Shown here one piece after another: positions 1-64,000 of a stretch of DNA of 64,000 nucleotides; the first letter of the stretch is position 1; each line of letters opens with the position of its first letter. The translations under genes and the position numbers were made by a program. Under the pieces are notes generated by a model. The model made no database searches, was not told the origin of the DNA, and worked only from the letters and a program-made list of their open reading frames with translations. Origin of the DNA: Hyphomicrobium zavarzinii ATCC 27496 (GTDB lineage: Bacteria > Pseudomonadota > Alphaproteobacteria > Rhizobiales > Hyphomicrobiaceae). Location of the stretch: contig NZ_KB911258.1 of the NCBI RefSeq assembly GCF_000383415.1, positions 1 through 64,000 on the forward strand, given 5' to 3'.

Positions 1-2240
1 CGTTCACTTACACCATCGGCGGCCTGGGCTTGGCGTTCAGCGATACGCTTTCGGGCGCTCTTGCCCGTGCAGCAGGCGAGAACGTCGGAAGCTACGCCAT
101 CGGCCAGGGGACCATAGCGGCGTCGTCCAATTACACGCTCACCTTCACGGCGGGCACGACCTTCGCCGTCACGCAGCGGCCTATCACCGTGACGGCGGAT
201 TCCGGTCAGTCGAAGATCTACGGCCACGCCGACCCGGCGTTCGCTTACACCATCGGCGGCTTGGGCTTGGCGTTTAGCGATACGCTTTCGGGCGCGCTGA
301 CCCGCGCAGCCGGAGAGAACGTCGGAAGCTACGCCATCGGCCAGGGCACCATAGCGGCGTCCTCCAACTACGCGCTCACCTTCACGCCCGGAAGCACATT
401 CGCGGTCACGCCGCGAGCGATTGCGGTCACGGCGGACACAGGCCAGGCCAAGGTGTACGGCAACGCTGACCCGGTGTTCGCTTACGCGATCAGCTCGGGC
501 ACGCTCGTGGGAAGCGACGCGTTCTCCGGCACCCTCGACAGAGCGACAGGCGAGAACGTCGGAACGTATTCCATTGCGCTGGGTTCGCTCACGCTCGGTC
601 CAAACTATACCCTGACGGTTACGCCGGGCACGACCTTCGCCGTGACGCAGCGGCCGATCACCGTGGCGGCAAACGGAGGTCAGTCGAAGGTCTACGGCAA
701 CGCCGACCCGGTGTTCGCTTACGCAATCAGCTCCGGCTCGCTGGTGGGGAGCGATGCGTTCTCGGGCGACCTGTCGCGATCGGCAGGCGAGAATGTCGGC
801 AGCTATGCTATCGAGCAGGGCTCGCTGGATCTTGGCGGGAAATACAGCCTCACCTTCACGCCGGGCACCACATTCGCGGTCACGCAGCGACCGATCACCG
901 TGACGGCAAACGCCGGTCAGTCGAAGGTCTACGGCAACGCCGACCCGGTGTTCGCTTACGCCATCGGAGGCCTGGGCTTGGCGTTTAGCGATACGCTTTC
1001 GGGCGCGCTGACCCGCGCAGCCGGAGAGAACGTCGGAAGCTACGCCATCGGTCAGGGAACCATAGCGGCGTCCTCCAATTACACGCTCACCTTCACGGCG
1101 GGCACGACCTTCGCCGTCACGCAGCGGCCTATCACCGTGACGGCGGATTCCGGTCAGTCGAAGATCTACGGCCACGCCGACCCGGCGTTCGCTTACACCA
1201 TCGGCGGCATGGGGATGGCGTTCAGCGATGCGCTTTCGGGCGCGCTGACCCGCGCAACTGGAGAGGACGCCGGAAGTTACGCCATCGGCCAGGGCACGAT
1301 AGCGGCGTCCTCCAACTACGCGCTCACCTTCACGCCCGGAACCACATTCGCGGTCACGCCGCGGCCCATCACCGTGACTGCCGACACAGGCCAGTCCAAG
1401 GTCTACGGCAACGCCGATCCGGTGTTCACCTATCACATCAGCTCGGGCACGCTCGTGGGAAGCGAGGCGTTCTCAGGAGTACTGGATCGCGTTTCTGGCG
1501 AGAACGTCGGGACGTATGGCATCGGCGCAGGCTCCTTGGCGCTGAGCGCCAACTACACGCTGAGCTTCGTTCCGGGCACCTCATTCGCGATCACACCGCG
1601 GCCCGTGACGGTTGCTGCAAACGCGGGTCAAACCAAGATCTACGGCAACGCCGACCCTGTTCTCGCGTATGCGATCAGCTCCGGCTCGCTGGTGGGGAGC
1701 GATGCGTTCTCGGGCGACCTGTCGCGAGCGGCAGGCGAGAATGTCGGCAGCTATGCTATCGAGCAGGGCTCGCTGGATCTTGGCGGGAACTACAACCTCA
1801 CCTTCACGCCGGGCACGACATTCGCCATCACGCCGCGCTCGCTCACTGTCACGGCGTTGAATGTCACGCGCGTCAACGATGGCGTCGCATTCTACGGTGG
1901 CAACGGCGTGAGCTACGCCGGCCTCGCCGTTTGGGACACGCCGTCGGTCCTGGGGGGCACGCTCGTTTACGGCGGAAGCGCCCAGGGTTCTCACAAGACC
2001 GGGAGCTACGACATCACGGTCTCCGGCCTGTCATCGGGCAACTATACGATCGGCTACATGCCCGGCATGCTCGTCATCGATCCCAAGCCCCCGTCAGGTC
2101 CGAGCCTGAGTTCGATGACGCCGCAAACACTTGTGGCTGGCCAAACAATGGAACGGTGGAGCAGCGACAAGACTTCGCCTCTCTTCCCAGTCGAATTCAA
2201 CAATCAGGTCGCCGCCGACGAAGATAGTGAAAACGACTGA
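1..2240 (+). CDS. MBG-repeat adhesin-like protein, 3' part
   Basis: The reading frame is open at the left edge, so only the C-terminal ~745 residues are seen. They consist of about seven MBG-type repeats of ~80 residues. Each carries a YG-ADP segment (for example GQSKVYGNADPVFAYAI), a GENVGSYAIGQG block, and an NYTLTFTPGTTFAVTPRPIT strand pair. A divergent last repeat is followed by a short acidic tail ending DEDSEND. Such repeats are typical of very large secreted or surface haemagglutinin-like proteins, so an extracellular role is inferred. No membrane anchor or autotransporter domain is visible at the C-terminus. The repeats are nearly identical at DNA level. It ends convergently with the next gene. 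Confidence 0.8.
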   Translation, partial: FTYTIGGLGLAFSDTLSGALARAAGENVGSYAIGQGTIAASSNYTLTFTAGTTFAVTQRPITVTADSGQSKIYGHADPAFAYTIGGLGLAFSDTLSGALTRAAGENVGSYAIGQGTIAASSNYALTFTPGSTFAVTPRAIAVTADTGQAKVYGNADPVFAYAISSGTLVGSDAFSGTLDRATGENVGTYSIALGSLTLGPNYTLTVTPGTTFAVTQRPITVAANGGQSKVYGNADPVFAYAISSGSLVGSDAFSGDLSRSAGENVGSYAIEQGSLDLGGKYSLTFTPGTTFAVTQRPITVTANAGQSKVYGNADPVFAYAIGGLGLAFSDTLSGALTRAAGENVGSYAIGQGTIAASSNYTLTFTAGTTFAVTQRPITVTADSGQSKIYGHADPAFAYTIGGMGMAFSDALSGALTRATGEDAGSYAIGQGTIAASSNYALTFTPGTTFAVTPRPITVTADTGQSKVYGNADPVFTYHISSGTLVGSEAFSGVLDRVSGENVGTYGIGAGSLALSANYTLSFVPGTSFAITPRPVTVAANAGQTKIYGNADPVLAYAISSGSLVGSDAFSGDLSRAAGENVGSYAIEQGSLDLGGNYNLTFTPGTTFAITPRSLTVTALNVTRVNDGVAFYGGNGVSYAGLAVWDTPSVLGGTLVYGGSAQGSHKTGSYDITVSGLSSGNYTIGYMPGMLVIDPKPPSGPSLSSMTPQTLVAGQTMERWSSDKTSPLFPVEFNNQVAADEDSEND

Positions 2241-2345
2241 AAGCAGCTCGCCCGAGTGAACGTCCGTTTGGGCAGTGAGGCATGGTGAGGTGAGGGGCTT
2301 TTGCTACGATGCCGCTTGTCTCATCCGCGCGGCAACGCTTGCAGG

Positions 2346-2894
2346 CTATTTGACTTCGAGAAGATAGAGCGCCCAGACCCACGTCGCTTCCACCTCCTGC
2401 GAGACCGCTTTTCCGTCTGTGCCGTGGATCAGCCAGACCGGGCCGCGCCCGCCGATCGACAAAGGCACCCCGTCGGCGCTGACCGCCAGGATCCAGTCGT
2501 GTGAGGCCATCTCCTCCGGCGTCAGCTCGACGTTGTAGCCGTCGAGCGCGGTCGCCGCGATCGTGGCATCCGGGGCGACGCCGGCTGCAGCCAACGCGTC
2601 GCGCAACCGCGGTCCTTCGAGTTCGATCTTCCCCGGCCAGCCTTCGACGTTGGTTGAAATTTTGGTTTGCGGCAGGGCAGCGAGAGCGGAGAGCGTGAAG
2701 GCAAAAGCCTTCGCAAACGTCTTTTCCTTATGCATCAGGAACGCGTCGCGGAACGGGTCGAGCGCCCCGCGATTTGGATGCGAAATCTCGCCCGTGATGG
2801 TCAGGATCGATGGTTCTGGCCCAGCGGAGGCGTTCGATGCTCCACCGATCAGCAGCGCGAAAGCGGCCATCGCGACCGAAAGAAACTTCTGCAC
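2346..2894 (-). CDS. Periplasmic molybdopterin-oxidoreductase-fold protein
   Basis: A 182-residue protein with a clear signal peptide (MQKFLSVAMAAFALLIGGASNASA). The mature part resembles the small oxidoreductase molybdopterin-binding (SUOX-like) fold: ILTITGEI near the start, then VEGWPGKIELEGPRLRDAL, a GYNVELTPEEM segment and a GPVWLIHG strand. The mature chain contains no cysteine. The Mo-ligating cysteine of sulfite oxidases and MsrP is therefore missing, and cofactor binding is doubtful. The protein is probably periplasmic with unknown substrate. It faces the MBG gene convergently and has no obvious operon partner. Confidence 0.65.
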   Translation of the reverse strand: MQKFLSVAMAAFALLIGGASNASAGPEPSILTITGEISHPNRGALDPFRDAFLMHKEKTFAKAFAFTLSALAALPQTKISTNVEGWPGKIELEGPRLRDALAAAGVAPDATIAATALDGYNVELTPEEMASHDWILAVSADGVPLSIGGRGPVWLIHGTDGKAVSQEVEATWVWALYLLEVK

Positions 2895-3004
2895 CCGTGC
2901 CTCCTCAGATCACAGTTCCTTACGACTCCAGTCGCGAAGCAAACACCTTGCTGTTCGACGTACCCCAGCCTAGCAGACAATTGCGAAGTCGATCACGGCC
3001 TTCG

Positions 3005-3403
3005 TCACGCTTGGCTGCCAGAGATGCTCGGTTTGAGGCCGTAGGCGGCGGCGATGAGCGTGGCCACGCCGGCGACCACAGCCACCGCAATGTAGCCGAA
3101 GGCCGCTGCCACCCACGCGACAATGCCGAGGCAGATCACGTAGAGAATTGCGACGGCGCCTCTACGCGGCTCTTTCCGGAAGGCGAGATAGGCCGCGCTC
3201 CCCAGCAGCGGGAGAAAGAGCACGAGATCGACGCGGATGTTGCAATCTGTATCGCACAGGGTGCCGTTGGCCACATAGTACTCGTAGACGGAGTAGGCCC
3301 CCCACAAGACCGCGGCTAGGATTCCGGCAGGCCGCGGCCGCTGCACCGCCGCCACCACAAAGTAGAGGGCCATTGCCCCCGCCGCGATCGCAAACGCGTA
3401 CAT
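3005..3403 (-). CDS. Small membrane protein of unknown function
   Basis: I choose the ATG that starts MYAFAIAAGAMALYF, because the 39 residues available upstream look non-coding. The ~132-residue product has about four hydrophobic segments. A CDTDCNIRVD loop lies between the second and third segments, and a basic stretch FRKEPRRG before the last two. I do not recognise the family. The paired cysteines could be a disulfide or a metal site, but nothing around them decides this. Confidence 0.5.
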   Translation of the reverse strand: MYAFAIAAGAMALYFVVAAVQRPRPAGILAAVLWGAYSVYEYYVANGTLCDTDCNIRVDLVLFLPLLGSAAYLAFRKEPRRGAVAILYVICLGIVAWVAAAFGYIAVAVVAGVATLIAAAYGLKPSISGSQA

Positions 3404-3566
3404 GCCTCGTCTCCAGTCAAACGCCAGCGGAACCCAGAATTGTTCGTGCCCAGCCCCGTCGCACAAGCGGGAGGTATTGCTTGCTTTGTTTAAAGCCTTT
3501 AGTCCGTCGCGAGGAGCCATAAGTTAACGCCGGATCAACAGTGACCTCTGCCAAGGGAGTCTTCAG

Positions 3567-3905
3567 ATGACGCGGTACCTGATCTCGTTCGACGATGGCA
3601 CGATGAAGATCCCCGAGGAGGAGTTGGAAGCCGTGGGTGAGGCAGCTCACGCGGTCGTCCACGCCGCGCAGGAGGCAGGAGTATGGATCTTTGGCGGCGG
3701 GGTGCAAAGGCAGAGGGCGAGCATTGTGGCCACCGATGGAACGGTTTCTGACGGCCCGTTCCCGGAGACAAAAGCCGTTATAGGCGGGTTCGTCATTCTC
3801 GATGTGCCGTCACACGCTGCCGCGCTGGAGTGGGCTGCCAAGTTCGCTGTCGCTTGCCGCTGCGCGCAGGAGGTCCGGGAGATCATGTTCGACCCACTCG
3901 TCTGA
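3567..3905 (+). CDS. YciI-related (DGPF-type) protein
   Basis: A 112-residue protein with the YCII/DGPF fold. It has an N-terminal MTRYLISFDDG strand, a central GGGVQ turn, the diagnostic SDGPFPETK motif, and a GGFVILDVPS strand followed by an AAALEWAAKF helix. Members are small dimeric alpha-beta proteins of mostly unknown activity. The start is preceded by a purine-rich GGGAG stretch. It stands alone, divergent from the small membrane protein gene. Confidence 0.8.
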   Translation: MTRYLISFDDGTMKIPEEELEAVGEAAHAVVHAAQEAGVWIFGGGVQRQRASIVATDGTVSDGPFPETKAVIGGFVILDVPSHAAALEWAAKFAVACRCAQEVREIMFDPLV

Positions 3906-4063
3906 TGGCGGAGCCCGTGATGCCGCAGAACGACGCGAGGGGGGTGACCTTCCGACAATCGCGTCTCTACGGGACTCGCGAAATTTCGGCTTTATGCTAG
4001 GCATGCGCTCCCCCCATGTGGCATGCGAGATGGAGAGAAAATGAAGCAAGGCATGCTGTCCCC

Positions 4064-4462
4064 ATGAAGCGACGCTTCGTACCGGGGGCCTTCCAGCTCA
4101 AAGTACTTCGGTCGCACAGTGGCCGGGGTCTTTTCGCCCAAGAACGCATACCCAAGGGATCATGCGTCATCGAATACTTCGGGCGGCCCGCCACGGCCAA
4201 ACAGATCAAGGAGAACCGCGGGAAATATCTCTTCTGGACAAGCAACGAGAGCATGATCGACGGCAATATACCGGCAAATACGGCTCGCTTCATCAATCAC
4301 TCGTGCGCACCGAATTGCGAGATCGTTCTCAGCAAACGTCGCATTTATGTCTTCGCGCTCCGCGCGATCGAGCTTGGCGAAGAGCTATCTTACGACTACG
4401 GCGAGGAGTATTTCGAGATACATCTCGCAGGAGCCTGCCGCTGCGCAAAGTGTTCCAGGTAA
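4064..4462 (+). CDS. SET-domain protein (putative lysine methyltransferase)
   Basis: A compact bacterial SET protein of ~132 residues, taking the ATG of MKRRFVPGAF as start. Visible SET motifs are GRGLFAQERIPKG near the N-terminus, the SAM/knot motif RFINHSCAPNCE, and GEELSYDYGEEYF. It ends in a cysteine-rich post-SET tail, CRCAKCSR. Family members methylate lysine in proteins; the bacterial target is unknown. An upstream in-frame ATG would add 16 residues that do not look conserved. Confidence 0.82.
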   Translation: MKRRFVPGAFQLKVLRSHSGRGLFAQERIPKGSCVIEYFGRPATAKQIKENRGKYLFWTSNESMIDGNIPANTARFINHSCAPNCEIVLSKRRIYVFALRAIELGEELSYDYGEEYFEIHLAGACRCAKCSR

Positions 4463-4668
4463 CGAACACCGATGCCGCCGTAGAAGGCGCATGAGTCGCG
4501 CTTCCACCGGCATCTTCCCATTGCCAATTTCCGGAGAGGCTCGTGGAAGGCAGACCTGTTGCCGCTCGCCGCGCGCAGATGACGATCCTGCTGGGGCTGC
4601 GCGCTTTGCATGCCAACCCTGGAGGCGCCAGGGCCGGCGACCGGCGGGAGCAGGGCTCGTCATCGCAT

Positions 4669-4701
4669 GCGAATAAGGCGGCGGTGTCCGCCGCGCTTCG
4701 C
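4669..4701. terminator. Hairpin between convergent genes
   Basis: A GCGGCGG/CCGCCGC stem with a TGT loop, enclosed by GCGAA/TTCGC arms, lies between the SET gene and the convergent CBS gene. There is no T-run on either side, so factor-independent termination is uncertain. Confidence 0.35.
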
Positions 4702-4714
4702 ATTGACTGCCCCG

Positions 4715-5155
4715 TTAGCTTGCTACGACAAGCTTTTTCATGAGATGCAGATTGCCCTCCAGTTCCTCGAGACGCTGCTCGAGGACGTCGCGCATGCCGA
4801 CCATGCCGACCACCTTTCCGCTGTCGACGACGGGAACGTGCCGAATATGGCATTCGCCCATCTGGCGCACCACGTCGTAAACGCGATCATTCAGTGAGCA
4901 GGTTATGACCTTCCTTGTCATGAGCGCGCCCACGGTCATCTCGTGAAGATTGCTTCGATGCAGCGAGAGCGCATAGGCGATGTCGCGCTCGGAGATAATT
5001 CCGGCGATGGAAGTGCCATCGTCGCTGACGACCATTGCGCCGACCCGCTCTTTCTGCAGCTTCCTTGAAAGAGATCCGATCGTTTCGTCGCTCTTGATGG
5101 TGTGTACCGGCTTTTTGGAAATGATATCGGAAACCTTGGAAATGCGTCGCTTCAT
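4715..5155 (-). CDS. Tandem CBS-domain protein 1
   Basis: About 146 residues with two CBS motifs: one around VGAMVVSDDGTSIAGIISERDI, the other around IRHVPVVDSGKVVGMVGMRDV, with a linking MTRKVITCSLND. CBS pairs bind adenosine nucleotides or SAM and usually regulate a partner. The start at MKRRISK is preferred over one 16 codons upstream because GGAGAAGG lies just ahead of it. It follows a paralogous CBS gene in the same direction. Confidence 0.85.
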   Translation of the reverse strand: MKRRISKVSDIISKKPVHTIKSDETIGSLSRKLQKERVGAMVVSDDGTSIAGIISERDIAYALSLHRSNLHEMTVGALMTRKVITCSLNDRVYDVVRQMGECHIRHVPVVDSGKVVGMVGMRDVLEQRLEELEGNLHLMKKLVVAS

Positions 5156-5214
5156 CGGGCCTTCTCCCTTGCGTTTTATGTGATTGGTGCTGACTGGGCT
5201 CATGACTGAGGTCC

Positions 5215-5649
5215 TCAGCCGCGAGCGATGGCGTAATCGCGTAATACGTTTGCCTCCAGCTCGAGTTCGCCAAGCCTGTGCTTCAAGACGTCACCGATGC
5301 TGATCACGCCAATCAAACGATTGCCATCGCGGACCGGAAGATGGCGGATGCGCCGCTGCGTCATCACGCTCATGACCTGTGCGATGCTGTCACGCGGTCC
5401 GCACGTAATGACGGAACGGGTCATGAGATCGGCAACCGGGATGGCGTAGAGGCCTGCGCCATGAGCGGCGAGGCCGAACGCAATGTCGCGCTCGGAAATG
5501 ATCCCGTCGAGGGACCAGCCGTCGTCGCTGACGACCAGAGCGCCGACCCGCTCACTCTTGAGCCGCTTGGCGACACACATTGCTGTTTCGTCGGATCGCG
5601 CGGTTTTTACCTCGCCGCCCTTATGCTTCAAGATGTCGGAGACCAACAT
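5215..5649 (-). CDS. Tandem CBS-domain protein 2
   Basis: A 144-residue two-CBS protein, paralogous to the downstream gene. It shares the SDDG-S-GIISERDIA block, the LMTRSVITC linker and the IRHLPVRDGNRLIGVIS second motif, and ends in a similar C-terminal helix. Its start overlaps the 3' end of the HAD-like gene by 29 bases, so HAD, CBS2 and CBS1 probably form one operon. No catalytic domain is attached, so a role as nucleotide-sensing regulator is inferred. Confidence 0.85.
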   Translation of the reverse strand: MLVSDILKHKGGEVKTARSDETAMCVAKRLKSERVGALVVSDDGWSLDGIISERDIAFGLAAHGAGLYAIPVADLMTRSVITCGPRDSIAQVMSVMTQRRIRHLPVRDGNRLIGVISIGDVLKHRLGELELEANVLRDYAIARG

Positions 5650-6484
5650 GGTTCACCTCATTTTGCAGGAATGCGCTCGCAGGAGAAAAAATATCCGAGG
5701 GGTAGAGAAGCCGGCATTGCATGCTGTGCACGTCGCGGATGTAGGAAAGCAGGTCACGGGGAGGCGCACAGTCCCAACGGTTGAGAAGGAAGCTGAATGC
5801 GTCCGCGATGGATGTTGTGAGGCCTAGGTTGCGCGGCGACGTGATGTCGTCCATCCGAGGGTAGAGACCCCAGGTCATGAGCCCCGCGATCCCGGCCGCG
5901 CGCGCCTCCGCGAGGCTCGGAGCCGAGCTTTCCACGACGAGACAGCGACGCATGTCCATATCGAGCGCGGTGGCAATATTCGAATATGTGCTGGGCCCAT
6001 TTTTCATGTCGCAATGCGGCTTGAGCGCGATAATCTCTATCGCTCCGCTCAACTCGGCTGGCAGCCGCGTTTCAAGAAGCGTGCGGCAGTTCTCGCTATC
6101 GTCGCGCGCCATGATCGCGAGGGTAATCCCCTCTCTTGCGGCCGCATGTAGAAACGGTGCGATGCCGGCGCGAAGTTGCACGCGCCGATGCGCAAAGCGG
6201 TCGCGCAATAGAGACGCGTGCCGCCGTTCCATGGCGGCAATCATGTTGGACAAATCGCCGAGATGTCGCGGGCGCACGACGCGTTCTCTGAGGAACGCCT
6301 CGATGAGGGCACTGGCGGCCAGCTCCTGGCCGCGGGAATCTCTGAGGAGCTGAGCGTAGCAGGCTCGGTCCCAATGCCACCCGACGCCCGCTTCGGAAAA
6401 CACGTCGTTGAATACTTCGCGCCGCGCTTCATGCGTCTCCGCGATAACTCCATCAAGGGCGAAGATTATTGTCCCGAGCGTCAT
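5621..6484 (-). CDS. CbbY-like HAD-family protein lacking the nucleophile Asp
   Basis: A 287-residue HAD-superfamily protein. The N-terminus IIFALDGVIAETHEARREVFN matches the CbbY/phosphatase opening (normally FDVDGTLAETE-HR-AFN), and a helical cap follows. The middle IMARDD segment stands where motif II would be, and the LALKPH..NGPSTYSNIA region resembles the CbbY KP-PDIY block. The first aspartate of the DxD motif, the phosphorylated nucleophile, reads alanine (GCC codon). The second aspartate is kept. It is therefore probably not a standard phosphatase. It is transcribed away from the CbbR-type regulator. No Rubisco gene lies in the window. Confidence 0.7.
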   Translation of the reverse strand: MTLGTIIFALDGVIAETHEARREVFNDVFSEAGVGWHWDRACYAQLLRDSRGQELAASALIEAFLRERVVRPRHLGDLSNMIAAMERRHASLLRDRFAHRRVQLRAGIAPFLHAAAREGITLAIMARDDSENCRTLLETRLPAELSGAIEIIALKPHCDMKNGPSTYSNIATALDMDMRRCLVVESSAPSLAEARAAGIAGLMTWGLYPRMDDITSPRNLGLTTSIADAFSFLLNRWDCAPPRDLLSYIRDVHSMQCRLLYPSDIFSPASAFLQNEVNHVGLRHLEA

Positions 6485-6680
6485 GTGCGGCCCTTTTCCC
6501 GTTCGGTTGCCTCAATTGGCGAAGCGCTGATGCCATTCGAGACGAGAAAGCTGGAGAGCGATCGCAGTGCGCGATTTGGACGTCCAATTTGGCTGACAAC
6601 ATGGACGGACAGGGGTACGCTCACACCTGTCAAGTTGGTGCGACTGGGCGGGCTCGTGAATTTCAAATTGCTTTGTAGCG

Positions 6681-7673
6681 ATGAAAGAAAAACTTAGAGG
6701 GCCGTTTCAGCGAAATGCCACCTTGAAACAACTGCGCGTTCTTGCTGCAGTTGCGAATGGCGGAAAAATCACGGGCGCAGCCAATCAGTTAGGAGTGACG
6801 GCTCCGGCCGTCGCCCTTCAGCTCAAGATGCTCGAGCAGAGCGTCGGATTGCCCCTCTTTGATCGCGCTCAAGCAGGCATGCGACCAACCGACGCTGGGA
6901 AATGCGCTCTGCAGTTACATGCCCGGATCGAGGCTGCGCTGGAAGAATGCGATGACATGGTGCGCGCCTTGAAGGGGCTTGAGAGCGGCAAGGCCTCACT
7001 CGGTGTCGTGAGCACAACCAAGTATTTTGCGCCCATCGCCTTGGCTGCATTCGCCCGCGACAACCCAAACGTCCAACTCGAATTGCTTGTCGGGAACCGG
7101 CAAGAGACGATTGCAGCGCTTGAATGCTTCAAGGTCGACATGGCGATCATGGGCCGGCCGCCGGAAACCGTGGCGCTTGAGAAGCAGGAAATTGGTGACC
7201 ACCCGCACGTCATTGTCGCCGCGCCAGCTCATCGCTTCGTATCCGCGAAGGGAATTCCCCTAAGGGCGCTCGCTGACGAGACGTTTCTTTTGCGTGAGCC
7301 CGAGTCCGGCACGCGCATTCTTAACGATCACATCTTCGCAAAGGCCGATGTAGCGCCGCGGCTTGCGATGGAGTTCGGCAGCAACGAGACCATCAAGCAG
7401 GCGGTGATGGCCGGGCTCGGCGTGGCGTTCATTTCGGCCCACACCGTCGCTGCTGAAATTGCGGAGGGACGTCTTGTCGTATTGGACGTCCGGGGGCTGC
7501 CGGTCGTCAGGAAGTGGTACCTTCTTCGTCCGAAGGCAAAGAAGCTTCTTCCGGCAGGCACTGCGCTTTGGAAATTCCTGGTGAGCAACGCCAGGGATTT
7601 CCTGCCCGACGTTTCGGTGCTCATTCCCCGCGCCAGCCGGCACGCCAGAACGGCTCGCAGCCGGCAAACTTGA
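6681..7673 (+). CDS. cbbR: CbbR-type LysR transcriptional regulator
   Basis: A 330-residue LysR regulator. The N-terminal winged helix is LKQLRVLAAVANGGKITGAA..LGVTAPAVALQLKMLE. The effector domain carries blocks typical of CbbR, such as LGVVSTTKYFAPIALAAF, VGNRQETI and DMAIMGRPPE. CbbR activates Calvin-cycle genes in response to metabolites. Here it is divergent from a degenerate CbbY-like gene instead of cbbLS, so either its targets lie elsewhere or this is a side branch of the family. The 196-base divergent gap could hold its operator; I see no clear T-N11-A element that I would assign. Confidence 0.8.
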   Translation: MKEKLRGPFQRNATLKQLRVLAAVANGGKITGAANQLGVTAPAVALQLKMLEQSVGLPLFDRAQAGMRPTDAGKCALQLHARIEAALEECDDMVRALKGLESGKASLGVVSTTKYFAPIALAAFARDNPNVQLELLVGNRQETIAALECFKVDMAIMGRPPETVALEKQEIGDHPHVIVAAPAHRFVSAKGIPLRALADETFLLREPESGTRILNDHIFAKADVAPRLAMEFGSNETIKQAVMAGLGVAFISAHTVAAEIAEGRLVVLDVRGLPVVRKWYLLRPKAKKLLPAGTALWKFLVSNARDFLPDVSVLIPRASRHARTARSRQT

Positions 7674-7976
7674 TCAGGGCTCTCTTTGCGGATCGGAGCT
7701 TGTGCTCATGCGCAGCCGCAAATCCGCGATGTGTGCCACGAGAGAAGCAAAAAGAAAGAGAGCGACGATCGTCCAGTCTTGTCCGGCCAGTGCCGCGCGA
7801 AGAGCAAGCAGGAGCCCCAGCCCCGGCATTAGGACGCTCACTGCGCCGCGCAGAGACAATCCGACACCGGTTCGCGACTTCGCGAGAACCAGCAGCACGC
7901 CTTCCACGGCCATGAAGAGAAGGATCAGGTCGACGATCCGGCCGCTGTCGAAAAGATCCTGCATCGGTTCACCCAA
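7674..7976 (-). CDS. Small membrane protein downstream of tspO
   Basis: About 100 residues (96 if the inner ATG at MQDLF is used) with three hydrophobic segments: LILLFMAVEGVLLVL, GAVSVLMPGLGLLLAL and WTIVALFLFASLVAHIADL. It overlaps the end of tspO by 8 bases, so it is the last gene of the bchG-pucC-like-bchP-tspO run. The function is not recognised. The coupling suggests a role linked to tetrapyrroles or to the membrane. Confidence 0.6.
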   Translation of the reverse strand: MGEPMQDLFDSGRIVDLILLFMAVEGVLLVLAKSRTGVGLSLRGAVSVLMPGLGLLLALRAALAGQDWTIVALFLFASLVAHIADLRLRMSTSSDPQREP

Positions 7977-8454
7977 ACGGACCGTTCAATTGCACGACCC
8001 TGTAATTGAGGAATGCGGCGAAAGCCACCCACGCGAGATAGGGTAGTAGGAGCAGGCTTGCCAGGCGGGAATAGCGTCCGATAACGACAATCGGCACTAG
8101 GATCGAAATCCAGAGGATCGCGACCTCGAAGAGCGCCCAATCCGGCCGTTGCGCGGTGAAGAACAGACCGCTCCAAAGCACGTTGAGGACACCGTTGGCC
8201 GCAAACATTGCGATCACCCACTCTCGATCGGCGTCAGTCGGCGCATCGCGCCAGGCAATGGCTGCGGAGAGTGCAGCAAGCGCGAATATGATCGTCCACG
8301 CGGGTGCGAAAGCCCATCCGGGCGGCTGCCAGGCCGGTTTCGTCAATCCCTGGTACCAGGGACCGGTATCCGTCATGCTGCCGCCGAGGAATGCGATGAC
8401 GAGCGCGGCCGACCCTGCCGCGAGGACAGGAAGCCAGAGACTGGATCGTGTCAC
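7969..8454 (-). CDS. tspO: TspO/MBR family tryptophan-rich sensory protein
   Basis: 161 residues with five hydrophobic helices and the TspO signatures WYQGLTKPAWQPPGWAFAP, NGVLNVLWSGLFF and a C-terminal PYLAWVAFAAFLNYRV. TspO (CrtK in older purple-bacterial maps) is an outer-membrane porphyrin-binding protein. In Rhodobacter it modulates photosynthesis genes according to oxygen. The GTG start overlaps the bchP stop (GTGA), giving translational coupling. A much longer reading frame extends upstream but only runs antisense-like across bchP. Confidence 0.93.
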   Translation of the reverse strand: MTRSSLWLPVLAAGSAALVIAFLGGSMTDTGPWYQGLTKPAWQPPGWAFAPAWTIIFALAALSAAIAWRDAPTDADREWVIAMFAANGVLNVLWSGLFFTAQRPDWALFEVAILWISILVPIVVIGRYSRLASLLLLPYLAWVAFAAFLNYRVVQLNGPFG

Positions 8455-9668
8455 GGCGACACCACCCCGAAAAGGTGCGCAAGATCCTTGAAGAATATCC
8501 GCACGTGGGCGAGGGGTTCGCGACGAACAAGCCGCTTGTTCATGTAGGCCTCCCAGGTTAGCCGCTGGACATCGCGGTCCTGACACATGGTAACAAAGCG
8601 CTCGCGCCGCTTCTCGTTCCCGTACCAATACTTCTGCATGATACCGAGGATCCAGAACACGCGGCCGTGCACGCCCATGAAGCGCCGGCGCGCGCTTCGG
8701 AGCGCTCTCGCGTCGCCCGTAGCGAGGAACATGGCGGCGGCATCGGCGGCCAGACGCCCGCCCGTCATTGCATAGTAGATGCCTTCCCCCGAAGCCGGTG
8801 CGACGACGCCCGCGGCGTCTCCTGCCAAGACGACGTCGCGACCGTTGTCCCAGCGTCGGAGCGGGCGAAGCGGAATGGGAGCCCCTTCTTTTCGGATGGT
8901 TTCGGTCGCCGCCAGGCCGGTTCTTTCGCGCAGCGTTCCGACCGCGCTCCGCAATGAGAAGCCTTTGTTGGCGCTGCCCGTTCCGATGCTGGCGGTGGTC
9001 CCGTGCGGGAAGACCCACGCATAGAAATCCGGCGAGTAGGCGCTCTGATAGTAGATGTCGCAACGCGCGCCGTCGTAGTTCGAACCGTGGACCGCGCGCA
9101 GTCCATCCGGAACCTTGACGATCTCGTGGTAGGCGAAGACATAGCGAATGCGGTCTGCTCCGGGCACGGTCTGCCGCGCGACCGCCGACAAGGCACCGTC
9201 TGCGCCAACGACGCATCGCGCGCGGACGGTTGTTGTTTCTTCGTGACCCTCCTCGTGGCGGCTTCGATAGGTGATGAGAGGCGCGCCGTCCTCGCTGCGC
9301 GAGAAGGCCAGGAATGTTCCACTGCGGCGCTCTGCGCCGGACGTCCGCGCGCGTTCCCGCAGCCACTCGTCGAACACGTCGCGATCCACCATCCCGACGT
9401 ACCCGTTGGCATCGATCGGCATCTCGACCTTGCGCGCGCTGGGAGCGAAAATCCGCGCACCTCCGACCTTCGCAACGATCAGATGATCGGGAATCTCGAA
9501 TTCGGCGATGAGCTTGGGCGGCACGGCGCCGCCGCAGGGCTTGATCCGTCCGGCGCGATCCAGGAGCAGCACCGAATAGCCCGCGCGTGCGAGGTCGGTT
9601 GCGGCTGTCGCGCCGGACGGTCCACCTCCCACGACGACGACATCGAATGCCTCATGAATGCTGGCCAT
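8451..9668 (-). CDS. bchP: Geranylgeranyl diphosphate/bacteriochlorophyll reductase
   Basis: About 405 residues. The N-terminal FAD dinucleotide fold is VVVGGGPSGATAATDL, followed by KPCGGAVPPKL, characteristic of ChlP/BchP. Later come the GADGALSAVARQTVP and LAGDAAGVVAPASGEGIYYAM motifs. It reduces three double bonds of the geranylgeranyl tail to phytyl at the membrane. The start at MASIHEAF is four bases after the pucC-like stop. The order bchG-pucC-like-bchP is the classical one. Confidence 0.95.
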   Translation of the reverse strand: MASIHEAFDVVVVGGGPSGATAATDLARAGYSVLLLDRAGRIKPCGGAVPPKLIAEFEIPDHLIVAKVGGARIFAPSARKVEMPIDANGYVGMVDRDVFDEWLRERARTSGAERRSGTFLAFSRSEDGAPLITYRSRHEEGHEETTTVRARCVVGADGALSAVARQTVPGADRIRYVFAYHEIVKVPDGLRAVHGSNYDGARCDIYYQSAYSPDFYAWVFPHGTTASIGTGSANKGFSLRSAVGTLRERTGLAATETIRKEGAPIPLRPLRRWDNGRDVVLAGDAAGVVAPASGEGIYYAMTGGRLAADAAAMFLATGDARALRSARRRFMGVHGRVFWILGIMQKYWYGNEKRRERFVTMCQDRDVQRLTWEAYMNKRLVRREPLAHVRIFFKDLAHLFGVVSP

Positions 9669-9672
9669 GGCT

Positions 9673-11025
9673 TCACCCCCGTCCAGATTGAAACGCGACG
9701 CTTGCCTTGATCGGTGGTTTGCCCTGAGCGCGTTCCTCCCTGCGAGCAAGCCGCGCCGCCAAAACGGCCGACACGATGAACAGCAGAGCCTCCGCTGCGA
9801 ACACGAGCGCATAGGCGCTTGCAGGCTCGGAAATCAAAAGGCGCGCCACGTCGACGGAAGCTGTGCCAGCCAATCCGCCGAGGCCAAACGCAATACCTTG
9901 TGCGGCGCCCCAAAGCCCCACGCGGATGCCTTCCTTGCGCTCTCCGCCGGAGGACGCTAGCTCCATCATCGAGCCGATGGCAGCAACGGCGAACGCGCCA
10001 TTAGCCGCGCCGAGCGCGAACACATTGGCGGAGAGCGGCCAGGAATCGCCCGCGCTGGCGCCGAACGACAAACCGGCCAGCGCGAAAGCCGAAGCGATGC
10101 AGCCCCCGATGCACCAGGAGCGTAAGCTCCCCACGCCGCGGCGGGCCGCATACGTGCCGAGCGTGCCCGTCAGAAGCATGCCGACGAGAACTCCTGCATG
10201 CTGCACACCGGAAAGCTTGGTCGATTCCCCCGGCGTGTAGCCGAAGACATGCCCGGCGAACGGTTCGAGGATGAGATCCTGGGCGCTATAGGCCAGCATA
10301 GAAACGAACACAAAAATCGTGAATGCGCGGGCTTGGTGGTCGGCCCACACATCTGCCAGAGCGCGCTTGAAGGAAGAAACGGTAGCGTTTGGAGCCGCCG
10401 GTCTCGCCTCGACAACGTGGCCATCGGCAGGCTCGAGCCGCCAGAGCGCAATCAAAGTTACGGAAATTGCGATCATCGCTACGCCCGCCGTGACAGCGAT
10501 GAGGCGAGGTGGCGAGTAGGGATCGAGCAGATTTCCGGCACAGATCGTCGTGAACACGATCCCGGCGATCATCATCATCCAGGTGACCATGGCCGCACCG
10601 GCCCGTTTCGCGGGATCGGTTGCCGTCGCGAGCAGCGCAAGGAGCGTTGTCCCGGCGGCTCCGACACCTGCGCCGATGAGCAGGAACGCCAGAACCGCGG
10701 CGAGTACACCGGCGGTCAGAGACACCCCCATGAGAGCGGTCGCCCCGGCCGCTGCGATTGCGCCGATTGCCAGCACCAGCATACCGGCGATGAGCCAGGG
10801 GGTGCGGCGCGCGCCTCGATCGGAGCCATGCCCGAACGCGGGCCTCAGAAGCTGGGTCGCATAATGCAATCCGACCAGCGCTCCCGGTAGTATGGCTGGC
10901 AAGGCGAGTTCGACCACCATCACGCGGTTCATCGTCGACGTGGTCAGAACCACGATCGATCCCAGTGCGGCCTGAACAAGACCCAATCGCGCGATGCCGA
11001 ACCAGCCGAGCTTTTGATGGCTCAT
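9673..11025 (-). CDS. PucC/LhaA-family membrane protein (between bchG and bchP)
   Basis: 450 residues with about twelve hydrophobic helices of the PucC/LhaA branch of the major facilitator fold, including TSTMNRVMVVELALPA and GHGSDRGARRTPWLIAG. It corresponds in position to Orf428 of Rhodobacter capsulatus, between bchG and bchP. The family helps insert bacteriochlorophyll into light-harvesting polypeptides. Its ATG overlaps the bchG stop (ATGA). It is distinct from the second family member downstream of bchM. Confidence 0.9.
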   Translation of the reverse strand: MSHQKLGWFGIARLGLVQAALGSIVVLTTSTMNRVMVVELALPAILPGALVGLHYATQLLRPAFGHGSDRGARRTPWLIAGMLVLAIGAIAAAGATALMGVSLTAGVLAAVLAFLLIGAGVGAAGTTLLALLATATDPAKRAGAAMVTWMMMIAGIVFTTICAGNLLDPYSPPRLIAVTAGVAMIAISVTLIALWRLEPADGHVVEARPAAPNATVSSFKRALADVWADHQARAFTIFVFVSMLAYSAQDLILEPFAGHVFGYTPGESTKLSGVQHAGVLVGMLLTGTLGTYAARRGVGSLRSWCIGGCIASAFALAGLSFGASAGDSWPLSANVFALGAANGAFAVAAIGSMMELASSGGERKEGIRVGLWGAAQGIAFGLGGLAGTASVDVARLLISEPASAYALVFAAEALLFIVSAVLAARLARREERAQGKPPIKASVAFQSGRG

Positions 11026-11933
11026 GGCGAACCTCCCGGGAACGCGCGGAGCGCAAACGCTGTGACGAGCATGCCTGTGACGTAAAGGCTAACGCCAGTC
11101 GCGTTGTACCAAGGGGCCAGAGCGCGAGGATCTTTGAGCAGTTTCCTCATCAGGAACACTTGGAAGGCGAGCGAAGCCAGGACGATCGCGGCATGGACGG
11201 GACGATCCCATGCCACCAGCAGGCCGACGACGATGGCCTGCGGCACGGCCATCACGATGCACGCGAAGCGAGCGGCGCGATCGGCGCCGAGTTGAACGGG
11301 CAGCGAGCGGACGCCGCACCTCTTGTCCCCTTCGATCGACTTGAAGTCGTTCAGGGTCATGATGCCGTGTGCGCCGATGCTGTAGAGTGCCGCAACGGCA
11401 AAGACGCGCCAGTTGGGAAGAGCCCCGGCCATGACAGCCGCGCCGGTGATCCACGGCAAGCCTTCGTAGCAGGCGCCCACCGCCGCATTTCCCCACCATC
11501 CGTTCCGCTTCAGGCGAAACGGCGGCGCGCTGTAGGCCCACGCGAGTGCAAGCCCGATCGCCGCAGCGATGAGAACCTCAGTTCCCAGCAATGCCGCAAC
11601 AGCAAGCGAAAGTGTCGTCCAGACGAGAGAGATATAGAAGCCCCAATCGCCGGGCACGCGACCAGATGGGATGGGTCTGCCTGGTTCATTGATCGCATCG
11701 ACGTGCCGATCGTACCAGTCGTTCACAGCCTGGCTCGTGCCACACACGAGTGGACCTGTAAGAAGAATGCCCACCGCGATCAACGACCATCGGCCGTCGA
11801 GCGCTACGCCGGAACTCGTGACACCACATCCGAACGCCCACATCGGCGGAAACCAGGTGATGGGCTTGAGCAGCTCGAGCACGGCCGAAGCGGACGGTAT
11901 CGGCGAGGTGGTTGTGTGGAATGCACGCTTCAT
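11022..11933 (-). CDS. bchG: Bacteriochlorophyll synthase
   Basis: 303 residues, a UbiA-type polyprenyltransferase with about eight membrane helices. The first Asp-rich motif is NDWYDRHVDAINEPGRP and the second lies at LNDFKSIEGDKRCGVRSLP. It attaches the geranylgeranyl or phytyl tail to bacteriochlorophyllide a. First gene of a five-gene run. Two exact PpsR-type palindromes lie upstream, the nearer one ending only three bases before the ATG, so strong repression by PpsR is inferred. Confidence 0.96.
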   Translation of the reverse strand: MKRAFHTTTSPIPSASAVLELLKPITWFPPMWAFGCGVTSSGVALDGRWSLIAVGILLTGPLVCGTSQAVNDWYDRHVDAINEPGRPIPSGRVPGDWGFYISLVWTTLSLAVAALLGTEVLIAAAIGLALAWAYSAPPFRLKRNGWWGNAAVGACYEGLPWITGAAVMAGALPNWRVFAVAALYSIGAHGIMTLNDFKSIEGDKRCGVRSLPVQLGADRAARFACIVMAVPQAIVVGLLVAWDRPVHAAIVLASLAFQVFLMRKLLKDPRALAPWYNATGVSLYVTGMLVTAFALRAFPGGSP

Positions 11934-11935
11934 AG

Positions 11936-11953
11936 TGTCAATCTATGATGACA
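11936..11953. promoter_or_regulatory. PpsR/CrtJ-type operator, bchG proximal
   Basis: Exact TGT-N12-ACA palindrome, with 7-base arms AGTGTCA/TGACACT around it. It sits immediately upstream of the bchG start codon, where a bound repressor would block transcription initiation or early elongation. Confidence 0.85.
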
Positions 11954-11976
11954 CTCGGCGTGACGAAAGCGAAAAG

Positions 11977-11994
11977 TGTCGAACAGCGCGCACA
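11977..11994. promoter_or_regulatory. PpsR/CrtJ-type operator, bchG distal
   Basis: A second exact TGT-N12-ACA element with 7-base arms AAAGTGT/ACACTTT. It is 41 bp centre-to-centre (about four helical turns) from the proximal bchG site, in the gap between ppsR and bchG. Cooperative PpsR binding to paired sites is known in purple bacteria. Confidence 0.8.
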
Positions 11995-12053
11995 CTTTCG
12001 TGCAGGCGCGCTTCGGCTGAATTCATGAAAATGGGAGTCGAGCGTGGTGGCGC

Positions 12054-13487
12054 TCAGTCCTGCTCGTCGTCGGTGAAATCGATACCGTGACGTCTCAGCT
12101 TCGAATAGAGGCTTTGGCGCGACAGCCCCAGAACCTCCGCCGCCGAAGCGCGATTGTCGCCTGTCAGCTCCAATGCTGCTTCGATGCAGAGCTTCTCGAT
12201 GACATCTGTCGTTTCGCGCACGAGCTCCTTGAGCGAGACGCGGCCGACAAGACCGGTGAGCTGCTCCACTGAGCGCGGAAGCTCTTTCTTACCCTTTGCC
12301 CTCGGGAATTCTTGTCGATTGACCCGGCGAATGGTGAACCCATAGCAGGGGTGCTCGCCGGTCAGCACCGACACAGCCGATATCTCGACATCCTCATAGG
12401 AGCCGAATTGGCCGCGAAGGACCGTTGCGAAGTTCTGGACGGCGCCATGTTCGCGCACCGCGGTCGTGAGCGCGTTGACGTCGACACCCGAACGGCCCAC
12501 CCAGCGATCGAAAAGCTCGCCCTTCGCCTGTTCTTCAGTGGCGAGCTGGACCATGTCGAGGAACGCGGCGTTCACCTTCAGGATCCGGCGGTCGAGATCG
12601 GTGACGACGAAGCCGTCTGGCAAATTCTCGACCACCGAGAACAGCTTCGAGACGCCTTTCGGCGCGGTCGCGCCGTCCGCTCGGGACAAGCGAACGAGGA
12701 AGTGGGCGCTGGTGTCCTGGCGGAATAGCGACGCAGAGACGAGGCAATCCGTCTTTTCACCATTCAGCTTGACGCTCACCTCGTCCCCGCTGCCGGCCGT
12801 GCGCACGGCGGACAGGTGTGCCTGGACCCGTTTGCTCCCTTCGGCGTCGAAAAGTTCGAGGAAATTCCTGCTCGTCAGGCGCTTCGCCGTCTTGTTGAGG
12901 AGCTGTGCTGATGCCGGGTTGGCTTCTACGATTTTGAGACTAGTCGAATCCACGATCAGCACCGGCTCGGAGGCGATCTGGAACAACAGCCGGTAGCGAG
13001 TTTCGGCATGCCTCAGGCGCGCGTATTCGCGCTCCATCGATTGTTGCGCCTCGACGAGGCGCTGCTGCAACGCAGCGACAGGTCGCAAATCGCGGCCCAC
13101 CGCGACGAGGCGCGCGCCAGGTCCGATACGCACGGCAGTATAGCGGATCGGGATATCGCCGCGCTTCGTGGGATGGTTGACTTGGCGCCAGCGCGGCACT
13201 TCGTTTGCTGCGTTATCCGCCAGCAATTCTTCAATCTTTTGACGGCTTTCCGTCGTTACCGTATCGACCCATGGCCGACCGACCCATTTTTCGAATCCTT
13301 CCTTGGCGAGTTCGTCGTTGCCGCACGCGACATCGCGAATGACGCCCTTGGGATCGACCACGAGCGCAATATCCGCCGCTGCCGCTATAAGCTTAGCGGC
13401 TATTTCGGCGTCCAGATCTCCCAGAGTTCTTTTGGGGGTCCGGAACACGACTCCTGGATCTCGAGCAAACACAGGGCCAATCCCCAC
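12054..13487 (-). CDS. ppsR: Transcriptional repressor PpsR/CrtJ
   Basis: 477 residues. An N-terminal PAS-like region (AAADIALVVDPKGVIRDV) is followed by a coiled Q-linker (LQQRLVEAQQSMEREYARL). Two further PAS domains begin near FQIASEPVLIVDS and FSVVENLPDGFVVTD. A Fis-type helix-turn-helix ends the protein (NRASAAEVLGLSRQSLYSK). The cysteine just before the HTH (Cys434, in EKLCIEAAL) matches the redox-active cysteine of CrtJ/PpsR. It represses bch, crt and puc genes in oxygen or light. The GTG start is uncertain. It lies 36 bases downstream of ppaA in the same direction. Confidence 0.94.
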   Translation of the reverse strand: MGIGPVFARDPGVVFRTPKRTLGDLDAEIAAKLIAAAADIALVVDPKGVIRDVACGNDELAKEGFEKWVGRPWVDTVTTESRQKIEELLADNAANEVPRWRQVNHPTKRGDIPIRYTAVRIGPGARLVAVGRDLRPVAALQQRLVEAQQSMEREYARLRHAETRYRLLFQIASEPVLIVDSTSLKIVEANPASAQLLNKTAKRLTSRNFLELFDAEGSKRVQAHLSAVRTAGSGDEVSVKLNGEKTDCLVSASLFRQDTSAHFLVRLSRADGATAPKGVSKLFSVVENLPDGFVVTDLDRRILKVNAAFLDMVQLATEEQAKGELFDRWVGRSGVDVNALTTAVREHGAVQNFATVLRGQFGSYEDVEISAVSVLTGEHPCYGFTIRRVNRQEFPRAKGKKELPRSVEQLTGLVGRVSLKELVRETTDVIEKLCIEAALELTGDNRASAAEVLGLSRQSLYSKLRRHGIDFTDDEQD

Positions 13488-13523
13488 ACCAAAGACATCA
13501 TCGTACTTGGTGGGTTATCAACT

Positions 13524-14426
13524 TCAGACAGCTTTTGTGTCAAGAAGACTTGATAGTTGACGCGTCGCCGTATGTGCATCCGTTGCCATGCCGTCCGCAC
13601 CCACGACCCTCGCGAGATCGGGTTGCGCCAGGAACAAGCGTCCGCCGACGACGATCTGGCATCTGGGATCGGCGGTGGCGCGGCGCAGGTTCTTGATGAA
13701 CGACTTCAAATCGTCTGGGGCGGTATCGCAGGAAGCCGAGATCCCGATCAAACGGAAAGGCGCGCTGCCCGCGATATCGACAAGGTCTTGTCTGCAATTG
13801 GGAATGTCGCCGCAGACAGCCCATCCGTCCCGGCGGAAAAACTCCTGCAACATCGACACGCCAAACGTATGCTGGTCTCCCGGCATCGCAGCCAGCAGAG
13901 CCTGTGGGCTTCGGCGGCTGACGCGTGTGTCGGCTTGAAAATCGGGCGCCAGCTCGCGCAGTATTTGCTGCAGGCGCGAAGTGGCGATTGTAACTGTGGC
14001 GAAATCCGCCGTGTCGTCCACCCACCGTTCCCCGAGAAGACGGGCCGCTGGTGTCAGCAGATTCAAGAAAATCTCGGCGATCGATACGCCTCGCGCTCTT
14101 ATTCGGCGGACGTGCGCAAGAGACAGGCTCACGCTCTCGCCCGAGACCAGCCGCACCATCTCGGCGATTTCCAAAGCGCTGGGTCGAGGCAGATCTCCCG
14201 CTAATGTCTCGGAAGATATCGGCAATATGTCTGAAGAAGAATAGTGGCCCAGCATGAGCCGCGGAACGATCTCTCGTTCGACCGTGTCCTTGAGCACGCG
14301 CCGGCGGCTTTCGGTCCAAGGTGATTTGCGGGCACGGGATAGAATGGGCACTGGGCTCTTCCAGCCACTTTCACTATGCGCGATCGGCCACCGCTCGAAC
14401 TCGACGAGATGCCGTGTGCTGGACAT
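13524..14426 (-). CDS. ppaA: PpaA/AerR cobalamin-binding antirepressor
   Basis: 300 residues. The N-terminal helical domain contains EREIVPRLMLGH and LLTPAARLLGERWVDDTADF. The C-terminal Rossmann part has the B12 lower-ligand motif DQHTFG (DxHxxG), then GISASCD and a closing QIVVGGRLF strand. AerR/PpaA binds B12 and modulates PpsR/CrtJ activity in response to light and redox. It precedes ppsR on the same strand. A separate response regulator in this window (45619-46458) carries a domain like the N-terminal half of this protein. Confidence 0.92.
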   Translation of the reverse strand: MSSTRHLVEFERWPIAHSESGWKSPVPILSRARKSPWTESRRRVLKDTVEREIVPRLMLGHYSSSDILPISSETLAGDLPRPSALEIAEMVRLVSGESVSLSLAHVRRIRARGVSIAEIFLNLLTPAARLLGERWVDDTADFATVTIATSRLQQILRELAPDFQADTRVSRRSPQALLAAMPGDQHTFGVSMLQEFFRRDGWAVCGDIPNCRQDLVDIAGSAPFRLIGISASCDTAPDDLKSFIKNLRRATADPRCQIVVGGRLFLAQPDLARVVGADGMATDAHTATRQLSSLLDTKAV

Positions 14427-14625
14427 TTATCCCTCCCCCATAGCCGAATACGAAATAACGCTTTGGCTTTGGCTCAGAGGTAGCGCCACGTCGCGTTACC
14501 GCTCTGGGTCATGCAGGCAGCAGGCTCGCCGCACGCTGCGTCAGTTAATCACACTTGACACTTCATGCGCAACTTCAATTGGACACAGAGTTGCCCCGTC
14601 CATAATTTTTGTAAAGATAAAATTA

Positions 14626-14643
14626 CGTCCAAAATAGTTGACA
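14626..14643. promoter_or_regulatory. Near-consensus PpsR-type site at bchF promoter
   Basis: CGT-N12-ACA, one base from the TGT-N12-ACA consensus. It overlaps the -35 hexamer of the predicted bchF promoter. A repressor role is plausible but the mismatch weakens the call. Confidence 0.4.
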
Positions 14644-14667
14644 CTCTTTGTGTCCCGGCCGTATTCT
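14638..14667 (+). promoter_or_regulatory. Sigma-70-like promoter for bchF operon
   Basis: TTGACA (14638-14643) and TATTCT (14662-14667) separated by 18 bases, about 50 bases upstream of the bchF ATG. It is the best-looking promoter in the window and probably drives the long bchF...hemA run. The rest of the 293-base gap back to ppaA is AT-richer than its surroundings and holds no gene I can support. Confidence 0.6.
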
Positions 14668-14719
14668 GTCTCGACTGTGTGCACCCTTTTCGGGAGCTCG
14701 CGCGGGAGGGAAACGAGCG

Positions 14720-16524
<1,805 letters not shown>

Positions 16525-16527
16525 CGG

Positions 16528-18049
16528 ATGCAGCTCACCGTCTGGACATACGAGGGACCGCCACACGTCGGGGCCATGCGTATCGCGACCGCTATGAAGG
16601 GCGTGCATTACGTTCTCCACGCTCCGCAGGGCGATACCTACGCGGATCTTCTTTTCACGATGATCGAACGCCGTGATCGTCGCCCGCCCGTGACCTACAC
16701 GACGTTTCAGGCGCGCGATCTCGGGAGTGACACGGCCGAACTGTTCAAGACGGCGGCGCGGGAGGCCTATGAGCGCTTCCGCCCTGATGCGATGCTGGTC
16801 GGCGCCTCGTGCACGGCCGAACTGCTGCAGGATGATCCGGGCGGACTCGCGCTCGCGCTGGGCCTGCCAATTCCGGTCATCCCGCTCGAGCTGCCGGCCT
16901 ATCAGAAGAAGGAGAATTGGGGCGCGGCAGAAACATTCTATCGCGTCGTAAGGGCATGCGCCGCGCAGCACGCGCAATCGCCCGCAGTGCAACGCCCCCG
17001 TCGTGCCGATGGTCTCAGGCCCCGCTGCAATCTGTTGGGACCAACAGCGCTCGGCTTCCGGCATCGCGACGATGTCGTCGAGGTGACAAAGCTGCTCGAT
17101 GAGCTCGGCATAGATGTGCATGTGACAGCCCCGTTGGGCGCATCGCCTGCGGATCTGGCGAGGCTTGGGGACGCGGATTTCAACGTCGTCCTATACCCGG
17201 AAATCGCTTTGCCGGCAGCGAAATGGCTCGAGCGGACATTCAATCAACCTTACGTCAAAACCATACCGATCGGCGTGACGGCGACACGCGCTTTCATTGC
17301 CGAGGTGGCGAAGGTGAGCGGAGTTAGCCAGCCGATCGCCGAAACGGACTCCCGGCTGCCGTGGTATTCGCGGTCAGTCGATTCGACCTACCTGACCGGC
17401 AAGCGCGCCTTCATATTCGGCGATGCCTCGCACGCGCTTGCGGCCGCGCGCATTGCCTCCGAGGAGCTAGGCTTCAGCATCGTGGGTCTCGGAACCTACA
17501 GTCGCGAATTCGCGCGCGAGGTTCGGGAAGCCGCGGCGGGCTATGGGCTCGAGGCGCTTATCACCGACGACTATCTCGAGGTTGAGGCGCAGGTCACGGC
17601 GCTGCAGCCGGAAATCGTGCTCGGCACGCAGATGGAGCGTCACATCGCCAAGCGGCTCGGCATCCCGAGCGCTGTCATCTCTGCCCCGGTCCACGTGCAG
17701 GATTTCCCGGCCCGCTACTCCCCGCAGATGGGGTTTGAGGGTGCGAACGTCATCTTCGATAGCTGGGTCCATCCGCTGATGATGGGCCTCGAAGAGCATC
17801 TTCTCGGCATGTTCCGCGAAGATTTCGAGTTTCACGACGGCGCCGCGCCGTCCCACCTGGGTCACCACGATGCGGGGCCCGCCGAAGCGCCGCCGCCTGC
17901 GCCTGCTCCGATTTCGATCGGGTGGGCACCAGAAGCCGAAAAGGAGCTTGGAAAAATTCCGTTCTTCGTGCGCGGAAAGGCGCGCCGGAACACCGAACGA
18001 TTTGCCGCCGAGAGCGGCGTCGCAACCATAACCCTCGAGACGCTGTACG

Positions 18050-18075
<26 letters not shown>
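16528..18075 (+). CDS. bchB: Dark protochlorophyllide reductase subunit B
   Basis: 515 residues. It begins [18 protein letters not shown] as BchB proteins do. Cluster and substrate regions include [15 protein letters not shown] and [18 protein letters not shown]. The C-terminal domain ends with the family block [17 protein letters not shown]. It partners BchN. The last 26 bases overlap the bchH start region in another frame. Confidence 0.96.
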
Positions 18076-22667
<4,592 letters not shown>

Positions 22668-22668
<1 letters not shown>

Positions 22669-23366
22669 TGCCTACGCTCTCATATCTCGAACGGCGCGGT
22701 GAGCTTGAGACGTATTTCGACCGCACTGCCGTCGATGCCTGGAAGAAGCTGACGTCCGACGCTCCGCTCGGTCGCATCCGTAAGCTGGTGCGCGCGGGAC
22801 GCGACGAGATGCGGGCCGCGATCCTCTCATGGCTACCACAGGATCTCAGCGGGTTGCGGATTCTCGATGCCGGCTGCGGCACAGGCGCGCTTGCGATCGA
22901 AATGGCGAAACGGGGCGCGGATGTCGTTGCCGTAGACCTCTCCTTGAGTCTCATCGAACTCGCACGCGAAAGATCGCTAGAAGCGTCGCCCGGCCGCGTG
23001 ACGTTCGAGGTTGGCGACATGCTTCACCCCGGCTTCGGCCGTTTCGACCATGTCGTTTGCATGGATTCGCTGATCCATTATGCATCGAACGACATGGTCG
23101 AATCCTTGACGCGCCTAGCCGCACGGGCCGACCGCAGCCTCGTCTTCACCTACGCGCCACGTACGCCGATGCTGGCCGTCAAGCACGCGATCGGCCGCGC
23201 GTTTCCCCGCAGCGACCGCGCGCCTGCGATCGAGCCGGTTTCGTCTGGGAAGATTGAAGCGCTGATCGAGAAGGAGCCGCGGCTTTCGTTCGTCGAGGCG
23301 CGGCGCACGCGCCGGGTTCAGAACATGTTCTACATCTCGCAGGCATTGGAGTTGGCCAGGGTATGA
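22668..23366 (+). CDS. bchM: Mg-protoporphyrin IX O-methyltransferase
   Basis: 232 residues starting at MPTLSYLERRGELETYFD. The SAM-binding motif is ILDAGCGTGALAIEMAKRGA, followed by VVAVDLSLSLIELAR and DHVVCMDSLIHY. It methylates the C13 propionate of Mg-protoporphyrin IX. Coupled to bchL and overlapping the lhaA start (ATGA). Confidence 0.95.
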
Positions 23367-24793
23367 AGCGTCTGAATGCGAGATTGGCGCGAGGCTGGGC
23401 ACTTCTGGACCCACGCTTCCTGCCGTTCGCGGACGCCGCGACGGAGGAGTTGCCGCTAGGCCGGCTTCTTCGCCTCTCGCTGTTCCAGGTAGCCGTGGGC
23501 GCGGTTCTGGTTCTGCTCAACGGCACGCTCAATCGCGTGATGATCATCGAGCTTGGAATGCCGAGCGCACTCGTGGCCTTCATGATCGCGCTCCCGTTGG
23601 TATTTGCCCCCTTCCGCGCGTTGATCGGCTTTAGATCCGACCACCACAGATCCGTTCTCGGTTGGCGGCGCGCGCCGTACATCTGGTTTGGAAGCCTGCT
23701 CCAGTTCGGCGGCCTCGCTATCATGCCGTTCGCATTGATTGTCTTGTCGGGAGACGCGAATGGACCGGTTTGGATCGGTTATGCCGCATCGGCGCTGGCG
23801 TTCCTCCTCGTAGGTGCTGGACTGCATACCGCTCAGACTGCAGGGCTTGCGTTGGCCGCCGACCTCGCACCTGAGCGTGCCCGCCCGCGCGTCGTGGCGT
23901 TTCTCTATGTAATGTTGCTGTTCGGAATGGTCGCAAGCTCGATGACGTTCGGCGCGATCCTCAGCAATTTCTCTCAGGTAAAGCTCATCCAGCTCATTCA
24001 GGGTGTGGCAGTGCTCACGATGGCTCTCAACGTGACCGCCCTCTGGAAGCAGGAAATGCGTGATCCGTCGCGGACGGCGAGTGCCGCAGAGCGGCCTGTC
24101 TTCAGGGAATCTTGGCACGCGTTCCGTACCGGCGGCCGGTCCGCTCGCGTGTTGGTGGCAGTGGGTCTAGGCAGCGCCGGCTTCAGTATGCAGGACATTC
24201 TGCTGGAGCCGTACGGAGGCGAGGTCCTGATGCTGGGCGTAGGTGCCACGACTGCGCTTACAGCTCTGCTTGCCGCCGGAACGCTGGCCGCCTTCGCAAT
24301 CGCTGCAAAGTCCCTAGAGTCCGGCATGGATCCCTATCGGCTGGCGGGATACGGAGCGCTCGTCGGCATCATCGCCTTCTCCGCAGTTATCTTCGCTGCG
24401 CCCTTCGATTCCGCTGCGCTGTTCCGGATCGGCACCGTGCTGATCGGTTTTGGCGGCGGCCTCTTCGCCGTCGGCACGCTCACCGCTGCCATGACTCTGG
24501 CTGAGGAAGGCCATAGCGGCCTCGCGCTCGGCGCATGGGGAGCGGTGCAGGCTACCGCTTCCGGCGTCGCGATCGCCTTGGGTGGCGGCATCCGGGACGT
24601 GATGTCGGGACTTGCGGTCAGCGGCAAGCTGGGCCCCGCCCTGGTCGGCCCCGCCGTCGGCTACGGCTTCGTCTACTACATCGAAATCATGCTGCTGCTC
24701 GTCACGTTGGCCGCGGTCGGACCGCTCGTGCGGCCTCGCAGCGAGCAGCGCGGCCATTCTACGAGTTTCGGACTATCTGAGTTTCCCGGGTAA
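23363..24793 (+). CDS. lhaA: LH1 assembly protein LhaA (PucC family)
   Basis: 476 residues with about twelve membrane helices. Family blocks include LFQVAVGAVLVLLNGTLNRV, GFRSDHHRSVLGWRRAPYI and GLHTAQTAGLALAADL. LhaA supports delivery of pigment to LH1 polypeptides. The position between bchM and puhA is the conserved one. The protein is longer and more typical of LhaA than the other family member at 9.7-11.0 kb. Confidence 0.94.
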   Translation: MKRLNARLARGWALLDPRFLPFADAATEELPLGRLLRLSLFQVAVGAVLVLLNGTLNRVMIIELGMPSALVAFMIALPLVFAPFRALIGFRSDHHRSVLGWRRAPYIWFGSLLQFGGLAIMPFALIVLSGDANGPVWIGYAASALAFLLVGAGLHTAQTAGLALAADLAPERARPRVVAFLYVMLLFGMVASSMTFGAILSNFSQVKLIQLIQGVAVLTMALNVTALWKQEMRDPSRTASAAERPVFRESWHAFRTGGRSARVLVAVGLGSAGFSMQDILLEPYGGEVLMLGVGATTALTALLAAGTLAAFAIAAKSLESGMDPYRLAGYGALVGIIAFSAVIFAAPFDSAALFRIGTVLIGFGGGLFAVGTLTAAMTLAEEGHSGLALGAWGAVQATASGVAIALGGGIRDVMSGLAVSGKLGPALVGPAVGYGFVYYIEIMLLLVTLAAVGPLVRPRSEQRGHSTSFGLSEFPG

Positions 24794-24815
24794 ACCCAAT
24801 CGCTAGGTGGAGAAA

Positions 24816-25661
24816 ATGGAAAAGGGTGCCATCACGCAATACATCGACGTCGCCCAGGTCGTGCTCTACTTCTTCTGGGCATTTTTCTTGGGGCTGATCT
24901 GGTACCTGCGCCGAGAGGACAAGCGCGAGGGGTATCCCCTTGCATACGAGCGGATCGACACCGCGCCGTATCTGAACTTCCCCGCCATCCCGTCACCGAA
25001 GACGTTCTTCCTCGCGCATGGTGGATCGGTCGAGGCGCCACGCGCATCCGACCCGCAGATAGACTACCGCGCGGAGCCTGTGGCCCCCTTCATCGGGGCG
25101 CCGCTCGAACCCGTCGGAGATGCGATGCTTTCCGGGGCGGGGCCCGGCGCCTATGCGCTGCGCGCCGACACGCCGGATCTGACGCTCGAGGGTCTGCCGA
25201 AGATCGTTCCGCTCCGTATCGCATCGGGCGAGAAACTCGTGACCCACGCGACGCAGGGCACCGAAACCGCGCCCGAGCCACCGAACTCCGGACATTACAA
25301 GCATTATACCTTGAGCCCGAGAGACCCCGATCCGCGCGGAATGACTGTGATAGGCGCGGATGGCCGGGCGGCTGGCACCGTTCAGGACGTATGGATCGAC
25401 GTTTCGGAAGTTCTGATCCGCTATCTCGAAGTCGCGGTCACAGGTACCAATACGACGGTCCTTCTGCCGATGACGTTCTCTTCGATCGATGGCCGCCGCC
25501 GCCGGGTGAACGTCGATGCGATCCTCGCCTCGCAGTTCGCACAGGTCCCGAAGATCAAGACCGCGAACCAGGTCACCTTCCTCGAGGAGGAGCAGATCTG
25601 CGCCTACTACGGTGCGGGCACGCTTTACGCAACGCTGCAGCGTCGGGAGTCCTTGCTGTGA
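24816..25661 (+). CDS. puhA: Photosynthetic reaction centre H subunit
   Basis: 281 residues. A single N-terminal membrane helix (VVLYFFWAFFLGLIWYLRRED) is followed by a large cytoplasmic domain with PLRIASGEKLVTHA, PDPRGMTVIGADG and the C-terminal ICAYYGAGTLYAT. It caps the cytoplasmic face of PufLM. The ATG at MEKGAIT is preferred over a GTG nine bases upstream because AGGTGGAG sits at SD distance. The stop overlaps the puhB GTG. Confidence 0.96.
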   Translation: MEKGAITQYIDVAQVVLYFFWAFFLGLIWYLRREDKREGYPLAYERIDTAPYLNFPAIPSPKTFFLAHGGSVEAPRASDPQIDYRAEPVAPFIGAPLEPVGDAMLSGAGPGAYALRADTPDLTLEGLPKIVPLRIASGEKLVTHATQGTETAPEPPNSGHYKHYTLSPRDPDPRGMTVIGADGRAAGTVQDVWIDVSEVLIRYLEVAVTGTNTTVLLPMTFSSIDGRRRRVNVDAILASQFAQVPKIKTANQVTFLEEEQICAYYGAGTLYATLQRRESLL

Positions 25662-26317
25662 GAGAATTCGATAGCGAGCCCGTTCCTGGATTACCCGAGC
25701 ACCTGCCGGAGGGAGAGCGTATCCTCTGGCAGGGGCGGCCGGAATGGGTCGCACTGGCGCGGCGCGCTTTCCATGTGAGCGGTGTCGCGATCTACTTCGT
25801 TGTTCTGGCGGTCGTGCTTGCGTGGCACGAGCTGTCGGCCAGCGGCACCACCCGCGATGCCGTGCAAGCTGCCGCCGGTGTTGTTCCGGGCGCGTTGGTG
25901 GCGCTCGCGCTTCTCGCCGCTCTTGCAGCCCTCACGACCCGATCGGCGCTCTACACGATCACCACCCGCCGTGTCGTCATGCGGTTCGGCATCGCGCTCC
26001 CGATCGTGCTCAACATTCCCTTCAAGCAAATCAAGTCCGCCGATCTCAGAGTGTATTCCGACGGCACCGGCGACATTCCGCTCGTCGTCAGCGCGCCAAA
26101 GCGCCAGTCGATGGTTGTCCTGTGGCCCCACGTACGGCCGTGGCGGGCCCGTGATCCCCAACCGATGCTGAGATGTATTCCCGACGCGTCTCGTGTCGCC
26201 GAGATTCTAGCTGCGGCGCTCCGCGTGGAGTTCCCGGACGCATTCGCCGTTCCTGTCCGCGTCGAGACGCCCGCGCCGGGTGGCGCGCCCGTGGCGCACG
26301 GACAAGCGGCAGCGTGA
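25658..26317 (+). CDS. puhB: Photosynthetic complex assembly protein PuhB
   Basis: 219 residues from the GTG in GTGAGAG (coupled to puhA). It has a soluble N-terminus (LPEGERILWQGRPEW), two or three membrane helices, and a PH-like C-terminal part (YTITTRRVVMRFGIALP, FKQIKSADLRVY). PuhB helps reaction centre and LH1 assembly in Rhodobacter. A longer upstream extension in frame overlaps puhA and is rejected. Confidence 0.92.
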   Translation: MREFDSEPVPGLPEHLPEGERILWQGRPEWVALARRAFHVSGVAIYFVVLAVVLAWHELSASGTTRDAVQAAAGVVPGALVALALLAALAALTTRSALYTITTRRVVMRFGIALPIVLNIPFKQIKSADLRVYSDGTGDIPLVVSAPKRQSMVVLWPHVRPWRARDPQPMLRCIPDASRVAEILAAALRVEFPDAFAVPVRVETPAPGGAPVAHGQAAA

Positions 26318-26324
26318 GGTCACC

Positions 26325-26780
26325 ATGACAGATCATGTCGCAAATCGCTTCCCGACGCTCCCGCTCACCGGAGCAGGCGCCTTGATCTTCGTAGCACTCT
26401 GTGCCGTGGCCTTCGCGCAATTCTTCGATGTCGGCACAACGCGGCTGAGCGAGGATACACCGCTCGAGCAGCGAGAGCTTCGCTTCATGGACCGCGCCGA
26501 CGGCGCCGTTGCCGTCCACGCCGCCGGAAATGGCGAGCTGATCGCGCTGATGGAGCCGGGTTCCAACGGCTTCATTCGGATCGTCATGCGCGGACTGGCG
26601 CGAGAACGGCAGTCCAAAGGCTTCGGCGAAGAACTGCCCTTCATGCTGACAAGGTGGTCGGATGGCCGCCTCACGATTTCCGACCCCACGACAGGCCGTA
26701 AGATCATGCTGACCGGGTTCGGGAAGGACAACGTCAATGCATTCGCAAAACTGCTTCTGGCTGGGAGTGAGGCGAAATGA
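26325..26780 (+). CDS. puhC: Photosynthetic complex assembly protein PuhC
   Basis: 151 residues. One N-terminal helix (GAGALIFVALCAVAFAQFF) anchors a periplasmic domain with LRFMDRADGAVAVH and MRGLARERQSKGFG, as in PuhC. It is needed for efficient LH1-reaction-centre organisation. ATG at MTDHVANRFP, preceded by GAGGTCACC. It shares ATGA with the next gene. Confidence 0.9.
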   Translation: MTDHVANRFPTLPLTGAGALIFVALCAVAFAQFFDVGTTRLSEDTPLEQRELRFMDRADGAVAVHAAGNGELIALMEPGSNGFIRIVMRGLARERQSKGFGEELPFMLTRWSDGRLTISDPTTGRKIMLTGFGKDNVNAFAKLLLAGSEAK

Positions 26781-27082
26781 TTGCAGAACTGATTGCACCA
26801 CGAGAACGGTTCGACGTGCTGTGCACGGTCGAAATCGAGAACACTTTTGAGAGCCTCCACGCTCACGTGGATCTCGATGGCAAGATCGCGATCGAGGTCG
26901 GTGACGAGGTTCTTGTGCATGGCGACGAGGTAACGGTGCCGTACGGCGAGAAGCTCGTGCTTCGCCGCCTCGCAACCGTCACGCGCGCCAACTGGCTCGA
27001 TAAGGCCTGGACGCGCCTGCTCGCGCGTCTCGAGTTTACCGAGCTTTATGAAGTGAGCTTCTCGTCTGGGAGGAAGCTATGA
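26777..27082 (+). CDS. Conserved small photosynthesis-cluster protein
   Basis: 101 residues, no membrane helix. It contains a compact beta-rich stretch [21 protein letters not shown] and a basic C-terminus [18 protein letters not shown]. It is coupled at both ends (ATGA with puhC and with acsF), so it is translated with reaction centre and cyclase genes. Small proteins in this slot occur in other alphaproteobacterial clusters. The function is not known to me; a link to AcsF or complex assembly is inferred only from position. Confidence 0.75.
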
Positions 27083-28143
27083 CCATTGAAACCATCGGCC
27101 GCCCGAATGACACCACCCTCGAGGCGCAGAAAAATACCATTCTAAGTCCGCGCTTCTATACAACCGACTTCGATGAGCTGGATGCCATGCAGGTCGACAG
27201 TGTTCGCGGCGAATGGGATTTGCTGCTGGCAGAGATGCGAGCCGATCCCAACAAGGGCCATTTCCGCCGCAACGCTGACTGGGACAAGATCGACCTCGAA
27301 AGTCTGCCATTGGGCTTGCAGAAGGAATTCCTCGACTTCCTCGTAAGCTCGCTGACGGCAGAATTCTCCGGGTGCGTGCTCTATGCGGAGATGAAAAAGC
27401 GCGGCAAGAACCCGGACATCGTCGAACTGTTCAAGTTCATGAGCCGGGACGAAGCGCGTCACGCCGGTTTCATCAACGATGCCTTGCGCGATTTCGGCAT
27501 CGGGATAGACCTCGGTTTCCTCACCAAGACCAAGAAGTACACGTTCTTCCGCCCCAAGTTCATCTTCTATGCGACGTACCTATCCGAGAAGATCGGCTAC
27601 GCGCGCTACATCACGATCTTCCGGCACCTGGAGCGGAATCCGGACCGCCGCTTCCACCCAATTTTCAAGTGGTTCGAGAAGTGGTGCAACGACGAGTTCC
27701 GGCACGGCGAAGCCTTCGCGCTGCTCATGCGCGCGAACCCGCAGTTCTTGTCCGGGATCAACAAGCTCTGGGTCCGCTTCTTTCTGCTCGCGGTCTACGC
27801 GACGATGTACGTCCGCGATCACGCGCGCCCCGAGTTCCACAAGGCGATCGGTATCGACCCGACGGACTACGACTACCGCGTTTTCTCGATCACGAACGAG
27901 ATCTCGCGGCAGTGCTTCCCGGTCGTTATCGACATCGACAATCCGACATTCCGCCAAGGCTTGGACCGGCTCCACCGGATCAACGCCAGCATCGCGGAAA
28001 TTGCGGATGCGACGGACGTAAAAAGCAGGGTGAAACGCGCGTGGCTCTCGGCGCGAGCCGCGGCCGTGTTTGGCCGGCTCTTCCTGCTGCGCCCGCTCGA
28101 CAACACGCTGCCGGCTTCCAGTCACCTGTCACCGATCTGGTAG
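27079..28143 (+). CDS. acsF: Aerobic Mg-protoporphyrin IX monomethyl ester cyclase
   Basis: 354 residues, a di-iron carboxylate enzyme. Iron-binding helices show [15 protein letters not shown] and [15 protein letters not shown], with an earlier [14 protein letters not shown]. It forms the fifth ring using O2. The anaerobic alternative bchE is not in this window, so ring closure here looks oxygen dependent. SD GGGAGGA lies just before the ATG. Confidence 0.96.
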
Positions 28144-28152
28144 GAGTTCGCG

Positions 28153-29013
28153 TTGGATTTCGCCGCCGCCATCGCTCTCGTCGTGTTCGCCTGGTGGATC
28201 AGCACGGGCGCGGTTCTCTATCTCGTGGGAATGCCGCGCCTGACTTACCCGCTGACGATGGGCGCGATCACGCTTGCGCTAGCGATGGCGTTTTTTGGCC
28301 TGTGGGCGATCGGAGACATGCAGACGCCGGCCGCCGCGTATGGCGGATTCCTCTGCGGGCTGGTGATTTGGGCCTGGAACGAGTTGAGCTTTCTCACGGG
28401 CCTCGTGACCGGTCCGCGGACAAGCGAATGCCCGGTTGGCGCGAAAGGATGGGCGCGGTTCTCGGCGGCTGCCCAGACCGTCATCTACCATGAGCTTGCC
28501 ATCGCCGCGTCTGTGCTGGTCGCCTGGCTCTTGACCTCCGGCATGCCCAACCAGGTCGGGCTGTACACGCTGTTGATTTTGTGGATCGCCCGCCTCAGCG
28601 CAAAGCTGAACGTCTATCTCGGCGTCGCGAACCTGACAGAAGAGTTTCTGCCGCCGCATCTGCGGTATCTGCCGAGCTATTTCCGCAAGCGCTCAATGAA
28701 CTTCCTGATCCCGGTCTCGATCACGGTCGCGACCGCGACGACGGCGGTCCTGGCGCTGATGGCGTTCGAGCCCGGCGCAGACCCGTTTCAAGTCGCCGCA
28801 TTCACGATGCTGGCCGCGCTGATGGCGCTGGTCGTCGTCGAGCACTGGTTTCTCGTGCTGCCGATGTCGCCGGCGGCAATGTGGAGCTGGGGCCTGGCGT
28901 CGCGAAGCGAAGACGATGGGTCGCCGGCAGTAGCAACGAAATTTGCAGAACCTGCCCCGATCGCGCGTCGCGCACCCGCTTTGCGGCAGAAACTCGGAAT
29001 CAAGACGTCATGA
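28153..29013 (+). CDS. puhE: PuhE membrane protein
   Basis: 286 residues, about seven to eight membrane helices, starting at a TTG with TAGGAG eight bases upstream. Blocks such as WISTGAVLYLVGMPRLTYP, WAWNELSFLTG and LPSYFRKRSMNF are typical of PuhE (YhaR/Orf292-like). It influences bacteriochlorophyll production or LH1 assembly in Rhodobacter. It precedes hemA by 15 bases. Confidence 0.9.
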   Translation: MDFAAAIALVVFAWWISTGAVLYLVGMPRLTYPLTMGAITLALAMAFFGLWAIGDMQTPAAAYGGFLCGLVIWAWNELSFLTGLVTGPRTSECPVGAKGWARFSAAAQTVIYHELAIAASVLVAWLLTSGMPNQVGLYTLLILWIARLSAKLNVYLGVANLTEEFLPPHLRYLPSYFRKRSMNFLIPVSITVATATTAVLALMAFEPGADPFQVAAFTMLAALMALVVVEHWFLVLPMSPAAMWSWGLASRSEDDGSPAVATKFAEPAPIARRAPALRQKLGIKTS

Positions 29014-29028
29014 CGTCGGGAGGGAAAG

Positions 29029-30261
29029 ATGACCTACAATAATATCTTCGAGCGGCATCTGGATCAGCTCCATCAGGAAGGGCGCTACCGCGTGTTCGCC
29101 GACCTGAAGAGGCGTCAGGGCAGCTTTCCCGTTGCCGATCATTATTCCCAGTCGGGACGTCGCGAGATTACCGTGTGGTGCTCAAACGACTACTTGGGCA
29201 TGGGCCAGCACCCAAAGGTCGTAGCGGCAATGCACGAGGCGATCGACACGGTCGGCGCCGGATCAGGCGGGACCCGCAATATCTCGGGCACGACCCACTA
29301 TCACGTCGAGCTCGAGCAGGAAATTGCCGATCTGCATGGCAAGGAGGCAGCGCTCCTGTTCACGTCGGCCTACGTTGCCAATGACGCGACGCTCTCCACG
29401 CTCGTCAAGCTCATTCCTGGCACGGTCATTTTCTCCGACGAGAAGAATCACGCGTCAATGATCGCCGGCATTCAGCATGGTGGCGGCGCGAAGGTCATCT
29501 TCCGCCACAACGATCTCGCAGACCTCGAAGCAAAGCTTCGCAAGTACCCCAAGGGCACCCCGAAGATCATCGCCTTCGAGAGCGTCTATTCTATGGACGG
29601 CCACATCGCGCCCCTCGGATCCATTGCAGACTTGGCCGAGAAGTACGGCGCAATGACCTATCTCGACGAGGTGCATGCCGTCGGCATGTACGGCCCACGC
29701 GGCGGCGGCATTGCGGAGCGCGATGGCGTCATGGACCGCATCGATATCGTCAACGGCACGCTTGCCAAAGGCTTCGGTGTGATGGGCGGCTACATCGCCG
29801 CAAGCGCCGCCTGCTGCGATGCAATTCGCTCGTTCTCTTCCGGATTCATCTTCACGACGTCGCTCGCTCCGGCAATTGCCGCCGGTGCCCTGGCCAGCAT
29901 TCGCCATCTGAAGTCGAGCACGGTCGAGAGAACGTCTCATCAGGAGCGGGCCCGGCGCCTCAAATCGATGCTCAAGGCGCGGCGCTTGCCTGTTATCGAC
30001 AACCCGAGCCACATCGTCCCGGTTATGGTCGGCGACCCAACTCACTGCAAGGCCGTGACGGACGTCCTGCTGCGGGAGTACGGCGTCTACGTCCAGCCGA
30101 TCAATTATCCCACAGTCCCCCGGGGAACTGAGCGGATGCGCTTCACGCCGTCGCCCGTTCACAGCAACGTGCAGATGGATCAGCTCGTTGACGCGCTCGA
30201 GACGCTCTGGATGGCGTGCCCGGTGGCCAATGGCACGTACGTCCGTCTCGCCGCCGAATAA
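29029..30261 (+). CDS. hemA: 5-aminolevulinate synthase
   Basis: 410 residues, a PLP enzyme condensing glycine and succinyl-CoA (Shemin pathway), the first tetrapyrrole step. Motifs are the glycine-rich [32 protein letters not shown], and the Schiff-base lysine in [14 protein letters not shown]. Placing it at the end of the bch-puh operon lets precursor supply be co-regulated with pigment synthesis. Preceded by GGGAGGG. Confidence 0.96.
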
Positions 30262-30591
30262 GGAACGGCCTGCAGCACCATTGTTTACTCAAGCGGGTAT
30301 TGGGGGCGCAGTCCCGCATTCGCGCGCCCCGCTTGCACTGCCGTCAAGCGCCAAGAGCGCCGGCCACGAGAACACCGATCTCGCTCAGCGTCCCTCATGC
30401 ACATCCCTCATACAGTCATAAAAACGGCGGCGACCGGAATGCGGGCGCCGCCGAGTTGGATGCACGTTCAGGGGAATTTCGATGAACCGCCGGAGTCTGT
30501 GGCCGGGCGTCTCACCGAGTTGCTACCGGAGCGATGAAGAGCTGATCGCTCCGGTTGCGGGTGTGAGCCGTAGATGCCTCCGCACCTGGGC
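30262..30591. other. Convergent spacer between hemA and pufM
   Basis: No gene is supported here, and in particular no pufC. A 7-bp GGGGCGC/GCGCCCC hairpin (30303-30330) follows hemA and could stabilise or end its transcript, though it lacks a T-run. The stronger hairpin at 30416-30453 serves the minus strand. Confidence 0.6.
30416..30453 (-). terminator. Intrinsic terminator of the puf operon
   Basis: A perfect 8-bp CGGCGGCG/CGCCGCCG stem with a 13-base loop. Read on the minus strand it is followed at once by TTTTT. It lies ~140 bases beyond the pufM stop and would end the bchCXYZ-pufQBALM transcript before it meets hemA. Confidence 0.75.
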
Positions 30592-31527
30592 TTAAGGCGT
30601 ATAGGTCGTGGGTCCGAGGCCGTGCTTCAGGCCCCAGTCGTACCAGTTGTCGACCACGGTTCCGGTGAGCAGGATGCCGATGCCGCCGGTGAGCGGGCAG
30701 AGCACCGCGAACCACCAGGCCCAGCGATGGATCGACTCCGCCGTCGCGTTGAAGCCCATCGTCCACCTCCAGAACAGCGCGCCGCGCTCGAACGCAGTGC
30801 CACGATCCGTGATCTGCTCGAGCTCGCGATCGCCGCCGTACCTGCTTATGGCGAGCACGGTTGCACCATGCATCGCAAATAGAAGGGCCGACCCGTAAAG
30901 GAAGGCGATCGAGAGCATGTGGAACGGATTATAGAAGAGGTTGCCGTAGTCGAGTGAGAGCTGGTTCGTCCAATCCAGGTGCCGGAAAATTCCGAACGGA
31001 ACTGCATGATGCCAGCTTCCCATCAGGATCGGGCGAATGAAACCGAGCACGAGATAAAGCCAGATGGCCGCCGCGAAAGCCCAGGCGACGTGAGTGCCCA
31101 TCTTGAGGTCGCGCGCTCGTTTGTACATCCGCACCCACCACAGCAGGATCGATGTCGTGAGGAAGAAGCCCGCCATGAGCCACCAGCCGCCTTCCTTCAT
31201 CGGCGGCAGGATCGTAAGGCCGTGCTTGGCAAGTGGCGGTTCGAGCGACAGCCAGAAAAGCCTGCGCATGAACTCGATCGGGCTCCAGTTCACGGACGCC
31301 AGCATGTTGAGGCCGATGATTTCGATCGCAATCACGCCGCACACGATCGACAGGAAGCCGGTCGTGCCGAGGTGAATGGGGCCGACCTGCGCATCGCCGA
31401 TCTTACCCAGCCAATAGGAAAAGAAGGGCTGGCCTTGGCGTGGCCAGAGTCCCATGCGTGCGGGCACGCCGAACTCCACGGGACCTCTGACCTGTACCTG
31501 ATGGAAGATGTTCTGATATTGGGTCAT
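30592..31527 (-). CDS. pufM: Photosynthetic reaction centre M subunit
   Basis: 311 residues with five membrane helices. Typical blocks are [16 protein letters not shown], the helix-D region [22 protein letters not shown] with chlorophyll and iron histidines, and [18 protein letters not shown] (an iron ligand). It forms the L-M core binding the special pair, pheophytin, quinones and the non-haem iron. SD GAGGAA lies seven bases before the ATG. No cytochrome subunit gene follows. Confidence 0.97.
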
Positions 31528-31542
31528 TTGTCGTTCCTCGCA

Positions 31543-32385
31543 TCAAGACCAGATCGGAATTTTGAGCCACCAGTCCCACCAGTTGACCCAGGCATCGCCT
31601 TCAGCCCAGAGCGGGCCGCTAATGATGATGCACACGGCGCTGAAGAACACTGCGGACAGTGCAAGGAAGAGCCCAAGCCGATGGATGCCGACAGTGCCGA
31701 TGGAATAGCCGATGGTATCCCGGAAGAACGTGTTCTCATGGTCGGGCGTCTTCACGGGCTCGTTTTCAATTCCGTGGCGGCCGGGATTGACGGCCGACAG
31801 GATGACGCTTCCGTGCAGCGCCAGCGCCAGGCACGTCGTGAAGAAGAACGTGATGGCGATCATGTGCGCGGGATTGTAGTGGAAGTTTCCGTAGGTGTAG
31901 CCCGTGTTAGACACCCAATCGAGATGACTGATGATGCCGTACGGGAAACCATGAGACCACGATCCCATGAGAACCGGGCGGAATACCACGAGCGTCACGT
32001 AGGCCAATATGGCGAACGAGAAAGCGATCGGGACGTGATACCCGATGCCGAGCTTCCTGCAGATCTCAACCTCTCTCAACGCCCACGAAACGAATGCGCC
32101 GATCGCGCACACGGTGACGATCTGCCAGATTCCACCCTGCTTGAGCGGGGCGAAAGACAAGCCGAACTCTGGCGGCGGTGGATTGACGCTGATGCGCCAG
32201 ATGCTCCACGTCGGTCCAAGCGATGCCTCGAAGAGGATCATGGCCACGCCGACCATCGTGAACAGTATTGTCGTAACCCCGAAAAAGCCGACGTAGAACG
32301 GTCCCACCCAGAAATCGAACAGATCTCCGCCGATGAGAGTGCCACCACGGACGCGGTATTTTCTCTCAAAGCTTAACATTGCCAT
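31543..32385 (-). CDS. pufL: Photosynthetic reaction centre L subunit
   Basis: 280 residues starting [17 protein letters not shown]. Five helices; [25 protein letters not shown] carries the special-pair and iron histidines, and [14 protein letters not shown] the second iron histidine. SD GGAGG lies upstream. It is 15 bases upstream of pufM. Confidence 0.97.
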
Positions 32386-32469
32386 CGGTGGTCCTCCCCG
32401 ATTGCGTTAGGCGCTATGCCAATCTTCCAAGCCGGTTGAGTTACGGACGGGCCCCGCACGATGGGTCAA

Positions 32470-32518
32470 GGCCACCGGAAGGGCCGCGTCCGTGGCGCTA
32501 GCCGGCGTTAAACCGGCT
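32470..32518 (-). other. Intercistronic hairpins between pufA and pufL
   Basis: The minus-strand transcript can form AGCCGG/CCGGCT spanning the pufA stop codon, and a GCCAC/GTGGC-closed stem just after it. In Rhodobacter, hairpins in this gap protect the pufBA segment and give more LH1 than reaction centre mRNA. The same role is inferred here. Confidence 0.5.
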
Positions 32519-32693
32519 TCACCGGAAGCTCGATTGCGGCCTTCGGTGCGGGTGCCGCGCCGGGGCCATCGAGCCAGTTGAACCTGTTCGTGCTGAGCAA
32601 GATGAAGTGAATGATCAATGCCAGCGCGAACAGAAACGTGAAGAGTGCGACCAGCGTACGCCGCGGATCGAACAGAAGCCAAAGTCGCCACAT
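32508..32693 (-). CDS. pufA: LH1 alpha polypeptide
   Basis: 61 residues from the ATG of [17 protein letters not shown], chosen over an ATG two codons upstream because AGGAGG is correctly spaced only for this one. The single helix [15 protein letters not shown] carries the bacteriochlorophyll-ligating histidine, and the Pro/Ala-rich C-terminus ends VKPV. It pairs with PufB to build the LH1 ring around the reaction centre. Confidence 0.95.
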
Positions 32694-32705
32694 GTCCATT
32701 TCCTC

Positions 32706-32936
32706 CTATGTGGCTAGCGTGGTGATCAGAGTAGCCACGTTCGTCAGGCCGTCCGTCAGAGACGAGTAGCCTCCGGGTCCGGGCAGCCAAGGGCGCCACA
32801 TCCAGACGAGGATGTGAGCAATGATCGCGACGATCGTGAACAGGATGAAGCTCGTCATGAATATCGAGTGGAATTCCTTCGCTTCCTGTTCAGTCAAACC
32901 GGATAAAGATCCGGCCCGCCTGTCATCTACTGCCAT
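32706..32936 (-). CDS. pufB: LH1 beta polypeptide
   Basis: 76 residues. The core [19 protein letters not shown] and the helix [16 protein letters not shown] contain the conserved histidines. A C-terminal extension of about 25 residues ([17 protein letters not shown]) makes it longer than the ~50-residue beta chains of Rhodobacter. GGGAGAA lies nine bases upstream of the ATG. Confidence 0.95.
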
Positions 32937-33000
32937 TCTCAGTTCTCCCTTCGAGTTCCTCCTAGTCGTTACCGCGCACGTCCGCGCGGCTGGAGTGACC

Positions 33001-33046
33001 GCCTGGGTTTCAGGCGGCCCTTTCGTCCGGAGAACGTCTCCGGATG
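33001..33046 (-). other. Two hairpins between pufQ and pufB
   Basis: A perfect 8-bp TCCGGAGA/TCTCCGGA stem with a 3-base loop (33026-33044), and a 5-bp GCCTG/CAGGC stem (33001-33015). They lie just after the pufQ stop and before pufB. They may mark an mRNA processing point that protects the 5' end of the pufBA message. Confidence 0.5.
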
Positions 33047-33056
33047 AAATGCTCGC

Positions 33057-33296
33057 CTAGCCCTTGAAGGCGTAGGCCGTGCAGGTTCCCGCTGCTCCCC
33101 AGGCTTGTTGCAGGAGCGAGAGCGGGGGTCCCATGTCGCGCGTTGACGTTCGCCAACTCGGCGGCAAAAGACGTTCTATGAATCCGGCCAGCAGGAAGAC
33201 GATTAAACAAACGCCGAATATGAGGCGGTACTCAAGGCTCTCGCGAGAAACGTGGCGCGCGTGAGTCGTGGCTTCTCTCAACAACGTGTCTGCCAT
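33057..33296 (-). CDS. pufQ: PufQ
   Basis: 79 residues from MADTLLREATTHARHVSRES. One membrane helix, EYRLIFGVCLIVFLLAGFIE, is followed by a short tail ending GAAGTCTAYAFKG. PufQ is a small membrane protein needed for normal bacteriochlorophyll and B800/LH1 formation in Rhodobacter. The position between bchZ and pufB is conserved. Residues available upstream in frame look non-coding. Confidence 0.88.
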   Translation of the reverse strand: MADTLLREATTHARHVSRESLEYRLIFGVCLIVFLLAGFIERLLPPSWRTSTRDMGPPLSLLQQAWGAAGTCTAYAFKG

Positions 33297-33411
33297 TGCG
33301 ACCTCCCAGTAGAACCATGTGAGCCGACGGAACACGGATGCTTCGGCGCCTGTGCCTTGGATGGAGAAGGCCGCGCCGTTGAAGGAGTGGGCGGTGAGAG
33401 CCGGGGAGACT

Positions 33412-34863
33412 TCATAGGGAGTGGCCCTCCATGAGCGCAGCATGAGCCTGGCCAACTCTGGCTGCGGTCACACGCCCCTCACCGGCTTGACGCACACCTC
33501 TCTCGGCGGCGTCGCGAAGACGCTTGGCTGCAGAGATGCGCACCAGCACCGGGTGAGCTTCGAGAATGTCGTCGAGAGCGGTCTTCGCCTCCTCGTCCCA
33601 TGGAATTTCGGGAGCAAGGCGCGCCGGAGTCGCTTCAACCTTGTCGAGATCGGTTGCCAGTGGAAGGATGTTGAAGAGAGCATCGAACAGCGCGTTGCAG
33701 ACCTCCTGCAGGAGGTAGGTCGCCCCGGCGTATCCCATGAAAGGTGTGCCCGTGTGCCGGCGCACGATGGCGCCGGGGAACGACGCTGGAACGAAGATCG
33801 CCTTGGCGCCGGCTTCGGCTAAGTACATGCGCTCGTTGAAGCTGCCGAAAAGGACCAGCGGGGTCTTCTCTCGCACGGCTCTTCGCACCGAATCGTTGTC
33901 GGTTTTGCTTCCAGCCGACCGGGCGAAGGCAAAGGTACAGGGCAATCCGAGCTCGGTTTCGAGAAAATTGCGCACGCCGCGCGCATAGGTCTCGTTTGCG
34001 ACGATCGCGAAGGTCGCTGTGCCGAAGAAATCCTGCGTCACGGACCGCCAAAGATCCCAAAGCGGCTTGATCGTCGTATGCTTCTCGCGCTCGATGAAGG
34101 GTTCGGGATCGAGGCCGGTCAAAGCGCCGAGTGTCTGCAGGAACTTCGTTGTCGAATGAAGACCGATCGGGGCCTGCAGGTAAGGCCGCTCGAGCGCCTC
34201 GCAAAGCATGCGTCCGTATTCACGGTACATGCACACGTTGACGTCCGCATCGACCAGCTTGCCGACATCCTCGAGATGGCTTCCGAGGGGAAAAACCATG
34301 TTGATCTCGGCGCCGATTCCTTCGATCAGACGCCGGATCTCAGCGAGATCGGAGGCGGTATTGAACGTACCGTAGATCGGGCCGATGATGTTGACACGGG
34401 GCTTTTCGCCCTCCTTGCGCGGCTTGCGCTCGGGGATTTTTTTGCGCCCATACTGCGTCCACAGCCAATAGATGGCGCGATTGGCGCTCTGCCACTGATC
34501 CTCGTCGATCGTGCGAGGCAGGAAGCGTTGTATGCTGGTTCCTTCGGGCGTCACGCCGCCGCCAATCATCTCGGCAATCGACCCTGTCACGACGACGGCC
34601 GGCAGATCGTGATCGAGCGTCTTGTGCGCGCGGCGCATCGCGTCTTCCGTGCCGGTCTGGCCGAGCTCCTCTTCGCCCAATCCGGTCACGACGATGGGCA
34701 GCTCGTGCGGCGGCAATGCATCGGTGTAATGCAGAACCGAGGTGACGGGCAGGTTCTCGCAGCCGACAGGTCCGTCGATAATGACCTGAAGGCCCTTTAT
34801 GGCCGTGAAGGCATAGACCGATCCCCAGTATCCGCCTGCGCGATCGTGGTCGAGGATGAGCAT
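33412..34863 (-). CDS. bchZ: Chlorophyllide reductase subunit Z
   Basis: 483 residues starting [19 protein letters not shown], overlapping the bchY stop (ATGA). Nitrogenase NifK-like; [20 protein letters not shown] holds a cluster cysteine, followed by [17 protein letters not shown] and [18 protein letters not shown]. With BchX and BchY it reduces ring B of chlorophyllide. The in-frame extension into bchY is rejected. Confidence 0.95.
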
Positions 34864-36491
34864 CAGATCATCTCCTCGGCCTTGCGTTTCTTTGCCTCTT
34901 TCTCGAGGCGGCGGCGATACTCGGCCCGGAACTGCGGGCGCTCCTTGGGAACCTCCTGCCAAACTCCGGCAGTGAAGCCTTCGCCCACGCCCTCGAAGAA
35001 GGCTTTCATGGTGTCGAAGCGCGCCTTGCCCGCGATGGCGGCGTTGACGACTTGCGCAAGCGATCCGGCCCCGGCGATGCCCATCAGCGGCCGCGCGGAA
35101 ATGAGGTTGGTGAAGTAGAGCCCGGGGATGGCTTTCTGCTTGGCCATCTGCACGACCGGCGTCGTCCCAATGGCAAGGTCGGGCTCGAACTCCTCGAGCG
35201 CAGCCAGATCTTGCTCGAGCGAAGCCCTGCATGCGACCCGCACGCCTTTGCTCGAAAGCCAATCGCGATCGGCTTCGGACCATTTCGTTGCCGGACACGC
35301 GGTGCCGACGTAGCGAAGATCCGCGCCGCTTTCGACGAGCAGTCGCGCCACGAGAAGCTCAGAACCCTCGTAGCCGGAGAGCGTGATGCGTCCTTTGATC
35401 GGCTTGTTCGATAGAGCCCCGTGGATCGCGGGCAGAATCCGGTTCTTGGCTGCCGCGATCCGTTCGGCCGGAATCTCGCAGGCGGCGCCAATGGCATCGA
35501 GCCAATCGGCGGTTCCGTCGGCGCCCACCGGAGCCGATCCAACGACCGGTCGCCCGGCGTGCTCGAATTCGCGGATCGAGGCGGTGTAGAACGGATGGAT
35601 CGCCGCGACCGCCGCGCAATCCAGGGCACCATAGAGCTCGCGCCACTCTCGCGTAGGCACCACCGGCCCAGCGGCAAGACCGAGCGGTTCGAGCAGCATG
35701 CCGATGCCGATCGGATCGGCCGGGAACATCTCACCCAGCATCGCCACGGTGGGACGGGCGCTTCTGCCGCCGCGCGGAGCCTGCACCGGGCCCTGTTCGG
35801 CTTCGGTGCGCGCATACTTCAGCATCGCCCCGGCCAGCACGTCCTTCGCTTCCGCGTGGGTTGGAACGCCGAAGCCCGGCACGTCGATCCCGATGATGCG
35901 CACGCCGTCGATGTTGTCCGGCAGCAGCTTCAGCGGCACGCCGGACGCGGTGGGCACGCAAAGATTGATGATGACGACGGCATCGTAGAGCGCCGGATCT
36001 GCAAGCTTGTAGACCGCCTCCCGGATATCCTCGAACAGCTTGCCAGTGACGAGCGTCTCGGAGTTGAACGGCACATATCCCACGGAGCGCTTGGCTCCAT
36101 AGAAATGCGATGTGAAAGTGAGGCCATAAACGCAACATGCGGACCCGGACAGCACCGTAGCCGTGCGACGCATCCGCAGGCCGACCCGGAGCGATCCGAA
36201 AGCCGGGCACATGCTCTGCGGCTGGTCGTGCGGACCGGCCGGATAGTCTGCGGCGTAGCGTTCAAGCAGTTCGCTGTTTCCAGCCTTCTCGGCCGCACGC
36301 CGCATCTCTTGCTTGCCGGCATGACAGCCGACGCCATCACCTTGGGTCGCCGCGAGATTTATCGGCGGCGCATCTTCTCTCGGCGCCGCGAGATCGGCAT
36401 CGTTGCTTAAGGCGGCTTCGCCGGCGCGATCATAGATGACCTCGCCGCTCTCATGTGGCGTCGACGATTGATCTGGCAGGCGGTCAGTCAT
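34863..36491 (-). CDS. bchY: Chlorophyllide reductase subunit Y
   Basis: 542 residues. Core blocks are [52 protein letters not shown] and [17 protein letters not shown], giving the cluster ligands. The first ~70 residues are a variable acidic extension ([16 protein letters not shown]). The C-terminus is basic (KKRKAEEMI). Coupled to bchZ. Confidence 0.95.
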
Positions 36492-36512
36492 GGGTGTGAC
36501 CGGTTCCCTGGT

Positions 36513-37529
36513 TCAAACGGTGTCGTAAAAAACTTCGAGTGAAGGCTTCGTGATCGCTATTCCGCCGCGCATGTCTTCCTGCGACGCGGGTTCGAGCACG
36601 ACGCCGCGGCCCACCGCATCGCCCTTGAACAGTCCGAGAAGCTGGTCTTGTGAAAGGGGATGCGGCCTCATGGGCGGTGCTTCGGCGACGTTCAGCGCCA
36701 GGCCTTCGAACAGCGGAGCCCAGTGAGACTCGGGCCGCCCGATGATTTCGTAGTTCGCGCTCTTCTTGCGGATGTCGTCGTGTGCAGGAATGGCTGCGAG
36801 GATCGGTATGCCGACCGATTTGCAGAACGCCTCGGCTTCGCCGGTGCCGTCATCCTTGTTGATGACCATTCCCGCCACGCCCACGTTGCCGCCGAGCTTG
36901 CGGAAGTATTCGACCGCCGAGCAGACGTTGTTGGCCACATAGAGCGATTGCAGATCGTTGGAGCCGACAACAATGACCTTCTGGCACATGTCGCGGGCGA
37001 TCGGCAGGCCAAACCCGCCGCAGACGACGTCGCCGAGAAAATCGAGCAAGACGTAGTCGAAGCCCCATTCGTGGAAGCCTAGCTTCTCGAGCAGCTCGAA
37101 CCCATGAATGATGCCGCGCCCGCCACAGCCTCGCCCGACTTCCGGGCCTCCGAGCTCCATGGCGAACACGCCGTCGCGCTTGAAGCAGACGTCGCCGATC
37201 TTCACGTCCTCGCCGGCAAGCTTCTTCTTCGAAGAGGTCTCGATGATGGTTGGACAGGCGCGTCCGCCGAACAGAAGCGATGTCGTATCGCTCTTCGGAT
37301 CGCAGCCGATCAGAAGCGTGCGCTTGCCTTGCTGCGCCATCATGTAGGAGAGGTTCGCGAGAGTGAAGCTTTTGCCGATACCGCCTTTGCCGTAGATGGC
37401 GATGATCTGCGTCTCCTTGGTGGGCGGCGACGTGGACACGGGGTCGGGCTCGATGGCAGCCTCGGCTCGCAGGAAATCCTGCACGGCAAGCTTCCCCGGC
37501 GTGAACGATATGTTTCCGCAGCCGCTCAT
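36513..37529 (-). CDS. bchX: Chlorophyllide reductase iron protein X
   Basis: 338 residues. P-loop [17 protein letters not shown]; 4Fe4S ligands in GGPEVGRGCGGRGII and [12 protein letters not shown]. The short N-terminus MSGCGNISFTPGKLAVQDFL overlaps the bchC stop (ATGA), which fixes the start. The 57 extra in-frame residues upstream fall inside bchC. It supplies electrons to BchYZ. Confidence 0.95.
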   Translation of the reverse strand: MSGCGNISFTPGKLAVQDFLRAEAAIEPDPVSTSPPTKETQIIAIYGKGGIGKSFTLANLSYMMAQQGKRTLLIGCDPKSDTTSLLFGGRACPTIIETSSKKKLAGEDVKIGDVCFKRDGVFAMELGGPEVGRGCGGRGIIHGFELLEKLGFHEWGFDYVLLDFLGDVVCGGFGLPIARDMCQKVIVVGSNDLQSLYVANNVCSAVEYFRKLGGNVGVAGMVINKDDGTGEAEAFCKSVGIPILAAIPAHDDIRKKSANYEIIGRPESHWAPLFEGLALNVAEAPPMRPHPLSQDQLLGLFKGDAVGRGVVLEPASQEDMRGGIAITKPSLEVFYDTV

Positions 37530-38458
37530 TGGCAGGTTCTCCAATCCAGGATCATCTTGAGGCAAGCCGGGTCTTCGAAAGCCGTCAGGTAGGCAGCCTG
37601 CGCGTGCTCCGGCTGATGGCGATGGGTGATCAGGCTGGCGAGCGAAAGCCGCCCGGTCTCGACGAGCCCCTTCACCGCGACGAGGTCGTCGGGTTGCCAC
37701 TCCGCTGCGACTCGAAGCCGAGCCTCTTTCATGAAGGCGCCGGGGAATGCGAACGAGATCGGATCGGCGTAGAAGCCGGCGAGAACGATCTCGCCGCGCG
37801 GAGCGAGCCGCTCGATGAGCTTATCTATGATGCTGCAGCTTCCGCTGACGTCGTATACGGAACTATAACGCCGCGCCGGTTCGGACGAAGGGTCCTCGAC
37901 CTGATAGCCAGACGAGCCCGTTCTGCGATCTGGATTTGTCTCCCAGACGATCGGGTTGCCGCCGAGGGCAAGGGTGAGGCGCGCGAGCAACCGGCCCAGA
38001 ACGCCATGACCGACGATGAGGTCAGGCAGGCTTCCGCCCTTGATTGCATGGTAGGCGGTAGCTGCGAGCGCAAGCAGGATCCCCTGCTCGCCGATCTCGT
38101 CTCCGATCTCGACGATACGGTTGCCAGGCACCACGAGCCGCGATGCGGCGCCGCCGAAAAGCGCATTCACGTCGCTGAAGCAGCGCGCACCCGGAACGAA
38201 CACGCGCACGCCGGTCTCGTGGCCGGACGCCGATCCGGCAGCCGCGACGCGACCGACGGTTTCATAGCCTGGAACGAGTGGATATCCCATGCCGGGGAAT
38301 GGCGGCATCCGGCCCGACCACAGCAGGCGTTCGGTGCCGGTGCTGATGCCGCTCCATTCGACATCCACCACCACGTCCTCGTCGCTAGGAGCACGCAAGC
38401 GCAGGTGGCTCAGCGCCAGCTGCCTTGGCTTCTCGAGAACGATCGCGATGCTGTCCAT
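37526..38458 (-). CDS. bchC: 3-hydroxyethyl bacteriochlorophyllide a dehydrogenase
   Basis: 310 residues from MDSIAIVLEKPRQL. A zinc-type alcohol dehydrogenase relative: EWSGISTGTERLLWSGRMPP and GYPLVPGYETVGRV in the N-terminal domain, then a nucleotide fold around DLIVGHGVLGRLLARL. It oxidises the C3 hydroxyethyl to acetyl. First gene of the bchCXYZ-puf superoperon; two exact PpsR sites lie 60-100 bases upstream. Confidence 0.95.
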   Translation of the reverse strand: MDSIAIVLEKPRQLALSHLRLRAPSDEDVVVDVEWSGISTGTERLLWSGRMPPFPGMGYPLVPGYETVGRVAAAGSASGHETGVRVFVPGARCFSDVNALFGGAASRLVVPGNRIVEIGDEIGEQGILLALAATAYHAIKGGSLPDLIVGHGVLGRLLARLTLALGGNPIVWETNPDRRTGSSGYQVEDPSSEPARRYSSVYDVSGSCSIIDKLIERLAPRGEIVLAGFYADPISFAFPGAFMKEARLRVAAEWQPDDLVAVKGLVETGRLSLASLITHRHQPEHAQAAYLTAFEDPACLKMILDWRTCQ

Positions 38459-38516
38459 TGCCACCTTCCGCGACGTTATGGGTACCGACAGTGTTCTGTC
38501 ACCCAAGCTCAGTTGG

Positions 38517-38534
38517 TGTATGTTGGGACGGACA
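38517..38534. promoter_or_regulatory. PpsR/CrtJ-type operator, bchC site 1
   Basis: Exact TGT-N12-ACA. On the bchC (minus) strand it falls where a -10 region would lie relative to the TTGACA in the neighbouring site. Confidence 0.85.
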
Positions 38535-38542
38535 ACATAAAG

Positions 38543-38560
38543 TGTCAAGCAAACTATACA
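38543..38560. promoter_or_regulatory. PpsR/CrtJ-type operator, bchC site 2
   Basis: Exact TGT-N12-ACA, separated from site 1 by exactly 8 bp. Read on the minus strand it contains TTGACA, a good -35 hexamer. The paired-palindrome arrangement matches the known CrtJ-regulated bchC promoter of Rhodobacter capsulatus. It overlaps the crtF stop codon. Confidence 0.85.
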
Positions 38561-39726
38561 GTCAATCCGATCTTCGCCGCTATTATTCCGGTGCCAAGCA
38601 CGCCGCGTCCGCGCATGTGTGTCACGTCACGAAAGCCTGCATCCTTGCAAAGGCTCTCTAATTCGCCTCGTGTGCGGGCACGGCCACGCCCCATCGCCAT
38701 AAGATAGAATCCGAAATAGGCCGCACCCATGCGCTCGCCTGCATCCGGGTCTGACATCGCCTCTGCAATGAGAAGGGTGCCGCCCGGCGTCAACGCGGCG
38801 CGGGCATTGCGCAAAAGGCGCAAAACTTTCTCGTCCTCATGATCGAGCGCTACCCTCACGAGGGTTATGAGGTCGGCCCCACCTGGAAGTGTTTCGCGGA
38901 AAAAATCGCCTTCGTGGACCTGGCACCTTTCATCGATCCCGCGTTCTCGAAGGTAGGCGATTGCACGCTGCGCGACTGCCGGCAGATCGAAAAGCTTGAA
39001 ATGCAGGCCAGGCGCGCGCTCGGCCGCCGCGGCAATGAATGCGCCTTCTCCACCGCCGACATCCATCAGCACGCGATGCCGGGCCACGGGATAGGCGTCC
39101 AGAACTTCGGCAGCAACCAGCGGCTGGGACCGCGTCATCAGAATGCTGTAGGCCTGCACCTCTTCCGGCGCCAGGGCGACGGGTTGTGCGCTGCCTGCGT
39201 AGGCCCAGTAGCTGGATAGCCCCGTGTTCCGCGCCTCGTTTCGCAAGAGCGCCAAAGGATCGGAGAGATCGCGATAGAGCACCGAATGATGCTCTATCAT
39301 TTGTGTCAGGGCCGGATTGTTGGCGAGGGCGGCGCCGAGCGCGCCTAGTCCATAGCGTTCGCCATGTCGCTTTTCGAGAAGCCGCAAGGCCGTTGCGGCG
39401 GTTGCAAGCCGGTCGCACGCCTCGGGACGAAGGCCGCTCCGCGATGCGATCTCCGGGATCGTGAGCGGCCCCTCGAGCAGCAGATCGAAAAGCCTGAGCT
39501 GGACGCAGGCGGAAAGGATTTGCGAATAGACGAAGCCGGCGCAAAGGTCGAACAAGGCGCTGGCTCTGGCGCGCGCGATAGGCCGCGACAGGGGAAACGC
39601 GGCAGCAGCGGACTGGAATTTCTCGCTTGCGAGAAGGCGGTCGCGCGCCCGCAGCAGGCGATCCATAAGGCCGGATCTCGGAGCGCTCTCTTGCACGGCA
39701 TGTCCGAGCTTGGAGTTTCGGGCCAC
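38554..39726 (-). CDS. crtF: Hydroxyneurosporene O-methyltransferase
   Basis: 390 residues from a GTG ten bases after the crtE stop, with GAGAGG at SD distance; the long in-frame extension upstream lies inside crtE. An N-terminal dimerisation/winged-helix region (LFDLLLEGPLTIPEIASRSG) precedes the SAM fold (RVLMDVGGGEGAFIAAAAE, GGADLITLVRVALDHEDE). It methylates the 1-hydroxy group in the spheroidene/spirilloxanthin series. Confidence 0.93.
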   Translation of the reverse strand: MARNSKLGHAVQESAPRSGLMDRLLRARDRLLASEKFQSAAAAFPLSRPIARARASALFDLCAGFVYSQILSACVQLRLFDLLLEGPLTIPEIASRSGLRPEACDRLATAATALRLLEKRHGERYGLGALGAALANNPALTQMIEHHSVLYRDLSDPLALLRNEARNTGLSSYWAYAGSAQPVALAPEEVQAYSILMTRSQPLVAAEVLDAYPVARHRVLMDVGGGEGAFIAAAAERAPGLHFKLFDLPAVAQRAIAYLRERGIDERCQVHEGDFFRETLPGGADLITLVRVALDHEDEKVLRLLRNARAALTPGGTLLIAEAMSDPDAGERMGAAYFGFYLMAMGRGRARTRGELESLCKDAGFRDVTHMRGRGVLGTGIIAAKIGLTV

Positions 39727-39736
39727 ACTTGGCCTC

Positions 39737-40606
39737 TCAGGCTGCCGCGCGCGCGAGCTCCTTCGGCAGGTAAGGGCGCGCGGAATCGAGGATGTGGGAT
39801 TTGAGCTCGGCCTGTCCGGGGCAGGGGGGCACCGAGTCCATGGCGTTAGAAAGCAGCCGCTTGAGGCGCGCAACCGCGCCATCGATCCCGAGTTCCGCCA
39901 CGGCGTTCGGTCGGCCGAGCAGGCTATCCTGGTGAACCGGCTTCCCGAGCTGTTCTGCGCTTGCAACCAGATCGCAGATATCGTCTGCGACTTGATAGGA
40001 TTCTCCGAGCAGTTCGCCGAGCCTGCTCCAGGCCTCGGCATCATGTCCCGCCGCCATGGCGCCGGCACGGGTCGCCGCCGCGAACAGGGAGCCAGTCTTC
40101 GAGCTGTGATAGTGCGCCAGCGAAACCTCGTCCTCGCACTCCCAGGCCTGCCCCGCTACGATGCCTCCGGGCCCGCCGGAAGCCTTGGCCAGGATGCCGA
40201 TCAGGCCGGCGGCGCGTGCGCATTCCGTTGCGGCGCTCCTGCCGAGCGTTTCAAATGCTGCGACGATCAATGCATCGCCGACGAGCAGCGCGAGCGGCTC
40301 TCCGTAGGCGCTCTGCACAGAAGGTTTTCCGCGACGCATAGCGGCATTGTCGAAGCATGGAAGGTCGTCGTGAGCGAGCGATGCACAATGAATGAGCTCG
40401 ATCGAGGCCGCGGCGGCATCGGCAAGCGCAGGCTTGTCATCGCCACATGCTGATGCAACGGCGAGGCAGAGACGCGGACGGACGCGCGCGCCACCGGGAA
40501 AAACCGCGTATCTCAGGGCCGCGGAAAGCCGTGGAGGGCAAGGAGCAGAGCACGGGCCAAGCAGAGAATTCTCAAGTGCAGCTTCGATCCGGTCGATCGG
40601 AAACAT
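39737..40606 (-). CDS. crtE: Geranylgeranyl diphosphate synthase
   Basis: 289 residues from the ATG of MFPIDRIEAAL. AGGTGA lies seven bases upstream and favours this start over a GTG three codons earlier. Asp-rich motifs are HDDLPCFD (first) and YQVADDICDLV (second). It makes GGPP for carotenoids and the bacteriochlorophyll tail. Heads crtE-crtF, divergent from crtD across a PpsR-type operator. Confidence 0.95.
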   Translation of the reverse strand: MFPIDRIEAALENSLLGPCSAPCPPRLSAALRYAVFPGGARVRPRLCLAVASACGDDKPALADAAAASIELIHCASLAHDDLPCFDNAAMRRGKPSVQSAYGEPLALLVGDALIVAAFETLGRSAATECARAAGLIGILAKASGGPGGIVAGQAWECEDEVSLAHYHSSKTGSLFAAATRAGAMAAGHDAEAWSRLGELLGESYQVADDICDLVASAEQLGKPVHQDSLLGRPNAVAELGIDGAVARLKRLLSNAMDSVPPCPGQAELKSHILDSARPYLPKELARAAA

Positions 40607-40622
40607 GTCTGTCACCTATGAC

Positions 40623-40640
40623 TGTCCATGTTGCAAGTCA
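40623..40640. promoter_or_regulatory. Near-consensus PpsR-type half-pair at crtE/crtD
   Basis: TGT-N12-TCA, one base off consensus. It lies exactly 8 bp from the exact site at 40649, reproducing the bchC spacing. Probably the weaker member of a cooperative pair. Confidence 0.45.
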
Positions 40641-40648
40641 TCAATATA

Positions 40649-40666
40649 TGTCCAATAATATTGACA
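40649..40666. promoter_or_regulatory. PpsR/CrtJ-type operator between crtE and crtD
   Basis: Exact TGT-N12-ACA in the divergent intergenic region, with TTGACA on the plus strand and TTGGACA on the minus strand. It could control both directions. Confidence 0.85.
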
Positions 40667-40712
40667 ATCGTTGAGCGCATTGGCAAATGCTTTTTTCTTT
40701 TTGGTGTGGAGC

Positions 40713-42254
40713 GTGGCTCAGGCCCCGAAGATCATCGTCGTAGGCGCAGGGATCGGCGGGCTTGTCGCTGCGCTCGATCTCGCGCGGCAGGGGTGCGACG
40801 TTCTCGTAGTCGAACGCGCGGCGTCGCCCGGCGGGAAGATGCGGGAGATCCTGATCGACGGGCGCGCGATCGACTCGGGTCCCACAGTCTTCACCATGAA
40901 GTGGGTGTTCGAGGCGATTTTCGAGGATGCTGGAGCCGTCCTCGGCGACGAGCTCGATCTTGTAAGGGCTGAAATCCTTGCGCGGCACGCCTGGAATGAG
41001 ACGGATCGCCTCGATCTCGTCGCTGATGTCGAACGGAATGCGGAAGCGATTGGGGAGTTTGCAGGCCCCGCCGAGGCCAAGCGATATCTGGAGTTCTGCG
41101 AACGGGCGAGGTTGACTTACGATGCGCTCGAAAAGCCGTTCATCCTGTCCCCGAAGCCGAGTCCGGTATCGCTCGCGATGAGTGGAGGACTCAAGGGGAT
41201 CGGTGATCTCTGGCGAACCTCTCCGTTCGAGACGCTATGGCGAGCACTCGGGGATCACTTTCACGATCCTCGCCTCCGGCAGCTCTTCGGACGCTATGCC
41301 ACTTACTGCGGCTCGTCTCCGTTCGAATCGCCCGCAACGCTGATGCTTGTCGCGCACGTCGAGCAATCCGGCGTTTGGCTGGTTCGCGGCGGCATGTACA
41401 GGCTGGCGACAGCGCTCGCACGGCTTTGCCAGCAGTGGGGCGTCTCTTTCCGCTACCGAACCGAAGCTGGTCAGATCCATATGAGCCGGGGCCAGGCCGC
41501 CGCGGTCGAGTTGTCGACCGGCGAACTTATGAGTTTCGACGGCATCGTTCTGAACGGCGATCCGGCTGCTGTCCACGACGGCCGGTTCGGTGACAGTGTC
41601 GCGCCGGCCGCGTACGTGCCGCGGTCGAGCCGTTCACTTTCTGCCGTCACTTGGTCGATGGTCGCTGAGACGAGCGGCTTTCCGCTCTCGCGCCACAACG
41701 TCTTTTTCTCTCGCGACTACGAGCGCGAGTTCGCCGACGTCTTCCGTCGCGAGCAACTCATCGCCGAGCCTACGGTCTATGTTTGCGCTCAGGACAGAGA
41801 CGATCGCGGCGGCACCTCGTCTGAGGGTGAGGAACGTCTGCTTGTCCTCGTCAACGCTCCGGCTATCGGGGACACCCGCAAGTTCGAAAAATCGGAGATC
41901 GAGCAATGCCGAACGAGGGCTTTCGCGGTGCTGGAGCGGTGCGGACTTTCGATCCAGGCCCGCGCCGGCCGGACGGAGGTGACGACACCATGGGACTTCG
42001 AGCGGATGTTTCCGGCCACGGGCGGGGCTCTCTACGGCCAGGCGTCTCACGGTTGGACGGCGTCCTTCACGCGGCCAACGGCCAGGACGCCCATTCCGAG
42101 GCTCTATCTTACGGGGGGAGGGACGCATCCGGGGCCGGGGGTGCCGATGGCAGCCATTTCGGGTCGGCTGGCCGCGGCGCAGGTGATTTCGGACCTGGTT
42201 TCGACGTCGAAGTTCCGCACAGCGGTTACGCCTGGTGGTACATCGATGCGTTGA
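40713..42254 (+). CDS. crtD: Hydroxyneurosporene desaturase
   Basis: About 513 residues. FAD fold IIVVGAGIGGLVAALDLARQ, then ERAASPGGKMREILIDGRAI and the C-terminal phytoene-desaturase signature YLTGGGTHPGPGVPMAAISG. It introduces the C3,4 double bond of 1-hydroxy carotenoids. The start is uncertain: GTG at 40713 gives the usual short N-terminus, while GTG 40704 and TTG 40671 are also possible and none has a clear SD. The 3' end is shared with crtC in another frame. Confidence 0.93.
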   Translation: MAQAPKIIVVGAGIGGLVAALDLARQGCDVLVVERAASPGGKMREILIDGRAIDSGPTVFTMKWVFEAIFEDAGAVLGDELDLVRAEILARHAWNETDRLDLVADVERNAEAIGEFAGPAEAKRYLEFCERARLTYDALEKPFILSPKPSPVSLAMSGGLKGIGDLWRTSPFETLWRALGDHFHDPRLRQLFGRYATYCGSSPFESPATLMLVAHVEQSGVWLVRGGMYRLATALARLCQQWGVSFRYRTEAGQIHMSRGQAAAVELSTGELMSFDGIVLNGDPAAVHDGRFGDSVAPAAYVPRSSRSLSAVTWSMVAETSGFPLSRHNVFFSRDYEREFADVFRREQLIAEPTVYVCAQDRDDRGGTSSEGEERLLVLVNAPAIGDTRKFEKSEIEQCRTRAFAVLERCGLSIQARAGRTEVTTPWDFERMFPATGGALYGQASHGWTASFTRPTARTPIPRLYLTGGGTHPGPGVPMAAISGRLAAAQVISDLVSTSKFRTAVTPGGTSMR

Positions 42255-43132
42255 GCGACGACGGCCGTAACGCATTGACGCTGATTGCCTTCATCGGCAG
42301 CGTGTTCTCCCCTTACTATGCCTTCAACCGACGCTTCGGCAGCGGCGATCCCGCGCAGCATTGCGCCGTCAACTTGGCCCTGTACGGAAACCACGGAAAA
42401 CGCTGGTGCATGACGGAACGGCCTCGCGCCGATCTGATGCGATCGCCCGCCAGTCTGGCTATCGGACCCAGCGGTCTCCAGTGGGAGGAAGGCAGGCTCA
42501 CCATCTCGATTGACGAGCGCACCGTGCCGCTGCCCCGGATCGTCAAAGGCACTGTCACAGTCACAGACTTCACACCCGGCTGCGCGTCCGTTGCGCTGGA
42601 CGGTCGGGGAGCCCATCTTTGGCGGCCCGTAGCGCCTCACGCCCGAATTCACGTCGCCTTCGAGCAGCCGCTCTTGAGCTGGACCGGCAACGCGTATTTC
42701 GATCGCAACTGGGGTAGCGAACCCCTTGAGCGCGCATTCAGGCGCTGGACGTGGGCGCGCGCTCACGCGGGGCGCCGCACGCACGTGATCTACGACGCGG
42801 AGCGCAGGGACGGTGCGCGGCTTTCAATCGCCCGGCAATTGAGCGAGACGGGTGAGCATAAGGATTTCGAGCCTCCATCGGAGGCAGAGCTGCCGCCGTC
42901 GATCGTCTGGCGCATGCCGCGCGCGATGCGCTCCTGCCGGGATGCTCCGCCCCGTATCGTCAAGACACTCGAGGATACGCCGTTCTATGCCAGGAGCCTG
43001 ATTCAAAGCACCATGGAAGGCGAGCGCTTGTCGTGGATCCACGAATCCCTTTCGCTGGATCGTGTCAGCAATCCGGTGGTGCGGTTGATGTTGCCGTTCA
43101 GAATGCCGAGGTTCAAAAGCCGCCCCCGCTGA
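42053..43132 (+). CDS. crtC: Acyclic carotenoid 1,2-hydratase
   Basis: The conserved region starts at GYAWWYIDALSDDG (from 42224) and runs through FIGSVFSPYYAFNRRFG, WEEGRLTISIDERTVP and NAYFDRNWGSEPLE, diagnostic of CrtC. It adds water at C1,2 of neurosporene or lycopene. No ATG, GTG or TTG occurs in frame between 42056 and 42250. The listed start is the TTG at 42053, deep inside crtD; ATGs at 41993 and 41906 are further upstream. The true start is unresolved, and residues before ~42190 look like out-of-frame crtD. Confidence 0.85.
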   Translation: MDGVLHAANGQDAHSEALSYGGRDASGAGGADGSHFGSAGRGAGDFGPGFDVEVPHSGYAWWYIDALSDDGRNALTLIAFIGSVFSPYYAFNRRFGSGDPAQHCAVNLALYGNHGKRWCMTERPRADLMRSPASLAIGPSGLQWEEGRLTISIDERTVPLPRIVKGTVTVTDFTPGCASVALDGRGAHLWRPVAPHARIHVAFEQPLLSWTGNAYFDRNWGSEPLERAFRRWTWARAHAGRRTHVIYDAERRDGARLSIARQLSETGEHKDFEPPSEAELPPSIVWRMPRAMRSCRDAPPRIVKTLEDTPFYARSLIQSTMEGERLSWIHESLSLDRVSNPVVRLMLPFRMPRFKSRPR

Positions 43133-43169
43133 GCGCTGCCCCGGCCCGCCAGCGGGTCGGCTTTCCTGA

Positions 43170-43187
43170 CGTCTCGTTGGCTTGACA
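43170..43187. promoter_or_regulatory. Near-consensus PpsR-type site upstream of bphP
   Basis: CGT-N12-ACA ending in TTGACA, one base from consensus, ~140 bases upstream of the phytochrome start. Same deviation as the site at bchF. Confidence 0.35.
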
Positions 43188-43324
43188 GCCGGGCAAATGA
43201 CGATGACGATACGTCACGGGCTCGCCAAAAAGAGCCCCCTCGGAGGAGACGAACTTGCGCCGAATTTGGCCCGACGCGGTCGCACGTGCCGACGCCGGCC
43301 TGCGCTTGCAGGCTTGAGGCTGCC

Positions 43325-45622
43325 ATGTCCCGCGCAAAATCACCGTCGAGCAGCGATCTCGTCACGGCTCGCAATGTCGATTTCTCTAACTGCGACCGTG
43401 AGTTAATTCAATATCCCGGTGCTGTGCAAGGTCACGGCGCTATGCTCATCGTGGACGAGCCGGACTTTCGCATCCAGCAGGCGAGCCTCAACTGCAGGGA
43501 AATCATCGGCGTTGATGCAAAGGACCTTCTTGGCAAGTCGATCGCCGATGTGTTCGGCCAACGCGCGCCGGAAATGCTCGAGCGCATGCACCGTATGGCG
43601 CTGGAGTATGGCCCCGTTCATGTCGTGCGCGAAAGCTTCGCCGGCTCGACCAGTGGCGTGAACATCTTCGCCCACCGTTGCGACGGTGTGCTTATTCTCG
43701 AGCTCGAGGCGATTACGAGCGCCACGGAGCCGGCCAGCACGCAGCTCTATTCCGACGTTCGGGAGAGCATCGCGAAGTTGGAAAAAGCCCGGGGGATTCA
43801 GCAATTTCACGACCTTGCCGTAGACCGTATTCGAGCCTTCACGGGATACGACCGCGTCATGGCATACAAGTTCGCGGAAGACGGCAGCGGCCACGTCGTC
43901 GCGGAGGCGAAGCGAGAGGATCTCGAGCCCTATCTTGGCCTGCATTACCCGGCGACCGACATTCCCGCGCCTGCCCGGCGTCTTTTCGGGCTGAGCTGGC
44001 TTCGGCATTTGCCTGACGTCAACTACACCGCCGTCCCCCTCATTCCCGATGTTCACCCCGTCACGGGGCGCCCGATCGACATGAGCTTTTCGATCCTGCG
44101 CAGCGTTTCCGTCATGTACGCCGGATACCTGAAAAATATGGGCGTGCACTCGACGATGGTCATGCCGCTCATGAAGGAAGGGGTGCTGTGGGGATTGATA
44201 TCGGCCATGCATCACAGCGGTCCTCGCCACGTGCCCTACGAGGTCCGCATGGCGGCCGAGTTTCTCTCCCACATGGTTTCGCTGCTCATGGCGGGCAAAG
44301 AGGATTCTGAATTCTACGAAACCCGCTTCCGCATGAGCGCCGTCGCGGACCAATTGGTCGAGGAGGCGCGGCAGGACCCCGACCTTCACAGCTCGCTCGG
44401 ATCTCAGGACCGCAATTTGAACCTTTTGAGCCTGCTTCCGGCGCAAGGAGCGGCTGTAAGCTCGCGCGGGAAGTTGTCCTTGATCGGACTGACGCCGACA
44501 TCCGAGCAGACCGCTGAATTGGTGCGATGGGTTGCCGACCAGAACCTTCCGGTCATTGCCACTGACAGGTTGTCGGAAATCTATCCCGCAGCGGCGGCTT
44601 ACAAGTCCGTGGCGAGTGGCGTCCTTGCAACCCGCCTGGCCGCGCACACCACAGAAATGCTCCTTTGGTTCAGGCCCGAGCATATCGAAATCGTGAATTG
44701 GGCTGGTGACCCGAAAAAGCCGATGCAGATCTGCGAAACGGATGGAGAGGTTAGATTGCAACCTCGCGCTTCGTTTGCGCTGTGGAAGCAGAGCGTCACC
44801 GGCCGGAGCGAGCCATGGCGCAAAGACGAGAAGGATGTTGTCGAGCACCTCCGGCAGGCGCTGATGAGCTCAATAGCGTCCCGCGCCGAGGAGATCGAAC
44901 GCCTCAATCGGCAATTGGCTGATGCGAACGTCGAGCTGGATAGCTTCGCCTATGCGGCATCGCACGATCTCAAGGAGCCCCTCCGGGGTGTGCATCACCT
45001 GGCGAGTTTCCTGAAGCGGGGCGAGCAGGACCAACTCACGGAGGAGGGCCGTCAGCAACTGGATGCGATCCTGCGGCTAACCCGCCGGATGGATGATCTT
45101 ATTGAATCGCTTCTTCAATATTCGCGAACCGGGCGCACCGAGCTGTCGCTTCAGAATGCCGACCTGGATGTGCTGCTCGATGAAACCCTTCTGGCGTGCC
45201 GGCGGTTGATCACTGATACCGCGACGGAAATTCGGCGTGCGGAACAGCTCGGAACTGCGTTGTGCGATGCGGTAAGGCTGAAGGAGGTTTTCGCCAATCT
45301 CATCATTAATGCAATCAAGTACAACGACAAACCAAACCGGATCGTCGAAATCGGCGTAGAGGAGATTGTCGTAGAGGAAGCGCCACGGAAACGGTATTTT
45401 GTGAGAGACAACGGCATCGGTATTACCGACGCGGCCAAGGAACAGATATTCGAGATCTTTCACCGCATGCATGGGCAAGACGAGTTCGGCGGCGGCACAG
45501 GGGCGGGGCTCACGATTGCCCGCCGCACGATTGAGCGTCACGGTGGGAGGCTGTGGGTGGAGTCGTCGGTCGGCGAAGGCTCGACGTTCTTCTTCACTCT
45601 CGGCCCGGAGGCATCCAGATGA
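43325..45622 (+). CDS. bphP: Bacteriophytochrome histidine kinase
   Basis: 765 residues with the PAS-GAF-PHY-kinase order. Cys23 (in FSNCDRELIQYPGAVQGHG) is at the biliverdin-attachment position. The GAF domain has HYPATDIPAPARRLFG (DIP motif) and a PHY domain follows. The phosphoacceptor H-box is YAASHDLKEPLRGVHHL; the ATPase boxes are NLIINAIKYND and VRDNGIGITD. It senses red/far-red light. GAGG lies five bases ahead of the ATG at MSRAKSP. The stop overlaps the response-regulator start (ATGA), so the two are a cognate pair. Confidence 0.95.
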   Translation: MSRAKSPSSSDLVTARNVDFSNCDRELIQYPGAVQGHGAMLIVDEPDFRIQQASLNCREIIGVDAKDLLGKSIADVFGQRAPEMLERMHRMALEYGPVHVVRESFAGSTSGVNIFAHRCDGVLILELEAITSATEPASTQLYSDVRESIAKLEKARGIQQFHDLAVDRIRAFTGYDRVMAYKFAEDGSGHVVAEAKREDLEPYLGLHYPATDIPAPARRLFGLSWLRHLPDVNYTAVPLIPDVHPVTGRPIDMSFSILRSVSVMYAGYLKNMGVHSTMVMPLMKEGVLWGLISAMHHSGPRHVPYEVRMAAEFLSHMVSLLMAGKEDSEFYETRFRMSAVADQLVEEARQDPDLHSSLGSQDRNLNLLSLLPAQGAAVSSRGKLSLIGLTPTSEQTAELVRWVADQNLPVIATDRLSEIYPAAAAYKSVASGVLATRLAAHTTEMLLWFRPEHIEIVNWAGDPKKPMQICETDGEVRLQPRASFALWKQSVTGRSEPWRKDEKDVVEHLRQALMSSIASRAEEIERLNRQLADANVELDSFAYAASHDLKEPLRGVHHLASFLKRGEQDQLTEEGRQQLDAILRLTRRMDDLIESLLQYSRTGRTELSLQNADLDVLLDETLLACRRLITDTATEIRRAEQLGTALCDAVRLKEVFANLIINAIKYNDKPNRIVEIGVEEIVVEEAPRKRYFVRDNGIGITDAAKEQIFEIFHRMHGQDEFGGGTGAGLTIARRTIERHGGRLWVESSVGEGSTFFFTLGPEASR

Positions 45623-46458
45623 CAGCTGGCAAGGGCAAGATCATTTCCATTGAGGACAGTGACACGGATTTCATGGCCCTGAGATTCGCGCTGAAATCCT
45701 CAAAAATCGACGCTGAACTCGAACGCTTCACGACCGGCGGCACCGCCATCAGCCAATTCGGCGCGAGTTGCCCGCTCCAGCGAAAATCGACGCTGATCCT
45801 GCTGGATCTCAATCTGCCTGGTATCGACGGCCGCCAGGTTTTGAAGGCCGTGCGCGATCACGATCCCAAGCGGCAGGTGCCGGTCATCGTGCTCTCGACG
45901 TCGTCCCACCCCCGAGACATCGAGTTCTGTCAGCATGCCGGCGCCGATGCCTATGTCGTGAAGCCGTTCGAGCTGGACGATTGGGAGCGCAAGATCGGGC
46001 CATTGGCGAGCTATTGGCTTGAGAAGGCGTCGCGCACGTCGGCCACCTCCAGCAGCAAAGCCGACTCGCGCACGCCCGGCCACCTCCCGGTTCTGGATCG
46101 CTCGCAGCTGATCCGTGCCATCGAGGCCGAGATCATTCCGAGGCTGCTTTTGGCGCACGGCCATTCGTCCTCCGAAAACGCGGCAGCGGCTCTATCGGAC
46201 GAGATTGCGGAGCTTGCGCGGCTTGCGCTCTCCCAGGACACGGCCGCCGCGACGGCGCTGGTCGAGCGCTTGCAAACTCCCAGCGTAACGCTGGAGATGC
46301 TATTCAAGTCGCACGTCGCACCGGCGGCGCGACTGATCGGAGATCTCTGGAAGGCTGAAATGTGCGCGTTCAGCGAGTTCGAACGCGCATTAACCTGCCT
46401 TCAGGATCTGTTGGTGCAGGTCAATCCGCCCAAAGCCTCCGACGAAACGCTTCACTGA
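45619..46458 (+). CDS. Response regulator fused to a PpaA/AerR-like helical domain
   Basis: 279 residues. Residues 1-140 form a receiver like those paired with phytochromes: acidic pocket IEDSDTDF, phosphoacceptor Asp63 in LILLDLNLPGIDG, and Lys115 in AYVVKPFEL. After a Ser-rich linker, residues ~158-270 parallel the N-terminal helical part of PpaA/AerR. EAEIIPRLLLAH matches EREIVPRLMLGH of the local ppaA product, and HVAPAARLIGDLWKAEMCAF matches LLTPAARLLGERWVDDTADF. The DxHxxG cobalamin domain is absent; the chain stops just after the helical region. A phosphorylation-controlled PpsR partner is inferred. Confidence 0.85.
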   Translation: MTAGKGKIISIEDSDTDFMALRFALKSSKIDAELERFTTGGTAISQFGASCPLQRKSTLILLDLNLPGIDGRQVLKAVRDHDPKRQVPVIVLSTSSHPRDIEFCQHAGADAYVVKPFELDDWERKIGPLASYWLEKASRTSATSSSKADSRTPGHLPVLDRSQLIRAIEAEIIPRLLLAHGHSSSENAAAALSDEIAELARLALSQDTAAATALVERLQTPSVTLEMLFKSHVAPAARLIGDLWKAEMCAFSEFERALTCLQDLLVQVNPPKASDETLH

Positions 46459-46524
46459 CAACTCTCCTGACGATTGCCTTCGTAACACTTGGGTCCCCCT
46501 GGATTCCGGTGACAATGAGTTTGT

Positions 46525-46564
46525 GTTCGGGCGCGCGCGCCCGAACTGGGCGAGCATTTTTTTT
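46525..46564 (+). terminator. Intrinsic terminator after the phytochrome operon
   Basis: A 22-bp perfect palindrome (GTTCGGGCG arms, 9 bp) overlaps a second GCCC/GGGC stem that is followed by GAGCA and eight Ts. It separates the bphP-regulator pair from ispH. Confidence 0.7.
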
Positions 46565-46570
46565 GGCAGG

Positions 46571-46599
46571 TGACGAACGGCGCGCGCCGATGCTATAAA
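46571..46599 (+). promoter_or_regulatory. Putative ispH promoter
   Basis: An extended -10 TGCTATAAA (TATAAA at 46594-46599) with a TGACGA -35-like hexamer 17 bases upstream. It lies so close to the ATG at 46605 that the transcript would be nearly leaderless. A TGTCA-N7-TGACA inverted pair, one base shorter than the PpsR consensus, overlaps the start codon (46606-46622). Confidence 0.4.
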
Positions 46600-46604
46600 A
46601 GCGC

Positions 46605-47588
46605 ATGTCAGAGAAGTTGACACATATAACTGTCATACTATCTAGACCCCGAGGGTTTTGTGCGGGCGTGGTTCGCGCGATTGAGATCGTAGAGCGTGCG
46701 CTCGAGCTCAGCGGACCGCCGGTCTACGTTCGCCACGAGATCGTCCACAACAAGAGTGTCGTCGAGGACCTGCGCGCCCGAGGCGCGATTTTCGTCGATC
46801 GGATCGCTGATATCCCCGAAGGCGCGACGACAGTTTTCAGCGCGCACGGCGTTTCGCCATCCGTGGAGGAGGAGGCCAAGCAGCGTTTTCTCGACGTCGT
46901 CGATGCAACGTGCCCTCTCGTCCGCAAGGTCCATAGTGAGGGACGTCGCTATGTCCAACAGGGCTATGACGTCGTGATGATCGGCCACCGCGGCCACGCC
47001 GAGGTCGAGGGCACGATGGGCCAAATTGGCGTTATGGGGAAAATTCACCTCGTGGAAACGCCGGCGGATGTCGCCGCGATAGACGTCGCGGATGCCACGC
47101 GAGTAGCTTACGTCACGCAGACGACGCTCAGTCTGACCGACGTGAGGCAAACCGTCGAAGCCTTGAAGCGGCGCTTTCCTTCCATCGTCGGGCCGGACAC
47201 CCGTGACATCTGCTTTGCGACGCAGAACCGCCAGGCGGCCATCGCCAGCATCGTCGACCGCATCAACCTGCTTCTCGTCTTAGGTTCGAAAAACAGCTCG
47301 AACGCCAATCGGCTGCGAGAAATCGGCGAGGCGCGGGGTGTGCCTACCTACATGATTGAGGATGCGCTCGCGTTCGATCCGGACTGGCTCAAGGGCGTCC
47401 GTACTGTCGGCGTGACCGCAGGAGCATCGGCGCCGGAGCGGCTGGTGCAGGATCTCGTCGTACGAATGAGCGAGCTGAGATCCGTGAGTGTTGAGGAAAT
47501 GGACGGCCGGAAAGAGACCGTACGATTTCGCCTGCCGGACAGGTTCTTGGATGGAGCCGTGCGGGCGGCGAGCGGCATCGGAAGGTGA
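46605..47588 (+). CDS. ispH: 4-hydroxy-3-methylbut-2-enyl diphosphate reductase
   Basis: 327 residues. The three Fe-S cysteines are in RPRGFCAGVVRAIE, VDATCPLVRKVH and TRDICFATQNRQAA; the MIGHRGHAEVEGTMGQ and LVLGSKNSSNANRL blocks are intact. Last step of the MEP pathway, giving IPP and DMAPP. As part of the photosynthesis cluster, and with dxs downstream, it probably boosts isoprenoid supply for pigments. The ATG lacks an SD; a TTG four codons later is the alternative. Confidence 0.95.
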   Translation: MSEKLTHITVILSRPRGFCAGVVRAIEIVERALELSGPPVYVRHEIVHNKSVVEDLRARGAIFVDRIADIPEGATTVFSAHGVSPSVEEEAKQRFLDVVDATCPLVRKVHSEGRRYVQQGYDVVMIGHRGHAEVEGTMGQIGVMGKIHLVETPADVAAIDVADATRVAYVTQTTLSLTDVRQTVEALKRRFPSIVGPDTRDICFATQNRQAAIASIVDRINLLLVLGSKNSSNANRLREIGEARGVPTYMIEDALAFDPDWLKGVRTVGVTAGASAPERLVQDLVVRMSELRSVSVEEMDGRKETVRFRLPDRFLDGAVRAASGIGR

Positions 47589-47593
47589 CAGGC

Positions 47594-48619
47594 ATGGCGA
47601 AGACCTATCCGTTCTCTGCGATCCTCGGTCAGGAGGAAATGAAACGCGCGCTCATGATAGCGGCCGTCGATCCCGCAATCGGGGGAGTCTTGATTTTCGG
47701 CGATCGCGGAACGGGCAAATCGACGGCTGTTCGTGCGCTGGCCGAGCTGCTGCCGCCGATGCTCGCCACCGCTGGCTGTCGTTACCATTGCGATCCTGAC
47801 GCCAACGGATCAGGGTGTGCCGAATGTCAGGAGCGCCGGCAGGATGAGCCGCTCAAGAGCGAGATCATATCCGTTCCCGTCGTCGACCTTCCGCTCGGCG
47901 CGACGGAAGATCGGATCGTCGGAGCGCTCGATCTCGAACGGGCACTGACGCAGGGCGTCAAGTCTTTTGAGCCGGGACTGCTCGCGCGGGCGAACCGGGG
48001 ATTTCTCTACATCGATGAAGTCAATCTGCTTGAAGATCACATTGTCGACCTCCTGCTCGACGCCGCGGCGTCCGGAGAGAATGTCGTCGAGCGCGAGGGC
48101 CTGAGCATTCGCCATCCGGCACGGTTCGTGCTGGTCGGCAGCGGCAATCCCGAGGAAGGAGAGTTGCGGCCCCAATTGCTCGATCGCTTTGGTCTTTGCG
48201 TGGAGGCGGTGACGCCGGAGGACGTGGAGACGCGTGTCGAGATCGTCCGCAGGCGCGATGCCTTCGAACGCGATGGATCCACGTTCCTCGCGGCTTGGCA
48301 GTCTCAAACGGATGAGCTGCGGCGCGGGATCGTGGCTGCTCGCGAGAGACTGCATGCGGTTTACGTCGGCGACGCGATCCTGCGGCAGGCATCCCAGCTC
48401 TGCGTGCGAGTCGGCGCGGACGGGTTGCGCGGAGAGTTGACGATCGTGCGCGCTGCGCGGGCGCTGGCGGCGCTGCAAGGTAATCATGCCGTGGTCGTGG
48501 AGCACGTCCGCGAGGTCGCGCCAGCAGCATTGCGGCATCGGCTGCGTCGCGACCCGCTCGACGAAAGCGCTTCGACGGTGCGCATCGGCCGTGCGATCGA
48601 GGAAAACTTCAGAGCGTGA
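47594..48619 (+). CDS. bchI: Magnesium chelatase subunit I
   Basis: 341 residues from MAKTYPFSAILGQEEMKRAL. Walker A GDRGTGKSTAVRAL, Walker B GFLYIDEVNLLEDHIVDLL, and sensor region GSGNPEEGELRPQLLDRFG. An AAA+ ATPase driving Mg insertion with BchD and BchH. A GTG three codons upstream, overlapping the ispH stop, is also possible. Confidence 0.95.
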   Translation: MAKTYPFSAILGQEEMKRALMIAAVDPAIGGVLIFGDRGTGKSTAVRALAELLPPMLATAGCRYHCDPDANGSGCAECQERRQDEPLKSEIISVPVVDLPLGATEDRIVGALDLERALTQGVKSFEPGLLARANRGFLYIDEVNLLEDHIVDLLLDAAASGENVVEREGLSIRHPARFVLVGSGNPEEGELRPQLLDRFGLCVEAVTPEDVETRVEIVRRRDAFERDGSTFLAAWQSQTDELRRGIVAARERLHAVYVGDAILRQASQLCVRVGADGLRGELTIVRAARALAALQGNHAVVVEHVREVAPAALRHRLRRDPLDESASTVRIGRAIEENFRA

Positions 48620-48623
48620 GGCC

Positions 48624-50366
48624 ATGGCGGGCGAGGCAGTCAACGCGGATTACGATGCTGCGTTCGCCGCGGCTCTTCTCGCTGTCGATCCAGTGGGCCT
48701 TCGCGGTCTCGTCCTCAGGGGACCGCCCGGTCCCAAGAGAGAGCACTGGTTGGCGCATTTCGGCTCGCTCCAGTCTGATCGATCGCGCGTCACACGACTG
48801 CCGGTTCACGCGACGTCGGCCCGGCTTCTTGGAGGACTCGACCTGGCGGCGACGCTTGCAGCCGGGCGGCCTCTTTTCGAGCGCGGCCTGCTTGCCGCAG
48901 CCGACGGCGGGACCCTTCTGATCGGGTCCGCGGAGCGTCTCGACCGCCACGCAGCGTCGCTGCTCTCGTCTGCTCTCGATCGCCGTGAGTTCGTCGTCGA
49001 ACGCGATGGTTTTACGGAGAGACATTCTGCATCGTTCGCGGTTGTCGCCTTCGATGAAAGTTTGGACGACGATGAGGGGGTGCCTGCAACCTTGTCCGAT
49101 AGACTGGCGATGATTTGCAGTCACGATGATCGCGCGCCGCTAACCGCAGCGAGCTGGACGATCGACGATGTGGCGCAAGCGAGGTTGCGCCTTGAGGTTG
49201 TGCACATCGGAGACGAATGGCTGCGCACGTTGGACGAGGTCGCGGCCCAGTTTGGCGTGAGGTCGCTTCACGTTTTTTCGTCGGCGGTCCGCGTCGCCCG
49301 GTGTAGCGCCGCGCTCGCGGGCCGCACGCAGGTTTGTGAAGACGACGTCGCTGCGGCTGCGCGCCTCGTCATTGGTCCGCGTGCAATCGTACTGCCGGTC
49401 GAAGGGACGCCGGACCGGCCGGAGCAGGAAAGTGCTGGCGACCAGCCACGGCCCGACGACACCGATCCCTCAAGCAGTTCCTCCGCACGGGATATGATCG
49501 TTGCGGCAGCGAAGTCCGCTCTTCCTCCCGGTCTTCTAAGCAGCCTGGACAATGGCACTTCGAGCAAGCGGTCCCTGCGATCCGGCCGCGCAGGACAGCC
49601 GATAAAAGCAACGCGCCGGGGTCGTCCTGCCGGCATACGCGCCGGGCGCTGGGACCGTAACGCGCGTCTCAACATATTCGAGACGTTACGCGCCGCCGCG
49701 CCATGGCAGAAGATCAGGCGAAAAACCTCTCCAGGGTCCCGTCGCATTCTTGTCAGGCCGGACGACTTTCGCGTCACAAGGCTGAAACACAAATCCGAAA
49801 CCGCTGTTATTTTTGTGGTCGACGCCTCTGGATCGACGGCCATCGCCCGTCTGGCCGAGGCGAAGGGTGCGATTGAACTCCTGCTGGCGCATTGCTACGT
49901 CCGTCGAGACCAGGTGGCCTTGATCGCCTTCGGGGGGCGCGGCACCGATCTTCTGCTGCCTCCAACGAGATCGCTGACAAAGGCCCGGCGGGATTTGTCG
50001 GATCTGCCTGGCGGAGGCGGAACGCCGCTGGCGTCGGGCATCTGCGCAGCTGGAAAGCTTGCTGCACAGGTTCGTCGCAGAGGGCAGTCCCCGTTGCTGA
50101 TTTTGCTGACCGACGGGCGCGCAAATCTGGCGATCGATGGAACCGCGGACCGGCCGCGCGCTATGTCGGATGCCCTGGCAGCCGCGGCGGCGATCAAGTC
50201 CGGTAACGTGCCCGGCATTCTGATCGACACGTCGAACCGTCGTGCAAGCGAGCCGGCTCAGCGGGTTGCCGAAGCTCTGGGCGCGCGATATCTGCCGCTG
50301 CCGCACGGAGATGCCGAGACGCTTTCGCAGGCCGTACGCCATCACGCCCGCCGGAGCGGACTGTGA
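48624..50366 (+). CDS. bchD: Magnesium chelatase subunit D
   Basis: 580 residues. A degenerate AAA+ N-terminal half without Walker A (RGPPGPKREHW) is followed by an acidic Ser/Asp-rich linker (RPDDTDPSSSSS). A von Willebrand A domain with the MIDAS motif FVVDASGSTAIARL and the LPGGGGTPLASG loop ends the protein. It bridges BchI and BchH. It starts four bases after the bchI stop and is coupled to bchO. Confidence 0.95.
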   Translation: MAGEAVNADYDAAFAAALLAVDPVGLRGLVLRGPPGPKREHWLAHFGSLQSDRSRVTRLPVHATSARLLGGLDLAATLAAGRPLFERGLLAAADGGTLLIGSAERLDRHAASLLSSALDRREFVVERDGFTERHSASFAVVAFDESLDDDEGVPATLSDRLAMICSHDDRAPLTAASWTIDDVAQARLRLEVVHIGDEWLRTLDEVAAQFGVRSLHVFSSAVRVARCSAALAGRTQVCEDDVAAAARLVIGPRAIVLPVEGTPDRPEQESAGDQPRPDDTDPSSSSSARDMIVAAAKSALPPGLLSSLDNGTSSKRSLRSGRAGQPIKATRRGRPAGIRAGRWDRNARLNIFETLRAAAPWQKIRRKTSPGSRRILVRPDDFRVTRLKHKSETAVIFVVDASGSTAIARLAEAKGAIELLLAHCYVRRDQVALIAFGGRGTDLLLPPTRSLTKARRDLSDLPGGGGTPLASGICAAGKLAAQVRRRGQSPLLILLTDGRANLAIDGTADRPRAMSDALAAAAAIKSGNVPGILIDTSNRRASEPAQRVAEALGARYLPLPHGDAETLSQAVRHHARRSGL

Positions 50367-51268
50367 CAGCCCCCCTCGATTGGCAGCGCGACGGCCGTGA
50401 CTGGCCTAACCGCGATGCCAGCAGTTTCGTCTCGGCGGGAGGGCTCGTCTGGCATGTGCAAATGATGGGGGCCGGCCCGACGCTGCTTTTGATCCATGGC
50501 ACAGGCGCGTCCACACATTCGCTGCGCAAGATCATGACGTTGCTGGCCCGACAGTTCACGGTAATCGCCCCTGATTTGCCCGGTCACGGGTTTACGGCTG
50601 TGCCAGCCGATGCAACTGGACTGAGCCTCCCCGCGATGGCAGGGGGCATTGGCAAGTTGATGCGCAAGCTGGGCGCAGAGCCCGTTCTAGCGGCGGGTCA
50701 TTCGGCGGGGGCGGCGATCCTGATCCGCGCGGCTCTGGACGGAGAGATCAAGCCCGCGAGCATCGTGAGCATCAACGGCGCGTTGCTCCCGTTCAGGACA
50801 CCGGTCGGGCGGCTCTTTTCACCGATTGCCCGGATGATGGCGCTGTCGCCCGTCGTGCGACACATCATGGCGTGGCGCGCTCAAAGCCCGTCCGCGGTGG
50901 AGCGCGTGCTACGCGGAACAGGCTCGAAGCCGTCACGTGAGGACGTGGCGTTCTATAGTCGTCTGTTTGGCAATCCGGGACACGTCCAGTCGGCACTCGG
51001 CATGATGGCGAGCTGGGATCTCGACAGCCTGGTCAGCGACATGCACCGCCTCGGCCCGGAGCTCGTGCTCGTCGTTGGAGAGGATGATCGCGCGATTTCT
51101 CCTGCGGATGCGGAAGGAGCCGCGTCTCTCGCGCCGTCGGCTCGCATCGTGAGAGTCGCAGGCGCCGGACACCTCGCGCACGAGGAGAAGCCCGAAGAGA
51201 TCGCGGAAATTGTAGTCGAAACGGCAATGCGGTTGTCGCTTCTGAGCCCTCCGGCGCGAAATGCGTGA
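50363..51268 (+). CDS. bchO: BchO alpha/beta hydrolase
   Basis: 301 residues from a GTG overlapping the bchD stop (GTGA). Alpha/beta-hydrolase features are LLLIHGTGASTHSLR, the nucleophile elbow GHSAGAAIL, and a late VAGAGHLAHEEKPEE histidine loop. BchO regularly follows bchID and is thought to assist Mg chelation or porphyrin handling; the exact reaction is not established. Confidence 0.92.
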   Translation: MTAPLDWQRDGRDWPNRDASSFVSAGGLVWHVQMMGAGPTLLLIHGTGASTHSLRKIMTLLARQFTVIAPDLPGHGFTAVPADATGLSLPAMAGGIGKLMRKLGAEPVLAAGHSAGAAILIRAALDGEIKPASIVSINGALLPFRTPVGRLFSPIARMMALSPVVRHIMAWRAQSPSAVERVLRGTGSKPSREDVAFYSRLFGNPGHVQSALGMMASWDLDSLVSDMHRLGPELVLVVGEDDRAISPADAEGAASLAPSARIVRVAGAGHLAHEEKPEEIAEIVVETAMRLSLLSPPARNA

Positions 51269-51284
51269 TTTCCCGCCAAGACGG

Positions 51285-51313
51285 TTGCGAATAATGTAAT
51301 TACAGTATTTAAT
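51285..51313 (+). promoter_or_regulatory. Putative crtI promoter, near-leaderless
   Basis: TTGCGA (51285-51290), 17-base spacer, TTTAAT (51308-51313). Initiation would be expected near 51320, within a couple of bases of the crtI ATG at 51322. There is no SD in the gap. Confidence 0.45.
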
Positions 51314-51330
51314 GTCAAACTATGTTGACA
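51313..51330. promoter_or_regulatory. PpsR/CrtJ-type operator at crtI start
   Basis: Exact TGT-N12-ACA. It overlaps both the predicted -10 and the crtI ATG, so bound PpsR would cover the initiation site itself. Confidence 0.85.
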
Positions 51331-52851
51331 CTTCCGTCACATTCCCGCAACGCCGCGTCTTCTGATGGCCGCCCACATGCGATCGTGATCGGCAGCGGCT
51401 TTGGCGGGCTGGCTGCAGCCATCCGGCTCGGTGCACGGGGCTACCGCGTGACCGTCCTGGAAAAGCAGCTGAAGCCCGGCGGTCGCGCTGCCGTCTTCCG
51501 CCAGGACGGCTTCACGTTCGATGCTGGCCCGACAATCGTCACAGCGCCGTTCCTGTTTGAAGAGCTTTGGGGGCTCTGCGGACGGCGCATGTCGGACGAC
51601 ATCGATCTGAGGCCGCTCGATCCCTTCTACCGGATCCGCTTCCACGACGGACGGACAGTCGACTGCAACAGCGATCCGGCCGCGATGCGGGAGGAAATTC
51701 GCCGGATCGCTCCCGAAGACGTCGCCGGTTACGACCGCTTCATGCGCTTCTCCGAGGAGATCTATACCACCGGCTTCGAGAAGCTTGGGCATGTACCGTT
51801 CTCTTCGTGGACCGACATGGCGCGCGTTTTGCCGTCTCTCCTCCGCCTGAAGAGCTTTCGTAGCGTTTATGGGGTGGTGTCGCAGTATGTACGCAACCCA
51901 CAGGTCCGCATCCTTCTGAGCTTCCATTCGCTGTTCGTGGGCGGCAACCCGTTCGACGTCACGTCGATCTACGGCCTCATTTCATTCCTGGAACGTCGAT
52001 GGGGCGTGCACTTTCCGATGGGTGGAATGGGATCGCTGGTCGAGGGACTTGTGCGTCTGATCGCGGGGCAAGGCGGCCGCATCGTCTACGGCGCCGAAGT
52101 CGCAGAGGTGCTCCTCGATGGTCGCAGGGCGATTGGCGTGAAGCTCGCAACGGGCGCCATCATGCGATCCGACATCGTCGTCTCTAATGCCGACGCTGCG
52201 TGGACCTACCACAAGCTCGTTCCATCCCACGCGCGTCGTCGCTGGACGGACCGGAAGCTCGAGCGGGCCCGCTACTCCATGGGCCTCTTCGTTTGGTACT
52301 TCGGGACGACGCGGCGCTATGCGGATGTCCCGCACCACACTATCCTGCTCGGCCCCAGGTACCGGGAGCTTCTGCGCGACATCTTCCGAAAGAAGACGCT
52401 CGCAGAAGACATGAGCCTATACCTTCACCGGCCCACGGCGACGGATTCCTCCATGGCTCCGCCCGGCTGCGACGCATTTTACGTCCTGTCGCCCGTTCCA
52501 AACCTCTGCGCATCCATAGATTGGAACAGCGAGGCAGAGCGGTATCGCCGCGCGGTGGCGAACGTCCTGGAGTCGACAGTGCTGCCCGGGGTCGAAAAAA
52601 ATCTCGCGACCTCTCGCGTGGCGACGCCGCTGCATTTCGAAAGCCAGTTGTTGTCGTTCAAGGGAGCCGGCTTCAGCTTCGAGCCGATCCTCACCCAAAG
52701 CGCTTGGTTTCGCCCACACAATGTCAGCGAAGATATTGATCGCCTCTATCTCGTAGGAGCGGGCACCCATCCGGGAGCAGGAGTCCCGGGCGTTCTCTCG
52801 TCGGCTCGGATTCTCGACACGGTGGTACCTCATGCAGCCGCACTCGCTTGA
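51322..52851 (+). CDS. crtI: Phytoene desaturase
   Basis: 509 residues. FAD motif HAIVIGSGFGGLAAAIRLGA, then LEKQLKPGGRAAVFRQDGF, FDAGPTIVTAPFL, and the C-terminal VGAGTHPGAGVPGVLSSARI. It converts phytoene to neurosporene or lycopene in several desaturation steps. The next plausible start in frame lies inside the FAD fold, so the ATG within the operator is accepted. It overlaps crtB by 20 bases. Confidence 0.95.
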   Translation: MLTLPSHSRNAASSDGRPHAIVIGSGFGGLAAAIRLGARGYRVTVLEKQLKPGGRAAVFRQDGFTFDAGPTIVTAPFLFEELWGLCGRRMSDDIDLRPLDPFYRIRFHDGRTVDCNSDPAAMREEIRRIAPEDVAGYDRFMRFSEEIYTTGFEKLGHVPFSSWTDMARVLPSLLRLKSFRSVYGVVSQYVRNPQVRILLSFHSLFVGGNPFDVTSIYGLISFLERRWGVHFPMGGMGSLVEGLVRLIAGQGGRIVYGAEVAEVLLDGRRAIGVKLATGAIMRSDIVVSNADAAWTYHKLVPSHARRRWTDRKLERARYSMGLFVWYFGTTRRYADVPHHTILLGPRYRELLRDIFRKKTLAEDMSLYLHRPTATDSSMAPPGCDAFYVLSPVPNLCASIDWNSEAERYRRAVANVLESTVLPGVEKNLATSRVATPLHFESQLLSFKGAGFSFEPILTQSAWFRPHNVSEDIDRLYLVGAGTHPGAGVPGVLSSARILDTVVPHAAALA

Positions 52852-53875
52852 ACTCGCGCACGGCGCGCATTCAGATCTCATGGCCTGCCGCGCTCTGCTC
52901 CGCGACGGATCGAAATCCTTCTACTCTGCTTCGTTCCTTCTTCCCCGCTCTGTACGGGAGCCCGCGACGGCGCTCTACGCCTTTTGCAGAGTGGCGGACG
53001 ACGCCATCGACGTTGCAGCGCGCCATCCGGGCGCGATAGAGATGCTTCATCAACGCCTGCATCAGGCCTACATCGGCGAGCCTTGGGCGATCGCATCTGA
53101 CAGGGCTTTCGCGCGGGTAGCGCTGCAGCATCGCATTCCGCAAGAAGTACCTAGAGCGCTGATCGAGGGCCTTGCGTGGGATGCCGCCGGGCGGCGCTAC
53201 GAGACCATCGATGATCTCATTGCCTATGCGGTGCGCGTCGCAGGGACGGTGGGCATCATGTTTGCGCTCGCAATGAACGTTCGATCCCCTCAGCTTCTGG
53301 CGCGTGCCTGCGACCTCGGCATTGCGATGCAACTTACAAATATCGCGCGAGACGTGGGCGAGGACGCTGCTGCGGGCCGCATCTATCTTCCGTTGAGATG
53401 GATGCGCGAGAGCGGGCTTGATCCGGACGCTTGGCTTGCTGCGCCGAGGCCATCCTCAGCACTAGCCCGGGTGGTCGGGAGACTGCTTCTTACGGCAGAC
53501 GAATTCTATCGGCGGGCCGACTCGGGCATCGCGGCCCTGCCGGCGCTCTGCCGTCCAGGCGTCAATGCCGCCCGCCTGATTTACGCCGAGATCGGTAGAG
53601 AGGTCACACGCAACAGGCACGATTCCGTCTCGCGTCGCGCCGTCGTGTCCAAGGAACGTAAGCTTGCGCTGATCGCCCAAGCGCTTGTCCCGCCAAACGA
53701 GGCGCCGCTCGCGCGCGATCTTCCGCCCGCGCCGGCGGCGAAGTTTCTGATCGACGCCGCGTCTCACCTCGAGCCCGCAGATACGCTGCCTGCATGGTGG
53801 AATCTGAATGGGCAAGCCGTCCGGCTGATTGAAATCTGGGAGCGGCTCGAGAGGCGCGAGCGCGCGGCACTATGA
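52832..53875 (+). CDS. crtB: Phytoene synthase
   Basis: 347 residues of the squalene/phytoene synthase fold. SKSFYSASFLLPRSVREPA opens the domain; Asp-rich motifs are FCRVADDAIDVAA and QLTNIARDVGEDAAAGRIYL. It condenses two GGPP to phytoene at the membrane. Coupled to crtI and followed 49 bases later by dxs. Confidence 0.95.
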   Translation: MQPHSLELAHGAHSDLMACRALLRDGSKSFYSASFLLPRSVREPATALYAFCRVADDAIDVAARHPGAIEMLHQRLHQAYIGEPWAIASDRAFARVALQHRIPQEVPRALIEGLAWDAAGRRYETIDDLIAYAVRVAGTVGIMFALAMNVRSPQLLARACDLGIAMQLTNIARDVGEDAAAGRIYLPLRWMRESGLDPDAWLAAPRPSSALARVVGRLLLTADEFYRRADSGIAALPALCRPGVNAARLIYAEIGREVTRNRHDSVSRRAVVSKERKLALIAQALVPPNEAPLARDLPPAPAAKFLIDAASHLEPADTLPAWWNLNGQAVRLIEIWERLERRERAAL

Positions 53876-53924
53876 AGAGAAGTAGTTCGTTCGGTCCGGG
53901 CAGGGCCGGGAATGGGTGCAACAC

Positions 53925-55871
53925 ATGACGTCGATGGAAGGCACGCCCAAGAAACGCAGCACGCCGGTTTTGGATCGCGTCTCAATTCCGGCCGACCTCC
54001 GCGCTTTGCCGGAGAGCGACCTCGTTCAACTGGCTGATGAGCTCCGGCAGGCGACGATCGACGCTGTGTCGGTCACCGGGGGGCATCTCGGCGCCGGCCT
54101 CGGTGTCGTCGAGCTCACCGTCGCCTTGCACCGCATTTTCGACACGCCCAGAGATCGGCTGATCTGGGATGTCGGGCACCAGGCTTATCCGCACAAGATT
54201 CTCACGGGCCGGCGAGAACGGATTCACACGCTGCGCCAGCCCGGCGGGCTCTCGGGCTTCACGCGCCGTTCCGAAAGCACGTACGATCCGTTCGGCGCGG
54301 CGCATTCCTCGACGTCGATCTCCGCCGGTCTCGGCATGTCCGTCGCTCGCGATCTCAAAGGCGAGACGAACAATGTCATTTGCGTGATCGGGGATGGCGC
54401 CATGAGCGCAGGCATGGCGTATGAGGCCATGAACAACGCGGGAGCGGCGGATGCGCGTCTTATCGTCGTTTTGAACGACAACGATATGTCTATCGCGCCG
54501 CCCACGGGGGCGCTGTCTCGCTATCTCACGCGCGTCACCTCGGGTGGCGTGTATTTGCACGTCCGCGATCTCGCGAAGCAGCTTGCCAAGAGACTGCCGA
54601 AGCAATGGGAGCGGCGCGCCGCGCGGATCGAGGAACTGTCGCGGACCTACTGGTCCGGAGGCGCATTCTTCGAGGAGATGGGCTTTTATTACGTCGGCCC
54701 CATCGACGGACACGATCTGTCTCAACTTTTGCCCGTGCTGCAGAACGTCCGCGACGCCGATCGCGGGCCGATCCTGGTGCACGTCGTGACGCAGAAGGGA
54801 AAGGGCTATGCCCCGGCCGAGGCATCGCCCGACAAATACCACGGAGTGGTCAGTTTCAACGTGCTGACCGGTGCACAAGCGAAGCCGAAGCCGAAGGCAC
54901 CATCTTACACGCGCGTGTTCGCCGACAGCCTCGTGGCGGAAGCTCGCAAGGACAGTCGCATCGTCGGCATAACGGCGGCGATGCCCGATGGGACCGGCAT
55001 TGACGTGTTTGCTAAGGAGTTCCCGGATCGCGCGTTTGACGTTGGCATAGCCGAGCAGCACGCCGTAACGTTCGCGGCTGGTCTTGCGGCCGAGGGCCTC
55101 AAGCCGTTTGCAGCCATCTATTCGACATTCCTGCAGCGTGCTTACGATCAGGTCGTGCACGACGTGGCGATCCAGCGGCTCCCGGTGCGCTTCGCGATCG
55201 ACCGCGCCGGGCTCGTCGGTGCGGACGGGGCGACCCACGCCGGGTCGTTCGATTTGGCGTATCTCGGTTGCCTGCCTCACTTCACGATCATGGCACCGGC
55301 TGACGAGGCCGATCTGGTCCACATGGTGGCCACCGCAGCGGCCCTCGACGATGGGCCCTCGGCAATTCGCTACCCGCGAGGCGAAGGAACGGGAGTTCCA
55401 CTTCCTCGAGAGGGCGCCCCACTGCCGATTGGCGTTGGGCGCGTGGTTCGCGAAGGCACGAAAGTTGCGCTCCTCTCTCTGGGCGGGCGCCTGAAGGAAT
55501 GTCTCGCCGCAGCCGATAAGCTATCTGCACTCGGACTATCGACAACAGTAGCGGACGCGCGGTTCGCAAAGCCGATAGATCACGCGCTCGTGCGCCAGCT
55601 GGCGCGCCATCACGAATTGCTCGTCACCGTTGAAGAAGGCTCGATCGGCGGCTTTGGCAGCCAGGTTCTCCACTCCCTCAGCGGAGAAGGCCTGCTCGAC
55701 GGCAAGCTGCGCATCCGCTCTCTGGTCCTCCCTGACGTGTTCATGGAGCACGGAGCGCCGGACGCCATGTACGCGGCGGCAGGGCTGGACGCGGCAGGTA
55801 TTGTCGGGGTCGTTCTTGCGATGATCGGCAACGATGTGCTGACCGGGGGCGCCGCCCTTAGCCATCTCTGA
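53925..55871 (+). CDS. dxs: 1-deoxy-D-xylulose-5-phosphate synthase
   Basis: About 648 residues. Thiamine-diphosphate motif [18 protein letters not shown], substrate-binding [16 protein letters not shown], and in the second half [15 protein letters not shown] and [15 protein letters not shown]. First committed step of the MEP pathway. The ATG of MTSMEGTPK is taken; a GTG three codons upstream and an ATG two codons downstream are alternatives. The location beside crtIB implies a photosynthesis-dedicated copy. Confidence 0.95.
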
Positions 55872-55883
55872 GAGCGGACGTGG

Positions 55884-56030
55884 ATGGTGGGTTATGGCCT
55901 GATCGAACTGGCGTTTGTCTTCGGTGTCGTGCTGGCGGTGGCCGTGTGGGAGCTTTATGCGGTGCGCAAGAGCCTTGGTCGCCAACGCAAAGACAAGGAC
56001 GAGGGCGATGACGGGCGGCGGCAGCCATGA
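55884..56030 (+). CDS. Tiny single-helix membrane protein 1
   Basis: 48 residues. MVGYGLIELAFVFGVVLAV begins one membrane helix, followed by WELYAVRKSLGRQRK and a charged tail with DKDEGDDG. It starts 12 bases after the dxs stop and overlaps the next tiny gene by ATGA. The two products look paralogous (IELA-V, then EL---R--L-RQR). I know no function; operon position suggests a role near pigment or isoprenoid enzymes. Confidence 0.6.
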   Translation: MVGYGLIELAFVFGVVLAVAVWELYAVRKSLGRQRKDKDEGDDGRRQP

Positions 56031-56203
56031 CCGCATTTTCGCCACTTGCGTTCATCGAACTGGCCGTCGTTGCCGCGTTCGCCGTCGCCTGGGCCATCCT
56101 CGAGCTGGTCTGCAGGCGGCTCGACCGGCAACGCAGTGCGAGACCTGAAGTCAAGGAAGATCAAAACGCAGCCCCGAGAAGCGACGCCGACATCGAGAAT
56201 TGA
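56027..56203 (+). CDS. Tiny single-helix membrane protein 2
   Basis: 58 residues. MTAFSPLAFIELAVVAAFAV starts one membrane helix, then AILELVCRRLDRQRS and a polar tail. It resembles the preceding product in the IELAxV start and the RxLDRQR juxtamembrane stretch. The ATGA overlap indicates co-translation. Function unknown. Confidence 0.6.
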   Translation: MTAFSPLAFIELAVVAAFAVAWAILELVCRRLDRQRSARPEVKEDQNAAPRSDADIEN

Positions 56204-56290
56204 CGTGCGCTGCGGGCATTGACGGGCCCCCTAAAAAGGGAAAGTCTGAGCTCAACCGGCGGGGTGCAGATTGGGGATCGGAGATCGGAC

Positions 56291-56773
56291 ATGATACTAT
56301 CGACGAACGCCAACCTTTGGGCCATCGCTGGGATGGTTTACGCTCTCGCTGGAGCATGCCTGCTCTGCAATTCGTTGTTTCTTACACCCGCTCCCGAGAG
56401 AGCCGGCGCACCGGGAGATGCCTTCGCCAGACGCAAGCTCTACGAGCAGTGGCTCGATTCCCGCGTAGGTGGCGCGCTTGTCGTTGTCGGGTTCTTTCTG
56501 CAGGCGACCGGTTCACTCGGCTCCAATTCTCTGAACGTTCCAGCCGCGTTCGTCCTTCTTGGCCTCGCGCTCGGCGCTGTCTACTACGCGATGATGAAGG
56601 GCTTGATGGTTGAAAACCTTTTGGAGAAGGCGGAGCCGCAACGGACGGAGCGCCCGCTGGCGCTCGTGTATCGTGCTGAATGCCCGGAGCCGGCACCCGC
56701 CGTTTCGGCGGATCCGGTATTCGAGCAGAAAGCACCGTCGTCAGCCAGCACGTCAGAGCACAAGCACGGCTGA
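56291..56773 (+). CDS. Membrane protein of unknown function
   Basis: 160 residues from MILSTNANLWAIAG, with GGAG nine bases upstream. Three hydrophobic helices (LWAIAGMVYALAGACLL, GGALVVVGFFLQATGSLG, AFVLLGLALGAVYYAMM) are followed by a ~45-residue soluble Pro/Ala/Ser-rich tail ending SEHKHG. Not recognised. The upstream in-frame ATG at 56219 would add 24 polar residues. Confidence 0.55.
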   Translation: MILSTNANLWAIAGMVYALAGACLLCNSLFLTPAPERAGAPGDAFARRKLYEQWLDSRVGGALVVVGFFLQATGSLGSNSLNVPAAFVLLGLALGAVYYAMMKGLMVENLLEKAEPQRTERPLALVYRAECPEPAPAVSADPVFEQKAPSSASTSEHKHG

Positions 56774-56857
56774 GCCCTTGGCACAGCGCGTTGACGTCAC
56801 AAATGTGCACGACTGGGGCGCAAAGCCTAGCCCGCCCTCGCGGAGTGCCCATGGGCG

Positions 56858-57043
56858 CGTGATTGATGCGCTTGTCAAAGCCGGCTGCGAACATGTCCTT
56901 CTTGACGAAGGAGTTTCTGGCGCCCGGGGGAAGCCGCCCTGCCCTGGACCGAGCTTTGGGTCAACTTCGGCCAGGTGACGTGCTGGTGACTTGGAGGCTA
57001 GATCGCTTGGGGCGCAGTCTGTCCCATTTGATCCATGTCGTAG
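56858..57043 (+). pseudogene. Serine recombinase (resolvase/invertase) remnant
   Basis: Two frames read together give a resolvase N-terminal-domain fragment. RVIDALVKAGCEHVLLDEGVSGARG comes first. After a one-base shift in a run of five Gs (56926-56930) the frame continues SRPALDRALGQLRPGDVLVTWRLDRLGRSLSHLIHVV. The catalytic-serine N-terminus and the whole DNA-binding half are missing, so it is a relic of a mobile element. It ends about ten bases before a CRISPR-like repeat. Confidence 0.75.
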
Positions 57044-57052
57044 CGGCACCCC

Positions 57053-57081
57053 CCGTTCATCCCCGCGTGTGCGGGGAACAC
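57053..57081. repeat. Solitary type I-E-like CRISPR repeat
   Basis: A 29-base element with the hallmark core TTCATCCCCGCGTG, a short inverted pair CCCCGC/GCGGGG, and the end GGGGAACAC. It matches the family of type I-E repeats at all but about one position near its first bases. No second copy lies at spacer distance on either side, and no cas gene is in the window. Confidence 0.7.
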
Positions 57082-57170
57082 TCAGCGGCCATTGCGTCGC
57101 GACCGCTCTACAGCATTTGGGAGGAAGTTGATCGAAAGCATCGCGTCCGTGGCCGGAAGGCCGTCGCGCC

Positions 57171-57398
57171 ATGATCGTCATCCTGATGGTATTGCTTGCC
57201 GCGCATTGCGTGACGGGTTTTGCGATGACGACCGACGCCTGCTGGGGATCCACGATGCTCGAGATTGTGCACGAAGCACTCGCCTACATTACGCTCACCG
57301 TCGTTGGACTGCATGTCACGGGCGTCATCATCCCCAGCATGGAGCACGGAGAGAATCTGGCCAAGGGTATGTTCACCGGACGCAAGCGACCTGAATGA
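57171..57398 (+). pseudogene. Cytochrome b561-type protein, C-terminal remnant
   Basis: 75 residues. MTTDACWGSTMLEIVHEALA and the helix YITLTVVGLHVTGVIIPS, then MEHGENLAKGMFTGRKRP, match the last two helices of bacterial b561-like cytochromes, with haem-ligand histidines retained. The first half of the ~180-residue protein is absent. Broken mobile-element sequence lies directly upstream, so truncation by rearrangement is likely. It could still be translated from the ATG given. Confidence 0.65.
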
Positions 57399-57467
57399 GC
57401 AATGCCCCGGATTTCCAGTGCCTGCCTCCCACATATGCCAATCGTCGCCGGCACGCGCCTAACACCG

Positions 57468-58001
57468 TCACATCATGCAGCAGCCTGCACCCAGCAGCAG
57501 GTCGGCCTTCTTCTTTTGCTCATCGCTCAACACCTTGTAGAGCGCCTCGGTAGCCGGGGAGAGGGCCTTCAGAGTCTCGACCATGCTCTCCATCGCTCGA
57601 ATGTGCGCCTGCAAACGCTCGACGGCACTGCCTGACTGCATGGTCTGCATCATCGCTGCGTATGTGCTCTGCATAGTGGAAGCACGGGCTTTGACGGCGT
57701 TCACGTACCCGTTCCAGGCTTCTGTCTGGGCCTCGGAGATGCCGAGCTCGGCTTTGAGATACGCAAGCCGCCCCTCCATCATTGGGCCGTTTCCCATCAT
57801 CATGCCGGGGCCCATCATCTCCTGCATTCCGGGCCCCATCATGCCCCAGCCCATCATTCCTGGTCCCATGCCTCGACCCATCATGCCGGGTCCCATCATG
57901 GGCGCCGAGTGGCCACCTTGGTCCTGCGCAAACGCCACCGAACCCGCTGCCGTAGCCAGGACAGCTGCTGCCGCGATCGTCCGTCGAATTGAGTTGGTCA
58001 T
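57468..58001 (-). CDS. Met-rich periplasmic Spy/CpxP-like protein
   Basis: 177 residues. Signal peptide (SIRRTIAAAAVLATAAGSVAFA), then a ~45-residue stretch of Met-Gly-Pro repeats (MMGPGMMGRGMGPGMM), then a helical LTXXQ-like region (LKAELGISEAQTEAWNGY, LSDEQKKKADLLLG) and a C-terminal GCCMM. Spy-like proteins are periplasmic chaperones or metal-stress sensors. The methionine and cysteine content suggests copper or another soft metal. Ends convergently with the b561 remnant. Confidence 0.7.
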   Translation of the reverse strand: MTNSIRRTIAAAAVLATAAGSVAFAQDQGGHSAPMMGPGMMGRGMGPGMMGWGMMGPGMQEMMGPGMMMGNGPMMEGRLAYLKAELGISEAQTEAWNGYVNAVKARASTMQSTYAAMMQTMQSGSAVERLQAHIRAMESMVETLKALSPATEALYKVLSDEQKKKADLLLGAGCCMM

Positions 58002-58134
58002 TTTGCGTTCCTCCTATGCGTCCCGGAGCGGAGGTCACTCGGATGAGCACCTGATGACAGATGCCACACTCATTTAGTAATTCTGCATCTGCATCCTTCG
58101 CCGGCCGGATTCAATTTGCGAAATCGCTGCGCTA

Positions 58135-58836
58135 TCAAGCCGCGACCCCGAAGACCGCCCCGATCCCTGCCGTCAGAGCCATGGCAAGCGCGCCCCAGAA
58201 GGTCACGCGAAGGGTGGCTTTGAGTACATTTGCTCCACCCGCCTGGGCACCGATCGCGCCGAGAATCGCCAGGAACAGGAGCGATGCCACGGAGACACCC
58301 GTCACAAGCATCGCGGCCGGCAGGAGCAGCGCCATAAGAAGCGGAAGGGCCGCACCTACGGCAAAGGTCGCAGCTGAGGTCAACGCCGCCTGGATCGGGC
58401 GAGCTGTCGTCACTTCCGATATTCCCAGCTCGTCGCGGGCATGTGCCCCGAGCGCGTCCTTCGCCATGAGCTGGTCCGCCACTTGATGCGCCAGATCGGG
58501 CGACACTCCCCGGCCGATGTAGATCTGCGCCAATTCCTCGCGCTCGAACTCAGGCTGGGTTGCGAGTTCGGCTCGCTCGCGGGCAAGATCCGCCTGCTCG
58601 GTGTCCGATTGCGAGCTGACCGAGACGTACTCACCGGCAGCCATCGACATCGCCCCGGCGACAAGCCCCGCAAGCCCTGCGATCAATACCTCCGCCCGTC
58701 CTGACCCAGCCGACGCCACACCAACGATCAGACTGGCAGTCGAGACGATACCGTCGTTGGCGCCGAGAACTGCTGCCCGTAGCCAGCCGATGCGGGAGAC
58801 GAGATGGGACTCGGGATGGATATGCAGGCGCGACAT
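58135..58836 (-). CDS. VIT1/CCC1-family Fe/Mn transporter
   Basis: 233 residues with about five helices. VIT family signatures are LRAAVLGANDGIVSTASLIVG, GAMSMAAGEYVSVSSQ and a cytoplasmic Glu-rich segment (RERAELATQPEFEREELAQI), followed by GAALPLLMALLLP. It moves Fe2+ or Mn2+ across the membrane. The neighbouring Spy-like gene also hints at a metal-handling pair on the minus strand. Confidence 0.9.
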   Translation of the reverse strand: MSRLHIHPESHLVSRIGWLRAAVLGANDGIVSTASLIVGVASAGSGRAEVLIAGLAGLVAGAMSMAAGEYVSVSSQSDTEQADLARERAELATQPEFEREELAQIYIGRGVSPDLAHQVADQLMAKDALGAHARDELGISEVTTARPIQAALTSAATFAVGAALPLLMALLLPAAMLVTGVSVASLLFLAILGAIGAQAGGANVLKATLRVTFWGALAMALTAGIGAVFGVAA

Positions 58837-59246
58837 ATCTTCGTTCCAGGACGGCTCATTCCTAATTTACCGCCGATGCTTCCGCATTCATAGCTGGATC
58901 GATAGAACTCAACGAAGGCCTCCCGACAGCGATGTCGCCCACCAGCTGCCGAACCAGACCAACGGGTCATAAGCGGAAATCTCGCGTGCCGTCCGCAGTC
59001 CGTGCGGACTGCGTTTGGCAGGCAGCCGCTCCTGACGCTCAGATGATGATGTGTCTTCTCGGAGTGAATTATCTTGCTATTCGGATGTAAATAGCATCAA
59101 TAGCATTATCGGTTTTGGCCAGACAATCGGGCCGTCTGCCCACGCTGTTGGGCGTACGCTTAGAACATCTCAAAAAATCGTTTACCGGATGTGCCACGCT
59201 TTTGAGCGTGAGCATTGGCTTTTGCTTGGCAAAATGAGGAACTAAA
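58837..59246. other. Spacer and long 5' leader of cold-shock gene
   Basis: No gene is supported. An 8-bp CGCAGTCC/GGACTGCG hairpin with a 4-base loop (58994-59013) is followed by TTTGG. Further on, an AT-rich stretch leads into the cold-shock gene, with a CACGC/GCGTG hairpin near 59197-59212. A long structured leader is usual for cspA-type genes. Confidence 0.45.
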
Positions 59247-59456
59247 ATGCAAAATGGTACCGTGAAATTCTACAATACCCAAAAGGGCTTCGGTTTCATT
59301 CAGCCGGACGATGGCAGCAAGGACGTCTTCGTCCACGCCACCGCGCTTGAGCGCGCAGGACTGCATGGTTTGAACGAAGGCCAAAAGGTCTCGTTCGACA
59401 CGCAGGAAGATCGCCGGTCGGGCAAGACCGCCGTTGCCAACATCGCAGCTGCATAA
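59247..59456 (+). CDS. CspA-family cold-shock protein
   Basis: 69 residues. [20 protein letters not shown] contains RNP1 (KGFGFI) and DVFVHATAL contains RNP2. A small OB-fold RNA chaperone. TGAGGA lies seven bases before the ATG. Confidence 0.95.
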
Positions 59457-59490
59457 GCTGCGTGTTCGGGCCGGTTTAATGTGAACTCTT

Positions 59491-59512
59491 GGCCGTCCCT
59501 TGCGGGACGGCC
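59491..59512 (+). terminator. Hairpin terminator of the cold-shock gene
   Basis: A perfect 9-bp GGCCGTCCC/GGGACGGCC stem with a TTGC loop, 34 bases after the cold-shock stop. Only a weak ATTCT follows it. Confidence 0.6.
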
Positions 59513-59925
59513 ATTCTCCCGGTGTGCGACAGCCTTATCAAGGCGGGCCAGGAAGCAAGGGACATTCTGGTAAAATCGCATCTGACGCATCGAACGCCTC
59601 CGTTCCCAACCAACTCAACGAGGCCGCCGACCAGGTGCTCTCAACTCTTGCCTCTGACTTCGGAAGCCAAGGCACTCAGTACTGATGTAAGCTGACGCGG
59701 AAGTATGCCCGATCTTGGCCTGCAAGCGGACGCGGGTCTGTAGAGCCGTCTCGGCACGGCCATGGATGCTGGCGATTTCGCCTAATGAGACGAACCTGCT
59801 CCATGGGTTTGGTTAGCCACGGGCCAGAAACTGACGTCTCCTCAATTTGAATCAATTCATCCACATCGTGAAAATTAAATGTCAGCAAGCGCGCGCTAGA
59901 CTGGCCCCTACGTATGGAGGCCGCA
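59513..59925. other. Intergenic stretch without a supported gene
   Basis: About 410 bases with several short overlapping frames, none with coding character, a recognisable motif or an SD. An AT-rich block around 59835-59890 may hold the promoter of the flagellin-like gene that follows. Confidence 0.4.
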
Positions 59926-60339
59926 ATGATCACGAGTGTAAGTTCCCCGACTTTCACACGTACCCGCGAGATTGCGAGTTCGGACAGGTCCGCCGCGTCT
60001 GAAGTCGCGGTATCGAATATCGACATTTCGCGCCTGACGGACACGGATCTCGATAAGGAGATTTTGAACCGCTACATCAAGGCGGTCGATGACGCGCTCT
60101 CCGAGCTCACTCTGTCCGCGTCAGTCGTCGGCGCCACGAAGGCGCGGATTGAGGGCAACAACGCCTTCGTAAAAAATCTCATCGACTCCAACACCCGCGG
60201 CATCGGCCAGCTCGTCGACGCAGACCTGAGCGAGGAGGCTGCCAAAATGAAGGCCCTGCAAACGCAGGAGCAGCTAGCGATTCAAACGCTTGAAATTTCG
60301 AATAGCGGCTCTCAAAACCTGCTGCAGATACTCGGGTAG
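59926..60339 (+). CDS. Orphan flagellin C-terminal-domain protein
   Basis: 137 residues from the ATG of MITSVSSPTFTR, with GGAGG six bases upstream. The last ~85 residues follow the flagellin C-terminal D0/D1 pattern of alphaproteobacteria: LSASVVGATKARIEGNNAFV, then GQLVDADLSEEAAKMKALQ and a closing LEISNSGSQNLLQILG. The N-terminal flagellin domain is missing and replaced by ~50 polar residues. It could be a decayed flagellin, or a small capping or regulatory paralogue; the good SD suggests it is expressed. Confidence 0.65.
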   Translation: MITSVSSPTFTRTREIASSDRSAASEVAVSNIDISRLTDTDLDKEILNRYIKAVDDALSELTLSASVVGATKARIEGNNAFVKNLIDSNTRGIGQLVDADLSEEAAKMKALQTQEQLAIQTLEISNSGSQNLLQILG

Positions 60340-60425
60340 AGGCTCACCTCAAAACCCGATCTCGCCAGCAGCCGTCAACGCCCCGAACGCGCCATCCCGG
60401 CGATGCGGTCTCCCATTTTACAGGA

Positions 60426-60629
60426 ATGAGTGACAGCAACAGGACGCCACCGGTCTATCTCAGCACTGCTGAACTGGCCGAGTTGTTGAAGATGTCGACC
60501 CGCGGGCTGGAAAAGATGCGGTGTACCGGGCGTGGGCCTAGGTATGTCCGTCTTGGAGAGGGCGGCAAGGCAAAGGTTCTCTATGATTTGGCCGATGTGA
60601 AGGTCTGGCTTGAAAAGCACAAACGGTGA
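60426..60629 (+). CDS. Excisionase-like helix-turn-helix protein
   Basis: 67 residues. The winged-helix pattern YLSTAELAELLKMSTRGLEK..GPRYVRLG followed by VLYDLADVKVWLEKHKR matches AlpA/Xis-type DNA-binding proteins of integrative elements. An AGGA precedes the ATG but at short spacing. Neighbouring integrase-like debris and a tRNA gene support an element-derived origin. Confidence 0.75.
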   Translation: MSDSNRTPPVYLSTAELAELLKMSTRGLEKMRCTGRGPRYVRLGEGGKAKVLYDLADVKVWLEKHKR

Positions 60630-61200
60630 TGGCGAGAGCAGGATGTTGCCGACGGAGCGCTGGAGCTGCTCTTGGCAATTCGTTCTGCCCAAGTTGGGTT
60701 AGCAGCATCATTCGCCCCAGGAGTTCGCTGAGCTGGGGCTTGAGGGATGGCGCTTCGATGTAATCGCAGCCGAAGCTGCGGGCGGTGTCCTGCGCCTTCT
60801 GAAGCCGGTTTCGGGATTGACCAACATTGCCCATCGCGGCATCGCGCCAGGACAGGAGCAGCTCGGCATCGATAATATCGACGGCGTGTTGGGCTCTGAT
60901 CCCGCGCGGGTCATCGGAGATACGGATGTTGGTCGATAGCATCACCACACCGGCGTGCTTCGAGGCATTGAAATTCCTTCGGCACGCGGCGGACGAGGCA
61001 CCAGTATCCGTTGACGTTGCGGGGCCGAGCCGGTTCGCGTTTCCTAGACATGGGGCATCCGTTGAAAATGGACCGGCCTCCCATCAATCACACGGGATTT
61101 GGCTAGTCATTGTGTGTAGGAACCCCTCGTAGCTACGACATACGCCGCTGCCGGAAGGAGTGCGCTTAACATTTTCAACGATGTAGGATTGGACGCTATG
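60630..61200 (-). pseudogene. Possible tyrosine-integrase remnant beside tRNA-Ser
   Basis: No intact gene. On the minus strand (60640-60948) a frame reads ISDDPRGIRAQHAVDIIDAE then LLLSWRDA and KAQDTARSFGCDYIEAPSL. This resembles the region of tyrosine recombinases where DP-x3-R-x2-HA and a W follow the N-terminal strand. No catalytic Arg-His-Tyr region is present. The call rests on a loose pattern and on the position next to the tRNA 3' end. Confidence 0.3.
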
Positions 61201-61290
61201 GCGGAGGGAGTGGGATTCGAACCCACGGTGGGCTTGCACCCACGCCGGTTTTCAAGACCGGTGCCTTAAACCACTCGACCATCCCTCCGC
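61201..61290 (-). tRNA. tRNA-Ser (anticodon TGA)
   Basis: 90 bases. The acceptor stem GCGGAGGG pairs with CCCTCCGC at the 3' end. The D-arm region is TGGTCGAGTGGTTTAAGGCA; anticodon loop CTTGAAA reads UGA; a long variable arm GTGGGTGCAAGCCCAC follows, and the T-loop is GGGTTCGAATCCC. The long variable arm confirms a serine tRNA. CCA is not encoded. Confidence 0.97.
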
Positions 61291-61641
61291 AGGGTCCGTC
61301 TCGGCGCGCGCCGAAGCCAGGGCTGTTCTGGCCGCGAACGTCCGAAGCTGTCGAAGCCTCTCGCCGAATGGCGAGCTGCGAAGCTTCGGCCCAGTTCCAA
61401 AACGAGCTGGCACATCTGCCGGCGCGCCGGTCGCCGAGCGGCGTGGGACCCTATACACACTCCGGCCTTGGCCCTCAAGGACAGGTTAACGCGGCATGAA
61501 GGCCCCCGGCCGCGCCACTTAACGGGATGGCAATCGCTTTCTGCGATGCTGCGAGGGCTTATCGGTGAAGACCGCGCAAACAGCGGCACCCGGAAGCGGC
61601 TAGGCAGGAGGGCTCGCGTTCGGAGCCCGTGGGATGGCGTC

Positions 61642-62607
61642 ATGTTGAGTGTGTACAGCCAAGGTGCGTCCGCGCCTCGGCTTTTGAAACCGATTTCTCG
61701 AGAGATCCCCGCGCGCAAACTAGGTCCGGCGCCGTTCGTCGCCCTGGCCGCTGCGCTGGTTGCGAGCGCCCTGGGCGGCTGCTCCAGCACGCAGAGCGCG
61801 GTGTCGAGCGCCTTCTCACCGCTCGCCTCGTCGTCCAAGCAGCCCATGTTCCCCGAATCCAAATGGGGCGTCTCCGCCAGCCGTCGTGTCGCAGGCGAGA
61901 ACGAGCGCATTCCCAAGGGTGGCGGCCGCTACAAGGTGGGTGAGCCCTATCAGGTTGGCGGACGCTGGTACAATCCGCGCGAGCAGCCCGACTACGATCG
62001 CATCGGCGTGGCCTCGTGGTACGGCAGTGATTTCCACGGCCGCCATACGGCCAACGGCGAAGTCTTCGACATGAATGCGCTGACGGCCGCCCATCCGACG
62101 CTGCCGATGCCGAGCTACGTCTACGTGACAAACCTCGCCAACGACCGCACCATTCTGGTGCGCGTCAACGATCGCGGCCCTTACGTGGGCGAGCGCATGA
62201 TCGACCTTTCCAGAGCCTCGGCGCGTGAGCTGGGCCTCATGTCCGGCGGAACCGGGCGGGTTCGCGTCCGCTACGCCGGACCGGCCCCCCTCGACGGTAA
62301 CGATGCCCGCGAGCGCCAGTATCTCGCCAGCCGCTCGGGGAATGGCGGAACCGACATCGCCGCCTACGAGCGGGATCAGTCCGCGCGGGAGTGGGAGCAG
62401 TACCGACGCAAGGCATTCGGACCGCAGGGCGTGGCACAGGAAGCCCAGCCGCCCGTGGGGGTGCCGCCGGTTGCCTACGCCGACGGCGCGTTCAACCGGA
62501 ACGCGGCAAACCCAAGCTATGCACCCCGCAGCTACGCGGCGGCCGAGCCACAGCAGGATAGCGGCTGGTCGCCTTCGTCCTATCGCGCGGGGCTGGTCGC
62601 CCGCTAA
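61642..62607 (+). CDS. rlpA: RlpA-like septal lytic transglycosylase lipoprotein
   Basis: About 321 residues from MLSVYSQGASAPR, with GGGATGG upstream. A lipoprotein-type signal ends at LGGC (ALVASALGGCSST). The double-psi beta-barrel domain reads GVASWYGSDFHGRHTANGE, then TILVRVNDRGPYVGERMIDL with the catalytic Asp. The C-terminal ~110 residues are polar, Pro/Ala-rich and carry no SPOR domain. RlpA cleaves denuded septal glycan. Earlier in-frame ATGs exist, but the sequence there is basic and low-complexity. Confidence 0.85.
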   Translation: MLSVYSQGASAPRLLKPISREIPARKLGPAPFVALAAALVASALGGCSSTQSAVSSAFSPLASSSKQPMFPESKWGVSASRRVAGENERIPKGGGRYKVGEPYQVGGRWYNPREQPDYDRIGVASWYGSDFHGRHTANGEVFDMNALTAAHPTLPMPSYVYVTNLANDRTILVRVNDRGPYVGERMIDLSRASARELGLMSGGTGRVRVRYAGPAPLDGNDARERQYLASRSGNGGTDIAAYERDQSAREWEQYRRKAFGPQGVAQEAQPPVGVPPVAYADGAFNRNAANPSYAPRSYAAAEPQQDSGWSPSSYRAGLVAR

Positions 62608-62810
62608 GTCTCACGGGCAACGGCGGCGAGTTCTGGGTACCTCAAGAAAAAGACTGAAGGAACAAGCGTTTGCAAGGGCGCCTGTGCCATCTTCCGCACG
62701 TCCCATCCCTGTCCTATATCCACGGGCGGAATCTGGAACATTTGTAACGCGAACCGCACCCCGGTTCGGCGTAGAAGATGCGACCGGAGCAAGGGACAGG
62801 GGCAGGATTT

Positions 62811-64000
62811 ATGTCTCGCTATTTCAAGGAATTCGCCGCTCTCGTTGCGGCTGGCTTGCTCGGCGTCGCGGGCGCCTCGATGTTCGATCGGGAGGCGACC
62901 GCGCAAAGGGCGGAGATCGGCGTCGCGCGTGAGGTGCCGCCGTCGCGCGAGGTTGCGCAGTACTCGTTCTCGCCGATCGTGCGCCGCGCCGCGCCGGCGG
63001 TCGTCAACGTCTACGTTCAGCGCCGCGTGCAGACCTTCTCCTCGCCCTTCGCCAACGATCCCTTCTTCCGTCAGTTCTTCGGCGATGCATTCGGCCAGCC
63101 CTCCGAGCGTATTCAAAGCTCGCTCGGCTCCGGCGTGATCGTGAGCCCGGAAGGCATCGTCGTCACCAACACGCACGTCATCCGGGGGCGCGGCGAGACC
63201 GAGATCCGCATCGCGCTCGCCGACAAGCGCGAGTTCGACGCGAAGGTTCTGACCCAGGACGACAAGACGGACATCGCGATCCTCAAGATCGAGAACGGCG
63301 ATCATCGCTTCCCGACGCTCGAGTTGGAGGATTCCGACACGCTCGAAGTGGGCGACATGGTGCTCGCCATCGGCAATCCGTTCGGCGTTGGCCAGACGGT
63401 GACGAGCGGCATCGTGTCCGCGCTCGCCAGGAGTGAGATCGGAAACTCGGATTCCCAGGTGTTCATTCAGACCGACGCGGCGATCAACCCCGGCAACTCG
63501 GGCGGCGCGCTCGTCGACATGTCGGGCAAGCTCGTCGGCATCAACACGATGATTTTTTCCCAATCCGGCGGCTCGCAGGGCATCGGCTTCGCGATCCCGT
63601 CGAACCTCGTGCGCCTTTACGTGCAGGGTGCCGTGGAGGGCCGCAAGGTCGAGCGGCCGTGGCTCGGTGCGCGCCTGGAGACGGTCACGCGCGACATGGC
63701 CGAGGCGCTGGGTCTCGATCGTGTCGCAGGCGCCGTCGTCGCGCGCGTGTCCGATAAGGGGCCGGCCGCAGGCGCTGGACTGATCGCGGGAGATGTCATC
63801 GTCAACGTCGATGGCTTCGAGGTGGGAGACGCGCGCGCGGTCCACTATCGCCTGACGACGCGCGGCATCGGCAGCCAGGTCAAAGTGGGTGTCATCCGCA
63901 AAGGACAGCCGCAGACGCTCGAGCTGACCCTCGTGGCCGCGCCGCAGCCCGGCCGCGACGACGTGCGTAACCTCGCCGGGCAGCATCCGCTCGATGGCGC
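62811..64000 (+). CDS. Deg/HtrA-family serine protease, 5' part
   Basis: Runs off the right edge after ~396 residues. N-terminal export signal (FKEFAALVAAGLLGVAGAS). The trypsin-like domain has catalytic His in VTNTHVIRG, Asp in DDKTDIAILKI and Ser in NPGNSGGALVD. The first PDZ domain (WLGARLETVTRDMAEALGL, then GPAAGAGLIAGDVIVNVDG) is complete. Envelope quality-control protease. The ATG is about 200 bases after rlpA in the same direction; no terminator is evident between them. Confidence 0.93.
   Translation, partial: MSRYFKEFAALVAAGLLGVAGASMFDREATAQRAEIGVAREVPPSREVAQYSFSPIVRRAAPAVVNVYVQRRVQTFSSPFANDPFFRQFFGDAFGQPSERIQSSLGSGVIVSPEGIVVTNTHVIRGRGETEIRIALADKREFDAKVLTQDDKTDIAILKIENGDHRFPTLELEDSDTLEVGDMVLAIGNPFGVGQTVTSGIVSALARSEIGNSDSQVFIQTDAAINPGNSGGALVDMSGKLVGINTMIFSQSGGSQGIGFAIPSNLVRLYVQGAVEGRKVERPWLGARLETVTRDMAEALGLDRVAGAVVARVSDKGPAAGAGLIAGDVIVNVDGFEVGDARAVHYRLTTRGIGSQVKVGVIRKGQPQTLELTLVAAPQPGRDDVRNLAGQHPLDG

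Follow-up and report, generated by a model that had tools for sequence, protein, structure and literature searches.

A receiver domain joined to an AerR-type cap behind a bacteriophytochrome in Hyphomicrobiaceae: a candidate link between red-light sensing and PpsR

What does a phytochrome response regulator act on when its receiver is followed by one half of a B12-dependent photoreceptor? The question is raised by a locus within a 64,000-nucleotide stretch (hereafter, the window) of Hyphomicrobium zavarzinii ATCC 27496 (NZ_KB911258.1, positions 1 to 64,000), where an ORF of 279 aa at 45619..46458 (+ strand) encodes a receiver, a linker, a segment denoted alpha1 and a four-helix bundle of the AerR/PpaA type, without the B12-binding Rossmann half.

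Organization of the fusion gene and its genomic setting

The fusion gene is preceded on the same strand by a bacteriophytochrome (BphP) gene encoding a PAS-GAF-PHY-HisKA-HATPase protein (43286..45622), the likely kinase partner of the fusion. The fusion ATG and the bphP stop codon overlap as ATGA, and co-translation, which the initial annotation took as given, is what this overlap by itself suggests. HisKA and HATPase_c were detected in the window BphP by Pfam; the kinase catalytic boxes are intact in all eight genomes that carry the fusion, and the chromophore-binding Cys is present in six, namely, those in which the BphP N-terminus lies on the contig.

The receiver comprises residues 1-143 (45619..46047, +), as delineated by Pfam, PDB sequence matches, the structural model and the fold matches. 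Response_reg was recognized at residues 8-121 (E 9.5e-15), and the Pfam search yielded nothing else above the cut-off in the fusion; SCP2_2 (E 0.029-0.1) fell under it and was dropped. PDB sequence matches include RcpB (1k66, 5.4e-24), Rcp1 and the Deinococcus BphP response regulator (DrBphP RR, 6xvu). D63 (codon 45805-45807, +) is embedded in LLDLNLPG, and E12, D13, D63, T94 and K115, that is, the acidic pair, the phospho-acceptor Asp, the Thr and the Lys, are invariant in all eight fusion homologues, in keeping with the normal phytochrome-type receiver that had been described at the N-terminus. The variable linker (residues 144-160, 46048..46098, +) was delimited by pLDDT, which drops below 50 over residues 144-159 of the predicted structure, and by column constraint, far weaker here than in the domains. 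The alpha1 segment (IEAEIIPRLL..., residues 161-179, 46099..46155, +), common to AerR, is the best-kept stretch of the output domain, and the cap helices span residues 189-268 (46183..46422, +), close to the AerR-like part originally placed at residues 158-270. An invariant tripeptide T-x-H (TLH here, 46447..46455, +) terminates all eight homologues, which counts against a plain PpsR adapter; its conserved His sits on a low-confidence tail of the model.

The homology of the output domain to AerR is apparent from several comparisons. The 139-aa C-terminal part aligns with the AerR encoded in the window at 33% identity over 125 columns (BLASTP 2e-15, a single-sequence comparison), and their score of 146 was reached by none of 2000 shuffles, the largest of which scored 67. 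Both motif pairs quoted in the initial annotation, EIIPRLLL/EIVPRLML and PAARLIGDLW/PAARLLGERW, are present in the fusion and the window AerR. When a profile of two fusion C-termini was compared with 177,635 distinct PDB sequences, the single match at E <= 10 was the AerR crystal structure 7te2 (4.3e-5). Because receiver matches filled the VIA list obtained with the whole fusion, a separate model of the output domain was built and used for a second search. After VIA re-scoring of the Foldseek list, the top 38 rows were B12/corrinoid cap domains or SCHIC, including AerR 7te2 (Z 10.8, rmsd 3.0, 83 aligned), AppA SCHIC 4heh (Z 10.9, rmsd 1.7, 78 aligned) and the AppA chain of the AppA-PpsR complex 4hh3 (Z 10.4, rmsd 2.4, 79 aligned), with the earliest unrelated row at Z 6.8, a Z of about 11 being in itself no decisive score for a helical bundle. 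Two observations weigh against the PpsR-adapter reading here: B12-binding_2 matched the C-terminal part weakly (E 0.03, under the Pfam cut-off), and plain Foldseek of the cap model against PDB gave no match at E <= 0.001. Thus, sequence and fold both lead from residues 158-270 to AerR and not to an unrelated family, as initially proposed.

The presumed target, PpsR (PAS domains and HTH_8; 12054..13487, - strand), contains the Q-linker motif QQRLVEAQQSMEREYARLR; PpsR is encoded in all eight fusion genomes, each time with the docking-helix motif. Its neighbor in the window is a complete AerR/PpaA homologue with the B12-binding Rossmann domain (13524..14426, -), which occupies the place adjoining ppsR, and the fusion lies about 32 kb away. 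A palindrome (40649..40666, unstranded) is located between divergent genes that, judging from their translations, we take to be crtE and crtD, upstream of crtD-crtC-bphP-fusion, with crtC named on the same assumption. It conforms to the PpsR box consensus TGTN12ACA (PMC6899989, accessible text) and may function as such a box. The window contains 12 boxes of this type compared to a mean of 4.95 in shuffles (1 of 100 shuffles as high), a count that we do not use as proof.

Distribution and conservation of the fusion

Fusions of this type are found in some Hyphomicrobiaceae, inside the photosynthesis gene cluster. We identified them in eight distinct genomes, in all of which the gene lies immediately 3' of a kinase-type bacteriophytochrome gene, with bchI-bchD-bchO downstream, at the same position within the cluster; the pairing with bphP noted in the window is therefore a repeated one. 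Among 103 family genomes, the same seven encode both the fusion and a BphP closely orthologous to that of the window (66-69% identical), and all seven belong to the 28 with pufM. Two further kinase-type BphPs in the family (G047 and G104) are followed by a receiver gene with no cap.

All but one of the 166 distinct cap-bearing frames carry either a Rossmann domain without a receiver (157) or a receiver without a Rossmann domain (eight); the remaining one is a frame-shifted AerR. Outside the fusions, 157 of 158 frames thus contain the Rossmann domain with the lower axial His, which none of the fusions has, and the loss reported for the window fusion applies to all eight. Several candidates were discarded. 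L227 (genome G230) had appeared to be a Rossmann-less cap, but reading all three frames, unmended, places its Rossmann part in a different one; L130, Rossmann-less by a single-sequence query, is matched by the Rossmann-part profile at 9.3e-9; and L032, L033, L035 and L036, weak C-terminal matches that failed the cap profile, were not counted as caps, three of them appearing unrelated. Beyond the family, no fusion was detected among the cap matches in samples of 397 genomes from the order, 385 from the class and 398 from the phylum, which are overlapping draws with E limits of 1e-8, 1e-8 and 1e-6, respectively, and with scoring confined in each genome to the 10-11 top first-look candidates; all listed cap matches in these samples were read as DNA. 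Among 72,556 plasmid records, four match the cap, each at less than 40% identity; the annotation of three is B12-binding protein, and the fourth has no listed feature.

In a cap tree built by a quick method from 95 columns and weakly resolved, seven fusions group together (SH-aLRT 98), and the Methyloceanibacter fusion (L071) is placed elsewhere, within open forks, so that a single origin of the fusions is neither excluded nor established. In five pairs, pN of the cap is 0.20-0.37 compared to pS of 0.63-0.86; pN being well under pS, the cap evolves under purifying selection. Over the eight genomes, 20 cap columns are invariant, including the very last residue.

Candidate targets of the detached cap

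The domain composition, the loss of the Rossmann half, the linkage to BphP, the docking motif of PpsR and the purifying selection on the cap, all evident at the level of sequence, are consistent with a fusion module that would bind PpsR, with phosphorylation as its input. We favor, with a probability of about 0.6, the interpretation that the fusion is the dedicated response regulator of the adjoining BphP and that its output, a detached AerR cap, acts on PpsR. Under this scheme, light would change the kinase activity of BphP, which would phosphorylate D63 or withhold phosphate; the receiver would then change how alpha1 and the four-helix cap face the PpsR Q-linker helix; and the altered docking would change the hold of PpsR on photosynthesis promoters. 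Phosphotransfer, PpsR binding, the PpsR site and either sign of the effect (antirepressor or corepressor) are steps that we infer. A complete AerR is encoded in all eight fusion genomes, beside which the fusion would work, possibly competing for the same PpsR surface. Taken for the entire cell, the idea that phosphorylation replaces cobalamin photochemistry accordingly overstates the case, although phosphorylation as input is consistent with the data; the fusion would be an added input rather than a replacement.

The residues at the proposed PpsR contacts give a mixed picture. Contact of AerR cap helix 4 with the Q-linker of PpsR/CrtJ is itself a model, patterned on the AppA-PpsR complex that has been solved, and this counts against the PpsR reading; Gln112, Thr105 and Ser109 of AerR are the residues proposed to touch CrtJ (PMC9144470, accessible text). 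The equivalent of Gln112 is Q in all eight fusions and in 63 of 73 AerR. At the Thr105 position, T is found in 70 of 73 AerR but in one fusion (S in six, E in the window fusion), and at the Ser109 position, S occurs in three of eight fusions and in merely 23 of 73 AerR. Two of the three positions are thus not kept in the fusions, which argues against a PpsR adapter and in favor of a cap that retains its fold but has another target, either binding a different regulator or helping a conventional phytochrome response regulator to dimerise, with no involvement of PpsR. The cap-free receivers behind the G047 and G104 BphPs point in the same direction, as do the B12-type caps among the fold matches from CarH, MetH and photocobilins, which are outside PpsR control. 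However, AerR is the sole PDB sequence match of the cap profile, alpha1 is kept, and the gene resides in the photosynthesis gene cluster of genomes that all encode PpsR, so that we consider another target possible but unlikely.

On the B12 side, the fusions depart from AerR at three positions that probably face B12 or the Rossmann domain, a point in favor of the PpsR reading. W+10, which we take, from CarH and MetH, to lie over the corrin, is Val in 71 of 73 AerR and Phe in seven of eight fusions; W+12 is I/L/V/M in 70 of 73 AerR and E/Q/R in seven of eight fusions; and the Arg/His ahead of the AerR linker, present in 64 of 73 AerR, is lost in seven of eight fusions. L071 retains AerR-like residues at all three and may represent an early state or a separate fusion. 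By contrast, the B12-near cap residues of SAerR, R88, W94 and F101, are kept in seven, eight and seven of the eight fusions, respectively; in CarH, the residues described are W131/H132 (PMC8221060, accessible text). Unless they are structural, such residues would be needless in a pure PpsR adapter, and their retention counts against one. Together with the presence of AerR in every fusion genome and the conserved terminal His on its low-confidence tail, they would fit a fusion that targets AerR, its cap competing with, or pairing in trans with, the AerR cap/Rossmann unit, so that phytochrome gates the B12 photoreceptor. Given the Phe at W+10 and the polar or charged W+12, docking on the Rossmann/B12 face of AerR should suffer, and we regard this reading as rather improbable. 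More speculative still is a phosphorylation-gated half-receptor, in which the cap, through the Trp94, Arg88 and Phe101 equivalents and the tail His, would dock in trans on AerR-cobalamin-PpsR, such that red/far-red and B12-absorbed light would be computed in one complex on photosynthesis promoters. The cap as a functionless, decaying remnant of an AerR copy fused to a receiver would agree with the lost Rossmann half, but is already disfavoured and highly improbable given pN far under pS in all five pairs and the invariant cap columns, down to the last residue.

Comparison with known phytochrome and AerR systems

AerR/PpaA (SAerR 7te2; PMC9144470, accessible text) shares with the fusion a homologous four-helix cap, whose fourth helix contacts the PpsR/CrtJ Q-linker in the published model, and the alpha1 motif, as seen in the alphaproteobacterial AerR set; both are encoded in the same gene cluster. 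The fusion differs in the absence of the Rossmann domain and the lower axial His, which leaves an incomplete B12 site, in the receiver in front, and in a gene that does not adjoin ppsR. If the favored reading is correct, the AerR cap and alpha1 together form a portable module for PpsR control, which evolution has separated from B12 chemistry and placed under another sensor, and the question of which AerR half acts on PpsR, resting on models in PMC9144470 (accessible text), becomes directly testable.

AppA (BLUF-SCHIC) of Rhodobacter sphaeroides similarly joins a sensor domain to a B12-type cap domain, which in AppA binds PpsR (4hh3), but AppA, a sensor of blue light and heme, still has its Rossmann-like SCHIC half, whereas the sensor side of the fusion is a receiver, with neither BLUF (Pfam, above cut-off) nor a Rossmann-like half (Rossmann-part profile) detected. 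HP1 (Rru_A0625) of Rhodospirillum rubrum is likewise AerR-like, lacks the B12 motif and controls photosynthesis genes; unlike the fusion, it is 181 aa long, adjoins ppsR and has a proposed redox cue, and no receiver is described in the accessible text (PMC10734443).

Rcp1, RcpA, RcpB and the Deinococcus BphP response regulator (1i3c, 1k68, 1k66, 6xvu) belong to the same receiver family and share with the fusion the placement of the receiver gene after that of a phytochrome kinase, seen also in G047 and G104; the solved chains, of 140-171 aa, consist of the receiver alone, and the fusion adds an output domain in all eight cases. In the portions of the open-access literature searched, no receiver-AerR cap adapter between phytochrome and PpsR was found; in the accessible part of PMC6199135, phytochrome appears in the reference list only and a response regulator was not found.

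Phytochromes are known to act on PpsR and photosynthesis genes in Rhodopseudomonas (BphP1-PpsR2) and Bradyrhizobium (BrBphP1-PpsR2), and in Rhodopseudomonas, where structural data are available, the phytochrome binds the repressor itself (PMC6899989, PMC3899966, accessible text). There, RpBphP1 is of type 3, with a PAS9-HOS output, and itself forms the complex with PpsR2, whereas the window BphP has HisKA/HATPase and a separate receiver. The fusion family suggests an alternative route, namely, a two-component phosphorelay in which the cap portion of a B12 photoreceptor serves as output; this appears to be a new connection between red-light sensing and PpsR and, if true, would offer a part for red/far-red switches.

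Domain architecture of the fusion protein

The 279-aa open reading frame at 45619-46458 (+) begins within the stop codon of bphP (43286-45622, +), in an ATGA overlap. Residues 8-121 of the product form a receiver domain (Pfam, 9.5e-15), and the closest relatives of solved structure, by sequence, are phytochrome response regulators, namely RcpB (5.4e-24), Rcp1 (~5e-16) and the Deinococcus BphP regulator (1.2e-15), in agreement with the phytochrome-type receiver proposed in the initial annotation. Beyond the receiver, the Pfam search yielded no family above the cut-off. Homology of the C-terminal part to AerR/PpaA, initially suggested by eye, is borne out by BLASTP against the AerR whose gene lies some 32 kb away in the window (2e-15, a one-sequence comparison), by shuffling (0 of 2000 shuffles scored as high as the fusion-AerR alignment), and by comparison of a two-sequence cap profile with PDB sequences, where the AerR crystal 7te2 was the single match at E <= 10 (4.3e-5).

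An AlphaFold2 model of the whole protein built from an 8-sequence alignment (mean pLDDT 78.7, pTM 0.52) consists of the receiver, a low-confidence linker, helix alpha1 (161-179) and four helices (189-268). When the output domain was modelled alone (pLDDT 82.0, pTM 0.63), the first 38 VIA rows were all B12/corrinoid cap domains or SCHIC, with unrelated rows from Z 6.8. Z values in these rows include 12.2 for photocobilin 8j2w, 10.9 for AppA SCHIC 4heh, 10.8 for AerR 7te2, and 10.4 for AppA in its complex with PpsR (4hh3); the aligned portion is the four-helix bundle, with alpha1 outside. Plain Foldseek with the output-domain model gave no matches at E <= 0.001. For helical bundles, Z of this size is weak evidence if taken alone, as the tool itself remarks; the cap assignment follows from the clean VIA ranking and the PDB sequence match taken together.

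From the collected loci, we gathered 221 cap-bearing frames, 166 of them distinct (frames identical over the last 150 residues were entered once, and the overlapping long stretches L039 and L040 were excluded). A Rossmann half without a receiver is present in 157, a receiver without a Rossmann half in eight, and neither in one; thus, the absence of the B12-binding half claimed for the window protein extends to all eight receiver-bearing frames. A smaller locus set gave 152, 8 and 1, respectively (n=161). The lone frame with neither domain (L227, genome G230) is a frame-shifted AerR: its Rossmann part is read in a different frame, the mark of a pseudogene or of a faulty assembly.

Distribution and genomic context

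The fusion is real and conserved. It was detected in eight distinct genomes (that of the window, G011, G114, G123, G127, G134, G135, and the Methyloceanibacter MAG G859), and in all eight its start overlaps or abuts the bphP stop, in line with the pairing noted in the window. The order bphP-fusion-(ispH)-bchI-bchD-bchO is kept throughout, with ispH present in three loci; crtI lies further downstream in seven, those where the DNA read extends that far, and crtD-crtC upstream of bphP in six, those with a contig continuing past bphP. Neighbour names are taken from the window ORFs and are largely what we presume these genes to be, with Pfam support for ispH.

Among the 103 genomes of the family surveyed, 28 encode pufM; seven of these carry the fusion, and the same seven family genomes encode a close BphP orthologue. 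In G047 and G104, a kinase-type BphP gene is followed by a cap-less receiver frame of 154-156 aa (L147, L148), which is the ordinary arrangement and perhaps the ancestral pairing. Although present in the window's genome, pufM was detected in none of seven same-genus genomes (G001-G007; E <= 1e-60); phototrophy in this genus shows patchy gain or loss. The window's genome also encodes a second phytochrome (G000:C6:191142-192710, an 874 aa open frame) with 35% identity to residues 19-549 of the window's BphP.

All eight fusion genomes encode PpsR with an intact Q-linker motif, described as universal among CrtJ orthologues in PMC9144470, as well as a complete AerR, and the H, N, G1 and G2 boxes are retained in their BphPs. 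The complete AerR of G859 is on contig C104; a fragment matching the AerR C-terminus (an open frame of 48 aa, with 48% identity) adjoins ppsR on C134 and may be a remnant or a gene cut off at the contig edge. The window contains 12 TGTN12ACA palindromes of the PpsR-box type versus a shuffle mean of 4.95, among them 11936-11953, 38543-38560, 40649-40666 and 51313-51330; several lie at or near gene starts, including one between the divergent crtE and crtD and one ahead of crtI. A long ORF built from highly repetitive units occupies the left edge of the window (30-2240) and looks unrelated to photosynthesis.

Conservation of the cap

We compared the eight fusion caps with 73 AerR caps, locating the residues reported in PMC9144470 by counting from the Trp. 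The best conserved stretch is alpha1 (mean 0.86 in fusions, 0.70 in AerR). Of the B12-side residues named in that source, R88 is kept in 7/8, W94 in 8/8 and F101 in 7/8; of the PpsR/CrtJ contacts put forward there, Q112 is kept in 8/8, T105 in 1/8 (S in six) and S109 in 3/8, the last varying within AerR as well (S in 23/73). The picture suggested by these sequences is mixed, with some PpsR-side residues lost and some B12-side residues still there. Seven fusions depart from AerR at W+10, at W+12 and at the position preceding the AerR linker, and only L071 (the G859 locus) is AerR-like there, which we read as relaxation on the side that probably once faced B12 and the Rossmann half. Cys at W+5 occurs in all fusions, yet also in 48/73 AerR. 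A T-x-H motif ends all eight fusion proteins after a variable tail. In five pairs, pN was 0.20-0.37 and pS 0.63-0.86 for the cap versus 0.41-0.67 and 0.63-0.85 for the linker; with dS near or at saturation, these figures are meaningful as a contrast only.

A candidate phosphorelay to PpsR

A phosphorelay that runs from the phytochrome through the AerR-derived output domain to PpsR would explain these features most economically. PpsR is a well-motivated candidate target, and its binding by the fusion, with whichever sign, is putative. In PMC9144470, the N-terminal helix and His10 of LAerR are held to alter CrtJ action after light. In the fusion, the receiver precedes a helix that we take to be comparable; given this placement, phosphorylation could displace alpha1, in parallel to the effect proposed for His10 ligation.

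As far as searched, the fusion is undescribed: among the papers listed by full-text searches of an open-access library, none describes a receiver-AerR fusion, judged from titles and abstract openings. In the known phytochrome control of PpsR, RpBphP1 of Rhodopseudomonas forms a complex with PpsR2 (PMC6899989), and PpsR2 of Bradyrhizobium is modulated by BrBphP1 (PMC3899966).
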